A stretch of 57,739 bases of DNA from a virus. Below are positions 1-57,739 of this stretch, in pieces. A program made the translations under genes and the position numbers. Under the pieces are notes generated by a model that did not search any database, was not told the origin of the DNA, and saw only the letters and a list, made by a program, of their open reading frames with translations. The stretch spans positions 1 through 57,739 of the IMG/VR virus record IMGVR_UViG_3300011115_000454, one strand, 5' to 3'. The stretch's first letter is position 1, and every line of letters starts with the position of its first letter.

Positions 1-127
1 AATCGCTTATGTTGTCGGTCATGTTGTTCCTCCTTTATGTGATGAGTTAAGTCCGATGAGTAATGACAAGTCTGTCACTACTATGTAGTTTGATTTGGGC
101 ATAGGCACGATTGTGTGCTTGCGCTGT
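1..127. repeat. Terminal direct repeat, left copy
   Basis: Bases 1-127 are identical to 57613-57739. A perfect overlap of exactly 127 bases is what a de Bruijn assembler leaves when it closes a circle at k = 127, so I read it as an assembly overlap and not as a biological terminal repeat. It contains the first 22 bases of the gene at 57359-57634 (start codon complement at 20-22) and the 3' part of the zinc-ribbon gene at 19-240. Confidence 0.9.
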
Positions 128-240
128 TTCGCCAGTTTCTCACCACATGACGCACAGGTCGGTCGTGATAGGTGCTTGCGCTGTGGCTCGACCCTGACTG
201 CATAACAATGGGTGCATATAGGTAAGTGGTAGTCTTCCAT
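19..240 (-). CDS. Small zinc-ribbon protein
   Basis: A 73-residue protein with two CxxC knuckles near the N-terminus (CTHC at about residues 9-12, CASC at about 29-32), spaced as in a zinc ribbon, then a basic stretch and a hydrophobic tail. The start has a good ribosome site (AAAGGAG, six bases upstream on the minus strand). Its stop overlaps the start of the next leftward gene (ATGA at 19-22), so the two are translationally coupled. The function is unknown; a nucleic-acid or protein-binding early protein is the natural guess. Because the contig is circular, this gene continues the leftward early operon. Confidence 0.7.
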   Translation of the reverse strand: MEDYHLPICTHCYAVRVEPQRKHLSRPTCASCGEKLAKQRKHTIVPMPKSNYIVVTDLSLLIGLNSSHKGGTT

Positions 241-241
241 G

Positions 242-397
242 TCACTCCTTTGTTATATGTTGGCAAGCCAATGCTCCAAAGTATCCACTGAGCATGAGCG
301 CTATTTTGTGTATGTACCCTTCGCCATCAAAACCCCACACAATTAGTGCGACAGTTAATGCACTGGCAAGGGCAATCATCAGTTTCTCTTGGTTCAT
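242..397 (-). CDS. Small membrane protein, 51 aa
   Basis: A short gene fitting exactly between its neighbours: two bases after the stop of the 60-residue gene and one base before the start of the zinc-ribbon gene. It starts MNQEKLMIALASALTVALIV, giving one clear membrane segment (about residues 6-22), and a second hydrophobic stretch lies at about 31-45. A GAGG ribosome site precedes the start. The tight packing supports a real gene. I recognise no family; superinfection exclusion or another membrane role is possible but unproven. Confidence 0.65.
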   Translation of the reverse strand: MNQEKLMIALASALTVALIVWGFDGEGYIHKIALMLSGYFGALACQHITKE

Positions 398-399
398 TG

Positions 400-582
400 C
401 TAACCTCGCATCTTGCGGTAATATTCACGCAAAGCGGTCTCGGGGTCGTTGTCATCCATGGGGTTTTCGTCCATCTCTACGGCATAGACGTATTCGTGGT
501 CATCGCTTGTGTAGTTGGGTTCGACTATTAAGTAGTCCATGTCGGCATGGGGAATTGTGAGATACATGAGTTTTTGACGCAT
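400..582 (-). CDS. Hypothetical acidic protein, 60 aa
   Basis: A 60-residue acidic protein (many D/E in the middle, basic C-terminus YYRKMRG) of no family I recognise. It starts behind AACTAAAGGACT, a leader also found before the gene starting at 55748. It is the first gene leftward of the AT-rich repeat region, and its stop is two bases from the next start, so it probably heads a short operon of small early proteins. Confidence 0.6.
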   Translation of the reverse strand: MRQKLMYLTIPHADMDYLIVEPNYTSDDHEYVYAVEMDENPMDDNDPETALREYYRKMRG

Positions 583-620
583 GATTAGTCCTTTAGTTGA
601 GTGAGTTAGTCGGGTATTGC

Positions 621-648
621 TTGACAGGGGAAATCAGAGTTGTATACT
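621..648 (+). promoter_or_regulatory. Strong sigma70-type promoter, rightward
   Basis: TTGACA (621-626), 16-base spacer, TATACT (643-648): a near-consensus host promoter. It points rightward, against the flanking leftward genes and into the GAATATTC cluster. Possible products are an antisense or primer RNA, or a leaderless message, since an ATG lies at 656, about where transcription should start. Confidence 0.6.
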
Positions 649-665
649 TCAGCCTATGGCTGAAG
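647..665. promoter_or_regulatory. Perfect palindrome overlapping the promoter, possible operator
   Basis: CTTCAGCC-TAT-GGCTGAAG is an 8-bp perfect inverted repeat with a three-base centre. It overlaps the last two bases of the -10 box and the expected start point of the 621-648 promoter. This is the position and symmetry of a repressor operator; it could also fold as an RNA hairpin at the 5' end of the transcript. Confidence 0.5.
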
Positions 666-731
666 CGGGGTTGAAGAAAAAGGGATGCGCCGATGCGACC
701 ATGATAGGTGCGCTTGCGCCCTCGGTGAATT

Positions 732-1072
732 GAATATTCTGTGTGGAATATTGTGTAGAATATTCTCGTGAGTGATTACTAACTGGGAAAGTTAATAGAA
801 TCAAGGTGGTTAGTGCGCACTCACGTGAATATTCTAATATTCTCTGTTTTCAAAAGGGTCAGCCACCTTTTGCGTGATGTGTATATATTGTGGGCGATAC
901 ATATATATACATTCTCTATTTTCGTTTTCCTATACGTGGCTAATTTATATAGAATATTAGAATATTTGAATATTCAGTATTACATAATTGGCTAACTCAT
1001 TGAATTCATTGGCTATTTTTTGTAGTACTGAATATTCTGGTGAATATTCTGTGGAAACCTAGCAGAATATTC
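732..1072. repeat. GAATATTC palindrome cluster, candidate iterons
   Basis: Seven perfect GAATATTC palindromes start at 732, 758, 827, 968, 1030, 1042 and 1065. Four one-mismatch copies start at 746, 835, 952 and 960. The copies flank an AT-rich core with TATATATA tracts. Clustered palindromic repeats beside an easily melted stretch, with a strong promoter reading into them, are typical of replication origins or multi-operator control regions. No initiator protein can be assigned. Confidence 0.6.
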
Positions 1073-1075
1073 GAT

Positions 1076-1570
1076 TCAAGCCTCGATTGCAGTTGCTTGC
1101 TCGGCTTTCTTGGCGGCATGAGCCTCGGCTACACATCGGATGATGTCAGTAACCATTGACTTCAATTCCATTTCAAGGGCTAACTTAGACCCTGCGACCA
1201 TCGTGCCAGTCTTTTTGTCAGTACGCATACCTTCGCTCTTACCTAAGCGAGCCTTCAAGACACGAGCCTCGAAGAAGTCAGGCAATGATTCAAACGATGC
1301 ACGATTGGAGATTACGATTGGCTCACCTAAGCGAATTGCCAACATCTCAGCCAGTGGTTTGTAGTTTGCATTGAAGCAAGCATTAGCCACGTTCAACAGT
1401 CCAGTATGTGATACCTCGGCACGAATAGCGTTGCCGACTTTGCCCTTCATTGCAAGGCAAGCAGTTAGAGCACTCTCAGATGCTTTACTCACGACAGATA
1501 CTTGACGTTCGACCTTAGTCTTGCCTAGTACGTTGACGATAGCAGGTGCGTATGTGATTTGATTGTCCAT
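1076..1570 (-). CDS. Hypothetical early protein, 164 aa
   Basis: A 164-residue soluble protein with no recognised family. It is alanine-rich, with predicted helices throughout and a basic/alanine C-terminus (AHAAKKAEQATAIEA). It is the first leftward gene from the divergent control region and lies between the gene-free region and the GAATATTC cluster. The leader (CTAACTGAAAGA before ATG) is shared with the MoxR ATPase gene. Its position suggests an early regulatory or DNA-handling protein; this is inference only. Confidence 0.65.
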   Translation of the reverse strand: MDNQITYAPAIVNVLGKTKVERQVSVVSKASESALTACLAMKGKVGNAIRAEVSHTGLLNVANACFNANYKPLAEMLAIRLGEPIVISNRASFESLPDFFEARVLKARLGKSEGMRTDKKTGTMVAGSKLALEMELKSMVTDIIRCVAEAHAAKKAEQATAIEA

Positions 1571-1628
1571 GATTTTCTTTCAGTTAGTTAGTTAAGGGTT
1601 TGTATTGCATACTGTCACTACACAATAG

Positions 1629-1648
1629 AAAACCCTCACGAATGAGGG
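1629..1648 (-). terminator. Rho-independent terminator, leftward
   Basis: Read leftward: stem CCCTCA, loop TTCG, stem TGAGGG, then TTTTC. A six-pair stem with a stable TTCG loop and a T-run is a good intrinsic terminator for leftward transcripts only. No protein gene lies upstream of it on that strand within the 1649-2336 gap, so it must end a leader or a non-coding transcript. Confidence 0.55.
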
Positions 1649-2282
1649 ATAGCACCGATTTGCTGTTCTAGGTATCGGCTTAAATGTGACCTTCACCACC
1701 ATTCAATTACGATGTGGCTTCGTGCTAAACCTGACGATAGTTTAGTCCTTGATAGTGAGTAGATTCTTACTACTTACACCTCAGTTAAGTACTGCTACTA
1801 CATTCGGTTTCAGCCATGTCAGCCCCGTGCGACTCCGTGCGTTTTAATACTCGCCTAGTCCGCTTTCCGCTACAACATACATACCCGACTGGTTTTCAGC
1901 CTACAATACGCATACGCTACTAACCCGTATGATAATCCGTGCGATATACGCTTGCTAGACGCATATAACCTAGAATGACGCTCACGATAATAAGAACTCG
2001 CATCTAACCGATAGTCGATTCAAGAATACCCTTAGGCATCTATTCTCGTAATCAGAATCAAACAATGCTCAGTAGTGATGATGCACTACCTACACTATAG
2101 GTCTTGACCCGACAACATACCCATAGGGGTAGGGGTATAGGGGGTGGGGTGGGACAATCGGATGCGGACCCCCGGCCTACTCTACCCACCACGCACATGA
2201 CAAGACCAAAAATTTAGTACATACACACGTTTGCCACACCTAATACCTTTTATAATTTACTAGCTTATTACTGCACCCCCTC
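1649..2282. other. Gene-free divergent control region
   Basis: About 630 bases with stops in all frames. It separates the leftward and rightward transcription units. Visible contents: repeats of CCGTGCG (about 1824-1945) and of ATACGC (about 1916-1955), a G-quadruplex-type tract (2126-2153), a TATAAT box at 2251-2256 without a well-spaced -35, and the leftward terminator at its left end. I found no tRNA cloverleaf. Confidence 0.55.
2126..2153 (+). other. G-quadruplex-type tract
   Basis: Five runs of three to five guanines separated by one to four bases (GGGG-TA-GGGG-TATA-GGGGG-T-GGGG-T-GGG). Short loops and four-base runs are the textbook pattern for a stable intramolecular quadruplex. It lies in the gene-free control region, about 210 bases before the first late gene. 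Confidence 0.6.
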
Positions 2283-2310
2283 TTGACAACCTCGCATATA
2301 CCGATACCAT
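2283..2310 (+). promoter_or_regulatory. Sigma70-type promoter for the late unit
   Basis: TTGACA (2283-2288), 16-base spacer, TACCAT (2305-2310), about 27 bases before the first rightward gene. The -35 is perfect and the -10 weaker. It is the first of three similar promoters (also 4501 and 6678) spread through the terminase-portal region, consistent with transcription by host RNA polymerase. Confidence 0.5.
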
Positions 2311-2336
2311 ACACACCATCACATAAGGAGTACTCT

Positions 2337-2504
2337 ATGGCTAAAATGCCCACAAACTTGTTATCCCGTTTCAAAGGTAGAGAGACTGGTAAAGAAGAAA
2401 AGGCAGAGAAAAAAATGTCACCCGCCATGTATAAAAAAGGCGAGAAGATGGAGGAAGCCAAGATGAAAAAATCAGGTATGCCTATGAAAAAGGGTAAGTA
2501 TTGA
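2337..2504 (+). CDS. Small lysine/methionine-rich protein, 55 aa
   Basis: A 55-residue, highly basic and methionine-rich protein (C-terminus MKKSGMPMKKGKY), probably disordered. The start at 2337 is set by a strong AAGGAG site at 2325-2330. It abuts the next start (stop 2502-2504, ATG 2505). I recognise no family; a nucleic-acid-binding accessory of the packaging genes is possible. Confidence 0.65.
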   Translation: MAKMPTNLLSRFKGRETGKEEKAEKKMSPAMYKKGEKMEEAKMKKSGMPMKKGKY

Positions 2505-2639
2505 ATGAAGCGTTATAACTTTCATTTACCAGAACCCTTGGTAGATAAGCTGCGTGAGGAAGCTAAACGCACAGGACTGACTATGGCTGAAACCATTAGG
2601 AATGCTTTGGCAAAATATGTTGCAAACTCAAATGGATGA
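2505..2639 (+). CDS. Ribbon-helix-helix DNA-binding protein, 44 aa
   Basis: A 44-residue protein with the plan of the Arc/CopG/MetJ family: a short beta strand (YNFHLPEPLV), helix (DKLREEAKRTG), turn, and second helix (TMAETIRNALAKYV). That is close to the minimal length for the fold, which binds DNA as a dimer through the strands. It starts directly after the preceding stop and overlaps the small-terminase start. The position ahead of the packaging genes suggests a repressor of the late promoter at 2283, or a DNA-site recognition factor for packaging. Confidence 0.65.
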   Translation: MKRYNFHLPEPLVDKLREEAKRTGLTMAETIRNALAKYVANSNG

Positions 2640-3111
2640 GCTGGAGTCTTTAGACCAGTATTCGGAGTTTGCGCTTTCTCCCGCAACGGATGAGCCACAT
2701 GTCACATTGGATATTCCACCGCAGTTGGTGTGGGAGTGTGCAGCAGGGTTAGAAGACCCAACAGTTATTGCATCTCGCTTTGGTTTTGAAGGTGAAAAGT
2801 GGGATAGGCTTGCGCAATGGCCTCCGTTTATTACAGCAGTACAGGCTCAGAGGTCAGAGTTTGAGCGTACCGGTATGACATTTCGACTCAAAGCTGGGTT
2901 GATGGCGGAAGAGATGATGAGTCAGATGTTTAAGCAAGCCATTAGTATGGACACGACAATCATGCAAAAGTTAAGCGTATTTCAAGCACTCACTGACGTG
3001 GCGGGGTTAAAAGCACCGAAAAATGCTGAAGTGTCTAATAATGCAGCACCAAAGTTTAGTATCACAATTAACATACCACAGGGCGCACAGCCCGTAACCA
3101 TTGATGGCTAA
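2632..3111 (+). CDS. Terminase small subunit (probable)
   Basis: A 159-residue protein immediately before the large terminase. The middle reads as a helix-turn-helix region (LVWECAAGLEDPTVIASRFG), followed by helices, as in small terminases of short-tailed phages that choose the DNA to be packaged. I chose ATG 2632 because the start overlaps the preceding stop and gives the expected acidic N-terminus; ATG 2602 would add ten residues. The stop overlaps the start of the large subunit. Function rests on position and general pattern. Confidence 0.6.
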   Translation: MDELESLDQYSEFALSPATDEPHVTLDIPPQLVWECAAGLEDPTVIASRFGFEGEKWDRLAQWPPFITAVQAQRSEFERTGMTFRLKAGLMAEEMMSQMFKQAISMDTTIMQKLSVFQALTDVAGLKAPKNAEVSNNAAPKFSITINIPQGAQPVTIDG

Positions 3112-4504
3112 TTTAGTCTATACACCACCGGTATCTGTAGTTCCATTCCTGACAGCGGACAAGTTTTCAAATTTTATTGTTGGGCCTGTAGGTTCAACAA
3201 AAACAACGGCGGCATTGATAAAGATTGGCTACGAGGCTAAACGAATAAAAGCTAGTCCTGATGGGATACGGCGTAGTCGAGTTGCTGTTATACGTAACAC
3301 ACGGCAGATGCTGTGGGATACGACAATACCGGACTTTATTAAGTGGTATCCAGACGGAGAGGCAGGTATCCTTGAAAAAACCAACTCAAAATTTATTCTT
3401 AAGTATGATGACGTTGAATGCGAAATTCTTTTTCGTGGCCTTGATGACGCTAATGACGTTCGCCGTCTGTTGTCTTTGCAGCTTACTTTTGGTGTTATGG
3501 ATGAGTTTCGAGAAATTAATCCAGATATTTACAACGCACTTACAGGTAGATTGGGGCGATACCCAGACAAAACGATGAATGGTGTGGGTGCTTGTGACGA
3601 CGAGGGGCGGCAAGTCCATAAACTTTGGGGGGCAACTAACCCGCCAGACGCTGATACGTTTTGGGAAAAGACGCTCACCGAGCCGCCACAGAACATGCAC
3701 GTTACCATTCAGCCATCAGGACTTAGCCAAGAAGCCGATTGGGTTCAGTATTTACCAGTAGAGTATTATGAGAATCTGTGTGAAGGTAAGACAGAAGATT
3801 GGATTGATGTCTATGTACACGGGAAATTTGGTAAGTCGTTAAGTGGTCAGCCTGTGTTTAAAGCGTTTGATAGAGATACGCATGTTGCGAAACAGCCACT
3901 GAACTACATAAAATTACAGACGCATCCACTAATTATTGGCATGGACTTTGGGTTAACCCCAGCGTGTACGATAAATCAGATTGATGCGCATGGTAGATTT
4001 TTAACATTTGCGGACCTTGTGTCTGAGGGTATGGGAACATTAAGGTTTTGCCGAGAGAAGTTAAAGCCGCTCTTAGCGAACAAGTTTCCGGGGATGAACG
4101 TGCTCATAGTGGGAGACCCAGCAGGACAACAAAGAGCGCAGACTGACGAGCGAAGCGTGTTTGATATTCTTAGAGCCGAGGGTTTTAGGGTCATTTCAGC
4201 TAAGTCCAACAGTGTTGTGGCACGTGTTAATGCAGTTGACAAGCTGTTAACTCGTACGGTGGATGGCAAGCCTGGGCATCTAATTGACCCGAGTTGTGTA
4301 AATTTAATCACTTCCCTTCGTGGTGGATATCGGTATAAAATCAAACAAAACGGTGAAGCAGACGATAAACCGGAAAAAAATTCGCATTCTCACATTGCCG
4401 ATGCGCATCAGTATGCGTGTTTGCATGCAGACGGTAACGTGACTGGAGATGCTTGGACTCGTAAAGCAGTGGAAGTTAAAAAAGTCGACTACGTGTGGAC
4501 TTGA
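3104..4504 (+). CDS. terL: Terminase large subunit
   Basis: A 466-residue packaging motor ATPase-nuclease. The Walker A region is GPVGSTKTT (residues 27-35), a variant P-loop with the lysine kept. Walker B is FGVMDEF (about 130-136), followed by the catalytic glutamate environment. The C-terminal nuclease has MDFG near residue 280 as first acidic motif and HIADAHQYA near the end as last. It cuts and pumps DNA into the prohead with the portal. ATG 3104 is used; a TTG lies just before. The stop lies inside the -35 box of the next promoter. Confidence 0.9.
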   Translation: MANLVYTPPVSVVPFLTADKFSNFIVGPVGSTKTTAALIKIGYEAKRIKASPDGIRRSRVAVIRNTRQMLWDTTIPDFIKWYPDGEAGILEKTNSKFILKYDDVECEILFRGLDDANDVRRLLSLQLTFGVMDEFREINPDIYNALTGRLGRYPDKTMNGVGACDDEGRQVHKLWGATNPPDADTFWEKTLTEPPQNMHVTIQPSGLSQEADWVQYLPVEYYENLCEGKTEDWIDVYVHGKFGKSLSGQPVFKAFDRDTHVAKQPLNYIKLQTHPLIIGMDFGLTPACTINQIDAHGRFLTFADLVSEGMGTLRFCREKLKPLLANKFPGMNVLIVGDPAGQQRAQTDERSVFDILRAEGFRVISAKSNSVVARVNAVDKLLTRTVDGKPGHLIDPSCVNLITSLRGGYRYKIKQNGEADDKPEKNSHSHIADAHQYACLHADGNVTGDAWTRKAVEVKKVDYVWT

Positions 4505-4529
4505 CAGAAATTGTTTTACGAGATATACC
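4501..4529 (+). promoter_or_regulatory. Sigma70-type promoter before portal gene
   Basis: TTGACA (4501-4506), 17-base spacer, TATACC (4524-4529). The TGA stop of the terminase gene lies inside the -35 hexamer. It would drive the portal gene from 4558. Confidence 0.6.
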
Positions 4530-4557
4530 CTGATACTAAATAACCCACGTAAAGCAT

Positions 4558-6681
4558 ATGCAACTTGGCCTGAACATTACAAACAGTAACGCGCCGGGAA
4601 CCATCTCGGCAGGGGGACTTGTCACTATAAAGTCTATTAAGGCTTTGCAAGAAGAGGCCAGAGCTGCAGCGCAGCAAGCCAATTCCCAGCCCGTAGTTCA
4701 GGCTCTTGCAGGATATATTCGCAAAAAATGGATGTCAGCAATGCTGGCAAAACAGCAGACTTCAGAGATAAAAATGTTGAAGTCTGTCAGAGCACGTAGA
4801 GGTGAATACGACCCTGATAAATTAGCTCAGTTGCGAGAGCAGGGCAGTGCGACTATTTACATGATGCTCACATCGAACAAATGCAGAGCAGCGTCTAGCT
4901 GGCTAAAAGATACGTTGGTTACAGCAGCGGAAGATAAACCTTGGACTATTGAGCCAAGTCCGATGCCTGATTTACCTCCTAACGAGATTGAATCCATCAT
5001 GCAGCAGGCACAGCAAGAAGTGCAGCAGATGTATATGGGTGGTACTCCTCCTACAGACCAGCAAGTACGTGAGCGTCTTTTAGAGATGAAAGACATGGCA
5101 ATGTCACACTTAAAAGATGTGGCTAAACGCACGACTGAGCGTATGGAACTTAAGATGGCTGACCAGTTGTTTGAAGGCAATTGGAACAAAGCATTTAGTG
5201 AATTCTTAGACGATATTACGACTTTCCCCTCTGCAATTATGAAAGGGCCAGTAGTTCGTAAGCGCCCACGTATGCAATGGGTACAGCAGGGCGGGCAGTA
5301 TGTACTTGATGTACAAGATACGTTAACTCTAGAGTGGGAACGTGTTGACCCGTTTAATTTTTATCCAGCAGCCGATGCGTCGGATATTGACGATGGTTTT
5401 TTAATCGAGCGTCATAAATTACAACGTGCGGATTTGCAAGCCATGATAGGTGTAGAAGGATACAGCGACGGTGCGATACGTGGTGTGCTTGAAGAATATG
5501 GTAAAGGTGGACTGCGCGACTGGATTTATGTAGACATGAACAAGGCTGCGGCTGAAGGCAAGTCTACGATGGGTGTACAACAAAACCCGTCAGAATTAAT
5601 TGATGCGCTTCAGTTTTGGGGTAACGTGCAGGGGCAGTTACTAAAAGATTGGGGTATGACTGAGGAAGAAATTCCTGACCCGTTAATGGATTACCCCATA
5701 GAAGGCTGGGTAGTTGGTCATTGGGTTATTAAAGCAGTTATCAATCCAGACCCGCTAGGTCGTAAACCATACTATAAAGCGTCTTACGAAGAGGTTCCTG
5801 GGGCGTTTTGGGGTAATTCTGTGGCTGACCTATGCCGTGATACCCAAGACATCTGTAACGCTGCTGCACGGTCTTTAGTGAACAACATGTCTATATCTTC
5901 AGGCCCTCAAGTTGTTTACAACATTGACCGGTTACCTCAGGGTGAAAACATTACTCAGTTGTATCCGTGGAAGGTATGGCAGGTTACATCTGACCCGATG
6001 GCGGGTTCAGCCGCTCCGATGCAGTTTTATCAGCCTAATTCTTTAGCCGCTGAGTTGATGTCGGTGTACGAGAAGTTTGCAACTCTTGCTGACGAATACA
6101 CAGGCATTCCACGTTATATGACTGGAGATAGTCCTGCAGGTGGTGCGGGTCGTACTGCTTCTGGTATGTCGATGCTCATGACTAATGCTGGTAAATCTAT
6201 TAAGCAAGTTATTGCTAATATTGACAACACAGTGATTAAACCAGCCATTGACCGTTTGTATTTTTACAACATGCGTTACGGCAAAGACCCAGACCTCAAA
6301 GGCGATGTCAATGTACGTGCTAAAGGTGCAGCTTCTCTTGTTATAAAAGAACAAGCTCAAGTACGTCAGAACCAGTTCTTACAGATTGCGTTGTCTAGTC
6401 CAATTGCGCAACAAGTTATTGGTATGGAAGGTATTGCAGAGTTACTCCGTCAGTCGGCAAAGACTCTTGATTTAAATCCAGACCACATTGTGCCTCCAAT
6501 GGAAGTTTTAAAACAACGTCAAGCCCAGCAGCAACAGATGATGATGCAACAGATGATGATGCAGCAAGCAGGGCAAACACAACCTGGAGGAACACCTCCA
6601 CAACAAAACCCCGGCGCTCAGTTAGAAAATGGGGCACCAGTTACCAACAATTTTTTACCTACTGAAGGTATAAGTAGTTGA
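4558..6681 (+). CDS. Portal protein (head-tail connector)
   Basis: A 707-residue protein following the terminase, the usual place and size for the portal of short-tailed phages. The portal forms a dodecameric ring at one capsid vertex through which DNA passes. Visible traits: long helical stretches, a central region with FNFYPAADASD, the YTGIPRYMTGDSPAGGAGRTASG segment typical of this portal group, and a Gln/Met-rich, probably disordered C-terminus (from about residue 650). There is no strong ribosome site before ATG 4558. Confidence 0.85.
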   Translation: MQLGLNITNSNAPGTISAGGLVTIKSIKALQEEARAAAQQANSQPVVQALAGYIRKKWMSAMLAKQQTSEIKMLKSVRARRGEYDPDKLAQLREQGSATIYMMLTSNKCRAASSWLKDTLVTAAEDKPWTIEPSPMPDLPPNEIESIMQQAQQEVQQMYMGGTPPTDQQVRERLLEMKDMAMSHLKDVAKRTTERMELKMADQLFEGNWNKAFSEFLDDITTFPSAIMKGPVVRKRPRMQWVQQGGQYVLDVQDTLTLEWERVDPFNFYPAADASDIDDGFLIERHKLQRADLQAMIGVEGYSDGAIRGVLEEYGKGGLRDWIYVDMNKAAAEGKSTMGVQQNPSELIDALQFWGNVQGQLLKDWGMTEEEIPDPLMDYPIEGWVVGHWVIKAVINPDPLGRKPYYKASYEEVPGAFWGNSVADLCRDTQDICNAAARSLVNNMSISSGPQVVYNIDRLPQGENITQLYPWKVWQVTSDPMAGSAAPMQFYQPNSLAAELMSVYEKFATLADEYTGIPRYMTGDSPAGGAGRTASGMSMLMTNAGKSIKQVIANIDNTVIKPAIDRLYFYNMRYGKDPDLKGDVNVRAKGAASLVIKEQAQVRQNQFLQIALSSPIAQQVIGMEGIAELLRQSAKTLDLNPDHIVPPMEVLKQRQAQQQQMMMQQMMMQQAGQTQPGGTPPQQNPGAQLENGAPVTNNFLPTEGISS

Positions 6682-6705
6682 CAACTGTAAGTTCTGGTAT
6701 ATCAT
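6678..6705 (+). promoter_or_regulatory. Sigma70-type promoter after portal gene
   Basis: TTGACA (6678-6683), 16-base spacer, TATCAT (6700-6705), 22 bases before the next start. As with the terminase gene, the portal stop codon TGA (6679-6681) is embedded in the -35 box. It probably boosts the scaffold and capsid genes. Confidence 0.55.
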
Positions 6706-6726
6706 TCACACAAAGGAGTAAAACTC

Positions 6727-6918
6727 ATGAAAGCAGTCAAACCCATGGAGTCACGCTCGAAAGAGTACGCTCAAGAATCTGCCAAAACTGAAGGCATGTC
6801 TAAAGGCCCAGCCACACAAGGCGCAGGCGGTAATGATGGAAACGTTGTTAATTTAGGTATGCGTGGTGGTGCAGAGTACACAGCAGACGTCGCTAAAACA
6901 GACGGAATGTGCAAGTAA
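6727..6918 (+). CDS. Hypothetical protein, 63 aa
   Basis: A 63-residue, Gly/Lys/Ala-rich protein without recognised domains. It contains an imperfect internal repeat (KTEGMSKG near residue 22 and KTDGMCK at the C-terminus). A strong AAAGGAG site precedes the start. It lies between portal and scaffold, where phages often keep small head-assembly accessories. Confidence 0.6.
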   Translation: MKAVKPMESRSKEYAQESAKTEGMSKGPATQGAGGNDGNVVNLGMRGGAEYTADVAKTDGMCK

Positions 6919-7152
6919 GTGGTTCGTGTTGATGATCGGGTTGCACGGTGTTTTGCACTGTTGCGTTCCCAAGAGATGCAACCACTGGTAGAATTTTTGA
7001 AAGAGCGACGTCAAGAGACTCTTGAGAGACTTGGCGAAGCCACAGGTGAAGAAATGAAGAGTCGGCTGCAAGGCCGGCAACTCGAACTCAAGGAAATCCT
7101 TGAGATGGTGGAACAAGGGGAAACTCTGTTTGCCAAAACCCGAAGACAATGA
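6919..7152 (+). CDS. Hypothetical helical protein, 77 aa (GTG start)
   Basis: A 77-residue protein of mostly charged helix (LVEFLKERRQETLERLGEA). It starts at GTG 6919, the base after the preceding TAA, so translation is probably coupled. Similar short helical proteins often sit between portal and scaffold genes in short-tailed phages. I know no proven function. Confidence 0.6.
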   Translation: MVRVDDRVARCFALLRSQEMQPLVEFLKERRQETLERLGEATGEEMKSRLQGRQLELKEILEMVEQGETLFAKTRRQ

Positions 7153-7258
7153 GCAGACCGTTAAGTCGGAGCTTAAAGTCAAACATTAATCAAGTAGCAG
7201 ACCGTAAGCGTGTGTGAACTGACCGTAAAGTCGGAGTTCTAAAGCGTAGTCGGAGCGA
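7153..7258 (+). repeat. Imperfect direct repeats before scaffold gene
   Basis: The 119-base gap before the scaffold gene contains two near-copies of GACCGT(T/A)AAGTCGGAG (from about 7156 and 7221), a partial copy GACCGTAAG (about 7200) and a third TAGTCGGAG (about 7247). The spacing is irregular. They may be binding sites, or repeat expansion in the leader of the scaffold mRNA. Confidence 0.5.
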
Positions 7259-7271
7259 AGGAGATAGAGAT

Positions 7272-8216
7272 ATGGCATTGCCACGTGCGATTCAGAAACA
7301 AGTTGAAGATGCTGACGCTTTTGTAGCGCAGATGACCGGACAGACCGATAACACGGAGACTGACCCAAATCCAGCCCCAGACCCAGTACCAATACCTGAA
7401 CAGCCGCAGCAACCAGTCTCGCAAGAGCCGCAACCAAAGCCGGTGCCGGAAGAAACGTGGGAACGTAAGTACCTGACGTTAAAAGGCATGTACGACGCTG
7501 AAGTTCCAAGGCTGCATTCACAGCTTAGAGAAGTAAACACGCAAGTGCAGACACTCATTGCTGAAAACGCAGTTGCGAAAGCCCAGCCACCCGCACAACC
7601 GTATACGGCCAAGACTCTTATCACTGAACAAGACAAAGAGGCATTTGGCTCTGACTTGTTGGATTTAATTGATAGAGCAGCTGAACAGAAAGTCTCGGAA
7701 GTTCGAGGCCATAATGACCAGTTAATCAATGAGATTAAAGAGTTAAAAGGTAAATTAGGCAATGTGTCTGACCGCCAAGTTGTGTCTGATAAAGACCGTT
7801 TCTTGACGCAATTAACACAGCAAGTGCCTGATTGGGAAACTTTGAATGTAGATTCTGGTTTCTTAGCATGGTTAGCTGAGGTTGACCCCGTTTACGGGAT
7901 ACCAAGGCAGTACGCTTTGACTAATGCTTATGAGGCGTCTGACGCATCTCGTACAGCAACAATCTTCAAGCAGTATAAAAACATGTTTGCCCCACAGACC
8001 CAACAAAAAGTACCGAATCTTAATAGTCAAGTAGCGCCGACCCGCTCGCGTTCAACGCCTGCTCCTAGTAATTCAAACGAAGGAAAACGAATCTTTACAC
8101 AACATGAAGTTTCGGAGTTCTATAACGAATGGATTAAAGGGCATTTGACGGAACAAGAGGCGGCGACAATGGAAGCAGAAATCAACGCCGCATATGTCGA
8201 AGGAAGAATTCGGTAA
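7272..8216 (+). CDS. Scaffolding protein (probable)
   Basis: A 314-residue protein directly before the capsid gene. It has a Pro/Gln-rich, disordered stretch (about residues 30-60), a helical coiled-coil middle (about 65-175, including LHSQLREVNTQVQTLIAEN) and an acidic, helical C-terminus. This layout and position are typical of scaffolds that guide procapsid assembly and then leave. The start has the purine-rich site GAAGGAG, 5-10 bases upstream. Confidence 0.7.
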   Translation: MALPRAIQKQVEDADAFVAQMTGQTDNTETDPNPAPDPVPIPEQPQQPVSQEPQPKPVPEETWERKYLTLKGMYDAEVPRLHSQLREVNTQVQTLIAENAVAKAQPPAQPYTAKTLITEQDKEAFGSDLLDLIDRAAEQKVSEVRGHNDQLINEIKELKGKLGNVSDRQVVSDKDRFLTQLTQQVPDWETLNVDSGFLAWLAEVDPVYGIPRQYALTNAYEASDASRTATIFKQYKNMFAPQTQQKVPNLNSQVAPTRSRSTPAPSNSNEGKRIFTQHEVSEFYNEWIKGHLTEQEAATMEAEINAAYVEGRIR

Positions 8217-8271
8217 CGAGTTCCCTGACATGGCGGCATCCAAAATCAAAGTTTTTTAAAAGGAAGATGTC

Positions 8272-9303
8272 ATGTCAACAATAACCGCAGCAGCAGCCTA
8301 CCCCCTAAATGGCGGTGGCTCACCAGCTTTTTATAGCCCAGCAGGTTCAGCCGCTTACTCCGGCACAGCCTATTCTGGTTCATTCATCCCTGCCCTCTGG
8401 TCTGGAAAACTAGCTCAGAAATTCTATGCAGCCACCGTGTTTGGCGAAATTGCTAATACCGACTGGCAAGGTGACATCACCGGCATGGGCGACACTGTGA
8501 TTATCAATACGATTCCAACAATCACAATTAACAGTTACAGCATTGGTCAAAACTTGGCTTATGAAGTTCCTGCTCCTAGCACCATTTCTTTGGTTATTAA
8601 CAAAGGTAAATACTTTGGTGTAAACGTCAACAACGTTCTTGAACTGCAAGCAAAGCCTAAATTGATGGACATGTTCACCAATGACGCTGCTATGCAAATG
8701 AAGATTCAGATTGACAAAGACATTCTGTATTCAAACTTTAACCAAGGCGATTCAGCTAACCTCGGCGCTACAGCCGGTGCGATTTCTGGTTCATTCAATT
8801 TAGGTATTGATACAGCCCCAATCACATTGACTGCTTCTAACATTCTTCAAAGCATCACAGCTTTGTCAAGCGTGTTGGACGAAGCCAACGTTCCTGAAAC
8901 TGACCGCTGGTTAATCATTACTCCTACAGAACGTCAAATTCTGATGCAATCTAACCTTGCACAAGCTCAGTTCATGGGCGACGCTTCTAGCGTATTGCGC
9001 AATGGCAAGATTGGCGTGATTGACCGTTTCACAGTTTATGTTTCTAACCTTGTGCCACGTGCCGCAGTTGGTAAGAGCTACATGAACCCCAATACAGCTA
9101 CTGATTCTTCTGTGTCAAACGCACTCAAGCGTCATGCTGTTATCGCTGGTCATAAGTCTGCCATTACTTTTGCATCACAAATTGCTAAAGTTGAATCTTT
9201 ACAAAACCCCAATGACTTCGGTACATTGGTTCGTGGTTTGAATGTTTACGGCACTCAAGTTGCACAAGCTAAAGGCTTGGCTCTCTTGCAAGTCGCAGGC
9301 TAA
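8272..9303 (+). CDS. Major capsid protein
   Basis: A 343-residue protein after the scaffold, with a good AAAGGAAG site. It shows features of the HK97-fold coat proteins of P22/podovirus type: a Gly/Ser/Ala-rich N-terminal arm, GDTVIINTIPTITI, a strand-rich core, and DRWLIITPTERQILMQS followed by GKIGVIDRFTVYVSN. It forms the icosahedral shell. Codon use looks tidier than in its neighbours, as expected for the most abundant product. Confidence 0.8.
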   Translation: MSTITAAAAYPLNGGGSPAFYSPAGSAAYSGTAYSGSFIPALWSGKLAQKFYAATVFGEIANTDWQGDITGMGDTVIINTIPTITINSYSIGQNLAYEVPAPSTISLVINKGKYFGVNVNNVLELQAKPKLMDMFTNDAAMQMKIQIDKDILYSNFNQGDSANLGATAGAISGSFNLGIDTAPITLTASNILQSITALSSVLDEANVPETDRWLIITPTERQILMQSNLAQAQFMGDASSVLRNGKIGVIDRFTVYVSNLVPRAAVGKSYMNPNTATDSSVSNALKRHAVIAGHKSAITFASQIAKVESLQNPNDFGTLVRGLNVYGTQVAQAKGLALLQVAG

Positions 9304-9351
9304 TTGTTAAGTGGGGCGCAAGCCCTGCTTTTCTTACCTAAAGGAAAAAAC

Positions 9352-9741
9352 ATGACTACGAAAAATGACTTGGTGATTAGTGGTTTATACGGCACTCAAG
9401 CCGCCGGTGTTGTTGGTACTGTGGCAACTGGTATTGCTGCTGCTGGTACTACCATTACAACTGGTACGGCTTTGACTGCTGATGTAAACGTGGTATCGAC
9501 AGTTTCAGCTGGTACAACGGACGGAGTAACCCTTCCTACAGACCGCGTAGCTGGCGATACAATTATTGTGGCAAACACTTCAGCTGCTACTTTAAAGGTT
9601 TATGGTTCTGCAACAGCATCGACTGGTGTTATTAACGGCGGCTCCGCAGGCGCTGCTTATTCACTATCAACTGTTACAGCTACCAAATTCATTAAGGTAT
9701 CTGACACAGCAGCAACTTGGATTGCCATTAAAGGTGCTTAA
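9352..9741 (+). CDS. Capsid-associated or decoration-type protein
   Basis: A 129-residue Ala/Thr/Gly/Val-rich protein of short beta strands, probably a compact virion protein. The start at 9352 is fixed by AAAGGAAA, seven bases upstream. It lies between the coat protein and the adaptors, a common place for head-decoration proteins. A GGGCGCAAGCCC hairpin precedes it (9315-9326) and a strong terminator follows. The exact role is uncertain. Confidence 0.55.
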   Translation: MTTKNDLVISGLYGTQAAGVVGTVATGIAAAGTTITTGTALTADVNVVSTVSAGTTDGVTLPTDRVAGDTIIVANTSAATLKVYGSATASTGVINGGSAGAAYSLSTVTATKFIKVSDTAATWIAIKGA

Positions 9742-9744
9742 TAT

Positions 9745-9769
9745 ATAGGGGCTTCGGCCCCTATTATTT
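9745..9769 (+). terminator. Rho-independent terminator
   Basis: ATAGGGGC-TTCG-GCCCCTAT (9745-9764) is a perfect eight-pair stem with a UUCG loop, followed by TATTT. The T-run is short, so termination may be partial. It lies just after the capsid and decoration genes, where reduced read-through would give high capsid and lower tail expression. Confidence 0.65.
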
Positions 9770-9781
9770 GAAAGTGGGAAC

Positions 9782-10468
9782 ATGGGAACAGTTACCGCAG
9801 GTACCATTATTGATAAAGCCGCAACTCAGTTAATTGATATTGCTGGGGTGCGATGGACTCGTGCCGAATTATTGGGTTGGCTAAACGACGGATTACGTCA
9901 AATTGTTTTGATGCAACCAACAGCGACCAATACAATTGGTGCGGTTTTACTAACATCAGGAACAAGACAAACACTTCCCACGGGCGGGTGGTTGTTATTA
10001 GGTATCTACAGAAACATGGGAACAACAGGTACAACAGTTGGACGAGCAGTTCGTTTAGTTTCCCGTGAACTTTTAGATGCGTTTAACCCTGACTGGCATA
10101 CCGACACAACTAGTACGGTAACCAAAAATTATATTTATGATATTCAAGACCAGACGGCGTATTATGTTTACCCGCCTAGTACTGGAACAAATTACCTTGA
10201 AATTAACTATTCAATGCAACCTACAAATCTGACATCGGAAGCGCAAGTTATTCCTATATTTGATGTGTATCAGATGTCATTAACTGATTACATTTTGTAT
10301 CGCGCCTGTAGTAAAGACGCAGAGTATGCTCCGGGTTTGCAATTAGCTCAAGGGTATTTAACTACCTTTATTTCATCTGTAGGCGGTAAAGACCAATCTG
10401 AAATTAAAGGTAACCCAGAACAAAGTTTATTGCCTAGAAATCCTAACATACCCGGGTCAATATCATGA
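9782..10468 (+). CDS. Head-tail adaptor-type protein
   Basis: A 228-residue protein. The N-terminal pattern (IIDKAATQLIDIAGVRWTRA then LLGWLNDGLRQIV) matches adaptor proteins found after the coat gene in many short-tailed phages, annotated as DUF6682-like or head-closure proteins. The C-terminal half carries the DYILYRACSKDAEYAPG segment of the same group. It would attach to the portal ring. Its stop overlaps the next start by four bases. Confidence 0.6.
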   Translation: MGTVTAGTIIDKAATQLIDIAGVRWTRAELLGWLNDGLRQIVLMQPTATNTIGAVLLTSGTRQTLPTGGWLLLGIYRNMGTTGTTVGRAVRLVSRELLDAFNPDWHTDTTSTVTKNYIYDIQDQTAYYVYPPSTGTNYLEINYSMQPTNLTSEAQVIPIFDVYQMSLTDYILYRACSKDAEYAPGLQLAQGYLTTFISSVGGKDQSEIKGNPEQSLLPRNPNIPGSIS

Positions 10469-11112
10469 GCGATATCGCATACGACGAGTTTTTGGTCGAA
10501 GTTATGCCTTATGTTCGGGACGTGCCCGAGGTGGTAGCAATCCAAGCCATTCGAAATGCTGTTATTGAGTTTTGTGAAGAAACTCGTTACCTACAAGTAA
10601 ACCTTGACCCTTTAGCAGGGATTGCTGGAATATCTGAATATGATTTGGAAACTGATGGGACATATCGAATTGTTGACCTTGTTGAAGCATGGTACGGTGA
10701 CGCATTATTAATTCCAAAATCTGTAGAACAAATAACACAAATTTATAGGGCTACTGATTGGCGGGAACTTGAGGGTAATCCTTACTATTATTTTAGAACA
10801 ACATCACAAATTGTTACGGTTATCCCAAAACCAGCTAATACAGAGCCAGGTAAATTAAAAATTAGGGCTGCTATAACTCCTAGTCGAGCTTCTACAGCAG
10901 TGGACGAAGATATTTATGAGCGTTTTCTTGAGTATATTGGTTACGGTGCTCGTGCTCGTTTGTACAATACCCCGAATCAACCATATCATGATTTAAAAAC
11001 TTCTATGGAATACTTAAAGCGGTTTAATGATTCTTTATCTGAAGTTCGTACTCGTGTGAACAAAGGACTCACTCGTGCGTCAATTAATATTGAATTCCAG
11101 AGGATAGTATGA
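10465..11112 (+). CDS. Second connector/tail-tube-type virion protein
   Basis: A 215-residue protein with an overlapping start (ATGA at 10465). Visible: an N-terminal helix pair (MPYVRDVPEVVAIQAIRNAV, then IEFCEETRYLQ) and a strand-rich core ending IRAAITPSRAST, then a helical C-terminus. This pattern is common in a second adaptor following the first in podovirus-like genomes. I infer a head-tail connector role from order and shape. Confidence 0.55.
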   Translation: MSDIAYDEFLVEVMPYVRDVPEVVAIQAIRNAVIEFCEETRYLQVNLDPLAGIAGISEYDLETDGTYRIVDLVEAWYGDALLIPKSVEQITQIYRATDWRELEGNPYYYFRTTSQIVTVIPKPANTEPGKLKIRAAITPSRASTAVDEDIYERFLEYIGYGARARLYNTPNQPYHDLKTSMEYLKRFNDSLSEVRTRVNKGLTRASINIEFQRIV

Positions 11113-11441
11113 CCGACAAAATTAAACTTGTAAAAGATGATACTCGCCCATCATTAGTTTGTAATATTACTGATGACACAACTGGCGCGGTTATAAATAT
11201 TACGGGCGCAACTGTAAAACTTTACTTTAGAGCTGTTGGTTCTACTACACTACAAGCTACAGTTACTGGGTCAATTACCGATGGTCCTAATGGGCAGGTT
11301 ACTTTTTACCCTTCCTCAGCTCCGGCTATGTTGTCAGGAGATGCAGGCGATTATGAAGGTGAGATAGAAATTACGTTTTCTGATGGGACAATCCAAACAG
11401 TTTACGATACTTTAAAATTTAAAATCAGAGCGGATTTCTGA
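11109..11441 (+). CDS. BppU-like immunoglobulin-fold baseplate/fibre protein
   Basis: A 110-residue protein of alternating strands. The opening (KDDTRPSLVCNITDDTTGAVINITGATV) and ending (YEGEIEITFSDG) fit the BppU N-terminal domain found in phage receptor-binding assemblies. It overlaps both neighbours by four bases or one base. It probably docks fibre proteins encoded downstream. Confidence 0.6.
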   Translation: MTDKIKLVKDDTRPSLVCNITDDTTGAVINITGATVKLYFRAVGSTTLQATVTGSITDGPNGQVTFYPSSAPAMLSGDAGDYEGEIEITFSDGTIQTVYDTLKFKIRADF

Positions 11442-12181
11442 TGCCAGCAAAAATTACTCGCGTCAATGCTGCGTCTACAACAACTTCAATCAAGTTAAGA
11501 GTAGGCGTTTCAATTGCCACGCCGGTAATTCAAGAGTCGCATCAAAACCCTGTTGTTTCTGCTATTGCGCAAACTCCTGTTGTTGCATTGTCTCGCGTAT
11601 ACCCAGCATCTGAAATTGACTATATTCTTTTAGCTTCTAATGCATTTTTAGATACCTCTGGTCGTTACGCATACATACCTGACACAGTGGCTATGTTAGA
11701 TGCACAAGCGTTTTCACTTTCAAAAGTTGCCGTTCCAGATTTGTTTACTTTTACTGACGCTACCTCTATAAATACTGGCAAAACAGCAACAGATTCAATA
11801 TCGTTTTCTGATACTGTGCTTGTGCTTAGAGTGGTTACACTTGCTGATTCTGTGACTTTAGACGATACAGTTACTAAACTAATAAGCCCAGCTTATTTTG
11901 AGACTGTTACATTTAACGAAACTACAGCTTTTGTTGTAGATAAAATATTAGCAGATGCGTTCGCTATGAACGATATGTCAGATGTAGATGGCCCAAACAT
12001 ATTATTTTCGTCAAACTACACAAACAATTTAGTTTCTTTTTCTGATGATTCAGTTATATTAACTGACAAAGGCGTTTTTGATTCTGTTTCTTTGGCTGAT
12101 AGCGGCACACTGTATTCTCAAGGTTATTGTGACATCACATACTTTGCTGAATTTTATGTTGGCGACTATAGAACTTTTTAG
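11441..12181 (+). CDS. Virion protein with repeated SDS/TFxD strand motifs
   Basis: A 246-residue protein whose C-terminal two thirds repeat a short strand motif: DSISFSDTV, DSVTLDDTV, ETVTFNETT, DSVSLADSG. Such repeats build beta-helical or beta-stacked fibre shafts. Its start overlaps the previous stop by one base. Probable tail or fibre component; I recognise no named family. Confidence 0.55.
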   Translation: MPAKITRVNAASTTTSIKLRVGVSIATPVIQESHQNPVVSAIAQTPVVALSRVYPASEIDYILLASNAFLDTSGRYAYIPDTVAMLDAQAFSLSKVAVPDLFTFTDATSINTGKTATDSISFSDTVLVLRVVTLADSVTLDDTVTKLISPAYFETVTFNETTAFVVDKILADAFAMNDMSDVDGPNILFSSNYTNNLVSFSDDSVILTDKGVFDSVSLADSGTLYSQGYCDITYFAEFYVGDYRTF

Positions 12182-12194
12182 TTAGGAGTAATTT

Positions 12195-12641
12195 ATGATT
12201 CACGATAGCATCAAATTCACAGGTAATGTTAAAATTGACATTATTGGCGACGACGGAGTTGTAAAAGATTCCAGAGAAATTAAAAACTTGGTAGTAACAG
12301 CTGGAAAAACTTTTATTGCTTCTCGTATGGTTGGAACTTCTGCAACTATTATGAGCCACATGGAGCTAGGTACTGGAACAACAGCAGCTGCTGTTGGAGA
12401 TACAGCGCTTCAAACAGCAATTTCTGCTTCTCGTGTTACGTTAACAAGCGGCACAAATGCGGCAAACGTAATTACATATGTAGCGTCTTTTCCTGCCGGC
12501 ACTGGAACCGGGGCAGTAACCGAAGCTGGAATATTTAACGCAGCAAGTGCAGGAACTATGCTTTGCCGTACAGTTTTTTCCACAGTCAATAAATCTGCTT
12601 CAGATGCAATGAGTATTACATGGGCAATTACTGCGTCATAA
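12195..12641 (+). CDS. Tail-fibre-type protein, 148 aa
   Basis: A 148-residue protein with the pattern of a common phage tail protein: AGKTFIASRMVG, MELGTGTTA, then TEAGIFNAASAGTMLCRTVF and a final SITWAITAS. It probably forms a small trimeric receptor-proximal domain. A GGAG site lies before the start. Confidence 0.6.
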   Translation: MIHDSIKFTGNVKIDIIGDDGVVKDSREIKNLVVTAGKTFIASRMVGTSATIMSHMELGTGTTAAAVGDTALQTAISASRVTLTSGTNAANVITYVASFPAGTGTGAVTEAGIFNAASAGTMLCRTVFSTVNKSASDAMSITWAITAS

Positions 12642-12653
12642 CCAGTATAAACA

Positions 12654-15281
12654 ATGTCAACCATCGTAACTAGGTCAGGTAAAGGCTCACCTCTTACCAA
12701 TACGGAAGTTGATACCAACTTCACAAACTTAAATACTGACAAAATTCAGTCGGGAGATACCGTACCTGCGCTTACAGTTACTACATTGACTGGTAACGGT
12801 GGCACAATAAACAATACAAGTGTAGGTGCGACAACCGAAAGTACAGGAAGATTTACCACAATTACATCAACAGCAACAACGGGGACTGCGCCTCTTGTAG
12901 TTGCGTCAACTACACCAGTTGCAAATCTGTCAATTGGCGGAAATGCTGCTACTGCTACCACTGCTGCAAACGTAACTGGAACAGTAGCTGTTGCTAATGG
13001 TGGTACAGGACAAACAACATATACAGATGGTCAGTTACTAATTGGAAACTCAACAGGTAATACGTTAGCTAAAGCAACACTAACAGCAGGTACAGGAATA
13101 GCTATTACAAATGGTAACGGCACAATAAGTATTGCTGCTACTGGTAGTGGTACTGTTACTTCAGTAACTGGAACTTCTCCCGTTAATTCAAGTGGCGGCA
13201 CAACACCCGCAATTTCTTTGGCTAGTGGGTATGGAGATACTTTAAATCCTTACGCATCTAAGACTGCTAATTATGTTTTAGCAGCCCCCAATGGGTCTGC
13301 TGGCGTTCCAACATTCAGAGCGGTGGTTGCGGCAGATATTCCAACTCTTAATCAGAACACAACGGGAACCGCATCCGATATTACGGCAACAAGTAATAGC
13401 ACATTAACTTCATTAAGCGTTTTGAGTTTACCTTATTCTCAATTGTCAGGCACTGTTCCAACTTGGAATCAAAATACAACAGGTACGGCAAGCAACATTA
13501 CGGCAACAAGCAATAGCACGTTGACAACACTAAGTTCTTTAAGTTTGCCCGGTTCTCAGGTTACTGGAAACATTAGTGGGAATGCTGCCAATGTAACTGG
13601 AACAGTAGCCGTTGCTAATGGCGGTACAGGGGCTACAAATGATACAAATGCAAGGTCTAATTTAAGTGCCGCAAAAAGCGGAGCAAATACAGACATAACG
13701 TCAGTTACTTTGACAACAGGAACAATATCAACTGCTCCTAGTTCAAGTACAGACATTGTTAACAAGTCTTATGCTGATTCAATTGCAAGTGGAGTTAACT
13801 TTCATCCTGCCGCACAATATGCAACAACTGCAAGTTTAGGAACTGTTACTTACAGCAATGGTACAAGTGGCGTTGGAGCAACTTTAACCAATGCTGGTAC
13901 ACAAGCCACATTAGCAATTGATGGATATACATTTAGTGCAACAGATGTTACTAATGCAACCCGTGTTTTAGTTAAAAATCAATCTACTCAATCGCAAAAT
14001 GGTGTTTATACAGTAACTAACCAAGGTTCAGGCTCTACAAACTGGGTTTTAACTAGGGCAACTGATTACGATACAAGTGGAGCAGGAACAAACGAAGTTG
14101 ACCAAGGCGATATGGTTTTGGTTATCAATGGTACGGCTAATGCCAATACTTCATGGGTTCAACAAACTCCATTGCCTATTACGATTGGTACAACTTCAAT
14201 TGTTTTTGTTCAGTTTGCGGCAATTCAAACTTATACCGCAGGCACAGGTTTAACGCTTACAACAAATCAATTTTCAATTACAAGTACAGGAACTGCGGGA
14301 ACTTATGGTTCTGCAAGTAGTGTTCCAGTATTCGTTACCAATGCTCAAGGACAAGTTACAAGCGTTACCAATACTGCAATAGGAACATTAAATCAAAATA
14401 CAACAGGGTCAGCCGCAACGCTAACAACAGGCAGAACAATAGCCGTTACAGGCGATTTGGCTTACACAAGCCCAAGTTTTGATGGTTCGGCAAATGTGAC
14501 TGCCGCAGGGACATTAGCAACTGTAAACACCAATGTTGGTTCGTTTACAAATGCAACTCTTACAGTCAACGGCAAAGGTTTAATAACTGCCGCATCAAGT
14601 GGAACAGCACCAGTAACATCGGTAACTGCGACAAGCCCTGTTGCATCCACAGGCGGTGCAACTCCAGTTATATCTATGCCTGCCGCAACTACTTCTGTAA
14701 GCGGTTACCTTACTTCTACTGACTGGACTACGTTTAACAATAAAGGTAGTGGAACAGTAACAAGCGTAGCGGCATCAGTTCCATCATTTTTATCCGTTGC
14801 TGGCTCACCCATTACAACAAGTGGCACATTGGCTATTACTTATAGTGGCACAGCACTACCTATTCTTAATGGCGGTACGGGGCAAACAACAGCAAATGCT
14901 GGTTTAAACGCTTTATTGCCATCTCAAACAAGCAATAGTGGAAAAGTTTTAAGCACAAATGGCACAGATGCATCGTGGATTTCTGCTAGTGGAACTGGTA
15001 CAGTAACAAGCGTAGCCGCTACTGTTCCTAACTTTTTATCTGTTTCAGGCTCTCCAATTACAGCGGCTGGTACATTGGCTATTAGTTATGCTTCAACCCC
15101 ATCAAATGGTCAATTGTTAATTGGTAACGGAACAGGTTTTTCCTACGCTACCTTAACGGCAGGAACAGGAATTACAGTTACAAACGGTTCAGGGACAATC
15201 CAAATTGATTCAACTGGAAGCGGAGGCGGAGTCACGTTAGGCGCAGTAGTAACAACAGCCCAAGGCTGGAACATGATTTAA
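12654..15281 (+). CDS. Long tail fibre, repeat-rich, 875 aa
   Basis: An 875-residue Thr/Ser/Gly/Asn-rich protein made of degenerate repeats. Recurrent units are VANGGTG(Q/A)TT, TAGTGI(A/T)(I/V)TNG, GTVTSV(A/T) and LNQNTTGTA. Residues 400-540 contain a different, globular-looking insertion (VLVKNQSTQSQNGVYTV and the segment after it), a known fibre module. The composition suggests a trimeric shaft. There are no Cys and almost no charged residues in the shaft. It starts a nine-gene adhesin-type region. Confidence 0.7.
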   Translation: MSTIVTRSGKGSPLTNTEVDTNFTNLNTDKIQSGDTVPALTVTTLTGNGGTINNTSVGATTESTGRFTTITSTATTGTAPLVVASTTPVANLSIGGNAATATTAANVTGTVAVANGGTGQTTYTDGQLLIGNSTGNTLAKATLTAGTGIAITNGNGTISIAATGSGTVTSVTGTSPVNSSGGTTPAISLASGYGDTLNPYASKTANYVLAAPNGSAGVPTFRAVVAADIPTLNQNTTGTASDITATSNSTLTSLSVLSLPYSQLSGTVPTWNQNTTGTASNITATSNSTLTTLSSLSLPGSQVTGNISGNAANVTGTVAVANGGTGATNDTNARSNLSAAKSGANTDITSVTLTTGTISTAPSSSTDIVNKSYADSIASGVNFHPAAQYATTASLGTVTYSNGTSGVGATLTNAGTQATLAIDGYTFSATDVTNATRVLVKNQSTQSQNGVYTVTNQGSGSTNWVLTRATDYDTSGAGTNEVDQGDMVLVINGTANANTSWVQQTPLPITIGTTSIVFVQFAAIQTYTAGTGLTLTTNQFSITSTGTAGTYGSASSVPVFVTNAQGQVTSVTNTAIGTLNQNTTGSAATLTTGRTIAVTGDLAYTSPSFDGSANVTAAGTLATVNTNVGSFTNATLTVNGKGLITAASSGTAPVTSVTATSPVASTGGATPVISMPAATTSVSGYLTSTDWTTFNNKGSGTVTSVAASVPSFLSVAGSPITTSGTLAITYSGTALPILNGGTGQTTANAGLNALLPSQTSNSGKVLSTNGTDASWISASGTGTVTSVAATVPNFLSVSGSPITAAGTLAISYASTPSNGQLLIGNGTGFSYATLTAGTGITVTNGSGTIQIDSTGSGGGVTLGAVVTTAQGWNMI

Positions 15282-15291
15282 AGGAGTTTTT

Positions 15292-15717
15292 ATGGCAGCA
15301 AATACAGCACCAATTTTTTCACTTGCAGGGGCAGTAAGTTTAGGAACAGCTATCGGTACATCAATTGTTACTGATTACGTTGGTACAGGCGCAAACAACG
15401 TAGTAGCGTTCACGGCTAATGCAACTAATGGAGGATTTGTACAACGTATTCGTTTTAAAGCTGTTGGCACAAATGCTGTGTCTGTTGCTCGTATTTATAT
15501 AAACAACGGGTCAACTAATGCAACTGCGGCAAACAACACGTTTTATGGTGAATTGTCTTTACCTTCTACAACTGCTTCAACAACTGCTGGTACGGTTGAT
15601 ATTGACTATCCATTAAACTTTGCTTTACCTGCGGGGTACAGAATTGTTATTGGTATTTCTGCGGCGGCGGCTCTTGCATCAGGCTGGACACCAACGGTAA
15701 TTGCTGGCGCATACTAA
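15292..15717 (+). CDS. Small virion protein, 141 aa
   Basis: A 141-residue strand-rich protein with a good AAAGGAG site. It lacks Cys; the pattern (IRFKAVGTNAVSVARIYINN, then FYGELSLPS and YRIVIGISAAAA) suggests a jelly-roll-like or beta-sandwich domain. It couples to the first glycine-rich paralogue by TAATG. Probable fibre-tip or fibre-linker protein. Confidence 0.55.
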   Translation: MAANTAPIFSLAGAVSLGTAIGTSIVTDYVGTGANNVVAFTANATNGGFVQRIRFKAVGTNAVSVARIYINNGSTNATAANNTFYGELSLPSTTASTTAGTVDIDYPLNFALPAGYRIVIGISAAAALASGWTPTVIAGAY

Positions 15718-16676
15718 TGCTTGACCTAAACAATCTTTTAACAAACCAAAAGGTTGATAAGCAGACTTTCTACGCTAATTCTCAAACGTCTGGAGCAGGA
15801 TGGGCAACATGGGCTAAACCTAGAGGCGTTAATTTTATTTCTATTTTGGCTATAGCCGGAGGAGGAGGCGGCGGCGGTGGCGGAAGAGCAGTTGCTGGAT
15901 CAGCAGCTGGAGGCGGGGGTGGCGGTGGTAGTGCGTATGTTTCATCATTATTTCCCGCTTGGATGCTTCCTGATGTGCTTTATGTATCAGTTGGAAAAGG
16001 TGGCGCTGGATCAATTGTAGCAGGCGCTGGATCAGCTGGTATAAATACATATATTTCAATATATTCATCTACTACAGGCAATAACGTAATTCATGCAGTT
16101 CTTTCTGGATCAGGAGGTACTGGTGCTGGTGGTGCTGGTGCTGCTGGCCCTGCTACTACCGTGCCTAATGCTTGTTTAGCATCTATAGGAACGTTTTATT
16201 CAGGTACTTCTGGAAGTCAAAGTGCTGCTGGACAAATAGGTGCTACTGGTTCTACTGTTTCTGCGGGAAATTCAATAACTCCTACAAATTCACTTACTAC
16301 AGGCGGCGCAGCAGGTGGCTGTTATGCTACTGCCGCAAATTCTGCTGGCGGCGCGGGCGGAAATATTAATGGAGTTGCAAATACTTTTTTTCCTACAGGT
16401 CTTTCTGGCGGAACTGCGGGAACAGCTGCTGGAACGGTAGGCAGTAATGGCTCTAACGGAGTTCAAATGTTTCCAAATTTGCCATTTGGCACAGGCGGCG
16501 CTGGGGGCGGTGGAGCGGGTCAAGCTGCCACAGGTAATACAGGTTTAAATGGCGGCTCAGGCGGTAATGGGCAATATGGTTGTGGCGGGGGTGGCGGAGG
16601 CGGTGGTTTTACCGGATCATCTGGCGGTTATGGCGGCAATGGTGGCGATGGTCTTGCAATTATTACTTCATGGTGA
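15717..16676 (+). CDS. Glycine-rich adhesin paralogue 1
   Basis: A 319-residue protein. The N-terminus MLDLNNLLTNQKVD is shared with the next two genes. A globular N-terminal part (WATWAKPRGVNFISIL) is followed by polyglycine blocks and a conserved end (YGCGGGGGGGGFTG, then IITSW). Polyglycine packing of this kind occurs in the phage adhesin Gp38, where glycine helices form a sandwich holding receptor-binding loops. The regions between the glycine blocks vary most between paralogues, as expected for receptor-binding loops. Confidence 0.65.
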   Translation: MLDLNNLLTNQKVDKQTFYANSQTSGAGWATWAKPRGVNFISILAIAGGGGGGGGGRAVAGSAAGGGGGGGSAYVSSLFPAWMLPDVLYVSVGKGGAGSIVAGAGSAGINTYISIYSSTTGNNVIHAVLSGSGGTGAGGAGAAGPATTVPNACLASIGTFYSGTSGSQSAAGQIGATGSTVSAGNSITPTNSLTTGGAAGGCYATAANSAGGAGGNINGVANTFFPTGLSGGTAGTAAGTVGSNGSNGVQMFPNLPFGTGGAGGGGAGQAATGNTGLNGGSGGNGQYGCGGGGGGGGFTGSSGGYGGNGGDGLAIITSW

Positions 16677-16679
16677 TTT

Positions 16680-17660
16680 ATGCTTGATCTTAATAATTTA
16701 CCCACAAATCAAAAAATTGACAGGCAAATTTTTTATGCCACCTCTAGCTCACAAGGCGGCACTTGGATTGCATGGCTAAAACCTCGTGGCGTTAATTTTA
16801 TAAGAATTTTATGCCTTGCTGGAGGTGGAGGTGGAGGTGGAGGGTTTGTTGGTGCGGCGGCAGTAGGAACTGCTGGTGGTGGCGGTGGGGGAGCTTCTTC
16901 ATCTCAAACAATTATTACTTTTCCTGCATGGGCATTACCTGATGTGCTTTATGTGGCTGTTGGATATGGTGGCGCAGGAGGTACAGCTTCTTCTAATGGC
17001 GCCACCGGCGTTGACACATATATTTCAATTTATGAAAGTGTGGTTCCAAACAATACAGTTTGCTATGCAAATGCCGGAGGAGGTGGAAATGCCGCTCTTG
17101 CGGGAGGATCTGGCGGATCTGCTGGCGGCGCTGGTACGGTTGCAAATTCGTATGTGGCAATTTTAGGGCAAAGCGGTAGATCAGCCGCAGCAAATTTAGG
17201 TATTGCCGCACAAGCTGGTGGTGCTGGCGGTAATAATGGCGGAGTAGGTACAAGTTTAATTTTACCAACTAGTGGGCTTATTGTTACAGCTGGGTCAGGT
17301 GGCGGTGGTTACGCTACTGGTGCAAATAGTCCGGGTGGTTCTGGTGGAGCGCTTCAGCCTGCTTCAGCGCCAGTTTTCCCAACTCAACCTACTGCGGCTG
17401 GTGGAACATCGGCAGGAACTGCTGGGGCAAATGGTTCAAATGGAGTGCAGGCTATGCCAAATTTACCATTTTTTTATGGCGGAAGCGGTGGAGGTGGAGC
17501 GGGTCAAGCCGCTACTGGTAACACAGGACTCACAGGAGGTTCTGGTGGCAAAGGTGCTTATGGTTGCGGAGGAGGGGGTGGTGGCGGAGGATTCACAGGC
17601 TCTACAGGGGGTCGAGGTGGCGATGGTGGCGATGGTTTGGTAATAATAACTTCGTGGTGA
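16680..17660 (+). CDS. Glycine-rich adhesin paralogue 2
   Basis: A 326-residue paralogue of the preceding gene, separated by three bases. It keeps the opening MLDLNNLPTNQKID, the ALPDVLYVAVGYGGAGG core and the C-terminal YGCGGGGGGGGFTG block ending IITSW. The middle (about residues 125-250) is divergent. Tandem copies may give mixed tail tips or act as a store for recombination. Confidence 0.65.
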   Translation: MLDLNNLPTNQKIDRQIFYATSSSQGGTWIAWLKPRGVNFIRILCLAGGGGGGGGFVGAAAVGTAGGGGGGASSSQTIITFPAWALPDVLYVAVGYGGAGGTASSNGATGVDTYISIYESVVPNNTVCYANAGGGGNAALAGGSGGSAGGAGTVANSYVAILGQSGRSAAANLGIAAQAGGAGGNNGGVGTSLILPTSGLIVTAGSGGGGYATGANSPGGSGGALQPASAPVFPTQPTAAGGTSAGTAGANGSNGVQAMPNLPFFYGGSGGGGAGQAATGNTGLTGGSGGKGAYGCGGGGGGGGFTGSTGGRGGDGGDGLVIITSW

Positions 17661-17663
17661 TAT

Positions 17664-18641
17664 ATGCTTGATTTAAACAATTTACCAAACAATCAAAAAA
17701 CAGATCAGCAGATTTTTTATACCAATTCAATAGGTAGTACAAGATGGGCGGTTTGGAATAAATCAAGGGGTGCTGGATTTATTCATATTTTTGCTCTTGG
17801 TGCAGCAGGCGGTGGTGGCGGCGGCTTCGCTGGCGGTGCAGGTGCAGCAGGTGGCGGCGGTGGAGGAGCTTCAGGCGGGTTTGCTAGTGCTTTCTTTTTA
17901 GCCGCTGATTTGCCTGATGTGCTTTATGTATCAGTTGGGAAAGGTGGCGCTGGCGGAGCAGTTGGTTCTGGTGGAACGACTTCTGGACCTACCTACATAG
18001 CTATTTATCCAGATGATGTTAATAACAATCTTTTCTTGTTAAATATAAGTACTGGCAATGGTGGTGGCGCTGGTAGCGCTGGAGCAGGTGGAACGGCGGG
18101 AACCGTTTCTTCTACTATTGCTTTATCAAATCAATCTTTAGCTGGATTAGGAACTTTTTATTCTACAGCTACAGGATCTGTAGGTGTTGCTGGACAGGCG
18201 GGTAGTGCTGGCGGAGGAATTAACGGCAATCCGGGTAGTAGTATTACTTATCCAACAACAGGGTCAATTACTTGTGGCGGGGGTGGCGGGGGCGGATATG
18301 CGTCTGCAACTAGCCCTGGTGGCAATGGCGGAAGAGTGACTACTGTTATTGCAGGTTGGCCTGCAACCGCAATATCTAATGGAGGTTCTGCTGGAGGCGG
18401 AGCAGGAAACAACGGCTCAAACGGTTTTCAGGTGTTTCCAAAAATGATGTTGTTTATTGGGGGCGCTGGAGGCGGGGGCGCTGGCTGCGGAGCAACTGGC
18501 ACAATAGCTGACATAGGCGGCGCGGGAGGCAAAGGTGCTTACGGTTGTGGTGGCGGCGGCGGAGGGGGTGGCTTTACGGGAACAACAGGTGGCATAGGCG
18601 GGGATGGTGGCGATGGTTTGGTAATAATAACTTCATGGTGA
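17664..18641 (+). CDS. Glycine-rich adhesin paralogue 3
   Basis: A 325-residue third copy with the same ends (MLDLNNLPNNQKTD at the start, YGCGGGGGGGGFTG near the end, IITSW last). Its C-terminal third, including NGSNGFQVFPKMMLFIGG, is the closest match to the broken fragment at 19078-19317, so that fragment was probably copied from this gene. The single Cys in the YGC block is conserved in all copies. Confidence 0.65.
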   Translation: MLDLNNLPNNQKTDQQIFYTNSIGSTRWAVWNKSRGAGFIHIFALGAAGGGGGGFAGGAGAAGGGGGGASGGFASAFFLAADLPDVLYVSVGKGGAGGAVGSGGTTSGPTYIAIYPDDVNNNLFLLNISTGNGGGAGSAGAGGTAGTVSSTIALSNQSLAGLGTFYSTATGSVGVAGQAGSAGGGINGNPGSSITYPTTGSITCGGGGGGGYASATSPGGNGGRVTTVIAGWPATAISNGGSAGGGAGNNGSNGFQVFPKMMLFIGGAGGGGAGCGATGTIADIGGAGGKGAYGCGGGGGGGGFTGTTGGIGGDGGDGLVIITSW

Positions 18642-18652
18642 TATGATACGCA

Positions 18653-18838
18653 ATGGTTAAAAATGGTGTAGTTGAGAATGTTTCTTTATGGGATGGGGAC
18701 ACAAATAAGTGGCAACCCCCTGAAGGAATAACTTGTATTCCTGCGCCTGATGAAATAGGAATTGGTTGGACATGGGATGGGTCTAATTGGACTGCTCCTG
18801 TTATTCCTGAGCCGCCTGTTGAGGAAACTCCAGCATGA
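18653..18838 (+). CDS. Small fibre-associated protein, 61 aa
   Basis: A 61-residue protein with the pattern VVENVSLWDG, then WQPPEGITCIPAPDEIGIGWTW and a Pro/Glu tail (PVEETPA). Short proteins of this shape commonly follow fibre genes and may be fibre assembly helpers. A degenerate copy of its tail is found at 19357-19401. The stop overlaps the next start (ATGA). Confidence 0.6.
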   Translation: MVKNGVVENVSLWDGDTNKWQPPEGITCIPAPDEIGIGWTWDGSNWTAPVIPEPPVEETPA

Positions 18839-19074
18839 CCCCCGAACTTGATAAATATTATTCTGACCGATTCTCGATGATGGCATCTGAGGGTTGGAAG
18901 GAATTATTAATTGATATTGACAACATGATAGTTTCCCTTAATAATATATCTGTAATTCAAGACGAAAAGTCTCTCCAATTCAAAAAAGGAGAACTTTCCA
19001 TACTTAATTGGCTAAAAACCTTGAAACAGGTTTCCGAAAGAGCATACGAGGATTTGAATGAAAAGAATATTTGA
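18835..19074 (+). CDS. Hypothetical helical protein, 79 aa
   Basis: A 79-residue helical protein (N-terminus MTPELDKYYSDRFSMMASEG). It overlaps the 61-residue gene by four bases. Similar helical proteins are often paired with fibre-helper genes, but I cannot name the family. Its 3' end marks the left edge of the degenerate duplication. Confidence 0.55.
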   Translation: MTPELDKYYSDRFSMMASEGWKELLIDIDNMIVSLNNISVIQDEKSLQFKKGELSILNWLKTLKQVSERAYEDLNEKNI

Positions 19075-19077
19075 ATT

Positions 19078-19317
19078 TGCCTGTGAAAACGGGAGTAATG
19101 GTTTTCAAATACTTCCTAAATTAATGATGTTTATTGGTGGTAGTGGAGGTGGTGGTGCAGGTGGAAGTGCCACAGGAAGCTTGACTGATATTGGTGGTAA
19201 AGGGGGCAAAGGTGCTTACGGTTGTGGGGGCGGAGGCGGAGGGGGGGCTTTACTGGCACAACTGGAGGCAGAGGCGGGGATGGTGGTGATGGTTTGGTTA
19301 TCATTACTTCTTGGTAA
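19078..19317 (+). pseudogene. Remnant of a fourth glycine-rich adhesin, frameshifted
   Basis: This stretch encodes the C-terminal third of the adhesin family (NGSNGFQILPKLMMFIGG, then YGCGGGGGGG). The frame is then lost in a G7 run at 19241-19247. Restoring one G brings back GFTGTTGGRGGDGGDG and the end IITSW with a stop at 19315-19317. The N-terminal two thirds are missing. It is a truncated copy, most like paralogue 3. A one-base error or slippage in the G-run cannot be excluded, but the truncation is real. Confidence 0.7.
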
Positions 19318-19356
19318 TTTAATTGCGTCTTAACAAGTAAAGTTGGATAATCAATT

Positions 19357-19401
19357 ATGCCAATCAAATCTGAACCACCAACTGAAGAAACGCCAGCATG
19401 A
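19357..19401 (+). pseudogene. Remnant of the 61-aa fibre-associated gene
   Basis: A 14-codon frame (MPIKSEPPTEETPA) reproduces the Pro/Glu tail of the gene at 18653-18838, and sits at the same place relative to the adhesin remnant. The duplicated block therefore contained adhesin plus helper gene, later eroded by deletion. Confidence 0.5.
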
Positions 19402-19423
19402 AAATGTATAACAAGGAGTGGTC

Positions 19424-19792
19424 ATGAACCAAACGGTAGGGCGGCTAATTGCCGTTATGTTCTTAAGTCGTGAGGTTGCGCACAGAGAACATTTGCGCAC
19501 AAAATCATTTTCGCAACACATGGCGCTCAACACTTTTTATGAAGAAATTGTAGGGCTGGCTGACTCTATAGCCGAAGCATATCAAGGGCGGTTTGGAATA
19601 ATCGACAAAATACCAATGTTGGATAATGATGCTACGGGTACAATTGACGATATTCTTGAAAAACACCTTGATATCATTGAGAAATTAAGGTATATAGCTG
19701 TTGACAAATCACAGACTGCGATACAAAATCTGATTGATGAGTCTGTTGCATTGTACTTAAGTACTTTGTATAAACTTCGAAATCTGAAGTAA
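19424..19792 (+). CDS. Ferritin/Dps-like helical protein (DUF5856-like)
   Basis: A 122-residue, all-helical protein. The pattern of residues 12-55 (an H-rich helix with HREHLRTKSFSQHMAL, then FYEEIVGLADSIAEAYQGRFG) resembles phage proteins annotated DUF5856 and distantly Dps/ferritin-like helices. ATG 19424 is chosen over GTG 19418 because the GGAG site (19415-19418) is correctly spaced. Metal binding is possible but not shown. It is an odd gene among tail genes. Confidence 0.45.
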   Translation: MNQTVGRLIAVMFLSREVAHREHLRTKSFSQHMALNTFYEEIVGLADSIAEAYQGRFGIIDKIPMLDNDATGTIDDILEKHLDIIEKLRYIAVDKSQTAIQNLIDESVALYLSTLYKLRNLK

Positions 19793-19801
19793 GGAAAAAT
19801 C

Positions 19802-20437
19802 ATGCCAGTCGTTTTTACAAATAATGCCACTGCGCCTTTGGCGTCTTCAATCTCGTCTTCGACTACATCTATTACTGTAACGACAGGACAAGGCGCGTTG
19901 TTTCCCGCTACTTCTGCGTCTAATTATTTTTACGCCACTCTTACAGATTCAAGTAATAACTTGGAAGTTATTAAAGTCACTAGTCGAACATCCGATACTT
20001 TTACTGTAGTTAGAGCGCAAGAAGGCACAACAGCTCGTGCGTATGCAGCAGCCGATAAACTTGAAGTTCGTGTAACCGCAGCCGGCCTTACAAACATGGC
20101 TCAGTTGGATAAAGACAACGCTTTTACTGGGGCAAATAGCTTTTCTGGAGTAACAACCACTACTGCAGCCATAAATACAACAGGCACAATAACAGCTACG
20201 GCTTTTGCTGGGCCTATAACAGGCAATGTCACAGGTAACGTAACTGGTAATCTAACAGGCAATGTCACAGGTAATACATCAGGAACGGCGGGTAGTGTTT
20301 CTACTACTAACTGGACAATTACAGAATCAGGTACAAAAATCTACTTCACATATGGCGGTGTAAAGAAAGCAATGTTAGATTCATCAGGTAATTTAACAGT
20401 AGTTGGAAACGTAACGGGATATGGAACTGTAACATGA
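19802..20437 (+). CDS. Tail-fibre protein with GNVTGN repeats
   Basis: A 211-residue protein with a strand-rich N-terminal domain (about 1-95, with DTFTVVRAQEGTTARAYAAAD, a common fibre motif). A repeat track follows (GPITGNVTGNVTGN and further GNxTGN units, about residues 140-160), then a C-terminal domain with KIYFTYGGVKKAMLDSSGN. The repeats form a trimeric shaft in related fibres. It overlaps the cysteine-rich gene by four bases (ATGA), tying the two together. Confidence 0.65.
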   Translation: MPVVFTNNATAPLASSISSSTTSITVTTGQGALFPATSASNYFYATLTDSSNNLEVIKVTSRTSDTFTVVRAQEGTTARAYAAADKLEVRVTAAGLTNMAQLDKDNAFTGANSFSGVTTTTAAINTTGTITATAFAGPITGNVTGNVTGNLTGNVTGNTSGTAGSVSTTNWTITESGTKIYFTYGGVKKAMLDSSGNLTVVGNVTGYGTVT

Positions 20438-20850
20438 CGCTACCCACATCTGGAACTATTGCAATCTCCAACTTCAATACAGAAGCTGGTTTAACATCGA
20501 CTGCGTCTATCACCCTTGATTGGATTCGTACCAATACAAAAACTGGTCAGCAATCAAATTCGTTTAATGGTTACTATAGTAAAGCATGGTATCAGCGTAA
20601 TCAAGACGGTAATTGTAACAACGCAAATTGTTCTTCTGCTGCTAATTGTGTGGGCGACCTTCAATGTGTAAATTGCACATTAGCTACTATAAATTGTTCT
20701 AACTGTGATGCTCGTTCTTGGTTTCAAAGTAATTGTAACTGCGCATGTACATATAATTGCTCTCAAACCACAAATGTAAAATATAACTGCAATTGTGATT
20801 GTGCTTGTGATTGTGTTTGCGGGGGTGATTGTGGTGTTTGTGGTGTATAA
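20434..20850 (+). CDS. Cysteine-rich tail-type protein, probable radical SAM substrate
   Basis: A 138-residue protein. Residues 1-52 (LPTSGTIAISNFNTEAG, then FNGYYSKAW) match an N-terminal module widespread in phage tail and fibre proteins. Residues 61-138 contain 19 cysteines (61, 66, 72, 78, 81, 88, 91, 101, 103, 105, 109, 119, 121, 123, 125, 127, 129, 133, 136), eleven of them preceded by Asn, ending in an alternating C-x-C array. The rest is Asn, Asp, Ala, Gly and Ser. A radical SAM/SPASM gene follows by 20 bases. I infer that the tail is modified to thioether or other crosslinks; metal binding is the alternative. The start overlaps the preceding fibre stop. Confidence 0.7.
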   Translation: MTLPTSGTIAISNFNTEAGLTSTASITLDWIRTNTKTGQQSNSFNGYYSKAWYQRNQDGNCNNANCSSAANCVGDLQCVNCTLATINCSNCDARSWFQSNCNCACTYNCSQTTNVKYNCNCDCACDCVCGGDCGVCGV

Positions 20851-20870
20851 GATTATTACCAAGGAAAAAA

Positions 20871-22322
20871 ATGCAATTTAAAATTCATACATTGAATTCT
20901 GATGGGAAAAAATTAATACTAGACTATGATAACGAAACAAACGCTTTGTCTACAGAAACCGGGCATATTTTTTATGACCCCCCAAAAGAAAAATCAGAAT
21001 TTAAAACTTCTATTCCTTTTAGTAAAGTTGACCCACGTGGAAAATCTTCCAAAATAGAAATTATTAAAATCCAACTTGGATTGTCATGTAACTATAGTTG
21101 CGGGTATTGTTCGCAACGTTTTGTTGAACGTCCTACCGAAACAAGTAAAAAAGATGTTGAGTCGTTTATTGAACAAATTAACGTATTGGATTTTGACGAA
21201 AAAACAGGATTAAAAATCGAGCTTTGGGGTGGAGAACCCATGGTTTACTGGAAAACATTAGTTCCGCTTGTCGAAGCCCTGCAAGAAAAATTTGCCTCGT
21301 GGAAAAATAAACCTCGTTTTTCAATGATTACAAACGGCTCACTCCTTACGCCAGAAAAAGGATACTGGCTTATGACAAATGATTTTACTGTAGCCATTAG
21401 TCATGATGGCCCAGCACAACATCAAAGAGGGCCTGACCCATTTGATGACCCAAAACTAAAGAAAACTATACTAGATTTTTGGAAACAGATGCATCGTATG
21501 GGGCGCATAAGTTTTAACTCAATGCTTACCGCTTCTAATACCAGCAGAAAAGAAATACACGATTGGTTTATAAAATTAACAGATGACCCATCTGTAGTTC
21601 TTGGTGAGGGCGGTATTGTCGACGCCTATGATGAAGGTGGATTTGCAAGTTTATTAGATACAAAAACAAAACATTTCGCATTTCGTAAACAAGCGTTTAA
21701 TGATATTTACTCAACCAGCGGGGATGTTGGATTTAAACAAATTGTTGGGAAAATAGATTCATTTATTAATAATGTGTATTCACAAAAACCTGCTACTTCA
21801 GTAGGACAAAAATGTGGCATGGACAGTGAAAATATTATTGCTGTTGATTTGCGGGGCAACATTCTTACTTGCCACAACACAAGCTCAGTAGAAACCTCAT
21901 TTAATGGGGAAAGTCATTTAATAGGCACTGTGGCTAAAATTGATGAAGCAAAATTAACTACAGCAACACATTGGAGAAACAGACCACATTGCGCTGCTTG
22001 TCCTGTACTACATCTGTGTTCCGGCAGTTGTATGTTCCTTGAGGGTAAAAATTGGACAGAGTCATGTGCAAACGCATATAGCGATAATGTTGCATTATTT
22101 TCTTTGGCGATTGAAAAAATCACAAAAGGGTTTGTCCCATACCTTATTGAAGGTGGAGACCTCCCACCTGAACGTGCTGATATTTGGGGGGACGTGTTTA
22201 AGCACATTGAGTCCACACCCAAACAGAAATCATTTCCAGTCAAAATTATTGCCGTCGAAAAAAACATCGAAGTCAATGGCGTAGAGGTATACGCAAAATC
22301 GGAGGTAATGCATGGAGTATGA
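20871..22322 (+). CDS. Radical SAM/SPASM peptide-modifying enzyme
   Basis: A 483-residue enzyme; ATG 20871 follows an AAGGA site. The radical SAM cluster motif is C73-x3-C77-x2-C80 (CNYSCGYC), with WGGEP at 119-123. The C-terminal SPASM domain is canonical: C315-x13-G329-x4-C334, then C374-x2-C377-x5-C383-x3-C387, then C399, enough for two auxiliary 4Fe-4S clusters. Known relatives make thioether or C-C bonds in ribosomal peptides. The adjacent cysteine-rich protein is the obvious substrate. The C-terminal 80 residues beyond the SPASM domain are extra. Substrate and reaction are inferred. Confidence 0.85.
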   Translation: MQFKIHTLNSDGKKLILDYDNETNALSTETGHIFYDPPKEKSEFKTSIPFSKVDPRGKSSKIEIIKIQLGLSCNYSCGYCSQRFVERPTETSKKDVESFIEQINVLDFDEKTGLKIELWGGEPMVYWKTLVPLVEALQEKFASWKNKPRFSMITNGSLLTPEKGYWLMTNDFTVAISHDGPAQHQRGPDPFDDPKLKKTILDFWKQMHRMGRISFNSMLTASNTSRKEIHDWFIKLTDDPSVVLGEGGIVDAYDEGGFASLLDTKTKHFAFRKQAFNDIYSTSGDVGFKQIVGKIDSFINNVYSQKPATSVGQKCGMDSENIIAVDLRGNILTCHNTSSVETSFNGESHLIGTVAKIDEAKLTTATHWRNRPHCAACPVLHLCSGSCMFLEGKNWTESCANAYSDNVALFSLAIEKITKGFVPYLIEGGDLPPERADIWGDVFKHIESTPKQKSFPVKIIAVEKNIEVNGVEVYAKSEVMHGV

Positions 22323-22557
22323 ACAACTAATACAGAAGTTAGAAGCAATGCCCGAGGTTAGGTACGCTCTTGTTTATGAAGTGCAAGAATCAGGCGGCCT
22401 TACATATGCGGTGCAAATAGGTAACAATCGTAGTTCGCAAAGCAGAATGGGGAAAATCTTTGTTCCCCCCGAAATAATTGCAGATGTTGATGCGTACGAT
22501 AGTATTTGTGAAAATGTGCATAAAATATTTATGCAATATAAAACTGAAGCGTCGTAG
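22312..22557 (+). CDS. Hypothetical partner of the radical SAM enzyme, 81 aa
   Basis: An 81-residue protein whose start overlaps the enzyme's end by 11 bases, behind GGAGG (22301-22305). It has a helix-strand-strand-helix look (EQLIQKLEAM, RYALVYEVQE, LTYAVQIG, ICENVHKIFMQY). Its size suits a peptide-recognition partner, but I see no diagnostic match to the known RRE (peptide-recognition) fold. Tight coupling suggests a shared pathway. Confidence 0.5.
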   Translation: MEYEQLIQKLEAMPEVRYALVYEVQESGGLTYAVQIGNNRSSQSRMGKIFVPPEIIADVDAYDSICENVHKIFMQYKTEAS

Positions 22558-22559
22558 AT

Positions 22560-23264
22560 GTGGACCCGCTTACCCTACTTGCAATGGCAAATGGTTGCGT
22601 GGCAGCCATCAGGAAGGGATGCGAACTATATAAACAAGTTAAGGGGACAATCAATGATGCCCAAAAAACTTTTAACGAAGTCAAAACTATTACTAAAGAG
22701 GTCGGCGGATTTCTTGGGTTCTTCACTAAAAAAGTGGAAGTTGAAGTTCCAGTTGAACCTAGACCTGTTGCTGGCAATAAAAAATCTGTTGCACCAGCAG
22801 ATGAAAACACTGTGTACGCTGATTTGGCGCAAAACCTGTCTAAGCTGTTCCGTTTACAAGACCAGCTTTCAAAGTATATTCGAGACGAAGAAGAAAAATC
22901 TAGAACAGTCTATGACCCAAATCAGACACTCATGGAGTCAGCCCTTCAACGTGTCTTGGTTCAAGAGCAGATGGATAAATTGGCGGAGCAAGTTCAGTGG
23001 GAAATGATTTATAACAGCCCGCCGGAATTGGGGGCGTTGTTTAGTAAATGCCATGCGATGAGAACAAAAATTATTAACGAACAAGATTACGCACGGCAGA
23101 AGATTGAAAAGAAGAAACGCGATACTCAACGCAAAAAAGAGCAGATGGTCAGTAAAATGCAGGACAACACCATCTATTTTGTGGCTGTATTTTTTGTGTT
23201 CTCGGTCATGGCTTTTACGTGGTACATCATCGTTCTTGATAGGAAGGTAAGGTATGGGTGGTAA
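22560..23264 (+). CDS. Membrane-anchored coiled-coil protein, 234 aa
   Basis: A 234-residue protein from a GTG start at 22560, three bases after the previous gene. The long helical middle (residues 90-200) is charged, with a lysine-rich coiled coil (KIEKKKRDTQRKKEQ). A C-terminal membrane segment follows (about 206-226, TIYFVAVFFVFSVMAFTWY). A frame at 22558 overlaps but has a shuffled, tryptophan/lysine-rich sequence and is rejected. It sits before the lysis genes; it may be an internal virion or lysis-related membrane protein. Confidence 0.55.
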   Translation: MDPLTLLAMANGCVAAIRKGCELYKQVKGTINDAQKTFNEVKTITKEVGGFLGFFTKKVEVEVPVEPRPVAGNKKSVAPADENTVYADLAQNLSKLFRLQDQLSKYIRDEEEKSRTVYDPNQTLMESALQRVLVQEQMDKLAEQVQWEMIYNSPPELGALFSKCHAMRTKIINEQDYARQKIEKKKRDTQRKKEQMVSKMQDNTIYFVAVFFVFSVMAFTWYIIVLDRKVRYGW

Positions 23265-23266
23265 AT

Positions 23267-23440
23267 ATGAACCTTGTTATCGTAATTATTTGTGCGTTTA
23301 TTTTTGCGCTGATGCTACCTCTGCTGGCCTCCATGTATATGGATATTCAACAGACTAAAAAGGAAGCCCAAATGCAAATTGAAAAAGTTGAAAAACTCAG
23401 GCGTAAAGTGGAAAAGGAAAGGCAAAAGGAAAATGAGTAA
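23267..23440 (+). CDS. Small membrane protein with coiled coil, 57 aa
   Basis: A 57-residue protein: N-terminal membrane segment (MNLVIVIICAFIFALMLPLL), then a basic coiled coil (about 27-57). The start is ATG 23267, two bases after the preceding stop, with an in-frame GTG further upstream. It overlaps the next lipoprotein by eight bases. The shape is that of a small inner-membrane anchor in a lysis or ejection module. Confidence 0.55.
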   Translation: MNLVIVIICAFIFALMLPLLASMYMDIQQTKKEAQMQIEKVEKLRRKVEKERQKENE

Positions 23441-23636
23441 ATACCTGTTAATTCTGCTTTTACTGGCGGCTTGCGAGGACAGGTATCGCTATACTTGTCA
23501 AAATCCTGACAATTTCAATTTACCTGAGTGCCAAAAGCCGCGTTGTTTGTTTACGCAAACTTGCCCAGAATATCTTGTAGCCCCTGTATTGGAGAAAAAA
23601 ATTGAACCAGAACCATCAGCAAAAACTAACAAGTGA
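23433..23636 (+). CDS. Cysteine-containing lipoprotein, 67 aa
   Basis: A 67-residue protein with a lipoprotein signal (MSKYLLILLLLAAC, lipobox LAAC at 11-14) and six further cysteines, in the order CEDRYRYTC, PECQKPRC, FTQTC. The start is chosen at 23433 by AAAGGAAA. Small Cys-rich lipoproteins of this pattern occur near lysis genes of aquatic phages. Outer-membrane or outer-leaflet attachment is likely. It is distinct from the nested Rz1 at 24286, so the phage encodes two lipoproteins. Confidence 0.6.
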   Translation: MSKYLLILLLLAACEDRYRYTCQNPDNFNLPECQKPRCLFTQTCPEYLVAPVLEKKIEPEPSAKTNK

Positions 23637-24084
23637 AGAAATAGAGACCCGCATATGGGCGTTTGTGGTCATTATGGTCACCGTCATATTGGCAGGTATT
23701 GTATTTGCGCTTCTGTATAGCGTTACGTTTGTTGTGCAGCCTATCAAAAGCATGGCTCCGATAGACCAAGCCTATACTAAAATGCTCAACGACATCGTGC
23801 TCCTCATCGTGGGTGGAATTGGCGGGGTCATTGGTAAAAAGGGTGTAGGAGCAATTGCTCAGTCAATGACAAACACAACCCCTGTTCCTACTCCAACATT
23901 TCCTACTCCTCCCCCTTCTACTACGCCTACATCAACGTGGGTTTCATCAGGCGCATTACCTGCATGGGTTAATCCTCCATTAGATGAGACATGGACACCA
24001 CCCCCACCCCCCACAACACCACCACGTTTAGAAGACGAAGCGGAACGTGAAGCCACTGCTGAAGCAAGAGCGAGTGTTAAATGA
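23602..24084 (+). CDS. Holin candidate, 160 aa (TTG start)
   Basis: A 160-residue protein with two membrane segments (about 17-43 and 63-80, the second with VLLIVGGIGGVIGKKG) and a long Pro/Thr-rich C-terminal tail. The start is TTG 23602 with GGAG eight bases upstream; no ATG comes before the first membrane segment. It overlaps the lipoprotein gene and the Rz gene. Position just ahead of Rz/Rz1 and endolysin supports a holin role, letting the endolysin reach the wall. The long proline tail is unusual for a holin. Confidence 0.55.
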   Translation: MNQNHQQKLTSEEIETRIWAFVVIMVTVILAGIVFALLYSVTFVVQPIKSMAPIDQAYTKMLNDIVLLIVGGIGGVIGKKGVGAIAQSMTNTTPVPTPTFPTPPPSTTPTSTWVSSGALPAWVNPPLDETWTPPPPPTTPPRLEDEAEREATAEARASVK

Positions 24085-24551
24085 TAGGTTTACCTAATCC
24101 TTGGTTTATATTAGGTGCAATTGCTGTTGCTACATCTACATACTTCTATGGACACCATCGTGGATGGGATGACAGAAACATTGAGATGCAGGCCGAGATT
24201 GCCAAACTAAACGAAGAGTCCCGTACTAAAGAGCAGGAACTTAACAAATCTGTTACTGAAAAATCGTATGCGTTGAGGAAAGCCAATGATGAAATTACTA
24301 AAAAACAGTCTGATATATCTAAGCTTGTCGATGATGGTCGCTTGCGCCTCCCGACCCCAAGTTGCGTACCAGCCACCACAGATGCCACCGCTACCGCCCG
24401 AAATAGGGAAGATGCAAGACCCGACCCTTACGGAGAGACTATTAAAGCTATTGTCGCCCTCGCCATCGAAGGAGACCGAAACACCCAGCAGCTCAACGCC
24501 TGCATCTCAACCTACAACGAAGTGAGGGAAAAAATAAATGTTAAACGCTAA
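24081..24551 (+). CDS. Rz: Inner-membrane spanin (Rz-like)
   Basis: A 156-residue protein: N-terminal membrane anchor (about 8-24), a periplasmic coiled coil (about 30-90, including MQAEIAKLNEESRTKEQEL) and a globular C-terminus with Cys. This is the Rz layout. It joins to an outer-membrane lipoprotein to fuse the two membranes at lysis. The overlapping lipoprotein gene at 24286 in another frame makes the assignment firm. Its stop overlaps the endolysin start. Confidence 0.8.
   Translation: MIGLPNPWFILGAIAVATSTYFYGHHRGWDDRNIEMQAEIAKLNEESRTKEQELNKSVTEKSYALRKANDEITKKQSDISKLVDDGRLRLPTPSCVPATTDATATARNREDARPDPYGETIKAIVALAIEGDRNTQQLNACISTYNEVREKINVKR
24286..24525 (+). CDS. Rz1: Outer-membrane spanin lipoprotein (Rz1-like), nested
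   Basis: A 79-residue protein fully inside the Rz gene, in the +1 frame. It has a lipoprotein signal (about residues 1-20, lipobox MVAC) and a proline-rich mature part (PPQMPPLPPEIG, then a Ser/Pro/Thr tail). GAGGAAA lies upstream of two adjacent ATGs (24286, 24289). Nested, proline-rich Rz1 lipoproteins are a hallmark of phages of Gram-negative hosts. Confidence 0.8.
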   Translation: MMKLLKNSLIYLSLSMMVACASRPQVAYQPPQMPPLPPEIGKMQDPTLTERLLKLLSPSPSKETETPSSSTPASQPTTK

Positions 24552-25134
24552 CCAGCTAACTAAACTACACATTAACCCTGATTTAGCAGACCCGCTAAAC
24601 GAAACTTTTGAACGCTTTGGAATTTCTAGTAAAAACCAACAAGCTGCGTTCCTTGGACAGTGCGGGCACGAGTGCGGGAACTTTAGAGTCTTTGAGGAAA
24701 ACCTTAACTACAGAGCCGCCACCTTAATGAAATTATGGCCCAAGCGTTTTCCTACGCTAGAGATTGCGAATGCCTACGAAAAAAATCCACAGAAAATTGC
24801 CAATATGGTTTACAGCAATCGTATGGGGAACAGAGATGAAAAGTCTGGGGACGGGTATCGGTTTCGCGGCTCCGGAGCCGTTCAGTTGACCGGGCACGAA
24901 AATTTCTTTCACGCTGGTAAAGCACTTGGCGTTGACTTTGTAATGCAACCCGAACTGGTCAGAACTCCTAAATACGCATTACTCACAGCCGGTTGGTTTT
25001 GGAGCACTCACAAATGCAATCCCCCAGCTGACGCTCTTGACCATGTACGCCTGACCAAAATCATAAATGGCGGCACAATTGGGCTTGACGACAGAATCAA
25101 ACACACAATGGAAGCTCTAGCTGTTATTTCATAA
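24538..25134 (+). CDS. Endolysin, GH19 chitinase-type muramidase
   Basis: A 198-residue protein of the GH19-like endolysin group. It has AAFLGQCGHECGNF (catalytic Glu45), a second acidic pair at EEN (53-55), and the family motif YRFRGSGAVQLTG (about 107-119). It cleaves the glycan strand of peptidoglycan. No signal peptide is seen, so release depends on the holin. It overlaps the Rz end by 14 bases. Confidence 0.8.
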   Translation: MLNANQLTKLHINPDLADPLNETFERFGISSKNQQAAFLGQCGHECGNFRVFEENLNYRAATLMKLWPKRFPTLEIANAYEKNPQKIANMVYSNRMGNRDEKSGDGYRFRGSGAVQLTGHENFFHAGKALGVDFVMQPELVRTPKYALLTAGWFWSTHKCNPPADALDHVRLTKIINGGTIGLDDRIKHTMEALAVIS

Positions 25135-25177
25135 TATCTATACAATACCTTTGTGTTTAACAAAATGGAGAATTAAA

Positions 25178-25420
25178 ATGGCAATGACACTTGACCAATT
25201 TCTAGAAGCATCAGGCGCAGAATACTGTGCTGGAATTATTATCCATGGCATCATGGGTGATAGAAAAAAACTTGGTACTTATGATGACGGTGTTTTTCAA
25301 TTAAACGCCGAAGGACAAGCCATGTTGACAGAATTAGAGGCTGCAGAAATTGCGCCCGAAGCTACCACTAAACGTGGACGTAAGAAAGCAGAAGAGACTA
25401 CCGAGCCAGCGGCTGAGTAA
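25178..25420 (+). CDS. Hypothetical protein, 80 aa
   Basis: An 80-residue protein with a compact N-terminal part (MTLDQFLEASGAEYCAG, then GDRKKLGTYDDGVFQLN) and a charged, disordered tail (TTKRGRKKAEE, then TTEPAAE). The start is ATG 25178 with GGAG ten bases upstream. I cannot name the family. It opens the post-lysis virion block. Confidence 0.55.
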   Translation: MAMTLDQFLEASGAEYCAGIIIHGIMGDRKKLGTYDDGVFQLNAEGQAMLTELEAAEIAPEATTKRGRKKAEETTEPAAE

Positions 25421-25436
25421 TTTATAGGGGGCGGAA

Positions 25437-27278
25437 ATGCCATTTATCAAACTTGAAAATTTTTCGGGTATTTCCCCCCGCACTGGCCCAACTTTGCTTG
25501 AAGCAAATCAAGCGCAAACTGCAAACAATTTAAAAATTCAATCAGGGGAATTACGCCCTTGGCGTCAACCTGTACTTTCGTATGTGACATCTAATACGAC
25601 AAATACACAAACTATTTACAAACTTCAAAATACAAATACTGGCTCGTATGTTTGGCTTGAATGGACTGTTGACGTGGATGTAGTCGCCAGCCCTGTAGCT
25701 GATTCAACTGATTATCGTATTTACTACACTAACGGCACAGCACCAAAGAAAACTAATTGGAATTTAGCCACAACTAGTGAAACAGGCGTAAAACCATTTC
25801 CCGATACAGAATACAACATGGGGGTTCCTTCTCCTACAGCAGCTCCAACGCTTACTAAAGTTGGTGGCTCTGGAACTATTCATGAAGACAGAGTGTATGT
25901 ATATACATACATTAGCACATTTGGGGCAGTTCTTGAAGAATCTGCTCCTAGCCCGCCAACAACTATTGTTTCAGTTGAGCCTAATGCTTCTGTAACAGTT
26001 AGTGCGTTTAGTACTGCTCCTACAACATCGGCTGGGTACAACATTACTGCCATCAGAATTTACAGGTCAGTATCTAGCGGTACAACGGCTAACTATTTGT
26101 ATGTAGGTACAGTAACTGTTACCCCTTCTACGGGTGCGGCGTCCGGTTCTTTTTCTGATGCGGTGTTAGCAGCCAACCTTGGAATTGCAATTCCATCACT
26201 TTATTACACACCTCCGCCTGCTGGTTTAAAAGGGCTTGTGTCTATGCCAAACGGAATATTGGCGGGATTTCAAAATAACGAAGTATGGTTTTGCGAACCG
26301 TATTTACCGCATGCGTGGCCTGTTAGCTACATGTTGACGGTTAATGCCCCTATAGTTGGGCTTGGTGTGTTCGGGCAAACCCTAGTAGTGTGTACATCAA
26401 AAAGTCCGTTTTTAATTACCGGTAGTCAACCAGGGGCAATGACTCAAGAACGGCTTTCCATACCCGAACCTTGTGTGTCTAAAAAATCAATTGTTAGCGA
26501 CCAGTTTGGTGTTTTGTATGCCAGCCCCAACGGGCTTGTATCTTTATCCCCCGGAACGCAAGACGTTATTAGCAGGGCTTTGTTTACTCGAGATGAGTGG
26601 CAAACTTATATACCGACTACTTTTGTATCGGCTATATATCAAAACATGTATATTGCTTTTTACACCATAGGGGCTACTGTAAAAGCCTTGATATTAACTA
26701 GAGGTGATAACCCCCCATTAATAACACTTGACACAGGGGCGCAGGCTGTTTTTGTTGAGCGCACAACAGCAAACGTATATGTTGTTAGTCCTACCGATGG
26801 TTATATTTACCAACTTGACGCAGACCCAGTAAATAATTTGTTTTTTGAATGGAAATCAAAGAAGTTTGTTTTACCCGAACCCACTAATTTTGGCATTGCA
26901 AAAATGCAAGCAGACTGGGAATACATTTCCAGTACCACGGCGTACAATGCTCATGTTGCCGAAATTGTTGCAGCCAATCAAGCACTTTGGGCTCTTGGCG
27001 GGTCTTTAAAAAGCACTCTTAACAGGGCTTTACTTAATGGTTTATTATTAAACGGAAGTACTTTAGAACCCATTCCAAACATAGCTGAGACTAGAAACGT
27101 ACAGGCTTTATTAATTGCGGATTATGTGGACATTTATAGTACTGGATTTACATCCCAAGAACCAGCTCGGTTACCTTCCAGCAAAAAAGGCTATGTGTGG
27201 GAAATCAAATTAACCGGAAATGCGCCAATACGGTCTTTTAAAATGGCTACATCTGTGGGGGAATTAAAACAAATATGA
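25437..27278 (+). CDS. Virion structural protein, 613 aa
   Basis: A 613-residue strand-rich protein. Its opening (FIKLENFSGISPRTGPTLLE, then NLKIQSGELRPWRQPV) is a signature of a large phage structural family that often follows the tail genes of short-tailed phages. The middle carries a fibronectin-like stretch (about 130-250) and propeller-like repeats (about 260-460). Role: tail tube, hub or stabilising protein. A GGGGCGGAAATGCC context precedes the ATG. Confidence 0.65.
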   Translation: MPFIKLENFSGISPRTGPTLLEANQAQTANNLKIQSGELRPWRQPVLSYVTSNTTNTQTIYKLQNTNTGSYVWLEWTVDVDVVASPVADSTDYRIYYTNGTAPKKTNWNLATTSETGVKPFPDTEYNMGVPSPTAAPTLTKVGGSGTIHEDRVYVYTYISTFGAVLEESAPSPPTTIVSVEPNASVTVSAFSTAPTTSAGYNITAIRIYRSVSSGTTANYLYVGTVTVTPSTGAASGSFSDAVLAANLGIAIPSLYYTPPPAGLKGLVSMPNGILAGFQNNEVWFCEPYLPHAWPVSYMLTVNAPIVGLGVFGQTLVVCTSKSPFLITGSQPGAMTQERLSIPEPCVSKKSIVSDQFGVLYASPNGLVSLSPGTQDVISRALFTRDEWQTYIPTTFVSAIYQNMYIAFYTIGATVKALILTRGDNPPLITLDTGAQAVFVERTTANVYVVSPTDGYIYQLDADPVNNLFFEWKSKKFVLPEPTNFGIAKMQADWEYISSTTAYNAHVAEIVAANQALWALGGSLKSTLNRALLNGLLLNGSTLEPIPNIAETRNVQALLIADYVDIYSTGFTSQEPARLPSSKKGYVWEIKLTGNAPIRSFKMATSVGELKQI

Positions 27279-27478
27279 AAAAACCTGCTATACCCGGAAC
27301 CAGTAATTTATCTCAAGAATTGGCTCAAATACTTGCGCCTATAAAAACAAATGTGGAGTTAATAACTGGAGCAAGACCCGGGTCTGTATCTCTAACAGCG
27401 TTGCCTACCACGGCTTCTTTATCAGATGTCATTACGCAAGTCAATTTAATCCTTTCCAGAATCCAACAATCTGGTTAA
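27275..27478 (+). CDS. Small virion-associated protein, 67 aa
   Basis: A 67-residue protein overlapping the 613-residue gene by four bases (ATGA). It is mostly helical at the C-terminus (LSDVITQVNLILSRIQQSG) with Pro/Ser-rich surroundings. The coupling suggests it works with the preceding structural protein. No family recognised. Confidence 0.55.
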   Translation: MKKPAIPGTSNLSQELAQILAPIKTNVELITGARPGSVSLTALPTTASLSDVITQVNLILSRIQQSG

Positions 27479-27489
27479 GATATGCCTTC

Positions 27490-27915
27490 ATGAAGTCAAT
27501 TGTTTACGGTCAAGACGAAAGAGTAATGAAATGGGTTGGTGAACGGTTAGACGAGACAGATTTTGGGCCAGGTAGCATAGCTATAGGTTTGGAGCGGGAT
27601 GGTGAGTTGATTGCTGGTGTGGTGTATAACATGTATTCAAAGGCGTCAATTTGTATGAATGTTGCGGCAGTTCCAGGTAAAGATTGGTTGTCAAGGTCGT
27701 TTCTATACGCAACTTTTGCGTATCCTTTTGTCCAACTTAAATGTAACCGAGTAACAGCACTGGTAAAAATGAACAACGAAATCTCTAAAAAGTTTGTACA
27801 AAGTTTAGGATGGAAACCGGAAGGTTGTATGCGCAAAGCATCTACTGATGGACAAGATATGTTAGTTTATGGCATGCTCCGTGAGGAATGCCGTTGGATT
27901 GGAGTTAAACCATGA
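27490..27915 (+). CDS. GNAT-type acetyltransferase
   Basis: A 141-residue protein with the GNAT plan: strands around IAIGLERDGELIAGVVYN, a central helix following SFLYATFAYPFVQLKCNRV, then MNNEISKKFVQSLGWKPEG, the usual alpha4-beta7 end, and a closing strand with DMLVYGML. It would transfer an acetyl group from acetyl-CoA. The acceptor is unknown. It overlaps the next virion gene by four bases, so it may modify a virion or host protein. Confidence 0.65.
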   Translation: MKSIVYGQDERVMKWVGERLDETDFGPGSIAIGLERDGELIAGVVYNMYSKASICMNVAAVPGKDWLSRSFLYATFAYPFVQLKCNRVTALVKMNNEISKKFVQSLGWKPEGCMRKASTDGQDMLVYGMLREECRWIGVKP

Positions 27916-29027
27916 GAATGCATGATTTTGAAATGCTGCCAGAATTGGCGTTTCAACGAGGTGAAAAAGGAAGACTTACACGTCTTTGGGGTAAGGGCGG
28001 CGGGTCTGCTCCTGCACCAGACCCTAATATTGGATTAGCGCAAAAACAACTTGCGGATTTGTCCAAAGAAGAATGGGATATGTTTAAGACGGATATTTAT
28101 CCAAAGCTGTTAGAAGCGCAAGATAAGCAAGAAAAACGCTCGCAGGGTATGTATGACATTACCACTGCTACTATGAATCAGCAGTTGGAATATGCTAAAA
28201 AAGACAGAGAGCGATACGAAGAAGGCGGCATTCCTGCAATGGAAAAGATTAAAGCCGACGCTGATTTGTATAACAGTGATGACGAACAAGAACGTTTGGC
28301 GGGGCAAGCCAAATCAGATGTAGCCACTGCGTCTCAAAACGCAGCACGAGACCTAGAGATGCGCAATCGTTCTTATGGTATTGACCCAACGTCAGGAACT
28401 GCTATGGGGTTAGGAAATGCTAATTCTATAAATCAATCGCTTATGGAGTCTCAAGCAGTAAATCAAACTCGCAAAGCGGCTAAAGATATTGGTTTGGCTA
28501 AACAAGCTAACGTGTACAACATGTATGCAGGACTTCCTGCCCAAGCCGACACAGCAGTTAAAACTGGCGTAAGTGCTGGTAGTACAGGAGTAGCCGCAGG
28601 TCAGACACAATTTAATAATGCCGCAGCAGCTGGTGATACTTTAGGTAAAGGTGTTGCTCCTGCTATGTCTGGATGGAATAGCGTTGGGCAAATTGGTGTT
28701 GGTAAATACAATGCTGACGTTAGTGCGTACAGTGCTCAACAACAAGCTGAAGGCGCTATGTGGGGCGGAATTGGTTCTATGGTTGGCGTGGGCGCTGGCA
28801 TAGCCTTAAGGTCAGATATAAGAACAAAACAAAATATAAAACATGTAGGTCAGCTAGACAACGGTATTAACTTGTATGAGTTTGAATACAAACCACAATT
28901 CCACAATGAATACGGTTCGCACAGACGTATTGGAGTTATGGCGCATGAAGTAGAACGTGTAATTCCCGAGGCTGTTTTGATTGGCTCAGACGGCTATAAG
29001 ATGGTCAACTATTCAATGGTGGTGTAA
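27912..29027 (+). CDS. Internal virion-type protein with S74 chaperone domain
   Basis: A 371-residue protein. Residues 1-270 are helical and Ala/Gln-rich, as in internal or ejection proteins. The C-terminus (from about residue 298, LRSDIRTKQNIKHVG, then RRIGVMAHEVERVIPEAV and a final NYSMVV) is an intramolecular chaperone of the endosialidase/peptidase S74 type, with the catalytic Ser-Lys pair near 300-305. Such domains cleave themselves off after the partner has trimerised. Most are on fibres, so its attachment here is unusual. Confidence 0.7.
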   Translation: MRMHDFEMLPELAFQRGEKGRLTRLWGKGGGSAPAPDPNIGLAQKQLADLSKEEWDMFKTDIYPKLLEAQDKQEKRSQGMYDITTATMNQQLEYAKKDRERYEEGGIPAMEKIKADADLYNSDDEQERLAGQAKSDVATASQNAARDLEMRNRSYGIDPTSGTAMGLGNANSINQSLMESQAVNQTRKAAKDIGLAKQANVYNMYAGLPAQADTAVKTGVSAGSTGVAAGQTQFNNAAAAGDTLGKGVAPAMSGWNSVGQIGVGKYNADVSAYSAQQQAEGAMWGGIGSMVGVGAGIALRSDIRTKQNIKHVGQLDNGINLYEFEYKPQFHNEYGSHRRIGVMAHEVERVIPEAVLIGSDGYKMVNYSMVV

Positions 29028-29029
29028 TT

Positions 29030-30769
29030 ATGGCTAGTTTTGGTCAAGGTTTTGCAAGTGCTTTTGCGCCTATATATTTAGCAGGTTTAGATGCCGAAGC
29101 TAGAAAAAAAGCAGATGAACGTGCGGAACGTGCTTTGCGCATGCAAGAGCAAGAGTTTCAACAAAGGCAACAAGATGTCCAAGCCGCAAAAGATGCCGCT
29201 GCTCAATCATATGGGCGTGTAGGCAAAGCGGCATTAACAGGTGATTTACAAACTGATACTGGTATTGGTGCGCAGCAAGCTGAGGCTTTAGATACAAAAA
29301 GTGGAGACGCCAGTTTTGATGCTTATGACCGTGCGCAATTAGCCGATACACTTCGTGCAAATGCAACACGAACACCGGAGCAAATAGCTGCGTATGCTGC
29401 AGACCGGGAAGCTGCAATCCCCACAACACGAAAAATGTTAGTTAAAGGCGAAGGCGAAGGCGAGCAAACTACAGAACAAGCATTTCCATATAGTAAGTAT
29501 GGAGCGCAAGCAACTCCAGAAGAAATGGCAGCATTAAAACCAGCTGCACCCACCATGACAAAAGACATGGCAAGGGATGAATATGTTAAACGCTTATATG
29601 CAGCAGGCATGCCAGAAAAAGCGCAAGCAGCAGAAATTGGTGGGTTGCAAGTATCAGGACTTAAACGCAGTGAACGATATGCAGAAAAACAAGAAACAGC
29701 TCTTGGATTTCGAGATGCTGTTATGGATGAAATAAAGAAAAACAAAGGTGATTTAGAACCTGTGTTTGATAAATTTTTTAAAGATGTTTACAACGAAGGC
29801 AAACTTCCCGGAACAGATGATGGGAAAACAGCTAAAGTTGTGCAAGGCGCATTAGGAGGAAAAACAGTTTTATTAACAGATAAAGACGGTAAACAACAAA
29901 CATTACCGCTTGATATAAATACAATACAAATGCTGACTGAAAAAACTCAGGGGCTAATGATGGCTTCTTCATCACCTGACAGTTATTGGAAAAATAAAGA
30001 ACAGGATTTAAAAGAAAAAACACTTGCCATACAAGGAAGACAAGTGGCGGTATCAGAAAAAGAACTCAAAGAAAAAATGGATGTTGGCTTGTTTAGAGCT
30101 CAAGCTAACCAAGCAAATGCCGCCGGCAATGCTTCTAATGAGCATGCAAACTTGTATAAAAACATGATTAGACTTGCGTCAGAAAATAGAGAAGCTGGGC
30201 AAGCAATGAAACCATTTATTGAAGAATTTGCCAAATTAACACCTGAAGAACAAGCAGGAACTAAAGGGCAAGGGATACTTCTTTCTGCTGCAACTTCTGC
30301 TGCTCGTAAAACTGGTGACATAACTGGAATTATTAGCGCGCTTAAGAAACCTGATAAATCAGGAGTTGATGCTCAATGGAACATAATAGAGCAAGATTTG
30401 TATAAACAAGGAAGTAAACCGGCGGACATCAATGCTGCTAAAGATAGTTATTACGCAAATAAAGGATTTGCACCTGCTGCGCTACAAGCTGCAGTCTCTA
30501 ATGGAATATTTCCTGACGGTAAAAAAATGACTGGTGCAGATGTTGATTCATTTAATGCTCGGTTCCCCAATAGTAAAATAGATAAAACAGAACTAAGCTG
30601 GGTAAAACCAATTACACCAACTGCTGCCACTGCTGCAATTCCAACAGAAGAAAAATTTATTAGAGAAAAAAATTCTAGAGGAGCGCTTATATACACTCCT
30701 AGTCCTAGAGGCCAGACTAAACAAAAGTGGGCTGAATTAGATTCAACACAACAGGCAATTCCAAAGTAA
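29030..30769 (+). CDS. Internal virion protein, helical, 579 aa
   Basis: A 579-residue helical protein. The N-terminus (SFGQGFASAFAPIYLAGLDA) is hydrophobic and followed by a long charged coiled coil (about 22-60). The rest is Ala/Gln/Lys-rich, with scattered helices. It lies between the S74 protein and the giant gene, the place of internal (ejection) proteins in podovirus-type genomes. It probably helps form the channel across the cell envelope during DNA entry. Confidence 0.55.
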   Translation: MASFGQGFASAFAPIYLAGLDAEARKKADERAERALRMQEQEFQQRQQDVQAAKDAAAQSYGRVGKAALTGDLQTDTGIGAQQAEALDTKSGDASFDAYDRAQLADTLRANATRTPEQIAAYAADREAAIPTTRKMLVKGEGEGEQTTEQAFPYSKYGAQATPEEMAALKPAAPTMTKDMARDEYVKRLYAAGMPEKAQAAEIGGLQVSGLKRSERYAEKQETALGFRDAVMDEIKKNKGDLEPVFDKFFKDVYNEGKLPGTDDGKTAKVVQGALGGKTVLLTDKDGKQQTLPLDINTIQMLTEKTQGLMMASSSPDSYWKNKEQDLKEKTLAIQGRQVAVSEKELKEKMDVGLFRAQANQANAAGNASNEHANLYKNMIRLASENREAGQAMKPFIEEFAKLTPEEQAGTKGQGILLSAATSAARKTGDITGIISALKKPDKSGVDAQWNIIEQDLYKQGSKPADINAAKDSYYANKGFAPAALQAAVSNGIFPDGKKMTGADVDSFNARFPNSKIDKTELSWVKPITPTAATAAIPTEEKFIREKNSRGALIYTPSPRGQTKQKWAELDSTQQAIPK

Positions 30770-30778
30770 GGAACAGAC

Positions 30779-33700
30779 ATGCCAAACATTTGGGATTCGT
30801 ACCTAGTAGCAAAACCGGGAGACGATAAAGACCGTTTTTCCGGAGGAACTAATTGGGATGCGTACATAAATCCACCTCCTCCAAATAAACCAGGATTTAT
30901 TTCTGATGTTAAACGAGGTACAGGACAAGTTATTGAGTCTGTAGGTTCTACTCTTAAAGATATTGGCGCTCCAGAAACAGGGGAATCACTTGAGCAGTAT
31001 GGAGCGGGTGTTACTCGACGTAACCCATCACAGATTAATACAGTTGAGGAAGCAATTCGTAATCCATTTACAACATTACGTGAATCTGTAGGTGAGGTTG
31101 TTCCTCAAGTTGGAACTTCTATTGCTGCTGGTATTGGTGGACGAGTTATTGGTGGAGCGCTAGGCGGAATGATTGGTTCGGCTATCCCCGGAGCTGGAAC
31201 TGCTGCTGGCGTTGCTATTGGGCAAAACGTAGGTGCTGGTGCTGCTGCGTATTTAAGCAATTTAGCTCAAGAATATGGCGGCATTCGTAAAGAACAACGT
31301 GACCAAGGTATTGAAGATAAAACCCGTGCTTTAGGTGCTGGTGGGGCTGCTGCTGTACTTGATACAGCGTTTGGTGCAGAAAGAATCGCCAATAAATTTT
31401 TATCTCATGGTTCAGACATTCTTGCTCGTGAAGCCGGTACAAGTTTACGTAAACAAGTAGGTAAACAAACAGCTATTGGGTTTGGTATTGAAGCTGGTAC
31501 TGAAGGAGCGCAAACTCAATTAGAACGATACGGCGCATATAAAGACTTAACTTCCGCAGAAGCAGGTAACGAAGTTGGACTGTCAATGATTAAAGGCGGT
31601 CTAGGCGGCGGCGTTATTCGTGGTGGACTTTCCTCTATAGCTGGGGAACGCCCATCTACTTCTTCCACTGGCGGCGACAGCATGCTTAAAGGTGCTAATA
31701 AAGACCAGTCAATTGGGAGTGAACCAAGCAACGAGATATCACAGACATTCAACCAGACTGCTGCGGGCACAACACCCACTTTATCTGCTTCTATTATGCA
31801 GGGCTTAGTTGGCGGTGCGCCAAACCCATTAGCAGGTCGTGCTCCTTTAATTGAACAGCAACAAGTACCACCTGAGCAACAAGCCCCTGCGCCGTCTGCT
31901 GCGCCATCACCTATCACGCCTCCTGCTGTGTCGGGCGGTACTACACCTATTGCTCAGCAAACCCAACTACAAGCTCAGCAAGAACAACAAGCGCAACAAG
32001 CGCAAGAGCAACAAACCAAACGTGAAGAAACCTTTAACAACCTCGGTGCTCAATTTAATCCCGAGAATGGCGGCGAGTTAACCATCTTTGGTCAAAAAGT
32101 ATTTGGCCCTCAGATTGCACCATTTGGTACAGCGTTATCTTTAAAACTTTCAACCCTTCCACCACACGGATATGAAATAGCCAAGGCTGTGGCGCAAGCC
32201 AACGATACAACTGGCGGAAAAATTGTTAGCTTTACTTACAACGGCGCAAACCCTATAGGTTCTGCTGAAAAATTAACCAAGGCTTTGATAGCCGTCACAG
32301 ATAAGTTTCAGATTGGGCATGTTAATTCTACGCAGGAAGCCGCTCAAATACTTAACAAACTGTCTTCAACAGCAAAAGGCACTCAGCTTGAACAGATTAA
32401 CGCTATTCATCAAGCCTTGACTGGAACCGACACTCAAGGGTATATTGAATCACAAACCACTAAACCGAAAGGAAAGTCAAATGAACAGCAATTGCAAACA
32501 ACTCCCGGGGTGGGAACAGTACCAGTCCAAGGAGGAACAGTCCAAAACAATGATGGACTCACTGGGCTTTTACAGCCCGGAGAAATTCAACCCGTCGGGG
32601 CAGGAGGCGACATTGGAACAGCGATTAGCCAGCAAATTGGACAGCCGTCAGGAGAAGGAATACGGCCTAGCACCAGTGTCACCCCCGACATTTCTGGTGG
32701 TCAGCCAACGACGGGGCAAATAAATTTAACTGCACCTGCGCCAGATACAAACCAATTACTTCGCCAAATTTTTGGAGACACATATGCCATTGACGAAAAC
32801 GTCCCACCAGCAACACGCGGCCCCGCAAAAAGAGTCGTTGGTAAAGTTGAGCAAGTTCGTGTACAACCAGAACAAACCGGAAAACCCGGAGTTTCTGAAT
32901 CAGTTTCAACAGGCGTGGCAGGCGAACGAGTTGTCAAACGCAGACGCAAATGGACTCCAACAAACGCCCCAGCAGCAGGCACAAACCAGTTCTACAGCAC
33001 CGCAGTAGAGCATATCCACCCAACAAAACGGTCAGAAATTATTCTGGCTATTTTTGTAAATGCGTTAGAACCCAAAACTACACGTGGGGATGAATACCCT
33101 GCTGCTGTTCGGGCAAAAATTCTTCAGATGTCTTTGATGGAGCAGATGACCGCTCCTGAGATTTCCAAGTACTTTGCTGAGCTTGAAAATCCAATTGATC
33201 TTAAACCAGGCACTATTGATACGCAACGCAAACGAATGGGTCTTGTGGATAGCCGATCTATTCGTGGGTTGTATATAGACACTACAAGTGAACAAGGCAG
33301 AACTTTGTTGGCAGATGTGGTGCGTGCAGCTGCTGAATTTAAAACAGGTGCTTTTCCTGATGGTATTGGGCCTGACCAATTGCGTGGGTTTTACGCTGCC
33401 AAGAATTCATTTGCCACTGGAAATGAAGTTGTTGAACTTAGCGACGACGTTATTGAAGAACCCACTGCAAAAAATACAGATGTAAAACTACAAGAAGAAC
33501 TGCGCGGGTCAAACAACGAAAACAAAGACACTCGGACTATGGGGGAAATCTCCACGGCTGGTGGTTCTCAAGGTAATGTTGATTCGCTTAAACAAACACG
33601 CAAAAACCTAAAGACTGGAAAAGTATTTAAAGACATCAGTGCGCTTGACCAGATTGAAAAACTGACAGATGAAGCTGACCAGATTCGTGATTCTTTAGAT

Positions 33701-36700
33701 GGCATGGCTCCAAAAGACCCGCGCCGTGCAGCATTGGTTGACAGGCTTGAACAAATTGGTGATGCAGACTCTGGTGAAATTCAAACGCTTTATGAAGAAT
33801 ACAACAAAGCTCAAAAACTGCGTTCCAAAGAAGCTGAAGAAGCTGGCGTAGAGAAAAAGGAAGAAGCTGAAATCACGCCAGAAGAATTGACTGGTGAAGA
33901 ACTTGCCGCTTCTGAGCGGGAAGATGAACGTAAAGCTGAAGCAGCAGAAAAAGCTGCGGCTGATAAAGGAGAAACCGATGCCGTTCAAGTCGAAAGCACA
34001 GATGAAGGAAATGTTCGCAAACCAGCCGGAAGTGGCAAAAAGGTGGGCAAAACTAACACCGAATCCAAAAAGCCTGCCGGAACACGTAAAACCACCACCA
34101 AAAAACCAGTTGAGACCAAGAAGCCGGTCGAGGTAAAAACACCAAAGGAACAATGGGATGAATTACGCACTCTTGCACCTGAATTACCTACGTATGAAAC
34201 TCTCAACCGAGACCAAAAAATTAGGTTTGATGATTTGGCAAACCGTGGACAAGCGAATCTTGCAGCCGTTGTCGGTCAAATTGTTACGGCTCCTAGCACT
34301 GAAATCGTGGCTGAAAAGCGTGAAGCACTGGGCGCTGTTGAAACTACTGAAGAAGTAAAAGAAACACCTCAAGCTGAAGAAACACCTCAAGCTGAAGAAA
34401 TAGTTAAAGAAACTGTTGGTTCTCAAGTAGCCAAACTGCCAGACGCTCAAGTCAAACGTCTTGAAAACCACTACGGTGTTAAGTCAGACTCCTTGGAGTT
34501 CATGACCAAGGTTAAGGAAGACGTAGTCAAGTACGCCACCAAAGGCGCTAACGCAGTAGCCGGAGCCATCCGAGACATTATTAAAGCTATCCATGCTGGT
34601 GTGTTGTCTGTAGCAATGATTTTTAACCCAGTGGCAATAACACCTCCAGAAGCTTTTGTGTTTGTTCCGCAGACGCAGACATATCAGCAAGAAGTCAAAG
34701 CTGAATTACCCAAAGGTACTGAAAACATGTCCCAGGCCGGGAAAGAAGCGTACCAATACATTTACCCTGCAATCAAAGACAAGCTGATTGAAGCCAACAA
34801 ATTCTTTGTTCTTGCCGACAAACCCAATGGGCGCACGTATGTGTTTAATCCTGACGGCTCGCTATTGCTGGAAAGAAAAACTTTGTACGGGGCCGCAGAA
34901 GGTGACTTGCTAATTGGCGATAACAACCTTCCTAAAAATCGAGTGACTCCAGCTGGGTTATTTAACCTTGGTCTGCGGGATGCCGCAAGGGGCGGCGGTG
35001 AAGCTGTTACTGCTGGTGAATACGATTTTGGAAAAGTATTTGTTCTTGACAAAGCATATGGCGGCGAATTCAGCGGCACAATCATGCACTCGGTTTGGAC
35101 AAAAGAAAAAGACGCTGCTCAACGTCTTGCTGCGTTAAAAAATGAAAAGTCTGGGGACTTCCGTTATTCTTTTGGTTGTATTAACGTAGACAAAGAAACC
35201 TACAGAGACCTCATTACTAACCATTTGAGTCAGATGGATGGTGCCAAGTTGTTTATCGTCCCAGATAATCAAGCCCAAGTGAAAAACTTTATAACTGGCA
35301 ATGTGAAAGGCGATGAACTTGACCGCCTTGGTATTACGCTTAAAACAGAACAGGTAACTGTTCCTGTTAGGTCAGCAACTCAAGTATCTGAAGCAGAACG
35401 TACTGTTTTAGGTAAAGAGGAAAAGTTTGCAAGTCGTAGCAAACCAATGCTGTTTGAAAACATAGCAGACGAACTCAGCGGTATGGAAAAAGCTGAGAAA
35501 GCCCTCAATAATTTGGGCATCTCTAACGCTCTTGACTATGTCAGCGGATGGGAAACTTTTGAGGATGCTTCTGAAAACGCACCTGATGGCTTGTTGGTGT
35601 CTAGAGGTGTTAATAAAGAACGTGCTTCTCAGTATTTTGTTCAAATAAATACAGCATCTACCAAAGGTGACCCTCTATTTGAAGCGCAAGTTGCCATCCA
35701 CGAAATTGGACATGCAGTTGATATGGCCCCCCATGGCGGTATATATTCATCTCAGCCTGAGATGAGTGTGTCTTTACAAGACGGTGTAGTAACGCCAATT
35801 GGTAAAATGTCCAAGGAACTGTTTAGCTTGTATCAAACTGACGATAATTGGGGTGATTTTTTAGCATACCCATTTGATATTAGTGCTTTCCCTGATATAA
35901 AGAATCACATAGAAGTAGAAGGTGAGTTGTTTGCACAGGTATTTGCTGTGTATGCTTCACCTGCAGGTCGTGCTTATATTGAGCAAACCGCCCCCCAAAC
36001 CGCAGCGTTCATGAAGGAAGTTATAAATGACATCAAGTCTTCAAAATCGTTTCAAATCCAAAAGAGCGAAGTATCAGCAGCAAGAACCCTCTCGTTCCGT
36101 AATCGTAACGCCCAAGGGGGTAATAGACAGACAACTCAAGTTCTTGGACTCCCTCCCCGAGGTGCCGCCCCAGAGTCGTTCGCAAGCAGAAGCATACCCT
36201 TCGACCCCGAAACTTTTATAGGTTCATTACCAAAACAAACTCAAAAAGCGGCTCGTACAGTAATAGACGATTTACCCAATGCGCTAAAGAAAGGCTCATT
36301 GGCGTCAGCAATTACAGAAGACGTGATTGGTATGGCTACCAAGTACATGAAATCCGCTCAAGATTATTTGACCGCACAGTACGCACGGCAGGCTTCTAGA
36401 TTGCGCCATGAACTTAAAATTGAAAAAATATTAAGTAGGTTTGATAAACTACCCGAAGAACTCAAAGGCACAGGCGCTAACAGCGTCAATGCGTATATTT
36501 TTGATTCCACAAGGCAAGAGAAGTGGGGCTACTACCCCGGTGAGAAATTTGTCAGCACTAGGCTTTTTGACACTGACCCTGAGTTTAAAAAGCGTTTTAA
36601 TGCGTTCCCACCTGCTGCTAAAAAAGTAATCATGGATGTGTTTGAACACGGACATGACGTGATGGTAGAAAAACAAACCGCAATATCGGATGCCATCAAC

Positions 36701-38977
36701 AAAGAATTTGCTGAGCGTGTAAAGAACGCTCATGGGGATACTGACATCCTTGCTCAGATTGAAAAAGAAAAGAACGTACTGTTGGCTCGTGAGTCCAAGT
36801 TGTTGGGTATGAACATTGACAAGCCTTACTCATACCTAGGACGTTATGGCGACTATGTGACTGTAGCCAAGTCTGCTGAATATAAACAATACGAAGAAAT
36901 ACTTGCAGACAAAGGTGAAGGGTACGAGCAGGCTGTTGGATGGTTAGCAGAGAATCGTTCTAACCCAGTACATTATGTTGTTCAGTTTGCAGAAACCCTT
37001 GGCGAAGCCAAGCAAACAGCCGCTAACCTATCCGCAACGGGCAACTACGACATGCCTGAGGCATTTGAAAAAGAAGCCTATAGAGATGAGGGCGGTGATG
37101 CTTTTTCTGCGCTTGCAAGACTGCGCAATCGTTTTGAACGTGATTACTCAGATGCTGACCCAAAAACTAAAACTCAAGTAAGTAACATGATTGGGGACAT
37201 GTATCTGAACTTAATATCAGAAGCCAGTTCACGTAAATCTTTAATGCAACGTCAAAACATCTCAGGCGCTGATAAAGACATGATGCGTAACTTGGCTACA
37301 CGTGGCCGCTCAGACGCTCACTTTCTTGCCGCTATCAAACACAACGACGACATATCTGACTCCATTAAAAAGATGCGTGTTGAGCGTAACCGCAATCATG
37401 AATCCGCCCAACCGTATTTTAATGAGTTGCTCAAGCGTCATATGAACAGCATGAAGTATGAGTCTCCAAACGTGTTGGCTAACTTTATGTCTCGCTTGTC
37501 TTCAGTGTATTACTTAGCGACCAACCCAGCGTTTTATCTACAGCAGTTGTTACAGACTGGAGTTATATCTCTGCCTTACATGGCTGGTCGTTTAGGTTAC
37601 TTCCGTTCTGCTCGTGCTATTAAGAAAGCATACGGCGACACTATGGAATTGGTTAAAGGTCTTGGAGTAAGTGACCACATTGACTTTAGCAAAGCCCCTG
37701 CTGATGTTCGTGCCATGCTTGACCAATTTGTTGGTATGGGCAAAATTGATATTGGTATTGATTCTGACGCTCGTGTAAGAGCCGGTGACCAAGGTGTTAC
37801 TGCCAAGGTGTTGGGTAAGCTACAAGCTGTTAATAATCGTATTGAATCAATCAACCGTGCTACAGCAGCCATTGCAGCCTATCGCGGATACCTTGAGCGT
37901 TATAAGAACAATGACACTGCCGCCGCTACTAAGTATGCCGCAGAGGTAGTATCGAACACACACGGCTCATATGATGCGTTTAATACACCAAGAATCATGG
38001 AATCAGGCGCAGGTAAAGTGTTGCTTCAGTTCAAGCGGTTTCAAATTATTCAAATCTCCATGCTTGCCAAGTTGTTGCACACAGCGTTCAAGGGTTCCTC
38101 TGCTGAAGAAAAAGCAGTGGCTTTTCGCTCGCTTGGGTTTATAACAGGGCAAATGGCGCTTCTTGGCGGCATGATAGGTGTGCCTCTTGCTCAGCAAGCT
38201 GCGTCTATATTATCTAAAGTGTTTGGGGATGAAGATGAACCCGATGATTGGGAGTTCAAACTGCGCCGTATGATAGACGACCCAGTGGTGGCTGACTTGT
38301 TAATTAATGGGATCCCAGGAGCTATGGGCGTTAACTTAGGCGGTAAGTTGGGTATGGGTAATACATTCTCTATCCTGCCGTTTACTGACGTAGATTTAAC
38401 CAGTCGTTCCGGTGCAGAGAAAGCACTTGTAGGTATTATGGGGCCGTCTGCCAACCTTGCACTTAAATGGGCTGATGGTTTGGGGCTTATGGGTAAAGGC
38501 GAATACTACAAAGGTCTTGAGCAGATGTTGCCAAATGGTGTATCCAACGTATTAAAAGCTGGACGAATTGCCACAGAAGGTGTAACAATGCGCAATGGGG
38601 ATGTAGTGCTCAAGCCTGAGGAAATCAGTTTGTTTGATGCTGCGTTCCAAGCCGTTGGTTTACCAACGACAACCTTAACAGACCGCCAGTACACACAGAA
38701 AGTTGTAGCAGAATTTGATAAATATTACCAAGAACGTGCAAGCGAAATCAAAGGTGATTACATCAAGGCTAGACGAGACAATGCAAACACAAGCGATGCG
38801 ATGAATGAATGGAGCAAACTTCAAGAAGCAAGAACACGCAATGGATATACACGGCAACCAATGTCGGAATTGTTAAAAGCACCGATGGCAGCAACGAAGC
38901 GAGAAAATCGTGTTGCTGGTGGTGTAGAGTTTAATAAAGGTAATCGACGTTTTGTCGAATCAGTAAGTCAACAGTAA
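30779..38977 (+). CDS. Giant polyvalent virion protein, 2732 aa
   Basis: A 2732-residue protein taking one seventh of the genome. Visible regions: Gly/Ala-rich hydrophobic segments (about 105-165) able to enter membranes; Gln/Pro-rich linkers (about 350-420); a K/P/E/T-rich disordered linker (about 1040-1130); an L,D-transpeptidase-like region (about 1315-1500) with H1437 and SFGCIN around C1467; a zinc-peptidase motif HEIGH (1641-1645); then about 900 mostly helical residues. Large internal proteins of this kind are ejected with the DNA and open the peptidoglycan. Enzymatic activity is inferred from motifs; the transpeptidase motif has F where H is usual. Confidence 0.75.
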   Translation: MPNIWDSYLVAKPGDDKDRFSGGTNWDAYINPPPPNKPGFISDVKRGTGQVIESVGSTLKDIGAPETGESLEQYGAGVTRRNPSQINTVEEAIRNPFTTLRESVGEVVPQVGTSIAAGIGGRVIGGALGGMIGSAIPGAGTAAGVAIGQNVGAGAAAYLSNLAQEYGGIRKEQRDQGIEDKTRALGAGGAAAVLDTAFGAERIANKFLSHGSDILAREAGTSLRKQVGKQTAIGFGIEAGTEGAQTQLERYGAYKDLTSAEAGNEVGLSMIKGGLGGGVIRGGLSSIAGERPSTSSTGGDSMLKGANKDQSIGSEPSNEISQTFNQTAAGTTPTLSASIMQGLVGGAPNPLAGRAPLIEQQQVPPEQQAPAPSAAPSPITPPAVSGGTTPIAQQTQLQAQQEQQAQQAQEQQTKREETFNNLGAQFNPENGGELTIFGQKVFGPQIAPFGTALSLKLSTLPPHGYEIAKAVAQANDTTGGKIVSFTYNGANPIGSAEKLTKALIAVTDKFQIGHVNSTQEAAQILNKLSSTAKGTQLEQINAIHQALTGTDTQGYIESQTTKPKGKSNEQQLQTTPGVGTVPVQGGTVQNNDGLTGLLQPGEIQPVGAGGDIGTAISQQIGQPSGEGIRPSTSVTPDISGGQPTTGQINLTAPAPDTNQLLRQIFGDTYAIDENVPPATRGPAKRVVGKVEQVRVQPEQTGKPGVSESVSTGVAGERVVKRRRKWTPTNAPAAGTNQFYSTAVEHIHPTKRSEIILAIFVNALEPKTTRGDEYPAAVRAKILQMSLMEQMTAPEISKYFAELENPIDLKPGTIDTQRKRMGLVDSRSIRGLYIDTTSEQGRTLLADVVRAAAEFKTGAFPDGIGPDQLRGFYAAKNSFATGNEVVELSDDVIEEPTAKNTDVKLQEELRGSNNENKDTRTMGEISTAGGSQGNVDSLKQTRKNLKTGKVFKDISALDQIEKLTDEADQIRDSLDGMAPKDPRRAALVDRLEQIGDADSGEIQTLYEEYNKAQKLRSKEAEEAGVEKKEEAEITPEELTGEELAASEREDERKAEAAEKAAADKGETDAVQVESTDEGNVRKPAGSGKKVGKTNTESKKPAGTRKTTTKKPVETKKPVEVKTPKEQWDELRTLAPELPTYETLNRDQKIRFDDLANRGQANLAAVVGQIVTAPSTEIVAEKREALGAVETTEEVKETPQAEETPQAEEIVKETVGSQVAKLPDAQVKRLENHYGVKSDSLEFMTKVKEDVVKYATKGANAVAGAIRDIIKAIHAGVLSVAMIFNPVAITPPEAFVFVPQTQTYQQEVKAELPKGTENMSQAGKEAYQYIYPAIKDKLIEANKFFVLADKPNGRTYVFNPDGSLLLERKTLYGAAEGDLLIGDNNLPKNRVTPAGLFNLGLRDAARGGGEAVTAGEYDFGKVFVLDKAYGGEFSGTIMHSVWTKEKDAAQRLAALKNEKSGDFRYSFGCINVDKETYRDLITNHLSQMDGAKLFIVPDNQAQVKNFITGNVKGDELDRLGITLKTEQVTVPVRSATQVSEAERTVLGKEEKFASRSKPMLFENIADELSGMEKAEKALNNLGISNALDYVSGWETFEDASENAPDGLLVSRGVNKERASQYFVQINTASTKGDPLFEAQVAIHEIGHAVDMAPHGGIYSSQPEMSVSLQDGVVTPIGKMSKELFSLYQTDDNWGDFLAYPFDISAFPDIKNHIEVEGELFAQVFAVYASPAGRAYIEQTAPQTAAFMKEVINDIKSSKSFQIQKSEVSAARTLSFRNRNAQGGNRQTTQVLGLPPRGAAPESFASRSIPFDPETFIGSLPKQTQKAARTVIDDLPNALKKGSLASAITEDVIGMATKYMKSAQDYLTAQYARQASRLRHELKIEKILSRFDKLPEELKGTGANSVNAYIFDSTRQEKWGYYPGEKFVSTRLFDTDPEFKKRFNAFPPAAKKVIMDVFEHGHDVMVEKQTAISDAINKEFAERVKNAHGDTDILAQIEKEKNVLLARESKLLGMNIDKPYSYLGRYGDYVTVAKSAEYKQYEEILADKGEGYEQAVGWLAENRSNPVHYVVQFAETLGEAKQTAANLSATGNYDMPEAFEKEAYRDEGGDAFSALARLRNRFERDYSDADPKTKTQVSNMIGDMYLNLISEASSRKSLMQRQNISGADKDMMRNLATRGRSDAHFLAAIKHNDDISDSIKKMRVERNRNHESAQPYFNELLKRHMNSMKYESPNVLANFMSRLSSVYYLATNPAFYLQQLLQTGVISLPYMAGRLGYFRSARAIKKAYGDTMELVKGLGVSDHIDFSKAPADVRAMLDQFVGMGKIDIGIDSDARVRAGDQGVTAKVLGKLQAVNNRIESINRATAAIAAYRGYLERYKNNDTAAATKYAAEVVSNTHGSYDAFNTPRIMESGAGKVLLQFKRFQIIQISMLAKLLHTAFKGSSAEEKAVAFRSLGFITGQMALLGGMIGVPLAQQAASILSKVFGDEDEPDDWEFKLRRMIDDPVVADLLINGIPGAMGVNLGGKLGMGNTFSILPFTDVDLTSRSGAEKALVGIMGPSANLALKWADGLGLMGKGEYYKGLEQMLPNGVSNVLKAGRIATEGVTMRNGDVVLKPEEISLFDAAFQAVGLPTTTLTDRQYTQKVVAEFDKYYQERASEIKGDYIKARRDNANTSDAMNEWSKLQEARTRNGYTRQPMSELLKAPMAATKRENRVAGGVEFNKGNRRFVESVSQQ
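33978..34136 (+). CDS. Small overprinted protein nested in the giant gene, 52 aa
   Basis: A 52-residue frame inside the giant gene, in another frame. It starts at ATG 33978 behind AAAGGAG (33965-33971). The sequence (MPFKSKAQMKEMFANQPEVA, then KRWAKLTPNPKSLPEHV) strongly resembles a short phage protein type with the pattern KAQ-x-x-MF...AKRWA...LPEHV. The host frame there is only a low-complexity K/P/T linker, which could tolerate a second code. I believe this one is translated. Confidence 0.55.
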   Translation: MPFKSKAQMKEMFANQPEVAKRWAKLTPNPKSLPEHVKPPPKNQLRPRSRSR

Positions 38978-38987
38978 GGAGTAAATC

Positions 38988-39278
38988 ATGAGCGACCCGC
39001 AAGGAATAAAAGCAGCCCACACCAGTACAACCACAACAACTTTGTTTACTGGTCCTTTTTATGTTAAAGGTTTGACTTGCCTTGGCACTGCCACTGCTGG
39101 AACCTTATCTTTTCGTGACGGCGGTTCAGGCGGCACTGTTTTGTTGGAGATTGATGTGCCGGGAAATGCCAATAATATTCAAGATACGGTTATCCCCGGA
39201 GCTGGTATCTTGTTTGAAAAAGACTGCTACTTGACGCAACCTACGGGTTACAACACAACTATTTTCTACGGAAAATAA
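38988..39278 (+). CDS. Small virion-type protein, 96 aa
   Basis: A 96-residue strand-rich protein (FTGPFYVKGLTCLGTATAG, then LEIDVPGNANNIQDTVIPGAG). This size and pattern occur in small structural proteins of many tailed phages. A GGAG site (AAGGAGTAAATC) precedes the start. Role not known; a fibre or spike accessory is plausible. Confidence 0.55.
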   Translation: MSDPQGIKAAHTSTTTTTLFTGPFYVKGLTCLGTATAGTLSFRDGGSGGTVLLEIDVPGNANNIQDTVIPGAGILFEKDCYLTQPTGYNTTIFYGK

Positions 39279-39280
39279 AC

Positions 39281-39535
39281 ATGGCTAAGTCACCTGCTTG
39301 GCAACGTAAAGAAGGTAAGGCGGAATCCGGCGGTTTAAATGCCAAGGGTCGTGCTTCTTACAACAAAGCCAATCCGGGTAAACCCGGACTTAAAGCACCA
39401 CAACCTGAGGGCGGCCCTCGTAAAGATTCATTCTGTGCAAGAATGGAAGGTATGAAAAAGAAGTTAACTTCTGATAAAACAGCCAACGACCCAGACTCTC
39501 GTATCAACAAAAGCCTTCGGGCATGGAAGTGTTAA
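39281..39535 (+). CDS. DUF6321-type protein
   Basis: An 84-residue basic protein matching a widespread phage family: AWQRKEGK, GGLNAKGRASYNKANPGKPG, LKAPQPEGG, SFCARMEGMKKKLTS, then ANDPDSRINKSLRAWKC. The motif order is close to complete. I take it to be DUF6321, function unknown. Three bases follow the previous gene's stop codon before the start. Confidence 0.65.
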   Translation: MAKSPAWQRKEGKAESGGLNAKGRASYNKANPGKPGLKAPQPEGGPRKDSFCARMEGMKKKLTSDKTANDPDSRINKSLRAWKC

Positions 39536-39537
39536 TT

Positions 39538-39789
39538 ATGGTGGACACTGAAATACAAACTGCTAGAGAACTTGCCACACATGCGGCAGATATTAAACAT
39601 TTGCAGGACGACATGGATAAACTTGTGGCTGATATAAATGATATTAAAGCCACGCTTGTGGCGATTCAGAGCACACTGGCAGAAGCTAGGGGTGGGTGGA
39701 AAATGTTGATGTTGTTAGGCGGCGCAAGTGGTGTACTTGGTGCTGCAATTACTCAAGTTATTCATAGTTTGCCAAACTGGAGTAAATAA
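39538..39789 (+). CDS. Holin/hemolysin XhlA-like membrane protein
   Basis: An 83-residue protein: an N-terminal coiled coil (TAADIKHLQDDMDKLVADIND-like, about 14-45) followed by one membrane segment (about 60-78, KMLMLLGGASGVLGAAITQVI). This is the shape of XhlA-type and other one-span holin-associated proteins. ATG 39538 is chosen over 39523, which lies inside the previous gene. It is the last rightward gene; a second holin-type gene besides 23602 is possible. Confidence 0.5.
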   Translation: MVDTEIQTARELATHAADIKHLQDDMDKLVADINDIKATLVAIQSTLAEARGGWKMLMLLGGASGVLGAAITQVIHSLPNWSK

Positions 39790-39815
39790 AAAACCCCCCG
39801 GTGTTTAGCCGGGGG
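39788..39815 (-). terminator. Strong rho-independent terminator, leftward unit
   Basis: Stem CCCCCGG (39795-39801), seven-base loop, stem CCGGGGG (39809-39815), with A6 at 39788-39793, so that leftward transcripts end in U6. It closes the leftward operon 44 bases after the primase-helicase stop. On the other strand the hairpin lacks a U-run, so it may only slow rightward transcription. Confidence 0.8.
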
Positions 39816-39858
39816 AAACCCCATCCATAGGAGAGAAAACACTAACAACTGGCAACTG

Positions 39859-42810
39859 TTAGTGAGCAGATGATACAGCAACTGTTTGTACTGGCGCAAG
39901 TGTTGTACCACTGGTCTTTTCTACAGTACCTTCCATGGCAGAGTAGTCAAACACATAGCAGTTACAACTACCAGTAGAGAATATCGTACCTCTACCCATA
40001 TTAAATTTATCAGGCCATGTAACTAATAGGCTGTTTGCAATCGCATAATCCAACAAGTCTTTAGGCTCAAGCCTGTTCTTGGCGCACCAGTCTGCAACTT
40101 CCTTCTTGGCTATAAACAACCGCCCAACGTATTTAGTGTCTTTGTAGTTCTGATTACCAAGAACCCTACGACCCGCCACAGTTCCAATGAACTTAGACAT
40201 CGAATCCTCAGGACCTCTACCGTCTGTACGTAAGTCTCTGTACTCTGTAGTGACAAGGATACGACTGTTCAACTCACGAATCATTCGATTTAAACCGTCT
40301 GCTGGGGTTGTCATGTTGTTTGTCGTTATCGTGGAAGTTAAGTCCTTGAGCATGCCAACTGTGAAGTCAAGCAATCCTTGATAGTCAAACTCAATAACTT
40401 TTAACTCAATCAATATCTGAGCCGCCGCCAATGTGCAGGTTGCATGGCTTCTAAAGAACCTATACTCACTCTCAGGTAACAGCAAAGCCAGTTTGCTCTC
40501 GGTCTTAGCGTACATGTCTGCTACTTCTTTTTGGCGAGTAACTATGTACCGTACAAACATATCCCCTGCGTTGCCCCAGTTCTCACGCATCTTGTCAATA
40601 GCATCTGATACTTCAATAGATGGGTCAATGATTGGCACACCATACTTGGAGAAGTTAACTCCAATCATGCGGACTGCTTCCGCCTGTGTGTTGGCATTGT
40701 GTGAGGCTAATTTAGAGTGCATGTCTTCGTTAGCTGTGATACCAACTACAGACTTCCAAAAGTTCTGCTCGGCAAAACCAACCTTGCCGCCTGACGATGT
40801 AAGCCTAGCCCTGTCTGTACCTTGAGAAACTGTGTACGCAAAACTACTGAGTTCAGCCGCATCAATGTCTGTCATCTCGTCAAACACAACCGGAATGTTT
40901 TTATGAACTCCGACTACTGCCCATCTAGCGTTGCGTGTTGCCCCATCCTTGCCAGCGTAAACCAGTTTGTTGGCATCTGCTAGTCCATACAGAGCCGCTT
41001 TCCATACAGAAGTCTTGCCCTTACCTGACTGCCCGCTATTGACTGCCACGAGTGCGCCGTTATAACTGTCTTCACCAAATGGGATAAGTAGTGAACCGTA
41101 GACGTTGCAAAAAACAAATTGAGCCGCCTCGCTATGAGGTCTGTTGTAGATACTGTTAACTGCTTTGGAATAGTCAGCCAATGTTCCACGTGGAACAGGG
41201 TACGAATTTCTGTAGTTAGCCGCCCCACCTCCAATAAACACCTTGCGTACTGAACCATCCAAGTGATACAGCCTGTCTCCAAGAAGAAACCCACTCATGT
41301 TATCTCGCCACCCAAATGTCGTGAGGGTGTCGGTCTCTTGTTGTTCGTTCATTAACTTGTGGATGGAATCACGTATGTACGCTGTTAGGTGCATTGTTGC
41401 GTCCTTGTTGTTGGTTGGCATCAATTCATACTTGGATAAAGCCTTCAGTAAATCAGAGTTTGCGGCTATTGCAGAAGTATCAACCTCAAAATCTCTAATC
41501 CGTTTATCAGGCAAGTGCATCCGAATAGTAAACGCATATGTCCCATCGGACTTACGAATCCTTTGGATGGGATAAAACAAAGATAAACAAAACGAATATG
41601 GCTGTAGGATGCCGTCTTTGTCTTTTATGTATCTGAGCATCCGTCCATTGTTGTACTCATAGTGCTCAGGGAAAGCAGGTACTACAGTCTCGACTGGTTC
41701 GTTGTCGGCAAAGACTTCAACAATGGCTTCGGCGGGAGTTGGCTCGATGCGCCCAAGTACGATAGGCGACTTAATGACTCCGTTGTGTATGCATCCTTCG
41801 CAACCGGTGGGGTTATTCCTCTTGAAAAAATCACAAGTGGTAGGGCCAGCATTCCAACTTTCAAACCTTGTTTCAACGTCTGTGTTGCTGTGTCCAGTCG
41901 CTGCTCTATTTGCGCTCCACTCATCTGCAAGCGGTCTTCCTTCCACGCTATACTTAATGATTCCAACAACCCCTCGCCATGTCTCGTAGTCGACGTCGCC
42001 ACAAGTGTCACGCATCCGTCCCACTTGTCCACAATGGTTCGCAATTTCGTGGGCGGACGTAGGTATGTCAGGCCATGCGTGGGCAAGCAAGTCGTCGTTA
42101 ATGTTTGGGGTTGAATTTCGTACCACAGGTGGGGTGACTTGATATTTACCCAAAGCTGTAGAAACTGCTCTTGAAAAATCCTCAGGGCTGACTGGATTTG
42201 ATTGAGTTTTAACTTTAACTTCACGTGCATCTCTCCCGGGTTTACGGTTAAGTGTTCCCACTGGTCGCAATATAGACGACAAATCAGCGGTGCGAGTCGG
42301 GTCAACCATAAGTCCTGCGGCTTGCATAACAGACTTGAAACCCGAAGCCATTAACCTCCAGCTTTTTGGGCCGATGGTTCTAGTAAGAGGCCAGTAACAG
42401 TGTAACCCACCACCCGAGTCAATTAACATGGGGTCGGGAAAACCATTAGACCGACAAAATCCTATGATGGCTTTAGCGGCATCTACTTTGGTAGCATAGC
42501 CTTTACCATTGTCAAACTTATCCTGTCCGCAGTCAATGTCTGCCCAAAACGACTTAGCCTTATCCCAGTTTGGTTCGCCACGAAACTTGGTCTTACCCTC
42601 AAGGGTTTGGTAGTTCGGTTCTTTATACCCGCAGCATGCGTGGTAAACAGTTAAGTTGTCTTGTTTGTTATAGGACTCAATGGCTTGCGCCATAACTTCC
42701 AAAGAATCGTAGGCTTTGTGGGCAATCCCAGTTGTGCCTACTTTTGCAAGCCCGACAAATTTGTATCCTTCCTCAGGCAATACAGCCTTTAGAAATTCGA
42801 GAGTGTTCAT
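39859..42810 (-). CDS. Primase-helicase, 983 aa
   Basis: A 983-residue fusion. The N-terminal prim-pol type primase has WADIDCG (D91, D93), SGGGLHCYW (H137) and a third acidic site near D170 (VDPTRTADLS). A zinc-binding middle has C326, C337 and C340. The C-terminal helicase ATPase has GQSGKGKT (593-600) and VVFDEMT (641-647). The helicase part resembles DUF927/SF3-type phage enzymes. It unwinds DNA and makes primers at the fork. It starts one base after the stop of the upstream gene, with GGGGGTGAG upstream. Confidence 0.8.
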   Translation of the reverse strand: MNTLEFLKAVLPEEGYKFVGLAKVGTTGIAHKAYDSLEVMAQAIESYNKQDNLTVYHACCGYKEPNYQTLEGKTKFRGEPNWDKAKSFWADIDCGQDKFDNGKGYATKVDAAKAIIGFCRSNGFPDPMLIDSGGGLHCYWPLTRTIGPKSWRLMASGFKSVMQAAGLMVDPTRTADLSSILRPVGTLNRKPGRDAREVKVKTQSNPVSPEDFSRAVSTALGKYQVTPPVVRNSTPNINDDLLAHAWPDIPTSAHEIANHCGQVGRMRDTCGDVDYETWRGVVGIIKYSVEGRPLADEWSANRAATGHSNTDVETRFESWNAGPTTCDFFKRNNPTGCEGCIHNGVIKSPIVLGRIEPTPAEAIVEVFADNEPVETVVPAFPEHYEYNNGRMLRYIKDKDGILQPYSFCLSLFYPIQRIRKSDGTYAFTIRMHLPDKRIRDFEVDTSAIAANSDLLKALSKYELMPTNNKDATMHLTAYIRDSIHKLMNEQQETDTLTTFGWRDNMSGFLLGDRLYHLDGSVRKVFIGGGAANYRNSYPVPRGTLADYSKAVNSIYNRPHSEAAQFVFCNVYGSLLIPFGEDSYNGALVAVNSGQSGKGKTSVWKAALYGLADANKLVYAGKDGATRNARWAVVGVHKNIPVVFDEMTDIDAAELSSFAYTVSQGTDRARLTSSGGKVGFAEQNFWKSVVGITANEDMHSKLASHNANTQAEAVRMIGVNFSKYGVPIIDPSIEVSDAIDKMRENWGNAGDMFVRYIVTRQKEVADMYAKTESKLALLLPESEYRFFRSHATCTLAAAQILIELKVIEFDYQGLLDFTVGMLKDLTSTITTNNMTTPADGLNRMIRELNSRILVTTEYRDLRTDGRGPEDSMSKFIGTVAGRRVLGNQNYKDTKYVGRLFIAKKEVADWCAKNRLEPKDLLDYAIANSLLVTWPDKFNMGRGTIFSTGSCNCYVFDYSAMEGTVEKTSGTTLAPVQTVAVSSAH

Positions 42811-42811
42811 C

Positions 42812-43063
42812 TCACCCCCCAGTTATGATACGTTTCTCCGTCGCCTCTGCGCCAACACGTATGGTTTTTTCCATGTGCGCTATCGCAACTTTCATTAGTT
42901 CACCGGCCTGTATAGAGGTCTCGGCTGATTCAACAATGACTCGCCCTATGAGTTCAGAAAGACCCAAAATAACTTCACCGTGATTGAATCCTTTATCGTT
43001 GAGAGCGCCATTGGCTTCAAGAACTACTCCAACGACTTTGCGTTGGTCTATTTGATATGACAT
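42812..43063 (-). CDS. Hypothetical protein, 83 aa
   Basis: An 83-residue protein without recognised family, between the ssDNA-binding candidate and the primase-helicase. It has a strand-rich N-terminal half (RKVVGVVLEANGALNDKGFN) and helices after it. A TTGGAGAA site precedes the start. The neighbours suggest a replication accessory. Confidence 0.55.
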   Translation of the reverse strand: MSYQIDQRKVVGVVLEANGALNDKGFNHGEVILGLSELIGRVIVESAETSIQAGELMKVAIAHMEKTIRVGAEATEKRIITGG

Positions 43064-43129
43064 GTTTTCTCCAAAATAAGGTGGGGCTACTCGCTACGTC
43101 CATTACGGCATCCGCTTTCACCCCTAAAA

Positions 43130-44026
43130 TCAATCGTCGAAGTTTAAATCGCTGAGGTCTAACTCAGGTACATCTACTTCTGTGGCTACCACTGGTGCGG
43201 GGGCAGGCTTGGCTTTAGGCTTCTCGGCCTTCGGCTTTTCAACTACAGGCACTGCTTTTGGCAGGCTTACCTCAGGCAGTGGTTCTTCAGCCTCAATATC
43301 AAATGAGAAGTTAGCACCCAGTATAGATGCTACTGTCTCAGTATCAGCCACTACTTTGGCTTGATTGTGGCTGAGTTCATCCAAGAAACCAATAGCCTTG
43401 AATGTTAACTTCTGAGCCGTTGCCTCAGGGTCAAATCCAATACGAGTTACAACCATGTTGTAGCCCAAGCGTTTACCGCCACGCTTCTCTAGTATCTTGC
43501 CAAACTCACCTAATGATTTAATAGATGCGGCAGGCACACGCAAAAGATACGGGTCGTTGATTAACTCAGGAGTAGAGATAGCCATACGAACGCTGTCCGA
43601 ACAAGCCTTACCCTTACCTCCGTTGTCGCCTATTCTGCTACCCCATTGGTTATGTGGGCACAGTGCGCAGGTCTTTGCCTGTGGTTTTTCAGAGCCTGCA
43701 TCGGGTTTGTCACCCATGTTGCTAAAACAATCAGGCTTCGTGCTCTCCTCGCCCTCTGCATAGCCCTTGGCATAGAACACCTTGGACACTTTGTTGTTGA
43801 CCTTGAGCATCACCACATCAATGTATGTAGCAGGGCTGTCGGGGTCTTTGGGGTTAGACAGAATCTTTTTGTCCCCATTGCGCACCACAGTCCACTTCTT
43901 GCCTTTGATGCTGATTACAGGAAATCCTGAACTTGCGTGAGCCGTCAGGTCGTTGTTAATGTCAGTGGAAACTGTCCTAATATAATCAGGAACAGAACCA
44001 GCTTCGAAAGGGATGATATTACTCAT
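43130..44026 (-). CDS. ssb: Single-stranded DNA-binding protein (probable)
   Basis: A 298-residue protein with a strand-rich core, four cysteines in the arrangement of a zinc site (PDCFSNMG, CALC, GKACSD), a Lys/Pro/Ala linker (about 250-275) and an acidic C-terminal tail (ELDLSDLNFDD). A flexible linker with acidic tip is the usual partner-binding tail of SSB proteins. It lies between replication genes. The zinc-type core differs from classical OB-fold SSB; this group is known in podovirus-like phages. Confidence 0.55.
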   Translation of the reverse strand: MSNIIPFEAGSVPDYIRTVSTDINNDLTAHASSGFPVISIKGKKWTVVRNGDKKILSNPKDPDSPATYIDVVMLKVNNKVSKVFYAKGYAEGEESTKPDCFSNMGDKPDAGSEKPQAKTCALCPHNQWGSRIGDNGGKGKACSDSVRMAISTPELINDPYLLRVPAASIKSLGEFGKILEKRGGKRLGYNMVVTRIGFDPEATAQKLTFKAIGFLDELSHNQAKVVADTETVASILGANFSFDIEAEEPLPEVSLPKAVPVVEKPKAEKPKAKPAPAPVVATEVDVPELDLSDLNFDD

Positions 44027-44052
44027 CGTTTAATTCTCCAGTTGTGTTTAAG

Positions 44053-44433
44053 TTAACTTCTACGTATGTTGACATTTCTCTCGGAACGCCAATTTACGCC
44101 GGGGGGTAGTTCGTCGTGAACTTCTTTGTATTGCTCAATGCCTAGTTTTGAGCAACGTACTTCCATGAGATGCCAATCTTCGTTGGTTTTAACATGTGTC
44201 ATGAACGCATCCTTGTCTGCCACTGATGCGCTGTTTACTGTGGATATATAAGCAGTACCAAATTCTGTTTTGATACTGTCAAGTCCCGCAGTGTCGAAAG
44301 TTTTGAGCAATGCGCTTTCAATCTTATCTAGCGATTCGTCAATCTTTCCTTTTTTCATATCGTACTCTGCTTTTATCTGAGATTTTTTGTCTCGCAGTTC
44401 AACGTATTTTTCTATCAATTCTGAAAGTTTCAT
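44053..44433 (-). CDS. Phage replication-associated protein, 126 aa
   Basis: A 126-residue protein: an N-terminal coiled coil (ELIEKYVELRDKKSQIKAEYD) and a C-terminal motif with GTAYIST near residue 60 and LPPGVNWRSERNVNIRRS at the end. The LPPGVN ending is a recurring signature of a small protein found near phage SSB genes. Its function is unknown. Confidence 0.6.
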   Translation of the reverse strand: MKLSELIEKYVELRDKKSQIKAEYDMKKGKIDESLDKIESALLKTFDTAGLDSIKTEFGTAYISTVNSASVADKDAFMTHVKTNEDWHLMEVRCSKLGIEQYKEVHDELPPGVNWRSERNVNIRRS

Positions 44434-44493
44434 TTTTTCTCCAAGGGGATGGGAGGTTAACAGATTTATGGGTGGTTTGTATAGGGGTTTTTA

Positions 44494-46056
44494 CTATTCA
44501 GTTTCAATTCCTTTCATTATTTCTAGCAATGCTCCTTGAAGCTTTTGCTTGGTTCTTAGACGTGTATAGATTCTTCGTTCTATATCACTGGCTGCAATGT
44601 GAGCAATCACTGTTGTGCGAGTCTGCCCCGGCCTTCGAACACGTGCGCATGCTTGTTCATAGATGTCGTTACTATGTATCGGTGCATACCAAACTATAGT
44701 AGTAGCGGCAGTTAAAGTTAATCCATGACTCATGGTTGCAGGGTTAGCCACAATCACATGAGGGAATGAACTGTCTTGAAATGAGCCAAAGATTTGGTCA
44801 CGTTCTGCTTTAGGTGTTGCCCCATGTACAGCGGCTACATTCCACTCACTTTGGAGTTCAGATACAACATGCTCTAGCACCCCTGTCAAGGGTACAAACA
44901 CCAGTACTTTGCCTTCTGATTCCTCTATGATTTCTTTAAGAACATCCATGCGTGGCTTGCTTGGGATATTTATGTATTCACCATCTTTACCATAGGCAAC
45001 ACCGCATGCAATCTGCACAAGTTTATTTGCTTTGACTGCTTCATTGACTGCTAACACTTGACCGCCTTCATACTCCACCATAAGTTTTTCAAGCATGCCT
45101 TTGTACGCTTCTTTTTGTTCTTTAGTCATCTCTACATCACGAGTAACAAATGTTTGCTCAGGCAAATCAATACAGTCATCCAATGCAAAACGAACTGATG
45201 GTTGCATTACTTGTTTAACAACATCAACTGCATTAGAACGTGCAACCCATTTGAACTGACTGATTTGTTTCATCACCAAATCTCTAAACTTACCGAAGTA
45301 TTTAGGTACATCGGGATTTGCAGGTACAACAATTCGGCACTGTGCCCACGCATCTGTTGGTTCATGTGGAGTAGGCGCACCAGTAAGCGCCCATATTCTT
45401 CGTTGTGTTTGTTTATTACATACTGTGTTGAGTGTCTTCCATCTATCTGTGCCTGCGTTTCTAAACATAGCAATCTCATCAACAATAATTAAATCAATGT
45501 CGTCACGATTTTTTAAGTCGTCTTCAATTGTTTTTAATCCGTCTGTGTTGATAATGTATATGTGTGCATCTTGTTTAAGTAGTTTCTTTCTTCGCTCTCG
45601 TGTACCGTATAAAACAACTGCATCCAAGTGTGGAAATGTTTTAAATATTTCATCTGCCCATGTACGCTCCATCGTGGATAGAGGGCATACAACAAGAACT
45701 TTTTTAACAAGTTTTGCGTCTCGCATGTAGTCGTATGACCATAGTGCAGTTACAGTTTTACCAAGACCCATACTATTAAGACAAAAAGCTCTGTCGTGCA
45801 TAGATAAAAAGTTAGCAGTTTCTAACTGCGCTTGAAAAGGTTTGAACCTTCCAGGCCACTTGTAATAGTATGCCATTGGGTCAGGCGCATTGAATCCTAG
45901 GTTGCGTAGCACCTTAACTTCATCGGGTCTGTGAGGTACAGCCACATATGTTTGTCCATTGTAAGTAACCAACTTAGCCGTTGGTATCGGAGTAGTTACT
46001 CTTGATGGGTTGCGCAGTTTTAGGATGAGGGCTTTTTTATCTGTTCTTACTAACAT
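44494..46056 (-). CDS. SNF2-type superfamily II helicase
   Basis: A 520-residue enzyme. Walker A SMGLGKT (95-101), motif Ia CPLSTM, motif II DEIA (193-196), motif III ALTGAPTPHEP, and C-terminal motifs including ACARVRRPGQTRTT (motif VI). That is a full SNF2/Rad54-like ATP-dependent translocase. Such proteins act in replication restart or recombination. It starts directly after the HNH gene's stop (TAA-ATG). Confidence 0.85.
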   Translation of the reverse strand: MLVRTDKKALILKLRNPSRVTTPIPTAKLVTYNGQTYVAVPHRPDEVKVLRNLGFNAPDPMAYYYKWPGRFKPFQAQLETANFLSMHDRAFCLNSMGLGKTVTALWSYDYMRDAKLVKKVLVVCPLSTMERTWADEIFKTFPHLDAVVLYGTRERRKKLLKQDAHIYIINTDGLKTIEDDLKNRDDIDLIIVDEIAMFRNAGTDRWKTLNTVCNKQTQRRIWALTGAPTPHEPTDAWAQCRIVVPANPDVPKYFGKFRDLVMKQISQFKWVARSNAVDVVKQVMQPSVRFALDDCIDLPEQTFVTRDVEMTKEQKEAYKGMLEKLMVEYEGGQVLAVNEAVKANKLVQIACGVAYGKDGEYINIPSKPRMDVLKEIIEESEGKVLVFVPLTGVLEHVVSELQSEWNVAAVHGATPKAERDQIFGSFQDSSFPHVIVANPATMSHGLTLTAATTIVWYAPIHSNDIYEQACARVRRPGQTRTTVIAHIAASDIERRIYTRLRTKQKLQGALLEIMKGIETE

Positions 46057-46320
46057 TTAATTTCCATACTTGTTACCATTTGTTTTTCTCCATCCTCTGT
46101 TTTTTTCTTTATCTATTACACGCAGATTTGATTTGGCATTAGTGCCATTACCGTCAAGCATTGTTTTGTGGTCAACGTCTTTACCGTCACCCTTGGATAC
46201 TTTGCCGTCACGCATTAACTCTGCACGTGCTTGATTACGCATCTCACGCTTCTTAACCTGTTCGGGTTTTGCGTTGTATGCTTTATCGTATGCTGCTTTT
46301 GTTGGCCCACCTTTGTTCAT
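46057..46320 (-). CDS. HNH-type endonuclease
   Basis: An 87-residue basic protein with an HNH-like signature: GDGKDVDHK (D50-H51), then N65 in SNLRVID and N74. The N-terminal half is basic and helical (KREMRNQARAELMRDGKV). Small HNH nucleases of this form accompany replication genes of many phages. Catalysis is inferred. Confidence 0.7.
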   Translation of the reverse strand: MNKGGPTKAAYDKAYNAKPEQVKKREMRNQARAELMRDGKVSKGDGKDVDHKTMLDGNGTNAKSNLRVIDKEKNRGWRKTNGNKYGN

Positions 46321-46613
46321 ATACCCTCCAAATTTAAAAATTCAATTACTTGTTTAGCGTCATCCACCACGATAGCCCATCCACCGTGAGACTTTATTTC
46401 TTCAATTGTGCGTTTTTGATTAGCCGTTGTCTGTGCTCGTTTTCCCGGAGCCTTTGTTTCTATTGCTAAGAACTGTCCCTTCCAACAACAAATAAAATCA
46501 GGTATACCTACTACACCAAATCCATTTTGCATTGGCATAAAAAACCAAATGTCTCGTGTTTTTAACACCTTCTTGACTGCGTCTTTAACTTTGCCCTCAG
46601 GAGTCGATGCCAT
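46317..46613 (-). CDS. VRR-NUC domain nuclease
   Basis: A 98-residue single-domain VRR-NUC protein: E6, GIPD (D39), ETK (E52, K54) and Q66 form the PD-(D/E)xK site. Stand-alone phage VRR-NUC enzymes cut structured DNA. It overlaps the neighbours by four bases and one base, so it belongs to the same operon. Confidence 0.8.
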   Translation of the reverse strand: MASTPEGKVKDAVKKVLKTRDIWFFMPMQNGFGVVGIPDFICCWKGQFLAIETKAPGKRAQTTANQKRTIEEIKSHGGWAIVVDDAKQVIEFLNLEGI

Positions 46614-47266
46614 TATCTTCTGTCCTTATAGAACTCGCACGTTTTAATTGGACACCATCCATTACATAACCCACTTGGTCTTGGCATCCATGCGTCACGC
46701 TCGTATGCTGATTCAAGTTTCTTTACACGAGGTAAAAACTTTTTCCATATCATTGGCACATCATCACGAGTAAATGTTTCGCTATCAACTTTTTTAATCT
46801 TTAACCAAACAAATCCTGTGGTGACTATGTTTACTTCGGGGTAGTGAGCAAACGTATAACCTGCATATAACATGAGTTGTTTGGTTGGTTTGCGCTTACC
46901 TGTTTTGTAATCAAACACTGCGGCTCTATCTTTATTAACAATTAAATAGTCAGCAATACCTCGTGTCCATGCGTTACTCCAATCGGCAGGTTGAAAGTTT
47001 TCATCAATCGCCATTTTTTGTTCACACATCTTGTTGCCTGATAGGTGATACAGTTTGTTTGCAATCGGTTCCCACTGTTGCATACCCTCAGGTAACGGTG
47101 TGTTGTTGAGCATCCTATGTTCCATCGCAGTGTGGACTTTCTCGCCCCATACTGTGTACTCTGTTGGAGGTTCGACAATATCTTTTTTAACACGCACGTG
47201 ATAATACTGTCGAGGGCAAGTTTCAAACTTGTCGAGTTGCGAATAAGTCCACGCTGGAATTTTCAT
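46613..47266 (-). CDS. Cas4/RecB-like exonuclease with iron-sulfur site
   Basis: A 217-residue PD-(D/E)xK nuclease: H45, GIADY (D106), FDYKTGK (D119, K121) and Q130. Four cysteines (C17, C201, C205, C210) surround the nuclease core, as in the Fe-S cluster of Cas4 and AddB-type enzymes. Start at ATG 47266 is fixed by GGTGGAGG; the earlier ATG would add seven residues. It probably trims DNA ends in recombination. A leftward promoter lies upstream. Confidence 0.8.
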   Translation of the reverse strand: MKIPAWTYSQLDKFETCPRQYYHVRVKKDIVEPPTEYTVWGEKVHTAMEHRMLNNTPLPEGMQQWEPIANKLYHLSGNKMCEQKMAIDENFQPADWSNAWTRGIADYLIVNKDRAAVFDYKTGKRKPTKQLMLYAGYTFAHYPEVNIVTTGFVWLKIKKVDSETFTRDDVPMIWKKFLPRVKKLESAYERDAWMPRPSGLCNGWCPIKTCEFYKDRR

Positions 47267-47305
47267 AGGCCTCCACCTCGAACGCACAATTCGTCGAGAA
47301 GTGTG

Positions 47306-47336
47306 TATATATTACCCCCACCGTTATAAAAGTCAA
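47306..47336 (-). promoter_or_regulatory. Leftward sigma70-type promoter
   Basis: On the minus strand: TTGACT (47336-47331), then an AT box read as AATATA with 17-base spacing or TATATA with 19-base spacing. It lies just after the polymerase stop (47342) and about 40 bases before the exonuclease start, so it would give the downstream nucleases and helicase a separate promoter. Confidence 0.5.
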
Positions 47337-47341
47337 GGGGT

Positions 47342-49189
47342 TTATTTTGTATCTGCATAATTATTTCCTGCTTCAACTTCACATGACAGTGGTATATCTG
47401 CACACCATCTTGGGGGTGTTGACATGATGTCAACCATAATCTCTTTACACCAGTCTTCCTCGTCCTCAGGCACTGCGCAAACAACTTCGTCATGAACGGT
47501 CAAGACAACTTTATATCTGCGGTCTTGTGTGTCACGCTTACGCATAAGTTGGTCAATCTTTGCCATTTGGTCAAACACAATGATGCGCGCTAAACCTTGA
47601 ACTGCGTTCTCAATTACCTTACCACCGTATATCTTGACAGGCCCATACCTCCCACTGTATTCATATCCATCTGTTGTTTTGTGCAGTTCGGGGTAACGAA
47701 TCATGGTGTTGTTGAATAAACGTAAGCCTTCCCTATCTGACACTATACCTCTGAGGTTATTGTCGAAACGATACCCCTTACAAACCCCATCTAGTATGTA
47801 GTTTGCGGTTACCCATAACTGGGCTATGCGGTTGTATTTATTTCTGTATAGCGTAACAGTATGCTTGGCTTCTTCTTCAAGAACATCAACTGATATTCCG
47901 CCTGCGCCTACCTTGAGTGTGGCTTTAAACTTGTCTGCCCCCATGCCGTAGCCCAATCCAAGGATGCAAGTCTTACCAACAAATCGTTCAACCTTGTCTG
48001 CTTTGGTTATGGTGCGCCCATATACCTCAGATGCAAAATTCGAATAAATATCTTCGTTATTTTTAAACTGTTCAAGCAAATCGTTTTGCTCGGCTAACCA
48101 AGCAACTACCCTGGCTTCAATCTGTGCTGAGTCACAAGCTACTAACACGTGTCCAGTTGGTGCTGTAATTGACCGCCGCAGCGCACCAGCACGAGGTAGG
48201 TTATGCAAATTCATCTTATCACCGCCACTGGCTCTGCCTGTATGTGCTCCCCAGTAGTTCAGTAGGATGGGCAATCTGCCTCTCTTTGCAATTCCAAGGA
48301 AAGATTCTGTTCTTGTCTCCTCTAGTGTGGACTTGATACCGAACCTTGCCGCAACTACGGCTTGTACCATCGGGTTGTCGTGAAGTAATAGGTTCTTGAA
48401 CGCTTGGTCTGTTTTGCCAAAAGCAAACGTCTCCTTGCCTGTTCGTGCGCTTATCTTGGTAGGTGGTTCAACCTTCAACTGCTTTAACACTTGCGCAAAC
48501 TTGGGATTTGACATGAGGTTCTCTCGTCCTATGCCAACGCTGATGCGCTTCATAAGTTCTTCCTTCTTGTCCTGCACGTTGGTCAAGTGCGCTCCCAATA
48601 CATTACTGTCTAGTTTAAGGACTGGGTCAGTAAACATACGCAACATCATATCTTGTATGTACAGTTCTTTAGGTGGGTTGTGTTGCTTGAGTATCTGATA
48701 CAAGTTATATGTAATGACCACGTCGTTCTTACAGTACTCGCCGTATGCGGCTAGTTCCTCGGCAGTAAAATCTTCACGTTGCATACCGATGGCCTTGACA
48801 ACTTCAGTGCCCTTCTCTCCGAGCATGAACTTCTTGGCTAGTGCCGATAGCGAACCTCCAACGGTTTGGCCTGTAATTGGCCTCGCCATAGAGAGCGTGT
48901 CGAGGTAATACTTCGGCTTGATGCCATATCTCCACGCAAGGATTGCTCCATCGAATGCCATGTTGTGCGCAATGAGGTAACTGTTTTCAATGTCGAGCGC
49001 ACTAAGTTGGAGGGTGATGTCATCGTCACTTCCTGTGACCCATACTGGGTCTTCCTCGTCGACCTTGTAGCTAAAGCCAATAACTTGGAATCTATTATCT
49101 CGGATGTAGGCTTCGGTTGTGATTTTTGAGAGGCTGTATTCTTTGTCATAGTACGTTTCAAAGTCAAGTGTGATTGTTCTGTTTGCCAT
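47342..49189 (-). CDS. DNA polymerase, family A
   Basis: A 615-residue polymerase. The 3'-5' exonuclease has D9 and E11 (LDFET), AHNMAFD (D80) and YCKNDV (D155). The polymerase motifs are A: ACDSAQIEAR (D353); B: GKTCILGLGYGMG (K406 to Y414); C: HDE (566-568). All catalytic residues are present, so replication and proofreading should both work. Length is typical for phage polymerases without a 5' nuclease. Confidence 0.95.
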   Translation of the reverse strand: MANRTITLDFETYYDKEYSLSKITTEAYIRDNRFQVIGFSYKVDEEDPVWVTGSDDDITLQLSALDIENSYLIAHNMAFDGAILAWRYGIKPKYYLDTLSMARPITGQTVGGSLSALAKKFMLGEKGTEVVKAIGMQREDFTAEELAAYGEYCKNDVVITYNLYQILKQHNPPKELYIQDMMLRMFTDPVLKLDSNVLGAHLTNVQDKKEELMKRISVGIGRENLMSNPKFAQVLKQLKVEPPTKISARTGKETFAFGKTDQAFKNLLLHDNPMVQAVVAARFGIKSTLEETRTESFLGIAKRGRLPILLNYWGAHTGRASGGDKMNLHNLPRAGALRRSITAPTGHVLVACDSAQIEARVVAWLAEQNDLLEQFKNNEDIYSNFASEVYGRTITKADKVERFVGKTCILGLGYGMGADKFKATLKVGAGGISVDVLEEEAKHTVTLYRNKYNRIAQLWVTANYILDGVCKGYRFDNNLRGIVSDREGLRLFNNTMIRYPELHKTTDGYEYSGRYGPVKIYGGKVIENAVQGLARIIVFDQMAKIDQLMRKRDTQDRRYKVVLTVHDEVVCAVPEDEEDWCKEIMVDIMSTPPRWCADIPLSCEVEAGNNYADTK

Positions 49190-49229
49190 TTTTAGTTCTC
49201 AGTTTGTTATGTATCATAGCAATGCGTCC

Positions 49230-49496
49230 TCATGGTTTTGCGGGTTGGGTTTCTTCAAGCGTCTGTTTAACTGCTCTAACAACTTTGGATTTACTCGCAC
49301 GAATGGATTCCAGTCGTTTGTTTCTAGTTTCTTCAAAACGCTGTAGTTGCTCTCGCTCAATTTGGTGAGGCGAGACAACGGTTTCTTCTGTTGTAAAGTA
49401 GTGCCCATTTTTACATTTCCTCCTTCTTCTAAATCGCATGGGGGTGTCTCTTGTTTCTAGGATGCTTGACTTTTCCTCGCACACAGGACATTTCAT
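49230..49496 (-). CDS. NrdR-like zinc-ribbon protein
   Basis: An 88-residue protein beginning MKCPVC, then LETRDTPMRFRRRRKC and GHYFTTEE. This is the N-terminal zinc ribbon of NrdR (the repressor of ribonucleotide reductase genes), but without the ATP-cone part. C3, C6, C28 and H32 can bind zinc. The C-terminal half is a charged helix. It may compete for host nrd operators, or act as a DNA-binding adaptor. It overlaps the previous gene. Confidence 0.65.
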   Translation of the reverse strand: MKCPVCEEKSSILETRDTPMRFRRRRKCKNGHYFTTEETVVSPHQIEREQLQRFEETRNKRLESIRASKSKVVRAVKQTLEETQPAKP

Positions 49497-49690
49497 GCTT
49501 TTTCTTTCAACAACTTACGGCAAGCTGCAAGCGAATCTTTTAAATCGTTTTGTAGTTGCCCAATGTAGTCTTGTTGCTCTTGCATCTTTATGTATGCTTC
49601 TTTGGCAAACTTGGCTAGGTTAGGGTGACTCCACGCTTCAAAACTTGGCAAGTCACATTTGTCATCATCATCGTCGCACATCACGCTCAT
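49493..49690 (-). CDS. Hypothetical protein, 65 aa
   Basis: A 65-residue protein with a D-rich start (MSVMCDDDDDKCD) and a helical C-terminal half (YIKMQEQQDYIGQLQNDLKD). A strong AGGAGGAAG site is used; the site itself lies within the upstream 43-residue membrane gene. No family recognised. Confidence 0.55.
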   Translation of the reverse strand: MSVMCDDDDDKCDLPSFEAWSHPNLAKFAKEAYIKMQEQQDYIGQLQNDLKDSLAACRKLLKEKA

Positions 49691-49799
49691 GTTCTTCCTC
49701 CTGTATATTAGTCAACGCTCTCACAAATATAAACATAACTAGGATGGCTACTATACCTCCAAGGAACAGCAACCCAAAAAGTAAAAGTAGCCCTTCCAT
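49668..49799 (-). CDS. Micro membrane protein, 43 aa
   Basis: A 43-residue protein: MEGLLLLFGLLFLGGIVAIL is a single membrane segment, then RALTNIQEEEHERDVRR is a charged tail. It starts two bases after the previous stop (GAGGGG as ribosome site) and overlaps the next gene by 23 bases. Compact position supports it. Its role is unknown. Confidence 0.6.
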   Translation of the reverse strand: MEGLLLLFGLLFLGGIVAILVMFIFVRALTNIQEEEHERDVRR

Positions 49800-49801
49800 G
49801 T

Positions 49802-50305
49802 TTACCCCTCAAACAGTTCTTTAAGTTTATTGAGTAAGGCCCGCGCCTCAACAACAGATAAGGTACTAAGTAATTCATCAATGTCCAGCTTAGTACTGAA
49901 CTCGAGTTGAGCTGCAGCTGACGTCTTCAAGTTCACTGCCTTCAACTTCGTGGTCTTACCCACCTTCTTTGGTCTGCCTTTAATTTTGCCATAGCGTTTG
50001 TACGTATCACCATATACCGCATACGTATGTGTCCCATTCCTAGAATCTCGTTTGAGCCTACCTGCATTGTGCAACTGCACGAGCCTAGTACCCACTGTTC
50101 TTTCATCAATGTTAGGGTCAATAACATCTAGGTTGTCAATAACTTCCCTTGCCGTTGCCCATGGGTGTACTTTGACGTAGTCCCATATCTTTTCAACTAC
50201 AGGTTTTTCGGATGTAAGAACTATTGATACTTGTTCAGTAGATTCCACATCGTCGTCGAATTTAAGTTCATTTAGTTTCATAAGTTCAGTCTTTAAGTCA
50301 GCCAT
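49802..50305 (-). CDS. Winged-helix DNA-binding protein, 167 aa
   Basis: A 167-residue protein with a winged-helix region (about 40-98): KIWDYVKVHPWATAREVIDN, the recognition helix DERTVGTRLVQLHNAG, and a wing with RLKRDSRNGTHTY. A basic GRPKK (AT-hook-like) motif follows, about 112-116, and a helical C-terminus. It is a possible phage transcription regulator of the early operon. No known family assigned. Confidence 0.6.
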   Translation of the reverse strand: MADLKTELMKLNELKFDDDVESTEQVSIVLTSEKPVVEKIWDYVKVHPWATAREVIDNLDVIDPNIDERTVGTRLVQLHNAGRLKRDSRNGTHTYAVYGDTYKRYGKIKGRPKKVGKTTKLKAVNLKTSAAAQLEFSTKLDIDELLSTLSVVEARALLNKLKELFEG

Positions 50306-50308
50306 GAT

Positions 50309-50425
50309 TTATCCTTTTTCGTGATAGGTGTATTCGTCGTCATACGTTTTCGTGTAGGGGTCTAACCCTGTATGTAACATCAATTGAACTAAACGGGATT
50401 CCAAGCGGGCTAAACGGGCGTTCAT
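50309..50425 (-). CDS. Candidate small gene overlapping the 78-aa gene, 38 aa
   Basis: A 38-residue frame (MNARLARLESRLVQLMLHTG, then LDPYTKTYDDEYTYHEKG) that looks like a true coiled-coil micro-protein, overlapping the 3' part of the 78-residue gene. It starts with a weak GAAAAGA site. Its stop is three bases before the next start. A longer form from 50512 has no better start. The two frames overlap by 86 bases. Moderate confidence only. Confidence 0.35.
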   Translation of the reverse strand: MNARLARLESRLVQLMLHTGLDPYTKTYDDEYTYHEKG

Positions 50426-50576
50426 TCTTTTCAACACGCCCAGCAAGTTTCCATTTATCTCCGAGTTGTTGGATTGAGCGAATCCACGCTCTTTGGTATT
50501 TCCTTTGTACATCTTTTGTTACCCAGTAATGTTTAAAATTTTCAATAGCTCTGCGTTTAAGTTGGTACTCGGTCAT
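50340..50576 (-). CDS. Hypothetical protein, 78 aa
   Basis: A 78-residue basic protein (MTEYQLKRRAIENFKHYWVT, then KDVQRKYQRAWIRSIQQLGD). The residue pattern resembles a small helical phage family, seen up to about residue 45; after that the sequence looks less conserved. Strong AGGAGG site at 50581-50586. The upstream gene stops one base before this start. Confidence 0.55.
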   Translation of the reverse strand: MTEYQLKRRAIENFKHYWVTKDVQRKYQRAWIRSIQQLGDKWKLAGRVEKNERPFSPLGIPFSSIDVTYRVRPLHENV

Positions 50577-50577
50577 A

Positions 50578-51231
50578 CTATCCTCCTGAAGATGCCATGA
50601 ATCTAGCCGTAACTGCCGCCGCAACTGCTGAGTCAGTATCAATGGATGCCAACACATCGAGCGCAGTGCTATCCGTTGCTTGACGTGCAGGCTTGACTGC
50701 CATACGGTCTTTGAATGATTGAGGGACGTACAGTGCTACGTCAGGCCACAATTTAACTGCCTCGTTAAGGGATTTGCAAGACCTTAAGAACGTAGTTACT
50801 TGCTCTTTTACCTTCTCCCATCTGTCATAAACTTCGTAATACGCTATCTTAGCCTTGACTAAATCAGCCATTAGCGGATGGTCTTGAGGTACTTTGACAT
50901 TAAACGAATAGTAAGAATTATGATCGGTGCATGGTGTCTCAAACTTACCGCTAATTGCTCGGATGCTTAGTTCGGCATCACGTTCTTTATCATTAACTTG
51001 AAATTTAGTAATGACATCAATACGGTCAGCCGATGCTTTCCAATTGTCAGGCAGTTGCGCCTTAAGATGTAAGTATTCGCCCCAAATAATTTTGTCCATC
51101 TCAGGGTCTTTAATGTCTCGCTTCAACTCACGAGATGGTTGATTTAATTTCTCAAGTTCTGCGTCACGCATCTTGAGAACTGCGCTCTTAACTTCGTTTA
51201 AAAAAGATGCTGAGATTGCTACGTATGCCAT
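50578..51231 (-). CDS. Hypothetical protein, 217 aa
   Basis: A 217-residue protein, mostly helical, with a C-terminal segment FLRSCKSLNEAVKLWPDVALYVPQSF. The LWP(D) pattern occurs in several phage protein groups (some annotated as nucleotide-modification associated), but the match is too weak to name. A GGAGAATTAAC site precedes the start. Confidence 0.55.
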   Translation of the reverse strand: MAYVAISASFLNEVKSAVLKMRDAELEKLNQPSRELKRDIKDPEMDKIIWGEYLHLKAQLPDNWKASADRIDVITKFQVNDKERDAELSIRAISGKFETPCTDHNSYYSFNVKVPQDHPLMADLVKAKIAYYEVYDRWEKVKEQVTTFLRSCKSLNEAVKLWPDVALYVPQSFKDRMAVKPARQATDSTALDVLASIDTDSAVAAAVTARFMASSGG

Positions 51232-51232
51232 G

Positions 51233-51871
51233 TTAATTCTCCGTTTCAGTTAGTTCGTGGGGGATGATGTCGTTGTCGTTCATCCATTCAGTTAGTGTCT
51301 CGTCCGATGTTAAGTGTTCATACTCCTTTGCTAGTTGTTGATATAAATCTTGCATGTGGTCTTCCATGTCTTCCTCAAATATACTGCTTAAATACTCCAA
51401 GTTAAACAAGTCCATGGTGTTGTACCATGCGTCGTATCGCAAGCCGTCTGCTTCGGATAACCCCTCTCTTAGGTATTCCTTATCAGCTTCTGTAAACTCA
51501 TATACTGAGTTTTTTGATTTGTAGTGCCAAGGACTAAGCGGTCTGTAAATAGCACAGTCATATACAACACTCTTGTGATGATAATAACGACCAGTGTGCA
51601 TTACTTCGAACCACCATGATTCTTTTGCAACTTCAGTAAGTATGGGGTTGTCTATGCCGTGACGCAATAAGTACTTTCCCCAATCTTCAACCTTACCTTC
51701 AAAACAAGCACCATCTCCTTGAGACCAAAAACCTGTAAACAATATCCTGTCAACACGTACACCAATGTTGTTCATCTTCTCTGTGAATTCATCTTTGATG
51801 TAGTCTGCCCAGTCGTTGTGGTCTACAAGCGCATCCCTATACTTATCTATCTGAGTTTTTGAGTATTTCAT
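51233..51871 (-). CDS. Conserved phage/bacterial protein, 212 aa
   Basis: A 212-residue acidic protein with the recognisable segment ILFTGFWSQGDGACFEGKV (about residues 43-61), a motif I have seen in many phage and bacterial hypothetical proteins. The C-terminal half is helical and very acidic. No catalytic residues can be named. Its start lies inside the preceding gene by 29 bases. Confidence 0.55.
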   Translation of the reverse strand: MKYSKTQIDKYRDALVDHNDWADYIKDEFTEKMNNIGVRVDRILFTGFWSQGDGACFEGKVEDWGKYLLRHGIDNPILTEVAKESWWFEVMHTGRYYHHKSVVYDCAIYRPLSPWHYKSKNSVYEFTEADKEYLREGLSEADGLRYDAWYNTMDLFNLEYLSSIFEEDMEDHMQDLYQQLAKEYEHLTSDETLTEWMNDNDIIPHELTETEN

Positions 51872-52697
51872 GTTTAACCTTTATGTATGCTGATGGCTCT
51901 TTGGTATAAAGTTCAGTACGCATCCACTTCAAACCATTGCTAATGGCTTTGTCTCTGAGAGACAGCACTCGCATCTCTATTGGAAATGAAGTCCATGTCC
52001 CATCTACATAACCGCTGTGAGGTGCATACGATGAGTTCAACCCTCGCATAAATATATGCTCTGCATCTGAGCCTGTTGGATTTTGTGGGTCAATTTTTAC
52101 ATCTTCTTCAAGCGCAAGTACTTTTCCATTTGCTCTAGCATGAATTTGTACATCGAACGCACCCATCCTAGCCATGCCCTTGACTAACTTACGCAATACT
52201 GCGGTATCTGCTTTCACTCGTTGGGTAATTTCTTTATTAATAACCATTTTGATATCATCTTTTATAACTGGGATGTCTATGATTTTTCCATCGTCATCCA
52301 TTTGTAATTGCATACCCTCATGAAAAGGCAAGTTTGCGTTGTAGTAGTTTGTACCATCTGACATTCGAACATAGTGTTCATAGTTACCATGGTTTCGTTT
52401 GTCTGAAGATACAAGTCTGCCAAGCATTAGGCTCATTCTGTTTTGTAATGTTACGCAATATTTTTCGTCACTCTCACCTCGTCTTGTATTTGTCAATGTA
52501 GTTAACAAGTTTGTTGGTGTTACTCGTACAAGCGGGATACCTAGATTGTTGTTATATCTTGTGTACCATCCGTGATAGGTGACAATAAAATCATCACCGT
52601 CTTGTGTGACACGACAATCTCTGTTTGTTGCTTTGTATGTGTATCCTTTACGTCTCTTGTCAAAAATTTCTTTCAGTCGTTTATATGTTGCTGGCAT
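51843..52697 (-). CDS. Hypothetical protein, 284 aa
   Basis: A 284-residue protein starting MPATYKRLKEIFDKRRKGYT. ATG 52697 is chosen over an earlier ATG because CAGGAG is at the right spacing. N-terminal strands (FIVTYHGWYTRYN) and helices toward the C-terminus are visible. It contains one copy of the CACCTATCACG motif (52581-52571). I cannot name the family. Confidence 0.55.
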   Translation of the reverse strand: MPATYKRLKEIFDKRRKGYTYKATNRDCRVTQDGDDFIVTYHGWYTRYNNNLGIPLVRVTPTNLLTTLTNTRRGESDEKYCVTLQNRMSLMLGRLVSSDKRNHGNYEHYVRMSDGTNYYNANLPFHEGMQLQMDDDGKIIDIPVIKDDIKMVINKEITQRVKADTAVLRKLVKGMARMGAFDVQIHARANGKVLALEEDVKIDPQNPTGSDAEHIFMRGLNSSYAPHSGYVDGTWTSFPIEMRVLSLRDKAISNGLKWMRTELYTKEPSAYIKVKHEILKNSDR

Positions 52698-53508
52698 TTT
52701 GTTTTCTCCTGTTAATAATCTCAAGTTGCTTGTCAATAACTAAGTTATGTTGAGCAACCGCTTGTTTATCAAACTCTGCAATAGGGTCTGACTCTTTACC
52801 AAAGTTATTGAAGTCATCAACACCACGCACTAAGAGCGCACTGTCGTCTTCCCCAATAGTTTGTTCGACATGAGTAGCCATGTACCTAATGGCTAAACCA
52901 ACACGAGGTTGATTAGTTAAGTTAAGTTCTGACCCGTGAAAAATCATTACGTGATGTAATGACACCTGCCCTGCTTCAAGAACAATTGGTACAACATCAT
53001 CGGGGTTAACTTTGACGGCAATCTCTTGACCTCTTGACAGTAGGTTGTACTCTGCAAGCGTCTCGATGTGTTGCACCCTTTGCTTGTGGGTCTTTGGAAC
53101 AACATTCATACACCCTGATTCAATTTTGCTAGGTGTAAGGGCTACCCAAGCAGTAACTACATCAGTTGGTGAAAACCTCCAATAGTTGTTATCTTGATGC
53201 CACGACACATAGGCTTTGTCGTTTGCGTCTTTTACAAAGAATTGTGTTGTCCAACATAGTATGTTAGAGCCTAAGACGTCTTCTACTGCATCTAGAATCT
53301 TTGGATGCCGAACGATTGACGTTATCCAAGGTGACAGCAAGTGTGGTTTGTGGTTGTATTGTTCTTTAATCTTCCCACCAATGCGCGTTCTGAACTGCTC
53401 AAATTTGATACTGAAGTCGCTAACTTCATTGAGAGTGAACACATCTATGGGAAATACATAACCATCTTGTTGATATTGCTGAACTTGCTCAGGGGACAGA
53501 ACCTTCAT
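52681..53508 (-). CDS. PhyH-type Fe(II)/2-oxoglutarate dioxygenase
   Basis: A 275-residue non-haem iron oxygenase of the phytanoyl-CoA dioxygenase type. Iron ligands: WHQDNNYW (H104, D106) and FHGSELN (H191). R202 in NQPRVGLAIRYM is placed to bind 2-oxoglutarate. SGCMNVVPKTHK (about 131-142) is the usual substrate-side motif. It hydroxylates a carbon with O2 and 2-oxoglutarate. Target not known; free nucleotides, DNA bases, lipid or host metabolites are options. It may be an auxiliary metabolic gene. Confidence 0.8.
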   Translation of the reverse strand: MKVLSPEQVQQYQQDGYVFPIDVFTLNEVSDFSIKFEQFRTRIGGKIKEQYNHKPHLLSPWITSIVRHPKILDAVEDVLGSNILCWTTQFFVKDANDKAYVSWHQDNNYWRFSPTDVVTAWVALTPSKIESGCMNVVPKTHKQRVQHIETLAEYNLLSRGQEIAVKVNPDDVVPIVLEAGQVSLHHVMIFHGSELNLTNQPRVGLAIRYMATHVEQTIGEDDSALLVRGVDDFNNFGKESDPIAEFDKQAVAQHNLVIDKQLEIINRRKQNASNI

Positions 53509-53518
53509 ACTTGTTCCT

Positions 53519-54634
53519 TTAATTTAATTCAAAGTGAACGCTCTCACCGTGGTCTGCTTCAATGTCGCTACTTATGCACCACACTACTGGGTAACTTGGT
53601 GCTTCACCGAAACCTGTATATCCGTCAGTCAAGCATACGAACAACTCAGGCTCAATACCATGTTCATCGCAGTACGCAAACCCTGCCGGCATATCTGTGC
53701 CACCACCTGAGAAGTAGTCAATCTTAAATTCCTCATCTTGCTCAAACTCATCGTGTCGTACAACTTGCGTGTCTGTATATAGAACGTGAACCTTGCTAGG
53801 TCTACATTGCTCGATGATGCGTGATAGGTGACCGTTGTAGTGTGCAGTCTCTTGCGCACTGATTGACCCAGATACATCGACTTGGACAACAACCTCGCCC
53901 ATCATGGGCAACTTATCTACGCTTGGTAAATAGTTATCTGTGAATCTGCGATTAGGTCTGCGCCATGTCTGTCCCTGTGCAACCATCGTAGTCATGTACT
54001 TCTCGACAATCTCGTACCATGGTGTCTTAACATTTAAAATGTCGGACACAATATCCTGCAACTTAGATGACAACTTACCGCGCATCTTGGCTATCTGGGC
54101 AGCCTCGGCGACCTGTACTTTAATCTCAGCCTCCATCTCTTTAACCTCGTCAGGGTTGAGGGGCTTGCCGTTATCACCTTCAATAATGTCGTCACCGATA
54201 CCATCAGTGCCGCTACCTCCAGTACCGCCATTTGGCTTGTCAGGCAACTCGTCATATATCTGCTCGGTTGTCTTGTCCTTAGAACCTTTCATGTCAACAC
54301 AGTTAGGTATACGCTCACCAACTTTGGCTTCATCAAGCATGTCGTTAATCCATGCGTCACCTGCTACGTTCCACTTCTTAAAATTGCGTGAACCTCGGCG
54401 CAGAGCATGCTGTGCAATCACATGTCCAATCTCATGGCACAAGCCCCACACTATCTGTGGCACAGGTAACTTCTCAATGAAGTCAGGGTTGTAGTAGATG
54501 TTGGCTTTACCATCCACCCCTAGGGTCGGTATCTCTCTCGTCTCAATTAACTTGCGTTTGAGCAAGATAGACGCAAAGAATGGATAGTCCATCACAATAT
54601 GCCCCTTGGCTTTTTGTAGTTTGCTCACTGTCAT
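53519..54634 (-). CDS. Metallopeptidase-like/VWA protein of a MoxR module
   Basis: A 371-residue protein. The N-terminal part has a peptidase-type HEIGH motif (H67, E68, H71), followed by a Gly/Pro/Asp-rich linker (about 133-165). The C-terminal part is VWA-like with the metal site DVSGS (253-257) and CLTDGYTG further on. This pairing is described in DUF2201-like proteins. With the ATPase at 55764 it resembles MoxR-VWA chaperone pairs. It could remodel or disassemble a host complex. Confidence 0.7.
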   Translation of the reverse strand: MTVSKLQKAKGHIVMDYPFFASILLKRKLIETREIPTLGVDGKANIYYNPDFIEKLPVPQIVWGLCHEIGHVIAQHALRRGSRNFKKWNVAGDAWINDMLDEAKVGERIPNCVDMKGSKDKTTEQIYDELPDKPNGGTGGSGTDGIGDDIIEGDNGKPLNPDEVKEMEAEIKVQVAEAAQIAKMRGKLSSKLQDIVSDILNVKTPWYEIVEKYMTTMVAQGQTWRRPNRRFTDNYLPSVDKLPMMGEVVVQVDVSGSISAQETAHYNGHLSRIIEQCRPSKVHVLYTDTQVVRHDEFEQDEEFKIDYFSGGGTDMPAGFAYCDEHGIEPELFVCLTDGYTGFGEAPSYPVVWCISSDIEADHGESVHFELN

Positions 54635-54843
54635 TTCAATTCTCCTATTACGGTTATATCAATTTCGTTATCCTTATCTCGACTCAGCGTTACCTTCTTG
54701 TCTGCAATACCCTCAATCAAATGGTTGGAGATTTCTACAAACTGACAATATTTTGTCAATTCCTTGTTTACCCTTATGAAGGCAAACACTGTCACCACCC
54801 ATCCAATCATGAGTACTACCTCTAACTCTGTGAATGTAATCAT
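54631..54843 (-). CDS. Small membrane protein, 70 aa
   Basis: A 70-residue protein with an N-terminal membrane segment (TELEVVLMIGWVVTVFAFI, about 5-23) and a charged C-terminal part. It is locked into the operon: TAATG with the upstream gene, ATGA with the downstream. It could tie the MoxR module to the membrane. Confidence 0.55.
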   Translation of the reverse strand: MITFTELEVVLMIGWVVTVFAFIRVNKELTKYCQFVEISNHLIEGIADKKVTLSRDKDNEIDITVIGELK

Positions 54844-55748
54844 TACATACCTCCATATAAAGCGCCCATCTGTTTAGCGATGTAATCTAGTTTGGCGGCG
54901 GCTTGCTCCCGGACTATGGGTGACTCACGCAACACATCCACATTAGTGGAATACTTAGACACAGCCTCACCGATAGTGTTCGCCATCTCAGTAATATCAG
55001 GGTCATCATTGATGTTGAGTTTCTTCGCCATGTCAATGCCGTTGATGATGTTCTCCATCGCAGAGTCTCTGAAGATATGCCCCTCAGTACCGATGGGCTT
55101 GTTCAACTTTTCAACCAAGTGTTTGAGAGGCTCCATCATTTTCTTGATTACCTCGCTTCGTGCAGTGGCTTGCACATCAGCCATCGTTGAGTTGAACTCA
55201 GCCATATCATCTTCACTAATGTCGAACAAGAAGTGCGATGCCTCAGGCAGTGGTGTAAACCTTAAGTCATGCCCCATGTTGCGAGCAAACTCATCAGCCG
55301 TTGGGTAATCATCGGGACTTGGTGGTATATATTTAGCAGGCTTAGAGCGACCATTATCAGCAGCGATTCTCGATTGAATATCAAGATGTACATACTTGTC
55401 CCAGTTAGGCATGTAGTTACGCATCATCGAGTCAACAGCATCTATACGCTCACGCATCTTTGCCGTGTATTCCATGTACTGTGTAGTTGGTAGAAGTCGA
55501 GGCCCCTTGTCAATGTAAGGCAGAGTGTGCGTTTTATGATAGGTGTACACCTCGCTTGCTTTGCTCATGATTACATTGATGGGGTTAAGTTTGTCCCTAA
55601 ACAATTTCTTGTTAACCACGAACGCAGTGTCGCCAAGTTCCTCTTGTAGATGGGCTTCAGCCATCAGGTCACGTTTGGTCAGGTTGGCTCGCTTGGTAGT
55701 GAGTTTGACCAGTACGGCTTTCTCAGCCAGTCTTGTTAGTTTCATCAT
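54843..55748 (-). CDS. DUF3150-like protein
   Basis: A 301-residue protein. The residue pattern HKTHTLPYIDKGPRLLPTTQ, then YTAKMRERIDAVDSMMRNY, a DYP site and FTPLPEASHF fits DUF3150 of phages. Genes of that family are often next to MoxR and VWA-type partners, as here. The last 100 residues are helical. Leader AACTAAAGGACT is shared with 582. Function unknown; presumably part of the AAA+ module. Confidence 0.6.
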   Translation of the reverse strand: MMKLTRLAEKAVLVKLTTKRANLTKRDLMAEAHLQEELGDTAFVVNKKLFRDKLNPINVIMSKASEVYTYHKTHTLPYIDKGPRLLPTTQYMEYTAKMRERIDAVDSMMRNYMPNWDKYVHLDIQSRIAADNGRSKPAKYIPPSPDDYPTADEFARNMGHDLRFTPLPEASHFLFDISEDDMAEFNSTMADVQATARSEVIKKMMEPLKHLVEKLNKPIGTEGHIFRDSAMENIINGIDMAKKLNINDDPDITEMANTIGEAVSKYSTNVDVLRESPIVREQAAAKLDYIAKQMGALYGGM

Positions 55749-55763
55749 AAGTCAGTCCTTTAG

Positions 55764-56768
55764 TTAGATAAACATACTGCTATTTTTAACAGTCCACTGA
55801 ACATACGCTTTGGTATTGCGTATCTCAGGCTTCAAAGTCTGTGCATCAAGCACACACATAACTTGGAACTCAGCAGGCATACGACCCACATACTCGGACA
55901 CTCGGTCAAAGTTGTCTTTCGATACCCTATGAGCCAATGCACCAGTCAATGCAAACAATACCGCAGGGTCGCTCGGCACATCCGCCTTGGCAGGATTCAT
56001 AATGATGCCGTCAATGTTGGGCAAGTTCTCAAAGATTCGCTTGAACCCTGTGTATTCAGCCGCCGCACCTTCGCCCACGCAACCTGCTACGTTAGTGAAG
56101 TACATCTCAGTGGGCAACTTATCTGACACATAGTTGGCAAACTCCCACGACCTTGGGGTTGGGTTGATTTCCCTGTCTGCTCGGAAGTCTGACAATAGGT
56201 TGGGTCTGAAGCGTAAGAACTGAATCATGTCAACACGAATGTTGTTGTTCAATGCCCATGCACACCAGTCGTCAATGTTCTCGTCAAACTCTAGTGTCTG
56301 CATACGATTGGCTAACTTGGTTGTCATGCGATTCGCACCTGATTTGTCCTCGGTACGATTACCTGTTGCAATCATGTAACATTTAGGATGCAGTTTGAGT
56401 TCTCCTGCCATTTTGTCTAGAATGACACGGCAAAGCGGATTTTGCATAGGCACAGGTGCGTCTGTAATTTCTTCAATAATCAGTGCGCATGGCTCATCTG
56501 TCCCATCATCTCGGATACGATAGAACTCCGATGGAGGAACCCACACAGAGTAATTGCCATCATTTTTAGGCAAGCCTAGAATATCCACTGGGTCACGCAA
56601 CGATGGATTAAACTCCGTTACACGCTCAGGTCTGATACCTAGAGTACGCACGATATCTCGTGCAAGTGAAGATTTCCCGCCGCCAGGTTTACTAGTGAGT
56701 CGGGGCACAAGTTTGTTACTAACTTCAAAGTTAGCGAGGATGGATTGTTTTAAGTCTGAATACTTCAT
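55764..56768 (-). CDS. MoxR-like AAA+ ATPase
   Basis: A 334-residue AAA+ protein. Walker A SKPGGGKS (26-33), Walker B-like ALIIEEI (95-101), sensor 1 ATGN (about 134-137), and an arginine-bearing stretch NRMTTKLANRMQTL. The sequence around DPVDILGLP is a typical MoxR-like substrate loop. It likely works with the DUF3150-like protein and the VWA protein as a remodelling chaperone. It starts behind CTAACTGAAAGAGAG. Confidence 0.8.
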   Translation of the reverse strand: MKYSDLKQSILANFEVSNKLVPRLTSKPGGGKSSLARDIVRTLGIRPERVTEFNPSLRDPVDILGLPKNDGNYSVWVPPSEFYRIRDDGTDEPCALIIEEITDAPVPMQNPLCRVILDKMAGELKLHPKCYMIATGNRTEDKSGANRMTTKLANRMQTLEFDENIDDWCAWALNNNIRVDMIQFLRFRPNLLSDFRADREINPTPRSWEFANYVSDKLPTEMYFTNVAGCVGEGAAAEYTGFKRIFENLPNIDGIIMNPAKADVPSDPAVLFALTGALAHRVSKDNFDRVSEYVGRMPAEFQVMCVLDAQTLKPEIRNTKAYVQWTVKNSSMFI

Positions 56769-56884
56769 ATCTCTCTTTCAGTTAGTGATGATGTAAGGGT
56801 TTACCCTTACGGTTTGGTTATTGCACAAGTTCTACGCTTGTGTTCCAGTTAATGTGTAAGTTGTTGATAGCTCATTCGGTGATC
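56769..56884 (-). promoter_or_regulatory. Leader of the MoxR module with a perfect hairpin
   Basis: This 116-base gap contains GTAAGGG-TTTA-CCCTTAC (56793-56810), a perfect seven-pair inverted repeat 25 bases ahead of the ATPase start. It could be an operator or a hairpin in the leader. There is no T-run after it in the leftward direction, so it is not a terminator. I see no clear -35/-10 pair. Confidence 0.4.
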
Positions 56885-56977
56885 CTATGGTCTCCACACT
56901 GTTAAATCCAGTGCTATTACTATTAGTGCAATCAGCAAGACTATGCGTGTGAGCCGTTCGTGATAGGTGAGTTTCAT
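56885..56977 (-). CDS. Micro membrane protein, 30 aa
   Basis: A 30-residue frame: [20 protein letters not shown], then IALDLTVWRP. A short basic N-terminus is followed by one membrane segment (about 11-26). The start overlaps the previous stop (ATGA). It contains one copy of the CACCTATCACG motif (56969-56959). Compact coupling favours translation; no family known. Confidence 0.5.
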   Translation of the reverse strand: MKLTYHERLTRIVLLIALIVIALDLTVWRP

Positions 56978-57159
56978 TTGTTCATCCCCTTGTGCGTCAC
57001 GATTACTTTGTACCCCAAATCAGTTACGCACTTGTATGTGTTGTCTGTTAGTGTGGTTGTGTTCGCTATCTTGGCAAACAGTTTGGCGGTTGGGCATACA
57101 GGGTAATACTTGGTCACGCCGTATACATCTCTGACTTCTATTGTGATTGTGTCAATCAT
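56974..57159 (-). CDS. Hypothetical protein, 61 aa
   Basis: A 61-residue strand-rich protein ([20 protein letters not shown], then [12 protein letters not shown]). ATG 57159 is used because GGGAGG sits five bases upstream; the in-frame ATG 57171 overlaps that site. Both ends overlap neighbours by four bases. No family recognised. Confidence 0.55.
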
Positions 57160-57362
57160 GCTACCTCCCATTTGTTTGATTTACGCAAATTTTCTGATGC
57201 AGGTATTACCCGCAAATTTTGTGGTACATGTAAACCACTCACATTTATACCTCGCAATGGAATTATGTGGTCAACGTGCCCATGTTTGCATGGTTTGCCT
57301 GTGAAGTAGTACTTCAATCCTTTTGCAATGGCTTCTTTTCTAGTCACTACGTCTTCGGTCAT
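57156..57362 (-). CDS. Mini HNH protein, 68 aa
   Basis: A 68-residue protein joining two known patterns: an N-terminal [19 protein letters not shown] (a zinc-knuckle start common in phage HNH proteins), immediately followed by the HNH core DHIIPLRG (D31, H32), GLHVPQNL (N49) and SENLRKSNK (N58). The second half of the zinc knuckle and the linker normally between them are missing. It may be an internal deletion product or a minimal form. Nuclease activity uncertain. Confidence 0.6.
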
Positions 57363-57634
57363 TCTTCATCCTCCTCATCATCTCGCACATACTCTACGAA
57401 ATCTTCCTCTTGTAATGGGGGCAAGGTCATTGCTTTTTCCATCAGTCGCCACACATCTTTGAGAGATTCCATATCTTCTGAGCCTGTGCAGGGTGCGCCG
57501 TAACCATTAGGCTCACCATCTTTGGTGTAAACAACTTCTTGCAGACAATACCAATCCTCGCCGTTGTTGGCTGTCTTGGTGTTGACGATGCGGTAATTCC
57601 ATGTGAAATCAAAATCGCTTATGTTGTCGGTCAT
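57359..57634 (-). CDS. Conserved phage protein, 91 aa
   Basis: A 91-residue acidic protein: N-terminal YRIVN near residue 14, then [21 protein letters not shown] and an E/D-rich end. The pattern W-x-x-x-E-V-x-Y-x-x-x-G-x-P is found in many small phage proteins of unknown function. AAGGAGGA is an excellent ribosome site. Its first 22 bases also appear at 1-22 in the left end copy. It overlaps both neighbours (ATGA). Confidence 0.6.
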
Positions 57635-57739
57635 GTTGTTCCTCCTTTATGTGATGAGTTAAGTCCGATGAGTAATGACAAGTCTGTCACTACTATGTAG
57701 TTTGATTTGGGCATAGGCACGATTGTGTGCTTGCGCTGT
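57613..57739. repeat. Terminal direct repeat, right copy
   Basis: Second copy of bases 1-127. The right end cuts the zinc-ribbon gene, whose full copy is at 19-240. Confidence 0.9.
57631..57739 (-). CDS. Partial second copy of the zinc-ribbon gene
   Basis: The 3' part (36 codons and stop) of the gene at 19-240, present only because the circular contig overlaps itself. It is not a separate gene. Confidence 0.85.
   Translation of the reverse strand, partial: QRKHTIVPMPKSNYIVVTDLSLLIGLNSSHKGGTT

What the first reader, a model, noticed from the sequence alone, without database searches (positions are those of the whole stretch)
20434..22322. Tail-type protein with a 19-cysteine C-terminus paired with a radical SAM/SPASM enzyme
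The 138-residue protein has a tail-module N-terminus (1-52) and 19 Cys in residues 61-138, eleven as Asn-Cys, ending in an alternating C-x-C array. The next gene, 20 bases on, has C73x3C77x2C80 and a complete SPASM set (C315, C334, C374, C377, C383, C387, C399). SPASM enzymes are known to crosslink ribosomal peptides (sactipeptide and ranthipeptide type). The inference is a peptide-modification system whose substrate is part of the virion, perhaps making a rigid, protease-resistant receptor-binding or membrane-piercing tip. I know of no characterised case. Both are embedded in the fibre operon, and the substrate start overlaps the fibre gene.
Basis: partly seen in the sequence, partly recalled or inferred. 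Interest (0 to 1): 0.92.

Follow-up and report, generated by a model that had tools for sequence, protein, structure and literature searches.

The report
Radical enzyme modifying phage tail tips
Many freshwater, marine and soil phages carry a dedicated radical-SAM enzyme next to a tail protein ending in an alternating asparagine-cysteine string, so they probably chemically rebuild the tips of their own tail fibres before release, something not described for any virus in the papers I could search.

Summary
A 138-aa ORF (20434-20850) has 19 Cys, all in residues 61-138, and 11 Asn-Cys. The next gene (20871-22322) is a radical-SAM enzyme with a complete seven-Cys SPASM domain. The pairing is not local. 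Starting from the array alone, a DNA pattern for Asn-Cys repeats in 2.9 million viral contigs found 67 ORFs ending in such arrays. All 54 with enough downstream sequence have a same-family radical-SAM gene on the same strand. None of 119 tail-fibre control loci has one. Starting from the enzyme, 144 of 159 enzyme clusters (95% identity) have an array nearby. Most arrays sit at the C-terminus of tail-fibre-like proteins; several lie just before a Hint self-cleavage domain. A sister enzyme clade lies beside YcaO genes, i.e. RiPP-type clusters. The best reading is a phage-encoded maturase that modifies Cys arrays at tail-fibre tips, most likely by thioether crosslinks. The pairing is well supported; the chemistry and the function in infection are inferred. 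I found no published description. It resembles ranthipeptide and QhpD systems, but the substrate is part of the virion, and the enzyme's predicted structure shows no canonical RiPP recognition domain.

The parts
19802..20437 (+). tail-fibre protein (211 aa), upstream gene whose stop overlaps the substrate start
   Evidence: PHROG 8469 tail fiber protein E=3e-28
20434..20850 (+). putative substrate: 138-aa Cys-rich tail-type protein
   Evidence: 19 Cys / 11 NC dipeptides; homologues beside homologous enzymes, most Cys columns invariant across 10 members; dN/dS 0.05 in its closest comparable homologue pair (L002/L007)
20434..20589 (+). N-terminal tail-type module, residues 1-52
   Evidence: weak similarity to phage tail proteins
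20614..20847 (+). Cys-rich domain, residues 61-138
   Evidence: all 19 Cys; conserved in A4
20785..20820 (+). alternating array NCNCDCACDCVC, residues 118-129
   Evidence: sequence; same kind of array ends tail fibres elsewhere
20871..22322 (+). radical SAM/SPASM maturase, 483 aa
   Evidence: AlphaFold pLDDT 90.8, pTM 0.88; Foldseek top hits CteB, anSME, ChlB
21087..21110 (+). C73x3C77x2C80 radical SAM cluster motif
   Evidence: invariant in 38 relatives
21813..22067 (+). SPASM seven-Cys motif, C315-x13-G-x4-C334 ... C374x2C377x5C383x3C387 ... C399
   Evidence: invariant; TIGR04085 above cut-off
22312..22557 (+). 81-aa ORF overlapping the enzyme's stop, role unknown
   Evidence: position only; no family match

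Best explanation
The two genes are an enzyme-substrate pair. The phage makes a tail protein whose tip is an alternating Asn-Cys string, and the adjacent radical-SAM/SPASM enzyme modifies that string in the reducing host cytoplasm before virions are released. Most likely step: the enzyme's auxiliary cluster, which should have an open coordination site, holds a substrate Cys thiolate while the 5'-deoxyadenosyl radical removes hydrogen from a neighbouring (mostly Asn) residue, giving S-C thioether crosslinks repeated along the array. The result would be a rigid, redox-proof, protease-resistant fibre tip for receptor binding or surface penetration. Shown here: the pairing, its conservation, the fibre-tip position, purifying selection, and the SPASM motif and predicted fold. 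Inferred: that modification occurs, its chemistry (thioether about 0.5 given modification), its timing and its role in infection. In about half of the relatives, but not in this window, a 2OG-Fe(II) oxygenase is also encoded nearby and may be a second tailoring enzyme.
For: Array-first search: 54 of 67 C-terminal arrays have the enzyme on the same strand and the other 13 have under 2.5 kb downstream in hand; 0 of 11 out-of-frame or non-C-terminal matches. Fibre control: 0 of 119 KAGDTMTG fibre loci, 0 of 60 with at least 2.5 kb downstream. Enzyme-first: 209 of 245 loci; with at least 3 kb upstream, 144/159, 96/106 and 47/51 clusters at 95, 80 and 60% identity, and four of the misses do have a Cys-rich protein just downstream. 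Diverse scaffolds (65-704 aa) share the array; 175 of 209 arrays end within 9 residues of the C-terminus. Hint domain directly after the array in 15 loci, on at least five separate tree branches. Array proteins match tail-fibre PHROGs. dN/dS mostly 0.03-0.15 for both genes. Sister clade (support 0.99) beside YcaO-nitroreductase genes. Foldseek top hit is the thioether enzyme CteB. The SPASM has seven Cys; in CteB one auxiliary cluster has an open site thought to bind the substrate Cys, and Asn acceptors are known (NxxcA Asn20-Cys23; PMC8326336). Across array units Cys is the constant half while the partner varies (N 71%, A 14%, D 9%).
Against: No biochemical data. The enzyme is far below every NCBIfam maturase cut-off (best PapB 92.5 bits against 340), so its reaction cannot be read from its family. 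The model shows no helix before residue 81, hence no canonical winged-helix recognition domain. The AlphaFold model of the substrate is uninformative (pLDDT 46.7). The window's own substrate has no family match, so its place in the virion rests on its relatives. The statistic that Cys is constant is partly built into how arrays were defined (xC repeats).
Confidence: 0.78

Rival explanations
1. The enzyme oxidises array Cys to formylglycine, like an anaerobic sulfatase-maturating enzyme (anSME), giving a row of reactive aldehydes at the fibre tip that could bond to host-surface amines.
For: anSMEcpe is the next-best structural match; the JWF homologue is annotated as an anaerobic sulfatase-maturating enzyme; anSME acts on Cys (PMC8326336).
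Against: The family has the seven-Cys SPASM motif; from general knowledge anSME carries an eighth cluster Cys. The C-x-P-x-R sulfatase motif is absent. Formylglycine formation does not explain the Asn preference.
Confidence: 0.1
2. The Cys array is a metal-binding tip: three chains stack C-x-C motifs to coordinate metal ions, as the HxH motifs of T4 gp37 coordinate iron. The enzyme then installs an accessory modification or is only loosely coupled.
For: C-x-C periodicity parallels the HxH iron sites of the T4 fibre tip (PMC11705849).
Against: Metal binding does not need a SPASM enzyme, yet pairing was complete in the array-first test. Metal content is not testable here.
Confidence: 0.12
3. The enzyme epimerises residues (PoyD-like), so the alternating array becomes an alternating L/D strand that forms a beta-helix, perhaps a pore.
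For: Dipeptide periodicity resembles polytheonamide, where epimerisation follows a 1,3 pattern (PMC8326336).
Against: The enzyme is of the SPASM type nearest PapB/QhpD/CteB. Asn is often replaced by Ala or Asp within the arrays, unlike an Asn-directed reaction.
Confidence: 0.05
4. The co-occurrence reflects shared ancestry or hitch-hiking in fibre cassettes, and the enzyme modifies something else such as a host target.
For: Both genes lie in late fibre cassettes and travel together.
Against: The same enzyme family pairs with unrelated scaffolds that share only the array, and is absent from 119 other fibre loci. JWF's relative Lumi lacks the enzyme and shows no array in its tail genes.
Confidence: 0.07

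Closest known systems
Ranthipeptide / SCIFF maturases (CteB, PapB, NxxcB)
   Same: radical SAM plus seven-Cys SPASM, Cys-rich substrate encoded next door, Foldseek top hit CteB, NCBIfam top hit PapB
   Different: substrate is a phage tail protein rather than a small peptide; no canonical RRE in the model; no sign of leader removal; score far below the PapB cut-off
QhpD (quinohemoprotein amine dehydrogenase maturase, TIGR03906)
   Same: a radical SAM/SPASM enzyme that crosslinks Cys in a structural protein subunit, a non-RiPP precedent; second-best NCBIfam match
   Different: 77 bits against a cut-off of 453; substrate unrelated and not viral
Anaerobic sulfatase-maturating enzyme (anSME)
   Same: fold and SPASM architecture; acts on Cys; the JWF homologue carries this name
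   Different: seven- not eight-Cys SPASM; no sulfatase substrate or C-x-P-x-R motif
T4 gp37 long-tail-fibre needle with HxH iron sites
   Same: alternating metal-ligand-type residues at a fibre tip
   Different: Cys instead of His, and a dedicated radical enzyme; structure and metal not tested
Hint / intein-like C-terminal domains in phage tail proteins
   Same: some arrays are followed directly by a Hint domain (PF05203)
   Different: a Hint tail protein without an array (Providencia phage PSTNGR1) occurs in a phage with no match to this enzyme family

Membership tests
Radical SAM superfamily | CX3CX2C cluster motif and Radical_SAM profile | tested here: met
   PF04055 30.9 bits, cut-off 29.5; Cys invariant in 38 relatives
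SPASM domain | CX9-15GX4C-gap-CX2CX5CX3C-gap-C | tested here: met
   TIGR04085 33.2 bits, cut-off 27; spacing in alignments
PapB-type ranthipeptide maturase (NF047865) | score above the curated cut-off | tested here: not met
   92.5 bits against 340
QhpD (TIGR03906) | score above the curated cut-off | tested here: not met
   77.2 bits against 453
RiPP maturase (ranthi-/sactipeptide type) | winged-helix RRE (three strands, three helices) at the N-terminus | tested here: not met
   high-confidence model has three strands, no helix before residue 81; definition from PMC8326336
RiPP maturase (ranthi-/sactipeptide type) | Cys-rich substrate encoded adjacent and conserved as a pair | tested here: met
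RiPP maturase (ranthi-/sactipeptide type) | thioether formed on the substrate | not testable with these tools
   needs mass spectrometry
RiPP | leader peptide removed from the modified core | tested here: inconclusive
   no common leader among the scaffolds; Hint cleavage expected in 15 loci, not shown
Anaerobic sulfatase-maturating enzyme | score above the TIGR03942 cut-off; eighth SPASM Cys; sulfatase partner | tested here: not met
   56 bits against 349; seven Cys only
PHROG 1802 (radical SAM domain-containing protein, function unknown) | profile match | tested here: met
   E=5.4e-60 over residues 23-418

The most novel reading that the evidence does not exclude
A new class of virion: tailed phages build a covalently crosslinked (thioether, possibly also hydroxylated) Asn-Cys needle at the tips of their receptor-binding fibres, using dedicated radical-SAM maturases and in many cases 2OG-Fe(II) oxygenases, and in some lineages expose the array by Hint self-cleavage.
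Probability: 0.4. Interest if true: 0.95.

Novelty: new variant of a known kind. Interest (0 to 1): 0.88.

Why it matters
If true, radical-SAM protein chemistry, known mainly from peptide natural products and a few enzyme cofactors, is also used to build virus particles, in a system present in many uncultured phages. It would explain an unnamed phage gene family (PHROG 1802), add a new kind of virion post-translational modification, and offer ready-made, naturally diversified enzyme-substrate pairs acting on repeated motifs. It is directly testable, since at least two cultured phages carry it (Achromobacter phages JWF and 2-1).

Tried and rejected
Chance composition was rejected. DNA-repeat slippage is unlikely: synonymous codons are mixed in most long arrays (Cys 83 of 124, Asn 89 of 115) and dN/dS is low. 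A generic link between fibre genes and radical-SAM genes was rejected by the fibre control. The Campylobacter phage radical-SAM genes match only residues 41-188 at about 30% identity; I did not examine their neighbours. AlphaFold of the Cys-rich protein gave no usable model. PHROG and Pfam scans of the Cys-rich protein gave no family. The ~290-aa gene common between fibre and enzyme had no match in Pfam or the PDB. Nine literature searches found no description of the pairing; the library holds open-licence PMC papers only and no bioRxiv preprints.

Full report
OBSERVATION. The window is a 57.7-kb virus record with terminase, portal-type, capsid, internal virion and DNA polymerase genes. In the late region a 211-aa tail-fibre gene (PHROG 8469) overlaps by ATGA the start of a 138-aa ORF with 19 Cys, all in residues 61-138 and 11 of them as Asn-Cys; chance at the local Cys frequency is about 1e-21.

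IS THE PAIRING REAL? (a) Enzyme-first. Searches of viral and bacterial contigs with the enzyme or its alignments, pooled with the array-first loci, give 245 loci with a homologous enzyme. 209 have an Asn-Cys array ORF on the same strand within 7 kb. Counting clusters of enzymes with at least 3 kb upstream, 144/159, 96/106 and 47/51 have an array at 95, 80 and 60% identity. Four further loci scored as lacking one have a Cys-rich protein just downstream. (b) Array-first, independent of the enzyme. A DNA pattern for NC-NC-NC-xC-NC (x mostly N, D, S or T) in 2.9 million viral contigs gave 80 loci. 67 carry the array in frame at (or, when Hint-fused or truncated, near) the ORF's C-terminus; 54 of these have a same-family enzyme on the same strand, and the 13 without have less than 2.5 kb of downstream sequence in hand. 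Of 11 out-of-frame or non-C-terminal matches none has it. (c) Control. 119 loci chosen by a common tail-fibre repeat (KAGDTMTG), 60 of them with at least 2.5 kb downstream, contain no such enzyme. (d) Both genes are under purifying selection, dN/dS mostly 0.03-0.15. (e) Xylophilus phage Lumi, related to Achromobacter phage JWF (PMC9959647; tail protein 40% identical), lacks the enzyme genome-wide and has no array in the 20 kb of tail genes read.

WHERE THE ARRAY SITS. Array carriers range from 65-aa ORFs to 704-aa fibres; two of those examined match PHROG tail-fibre families (JWF fibre, L054). 175 of 209 arrays end within nine residues of the C-terminus. Of the 33 that do not, about 15 are followed by a Hint domain (PF05203 47.5 bits, above cut-off, in JWF; weaker in the other three tested), on at least five separate branches of the enzyme tree; self-cleavage there would put the array at the C-terminus. 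Most of the rest belong to a clade near the window's, in which the array is internal and followed by a ~170-aa domain with no Pfam match. Non-Cys positions in the array units are Asn 71%, Ala 14%, Asp 9%.

THE ENZYME. All ten cluster Cys are invariant in 38 relatives. The SPASM spacing is the canonical seven-Cys form. The AlphaFold model is confident (pLDDT 90.8, pTM 0.88); its first 30 residues form three strands and there is no helix before residue 81, so no canonical winged-helix RRE. Foldseek ranks CteB (thioether-forming), anSME, ChlB, TigE, SuiB and SkfB. NCBIfam ranks PapB and QhpD first, both far below cut-off. A four-member sister clade (support 0.99) without arrays sits beside a YcaO-nitroreductase gene, and array-less L198 beside a C39-peptidase ABC exporter and HlyD, the usual company of RiPP maturases. 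This supports peptide or protein modification as the family's trade.

MECHANISM. By analogy with CteB, whose auxiliary cluster with an open coordination site is proposed to bind the substrate Cys, and with NxxcA (Asn20-Cys23 C-beta thioether), freyrasin (six Cys-Asp thioethers) and QhpD (Cys-Asp and Cys-Glu links inside a protein subunit) (PMC8326336), the most likely product is a set of thioethers along the Asn-Cys array. NCNC repeats contain the N-x-x-C spacing used in NxxcA. In the host cytoplasm the thiols would be reduced; crosslinking before lysis would avoid random disulfides outside the cell. This is inference. Rivals are formylglycine formation, metal binding like the HxH sites of T4 gp37 (PMC11705849), epimerisation, and hitch-hiking.

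A SECOND ENZYME. 132 of 245 loci encode a 2OG-Fe(II) oxygenase-like protein near the array and enzyme. In the main family 11 of 13 members match 2OG-FeII_Oxy_5, best E=2e-14. A smaller family has invariant HxD...H...R residues but no Pfam or PDB match. The window encodes neither.

NOVELTY. Among 50,697 phage records only Achromobacter phages JWF and 2-1 (three records) carry full-length homologues. The enzyme is filed as PHROG 1802, 'radical SAM domain-containing protein'. Nine searches of an open-licence paper library (no preprints) found no account of the pairing. I file it as a new variant of a known kind (SPASM maturase plus Cys-rich substrate) because the enzyme class is known and the chemistry is unproven; as a virion modification system I know of no precedent.

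Noticed in passing
window 15717-18641 and 19058-19333: Three tandem paralogous Gly-rich fibre genes (319, 326, 325 aa) and, downstream, an ORF resembling the C-terminal end of a fourth copy, apparently frameshifted in a G-rich stretch.
   Followed up: no
L191, L192, L199, L202: A bacterial sister clade of the enzyme (Variovorax, Ramlibacter, a gammaproteobacterial MAG) sits about 200 bp downstream of a YcaO-nitroreductase gene plus a conserved 345-aa gene, apparently a RiPP-type cluster.
   Followed up: partly
132 loci, e.g. L031:4836-5552, L009:2785-3654, L183:5315-5944: 2OG-Fe(II) oxygenase-like genes recur near the array and the radical-SAM gene; possible second tailoring step.
   Followed up: partly
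L221-L249, e.g. L222:2517-3401: In a clade near the window's, the array is internal, downstream of the enzyme, and followed by a ~170-aa domain (CSKIICTKLYEIG...) with no Pfam match.
   Followed up: partly
L098:2284-3168 and relatives (130 loci): A ~290-aa gene family of unknown function usually lies between the array fibre and the radical-SAM gene.
   Followed up: partly
L041, L091, L093, L098, L176: Some loci carry two radical-SAM genes of this family in tandem, one more divergent.
   Followed up: no
window 19424-19792: Small protein matching DUF5856 / PHROG 858 (annotated as starvation-inducible regulator) within the fibre cluster.
   Followed up: no
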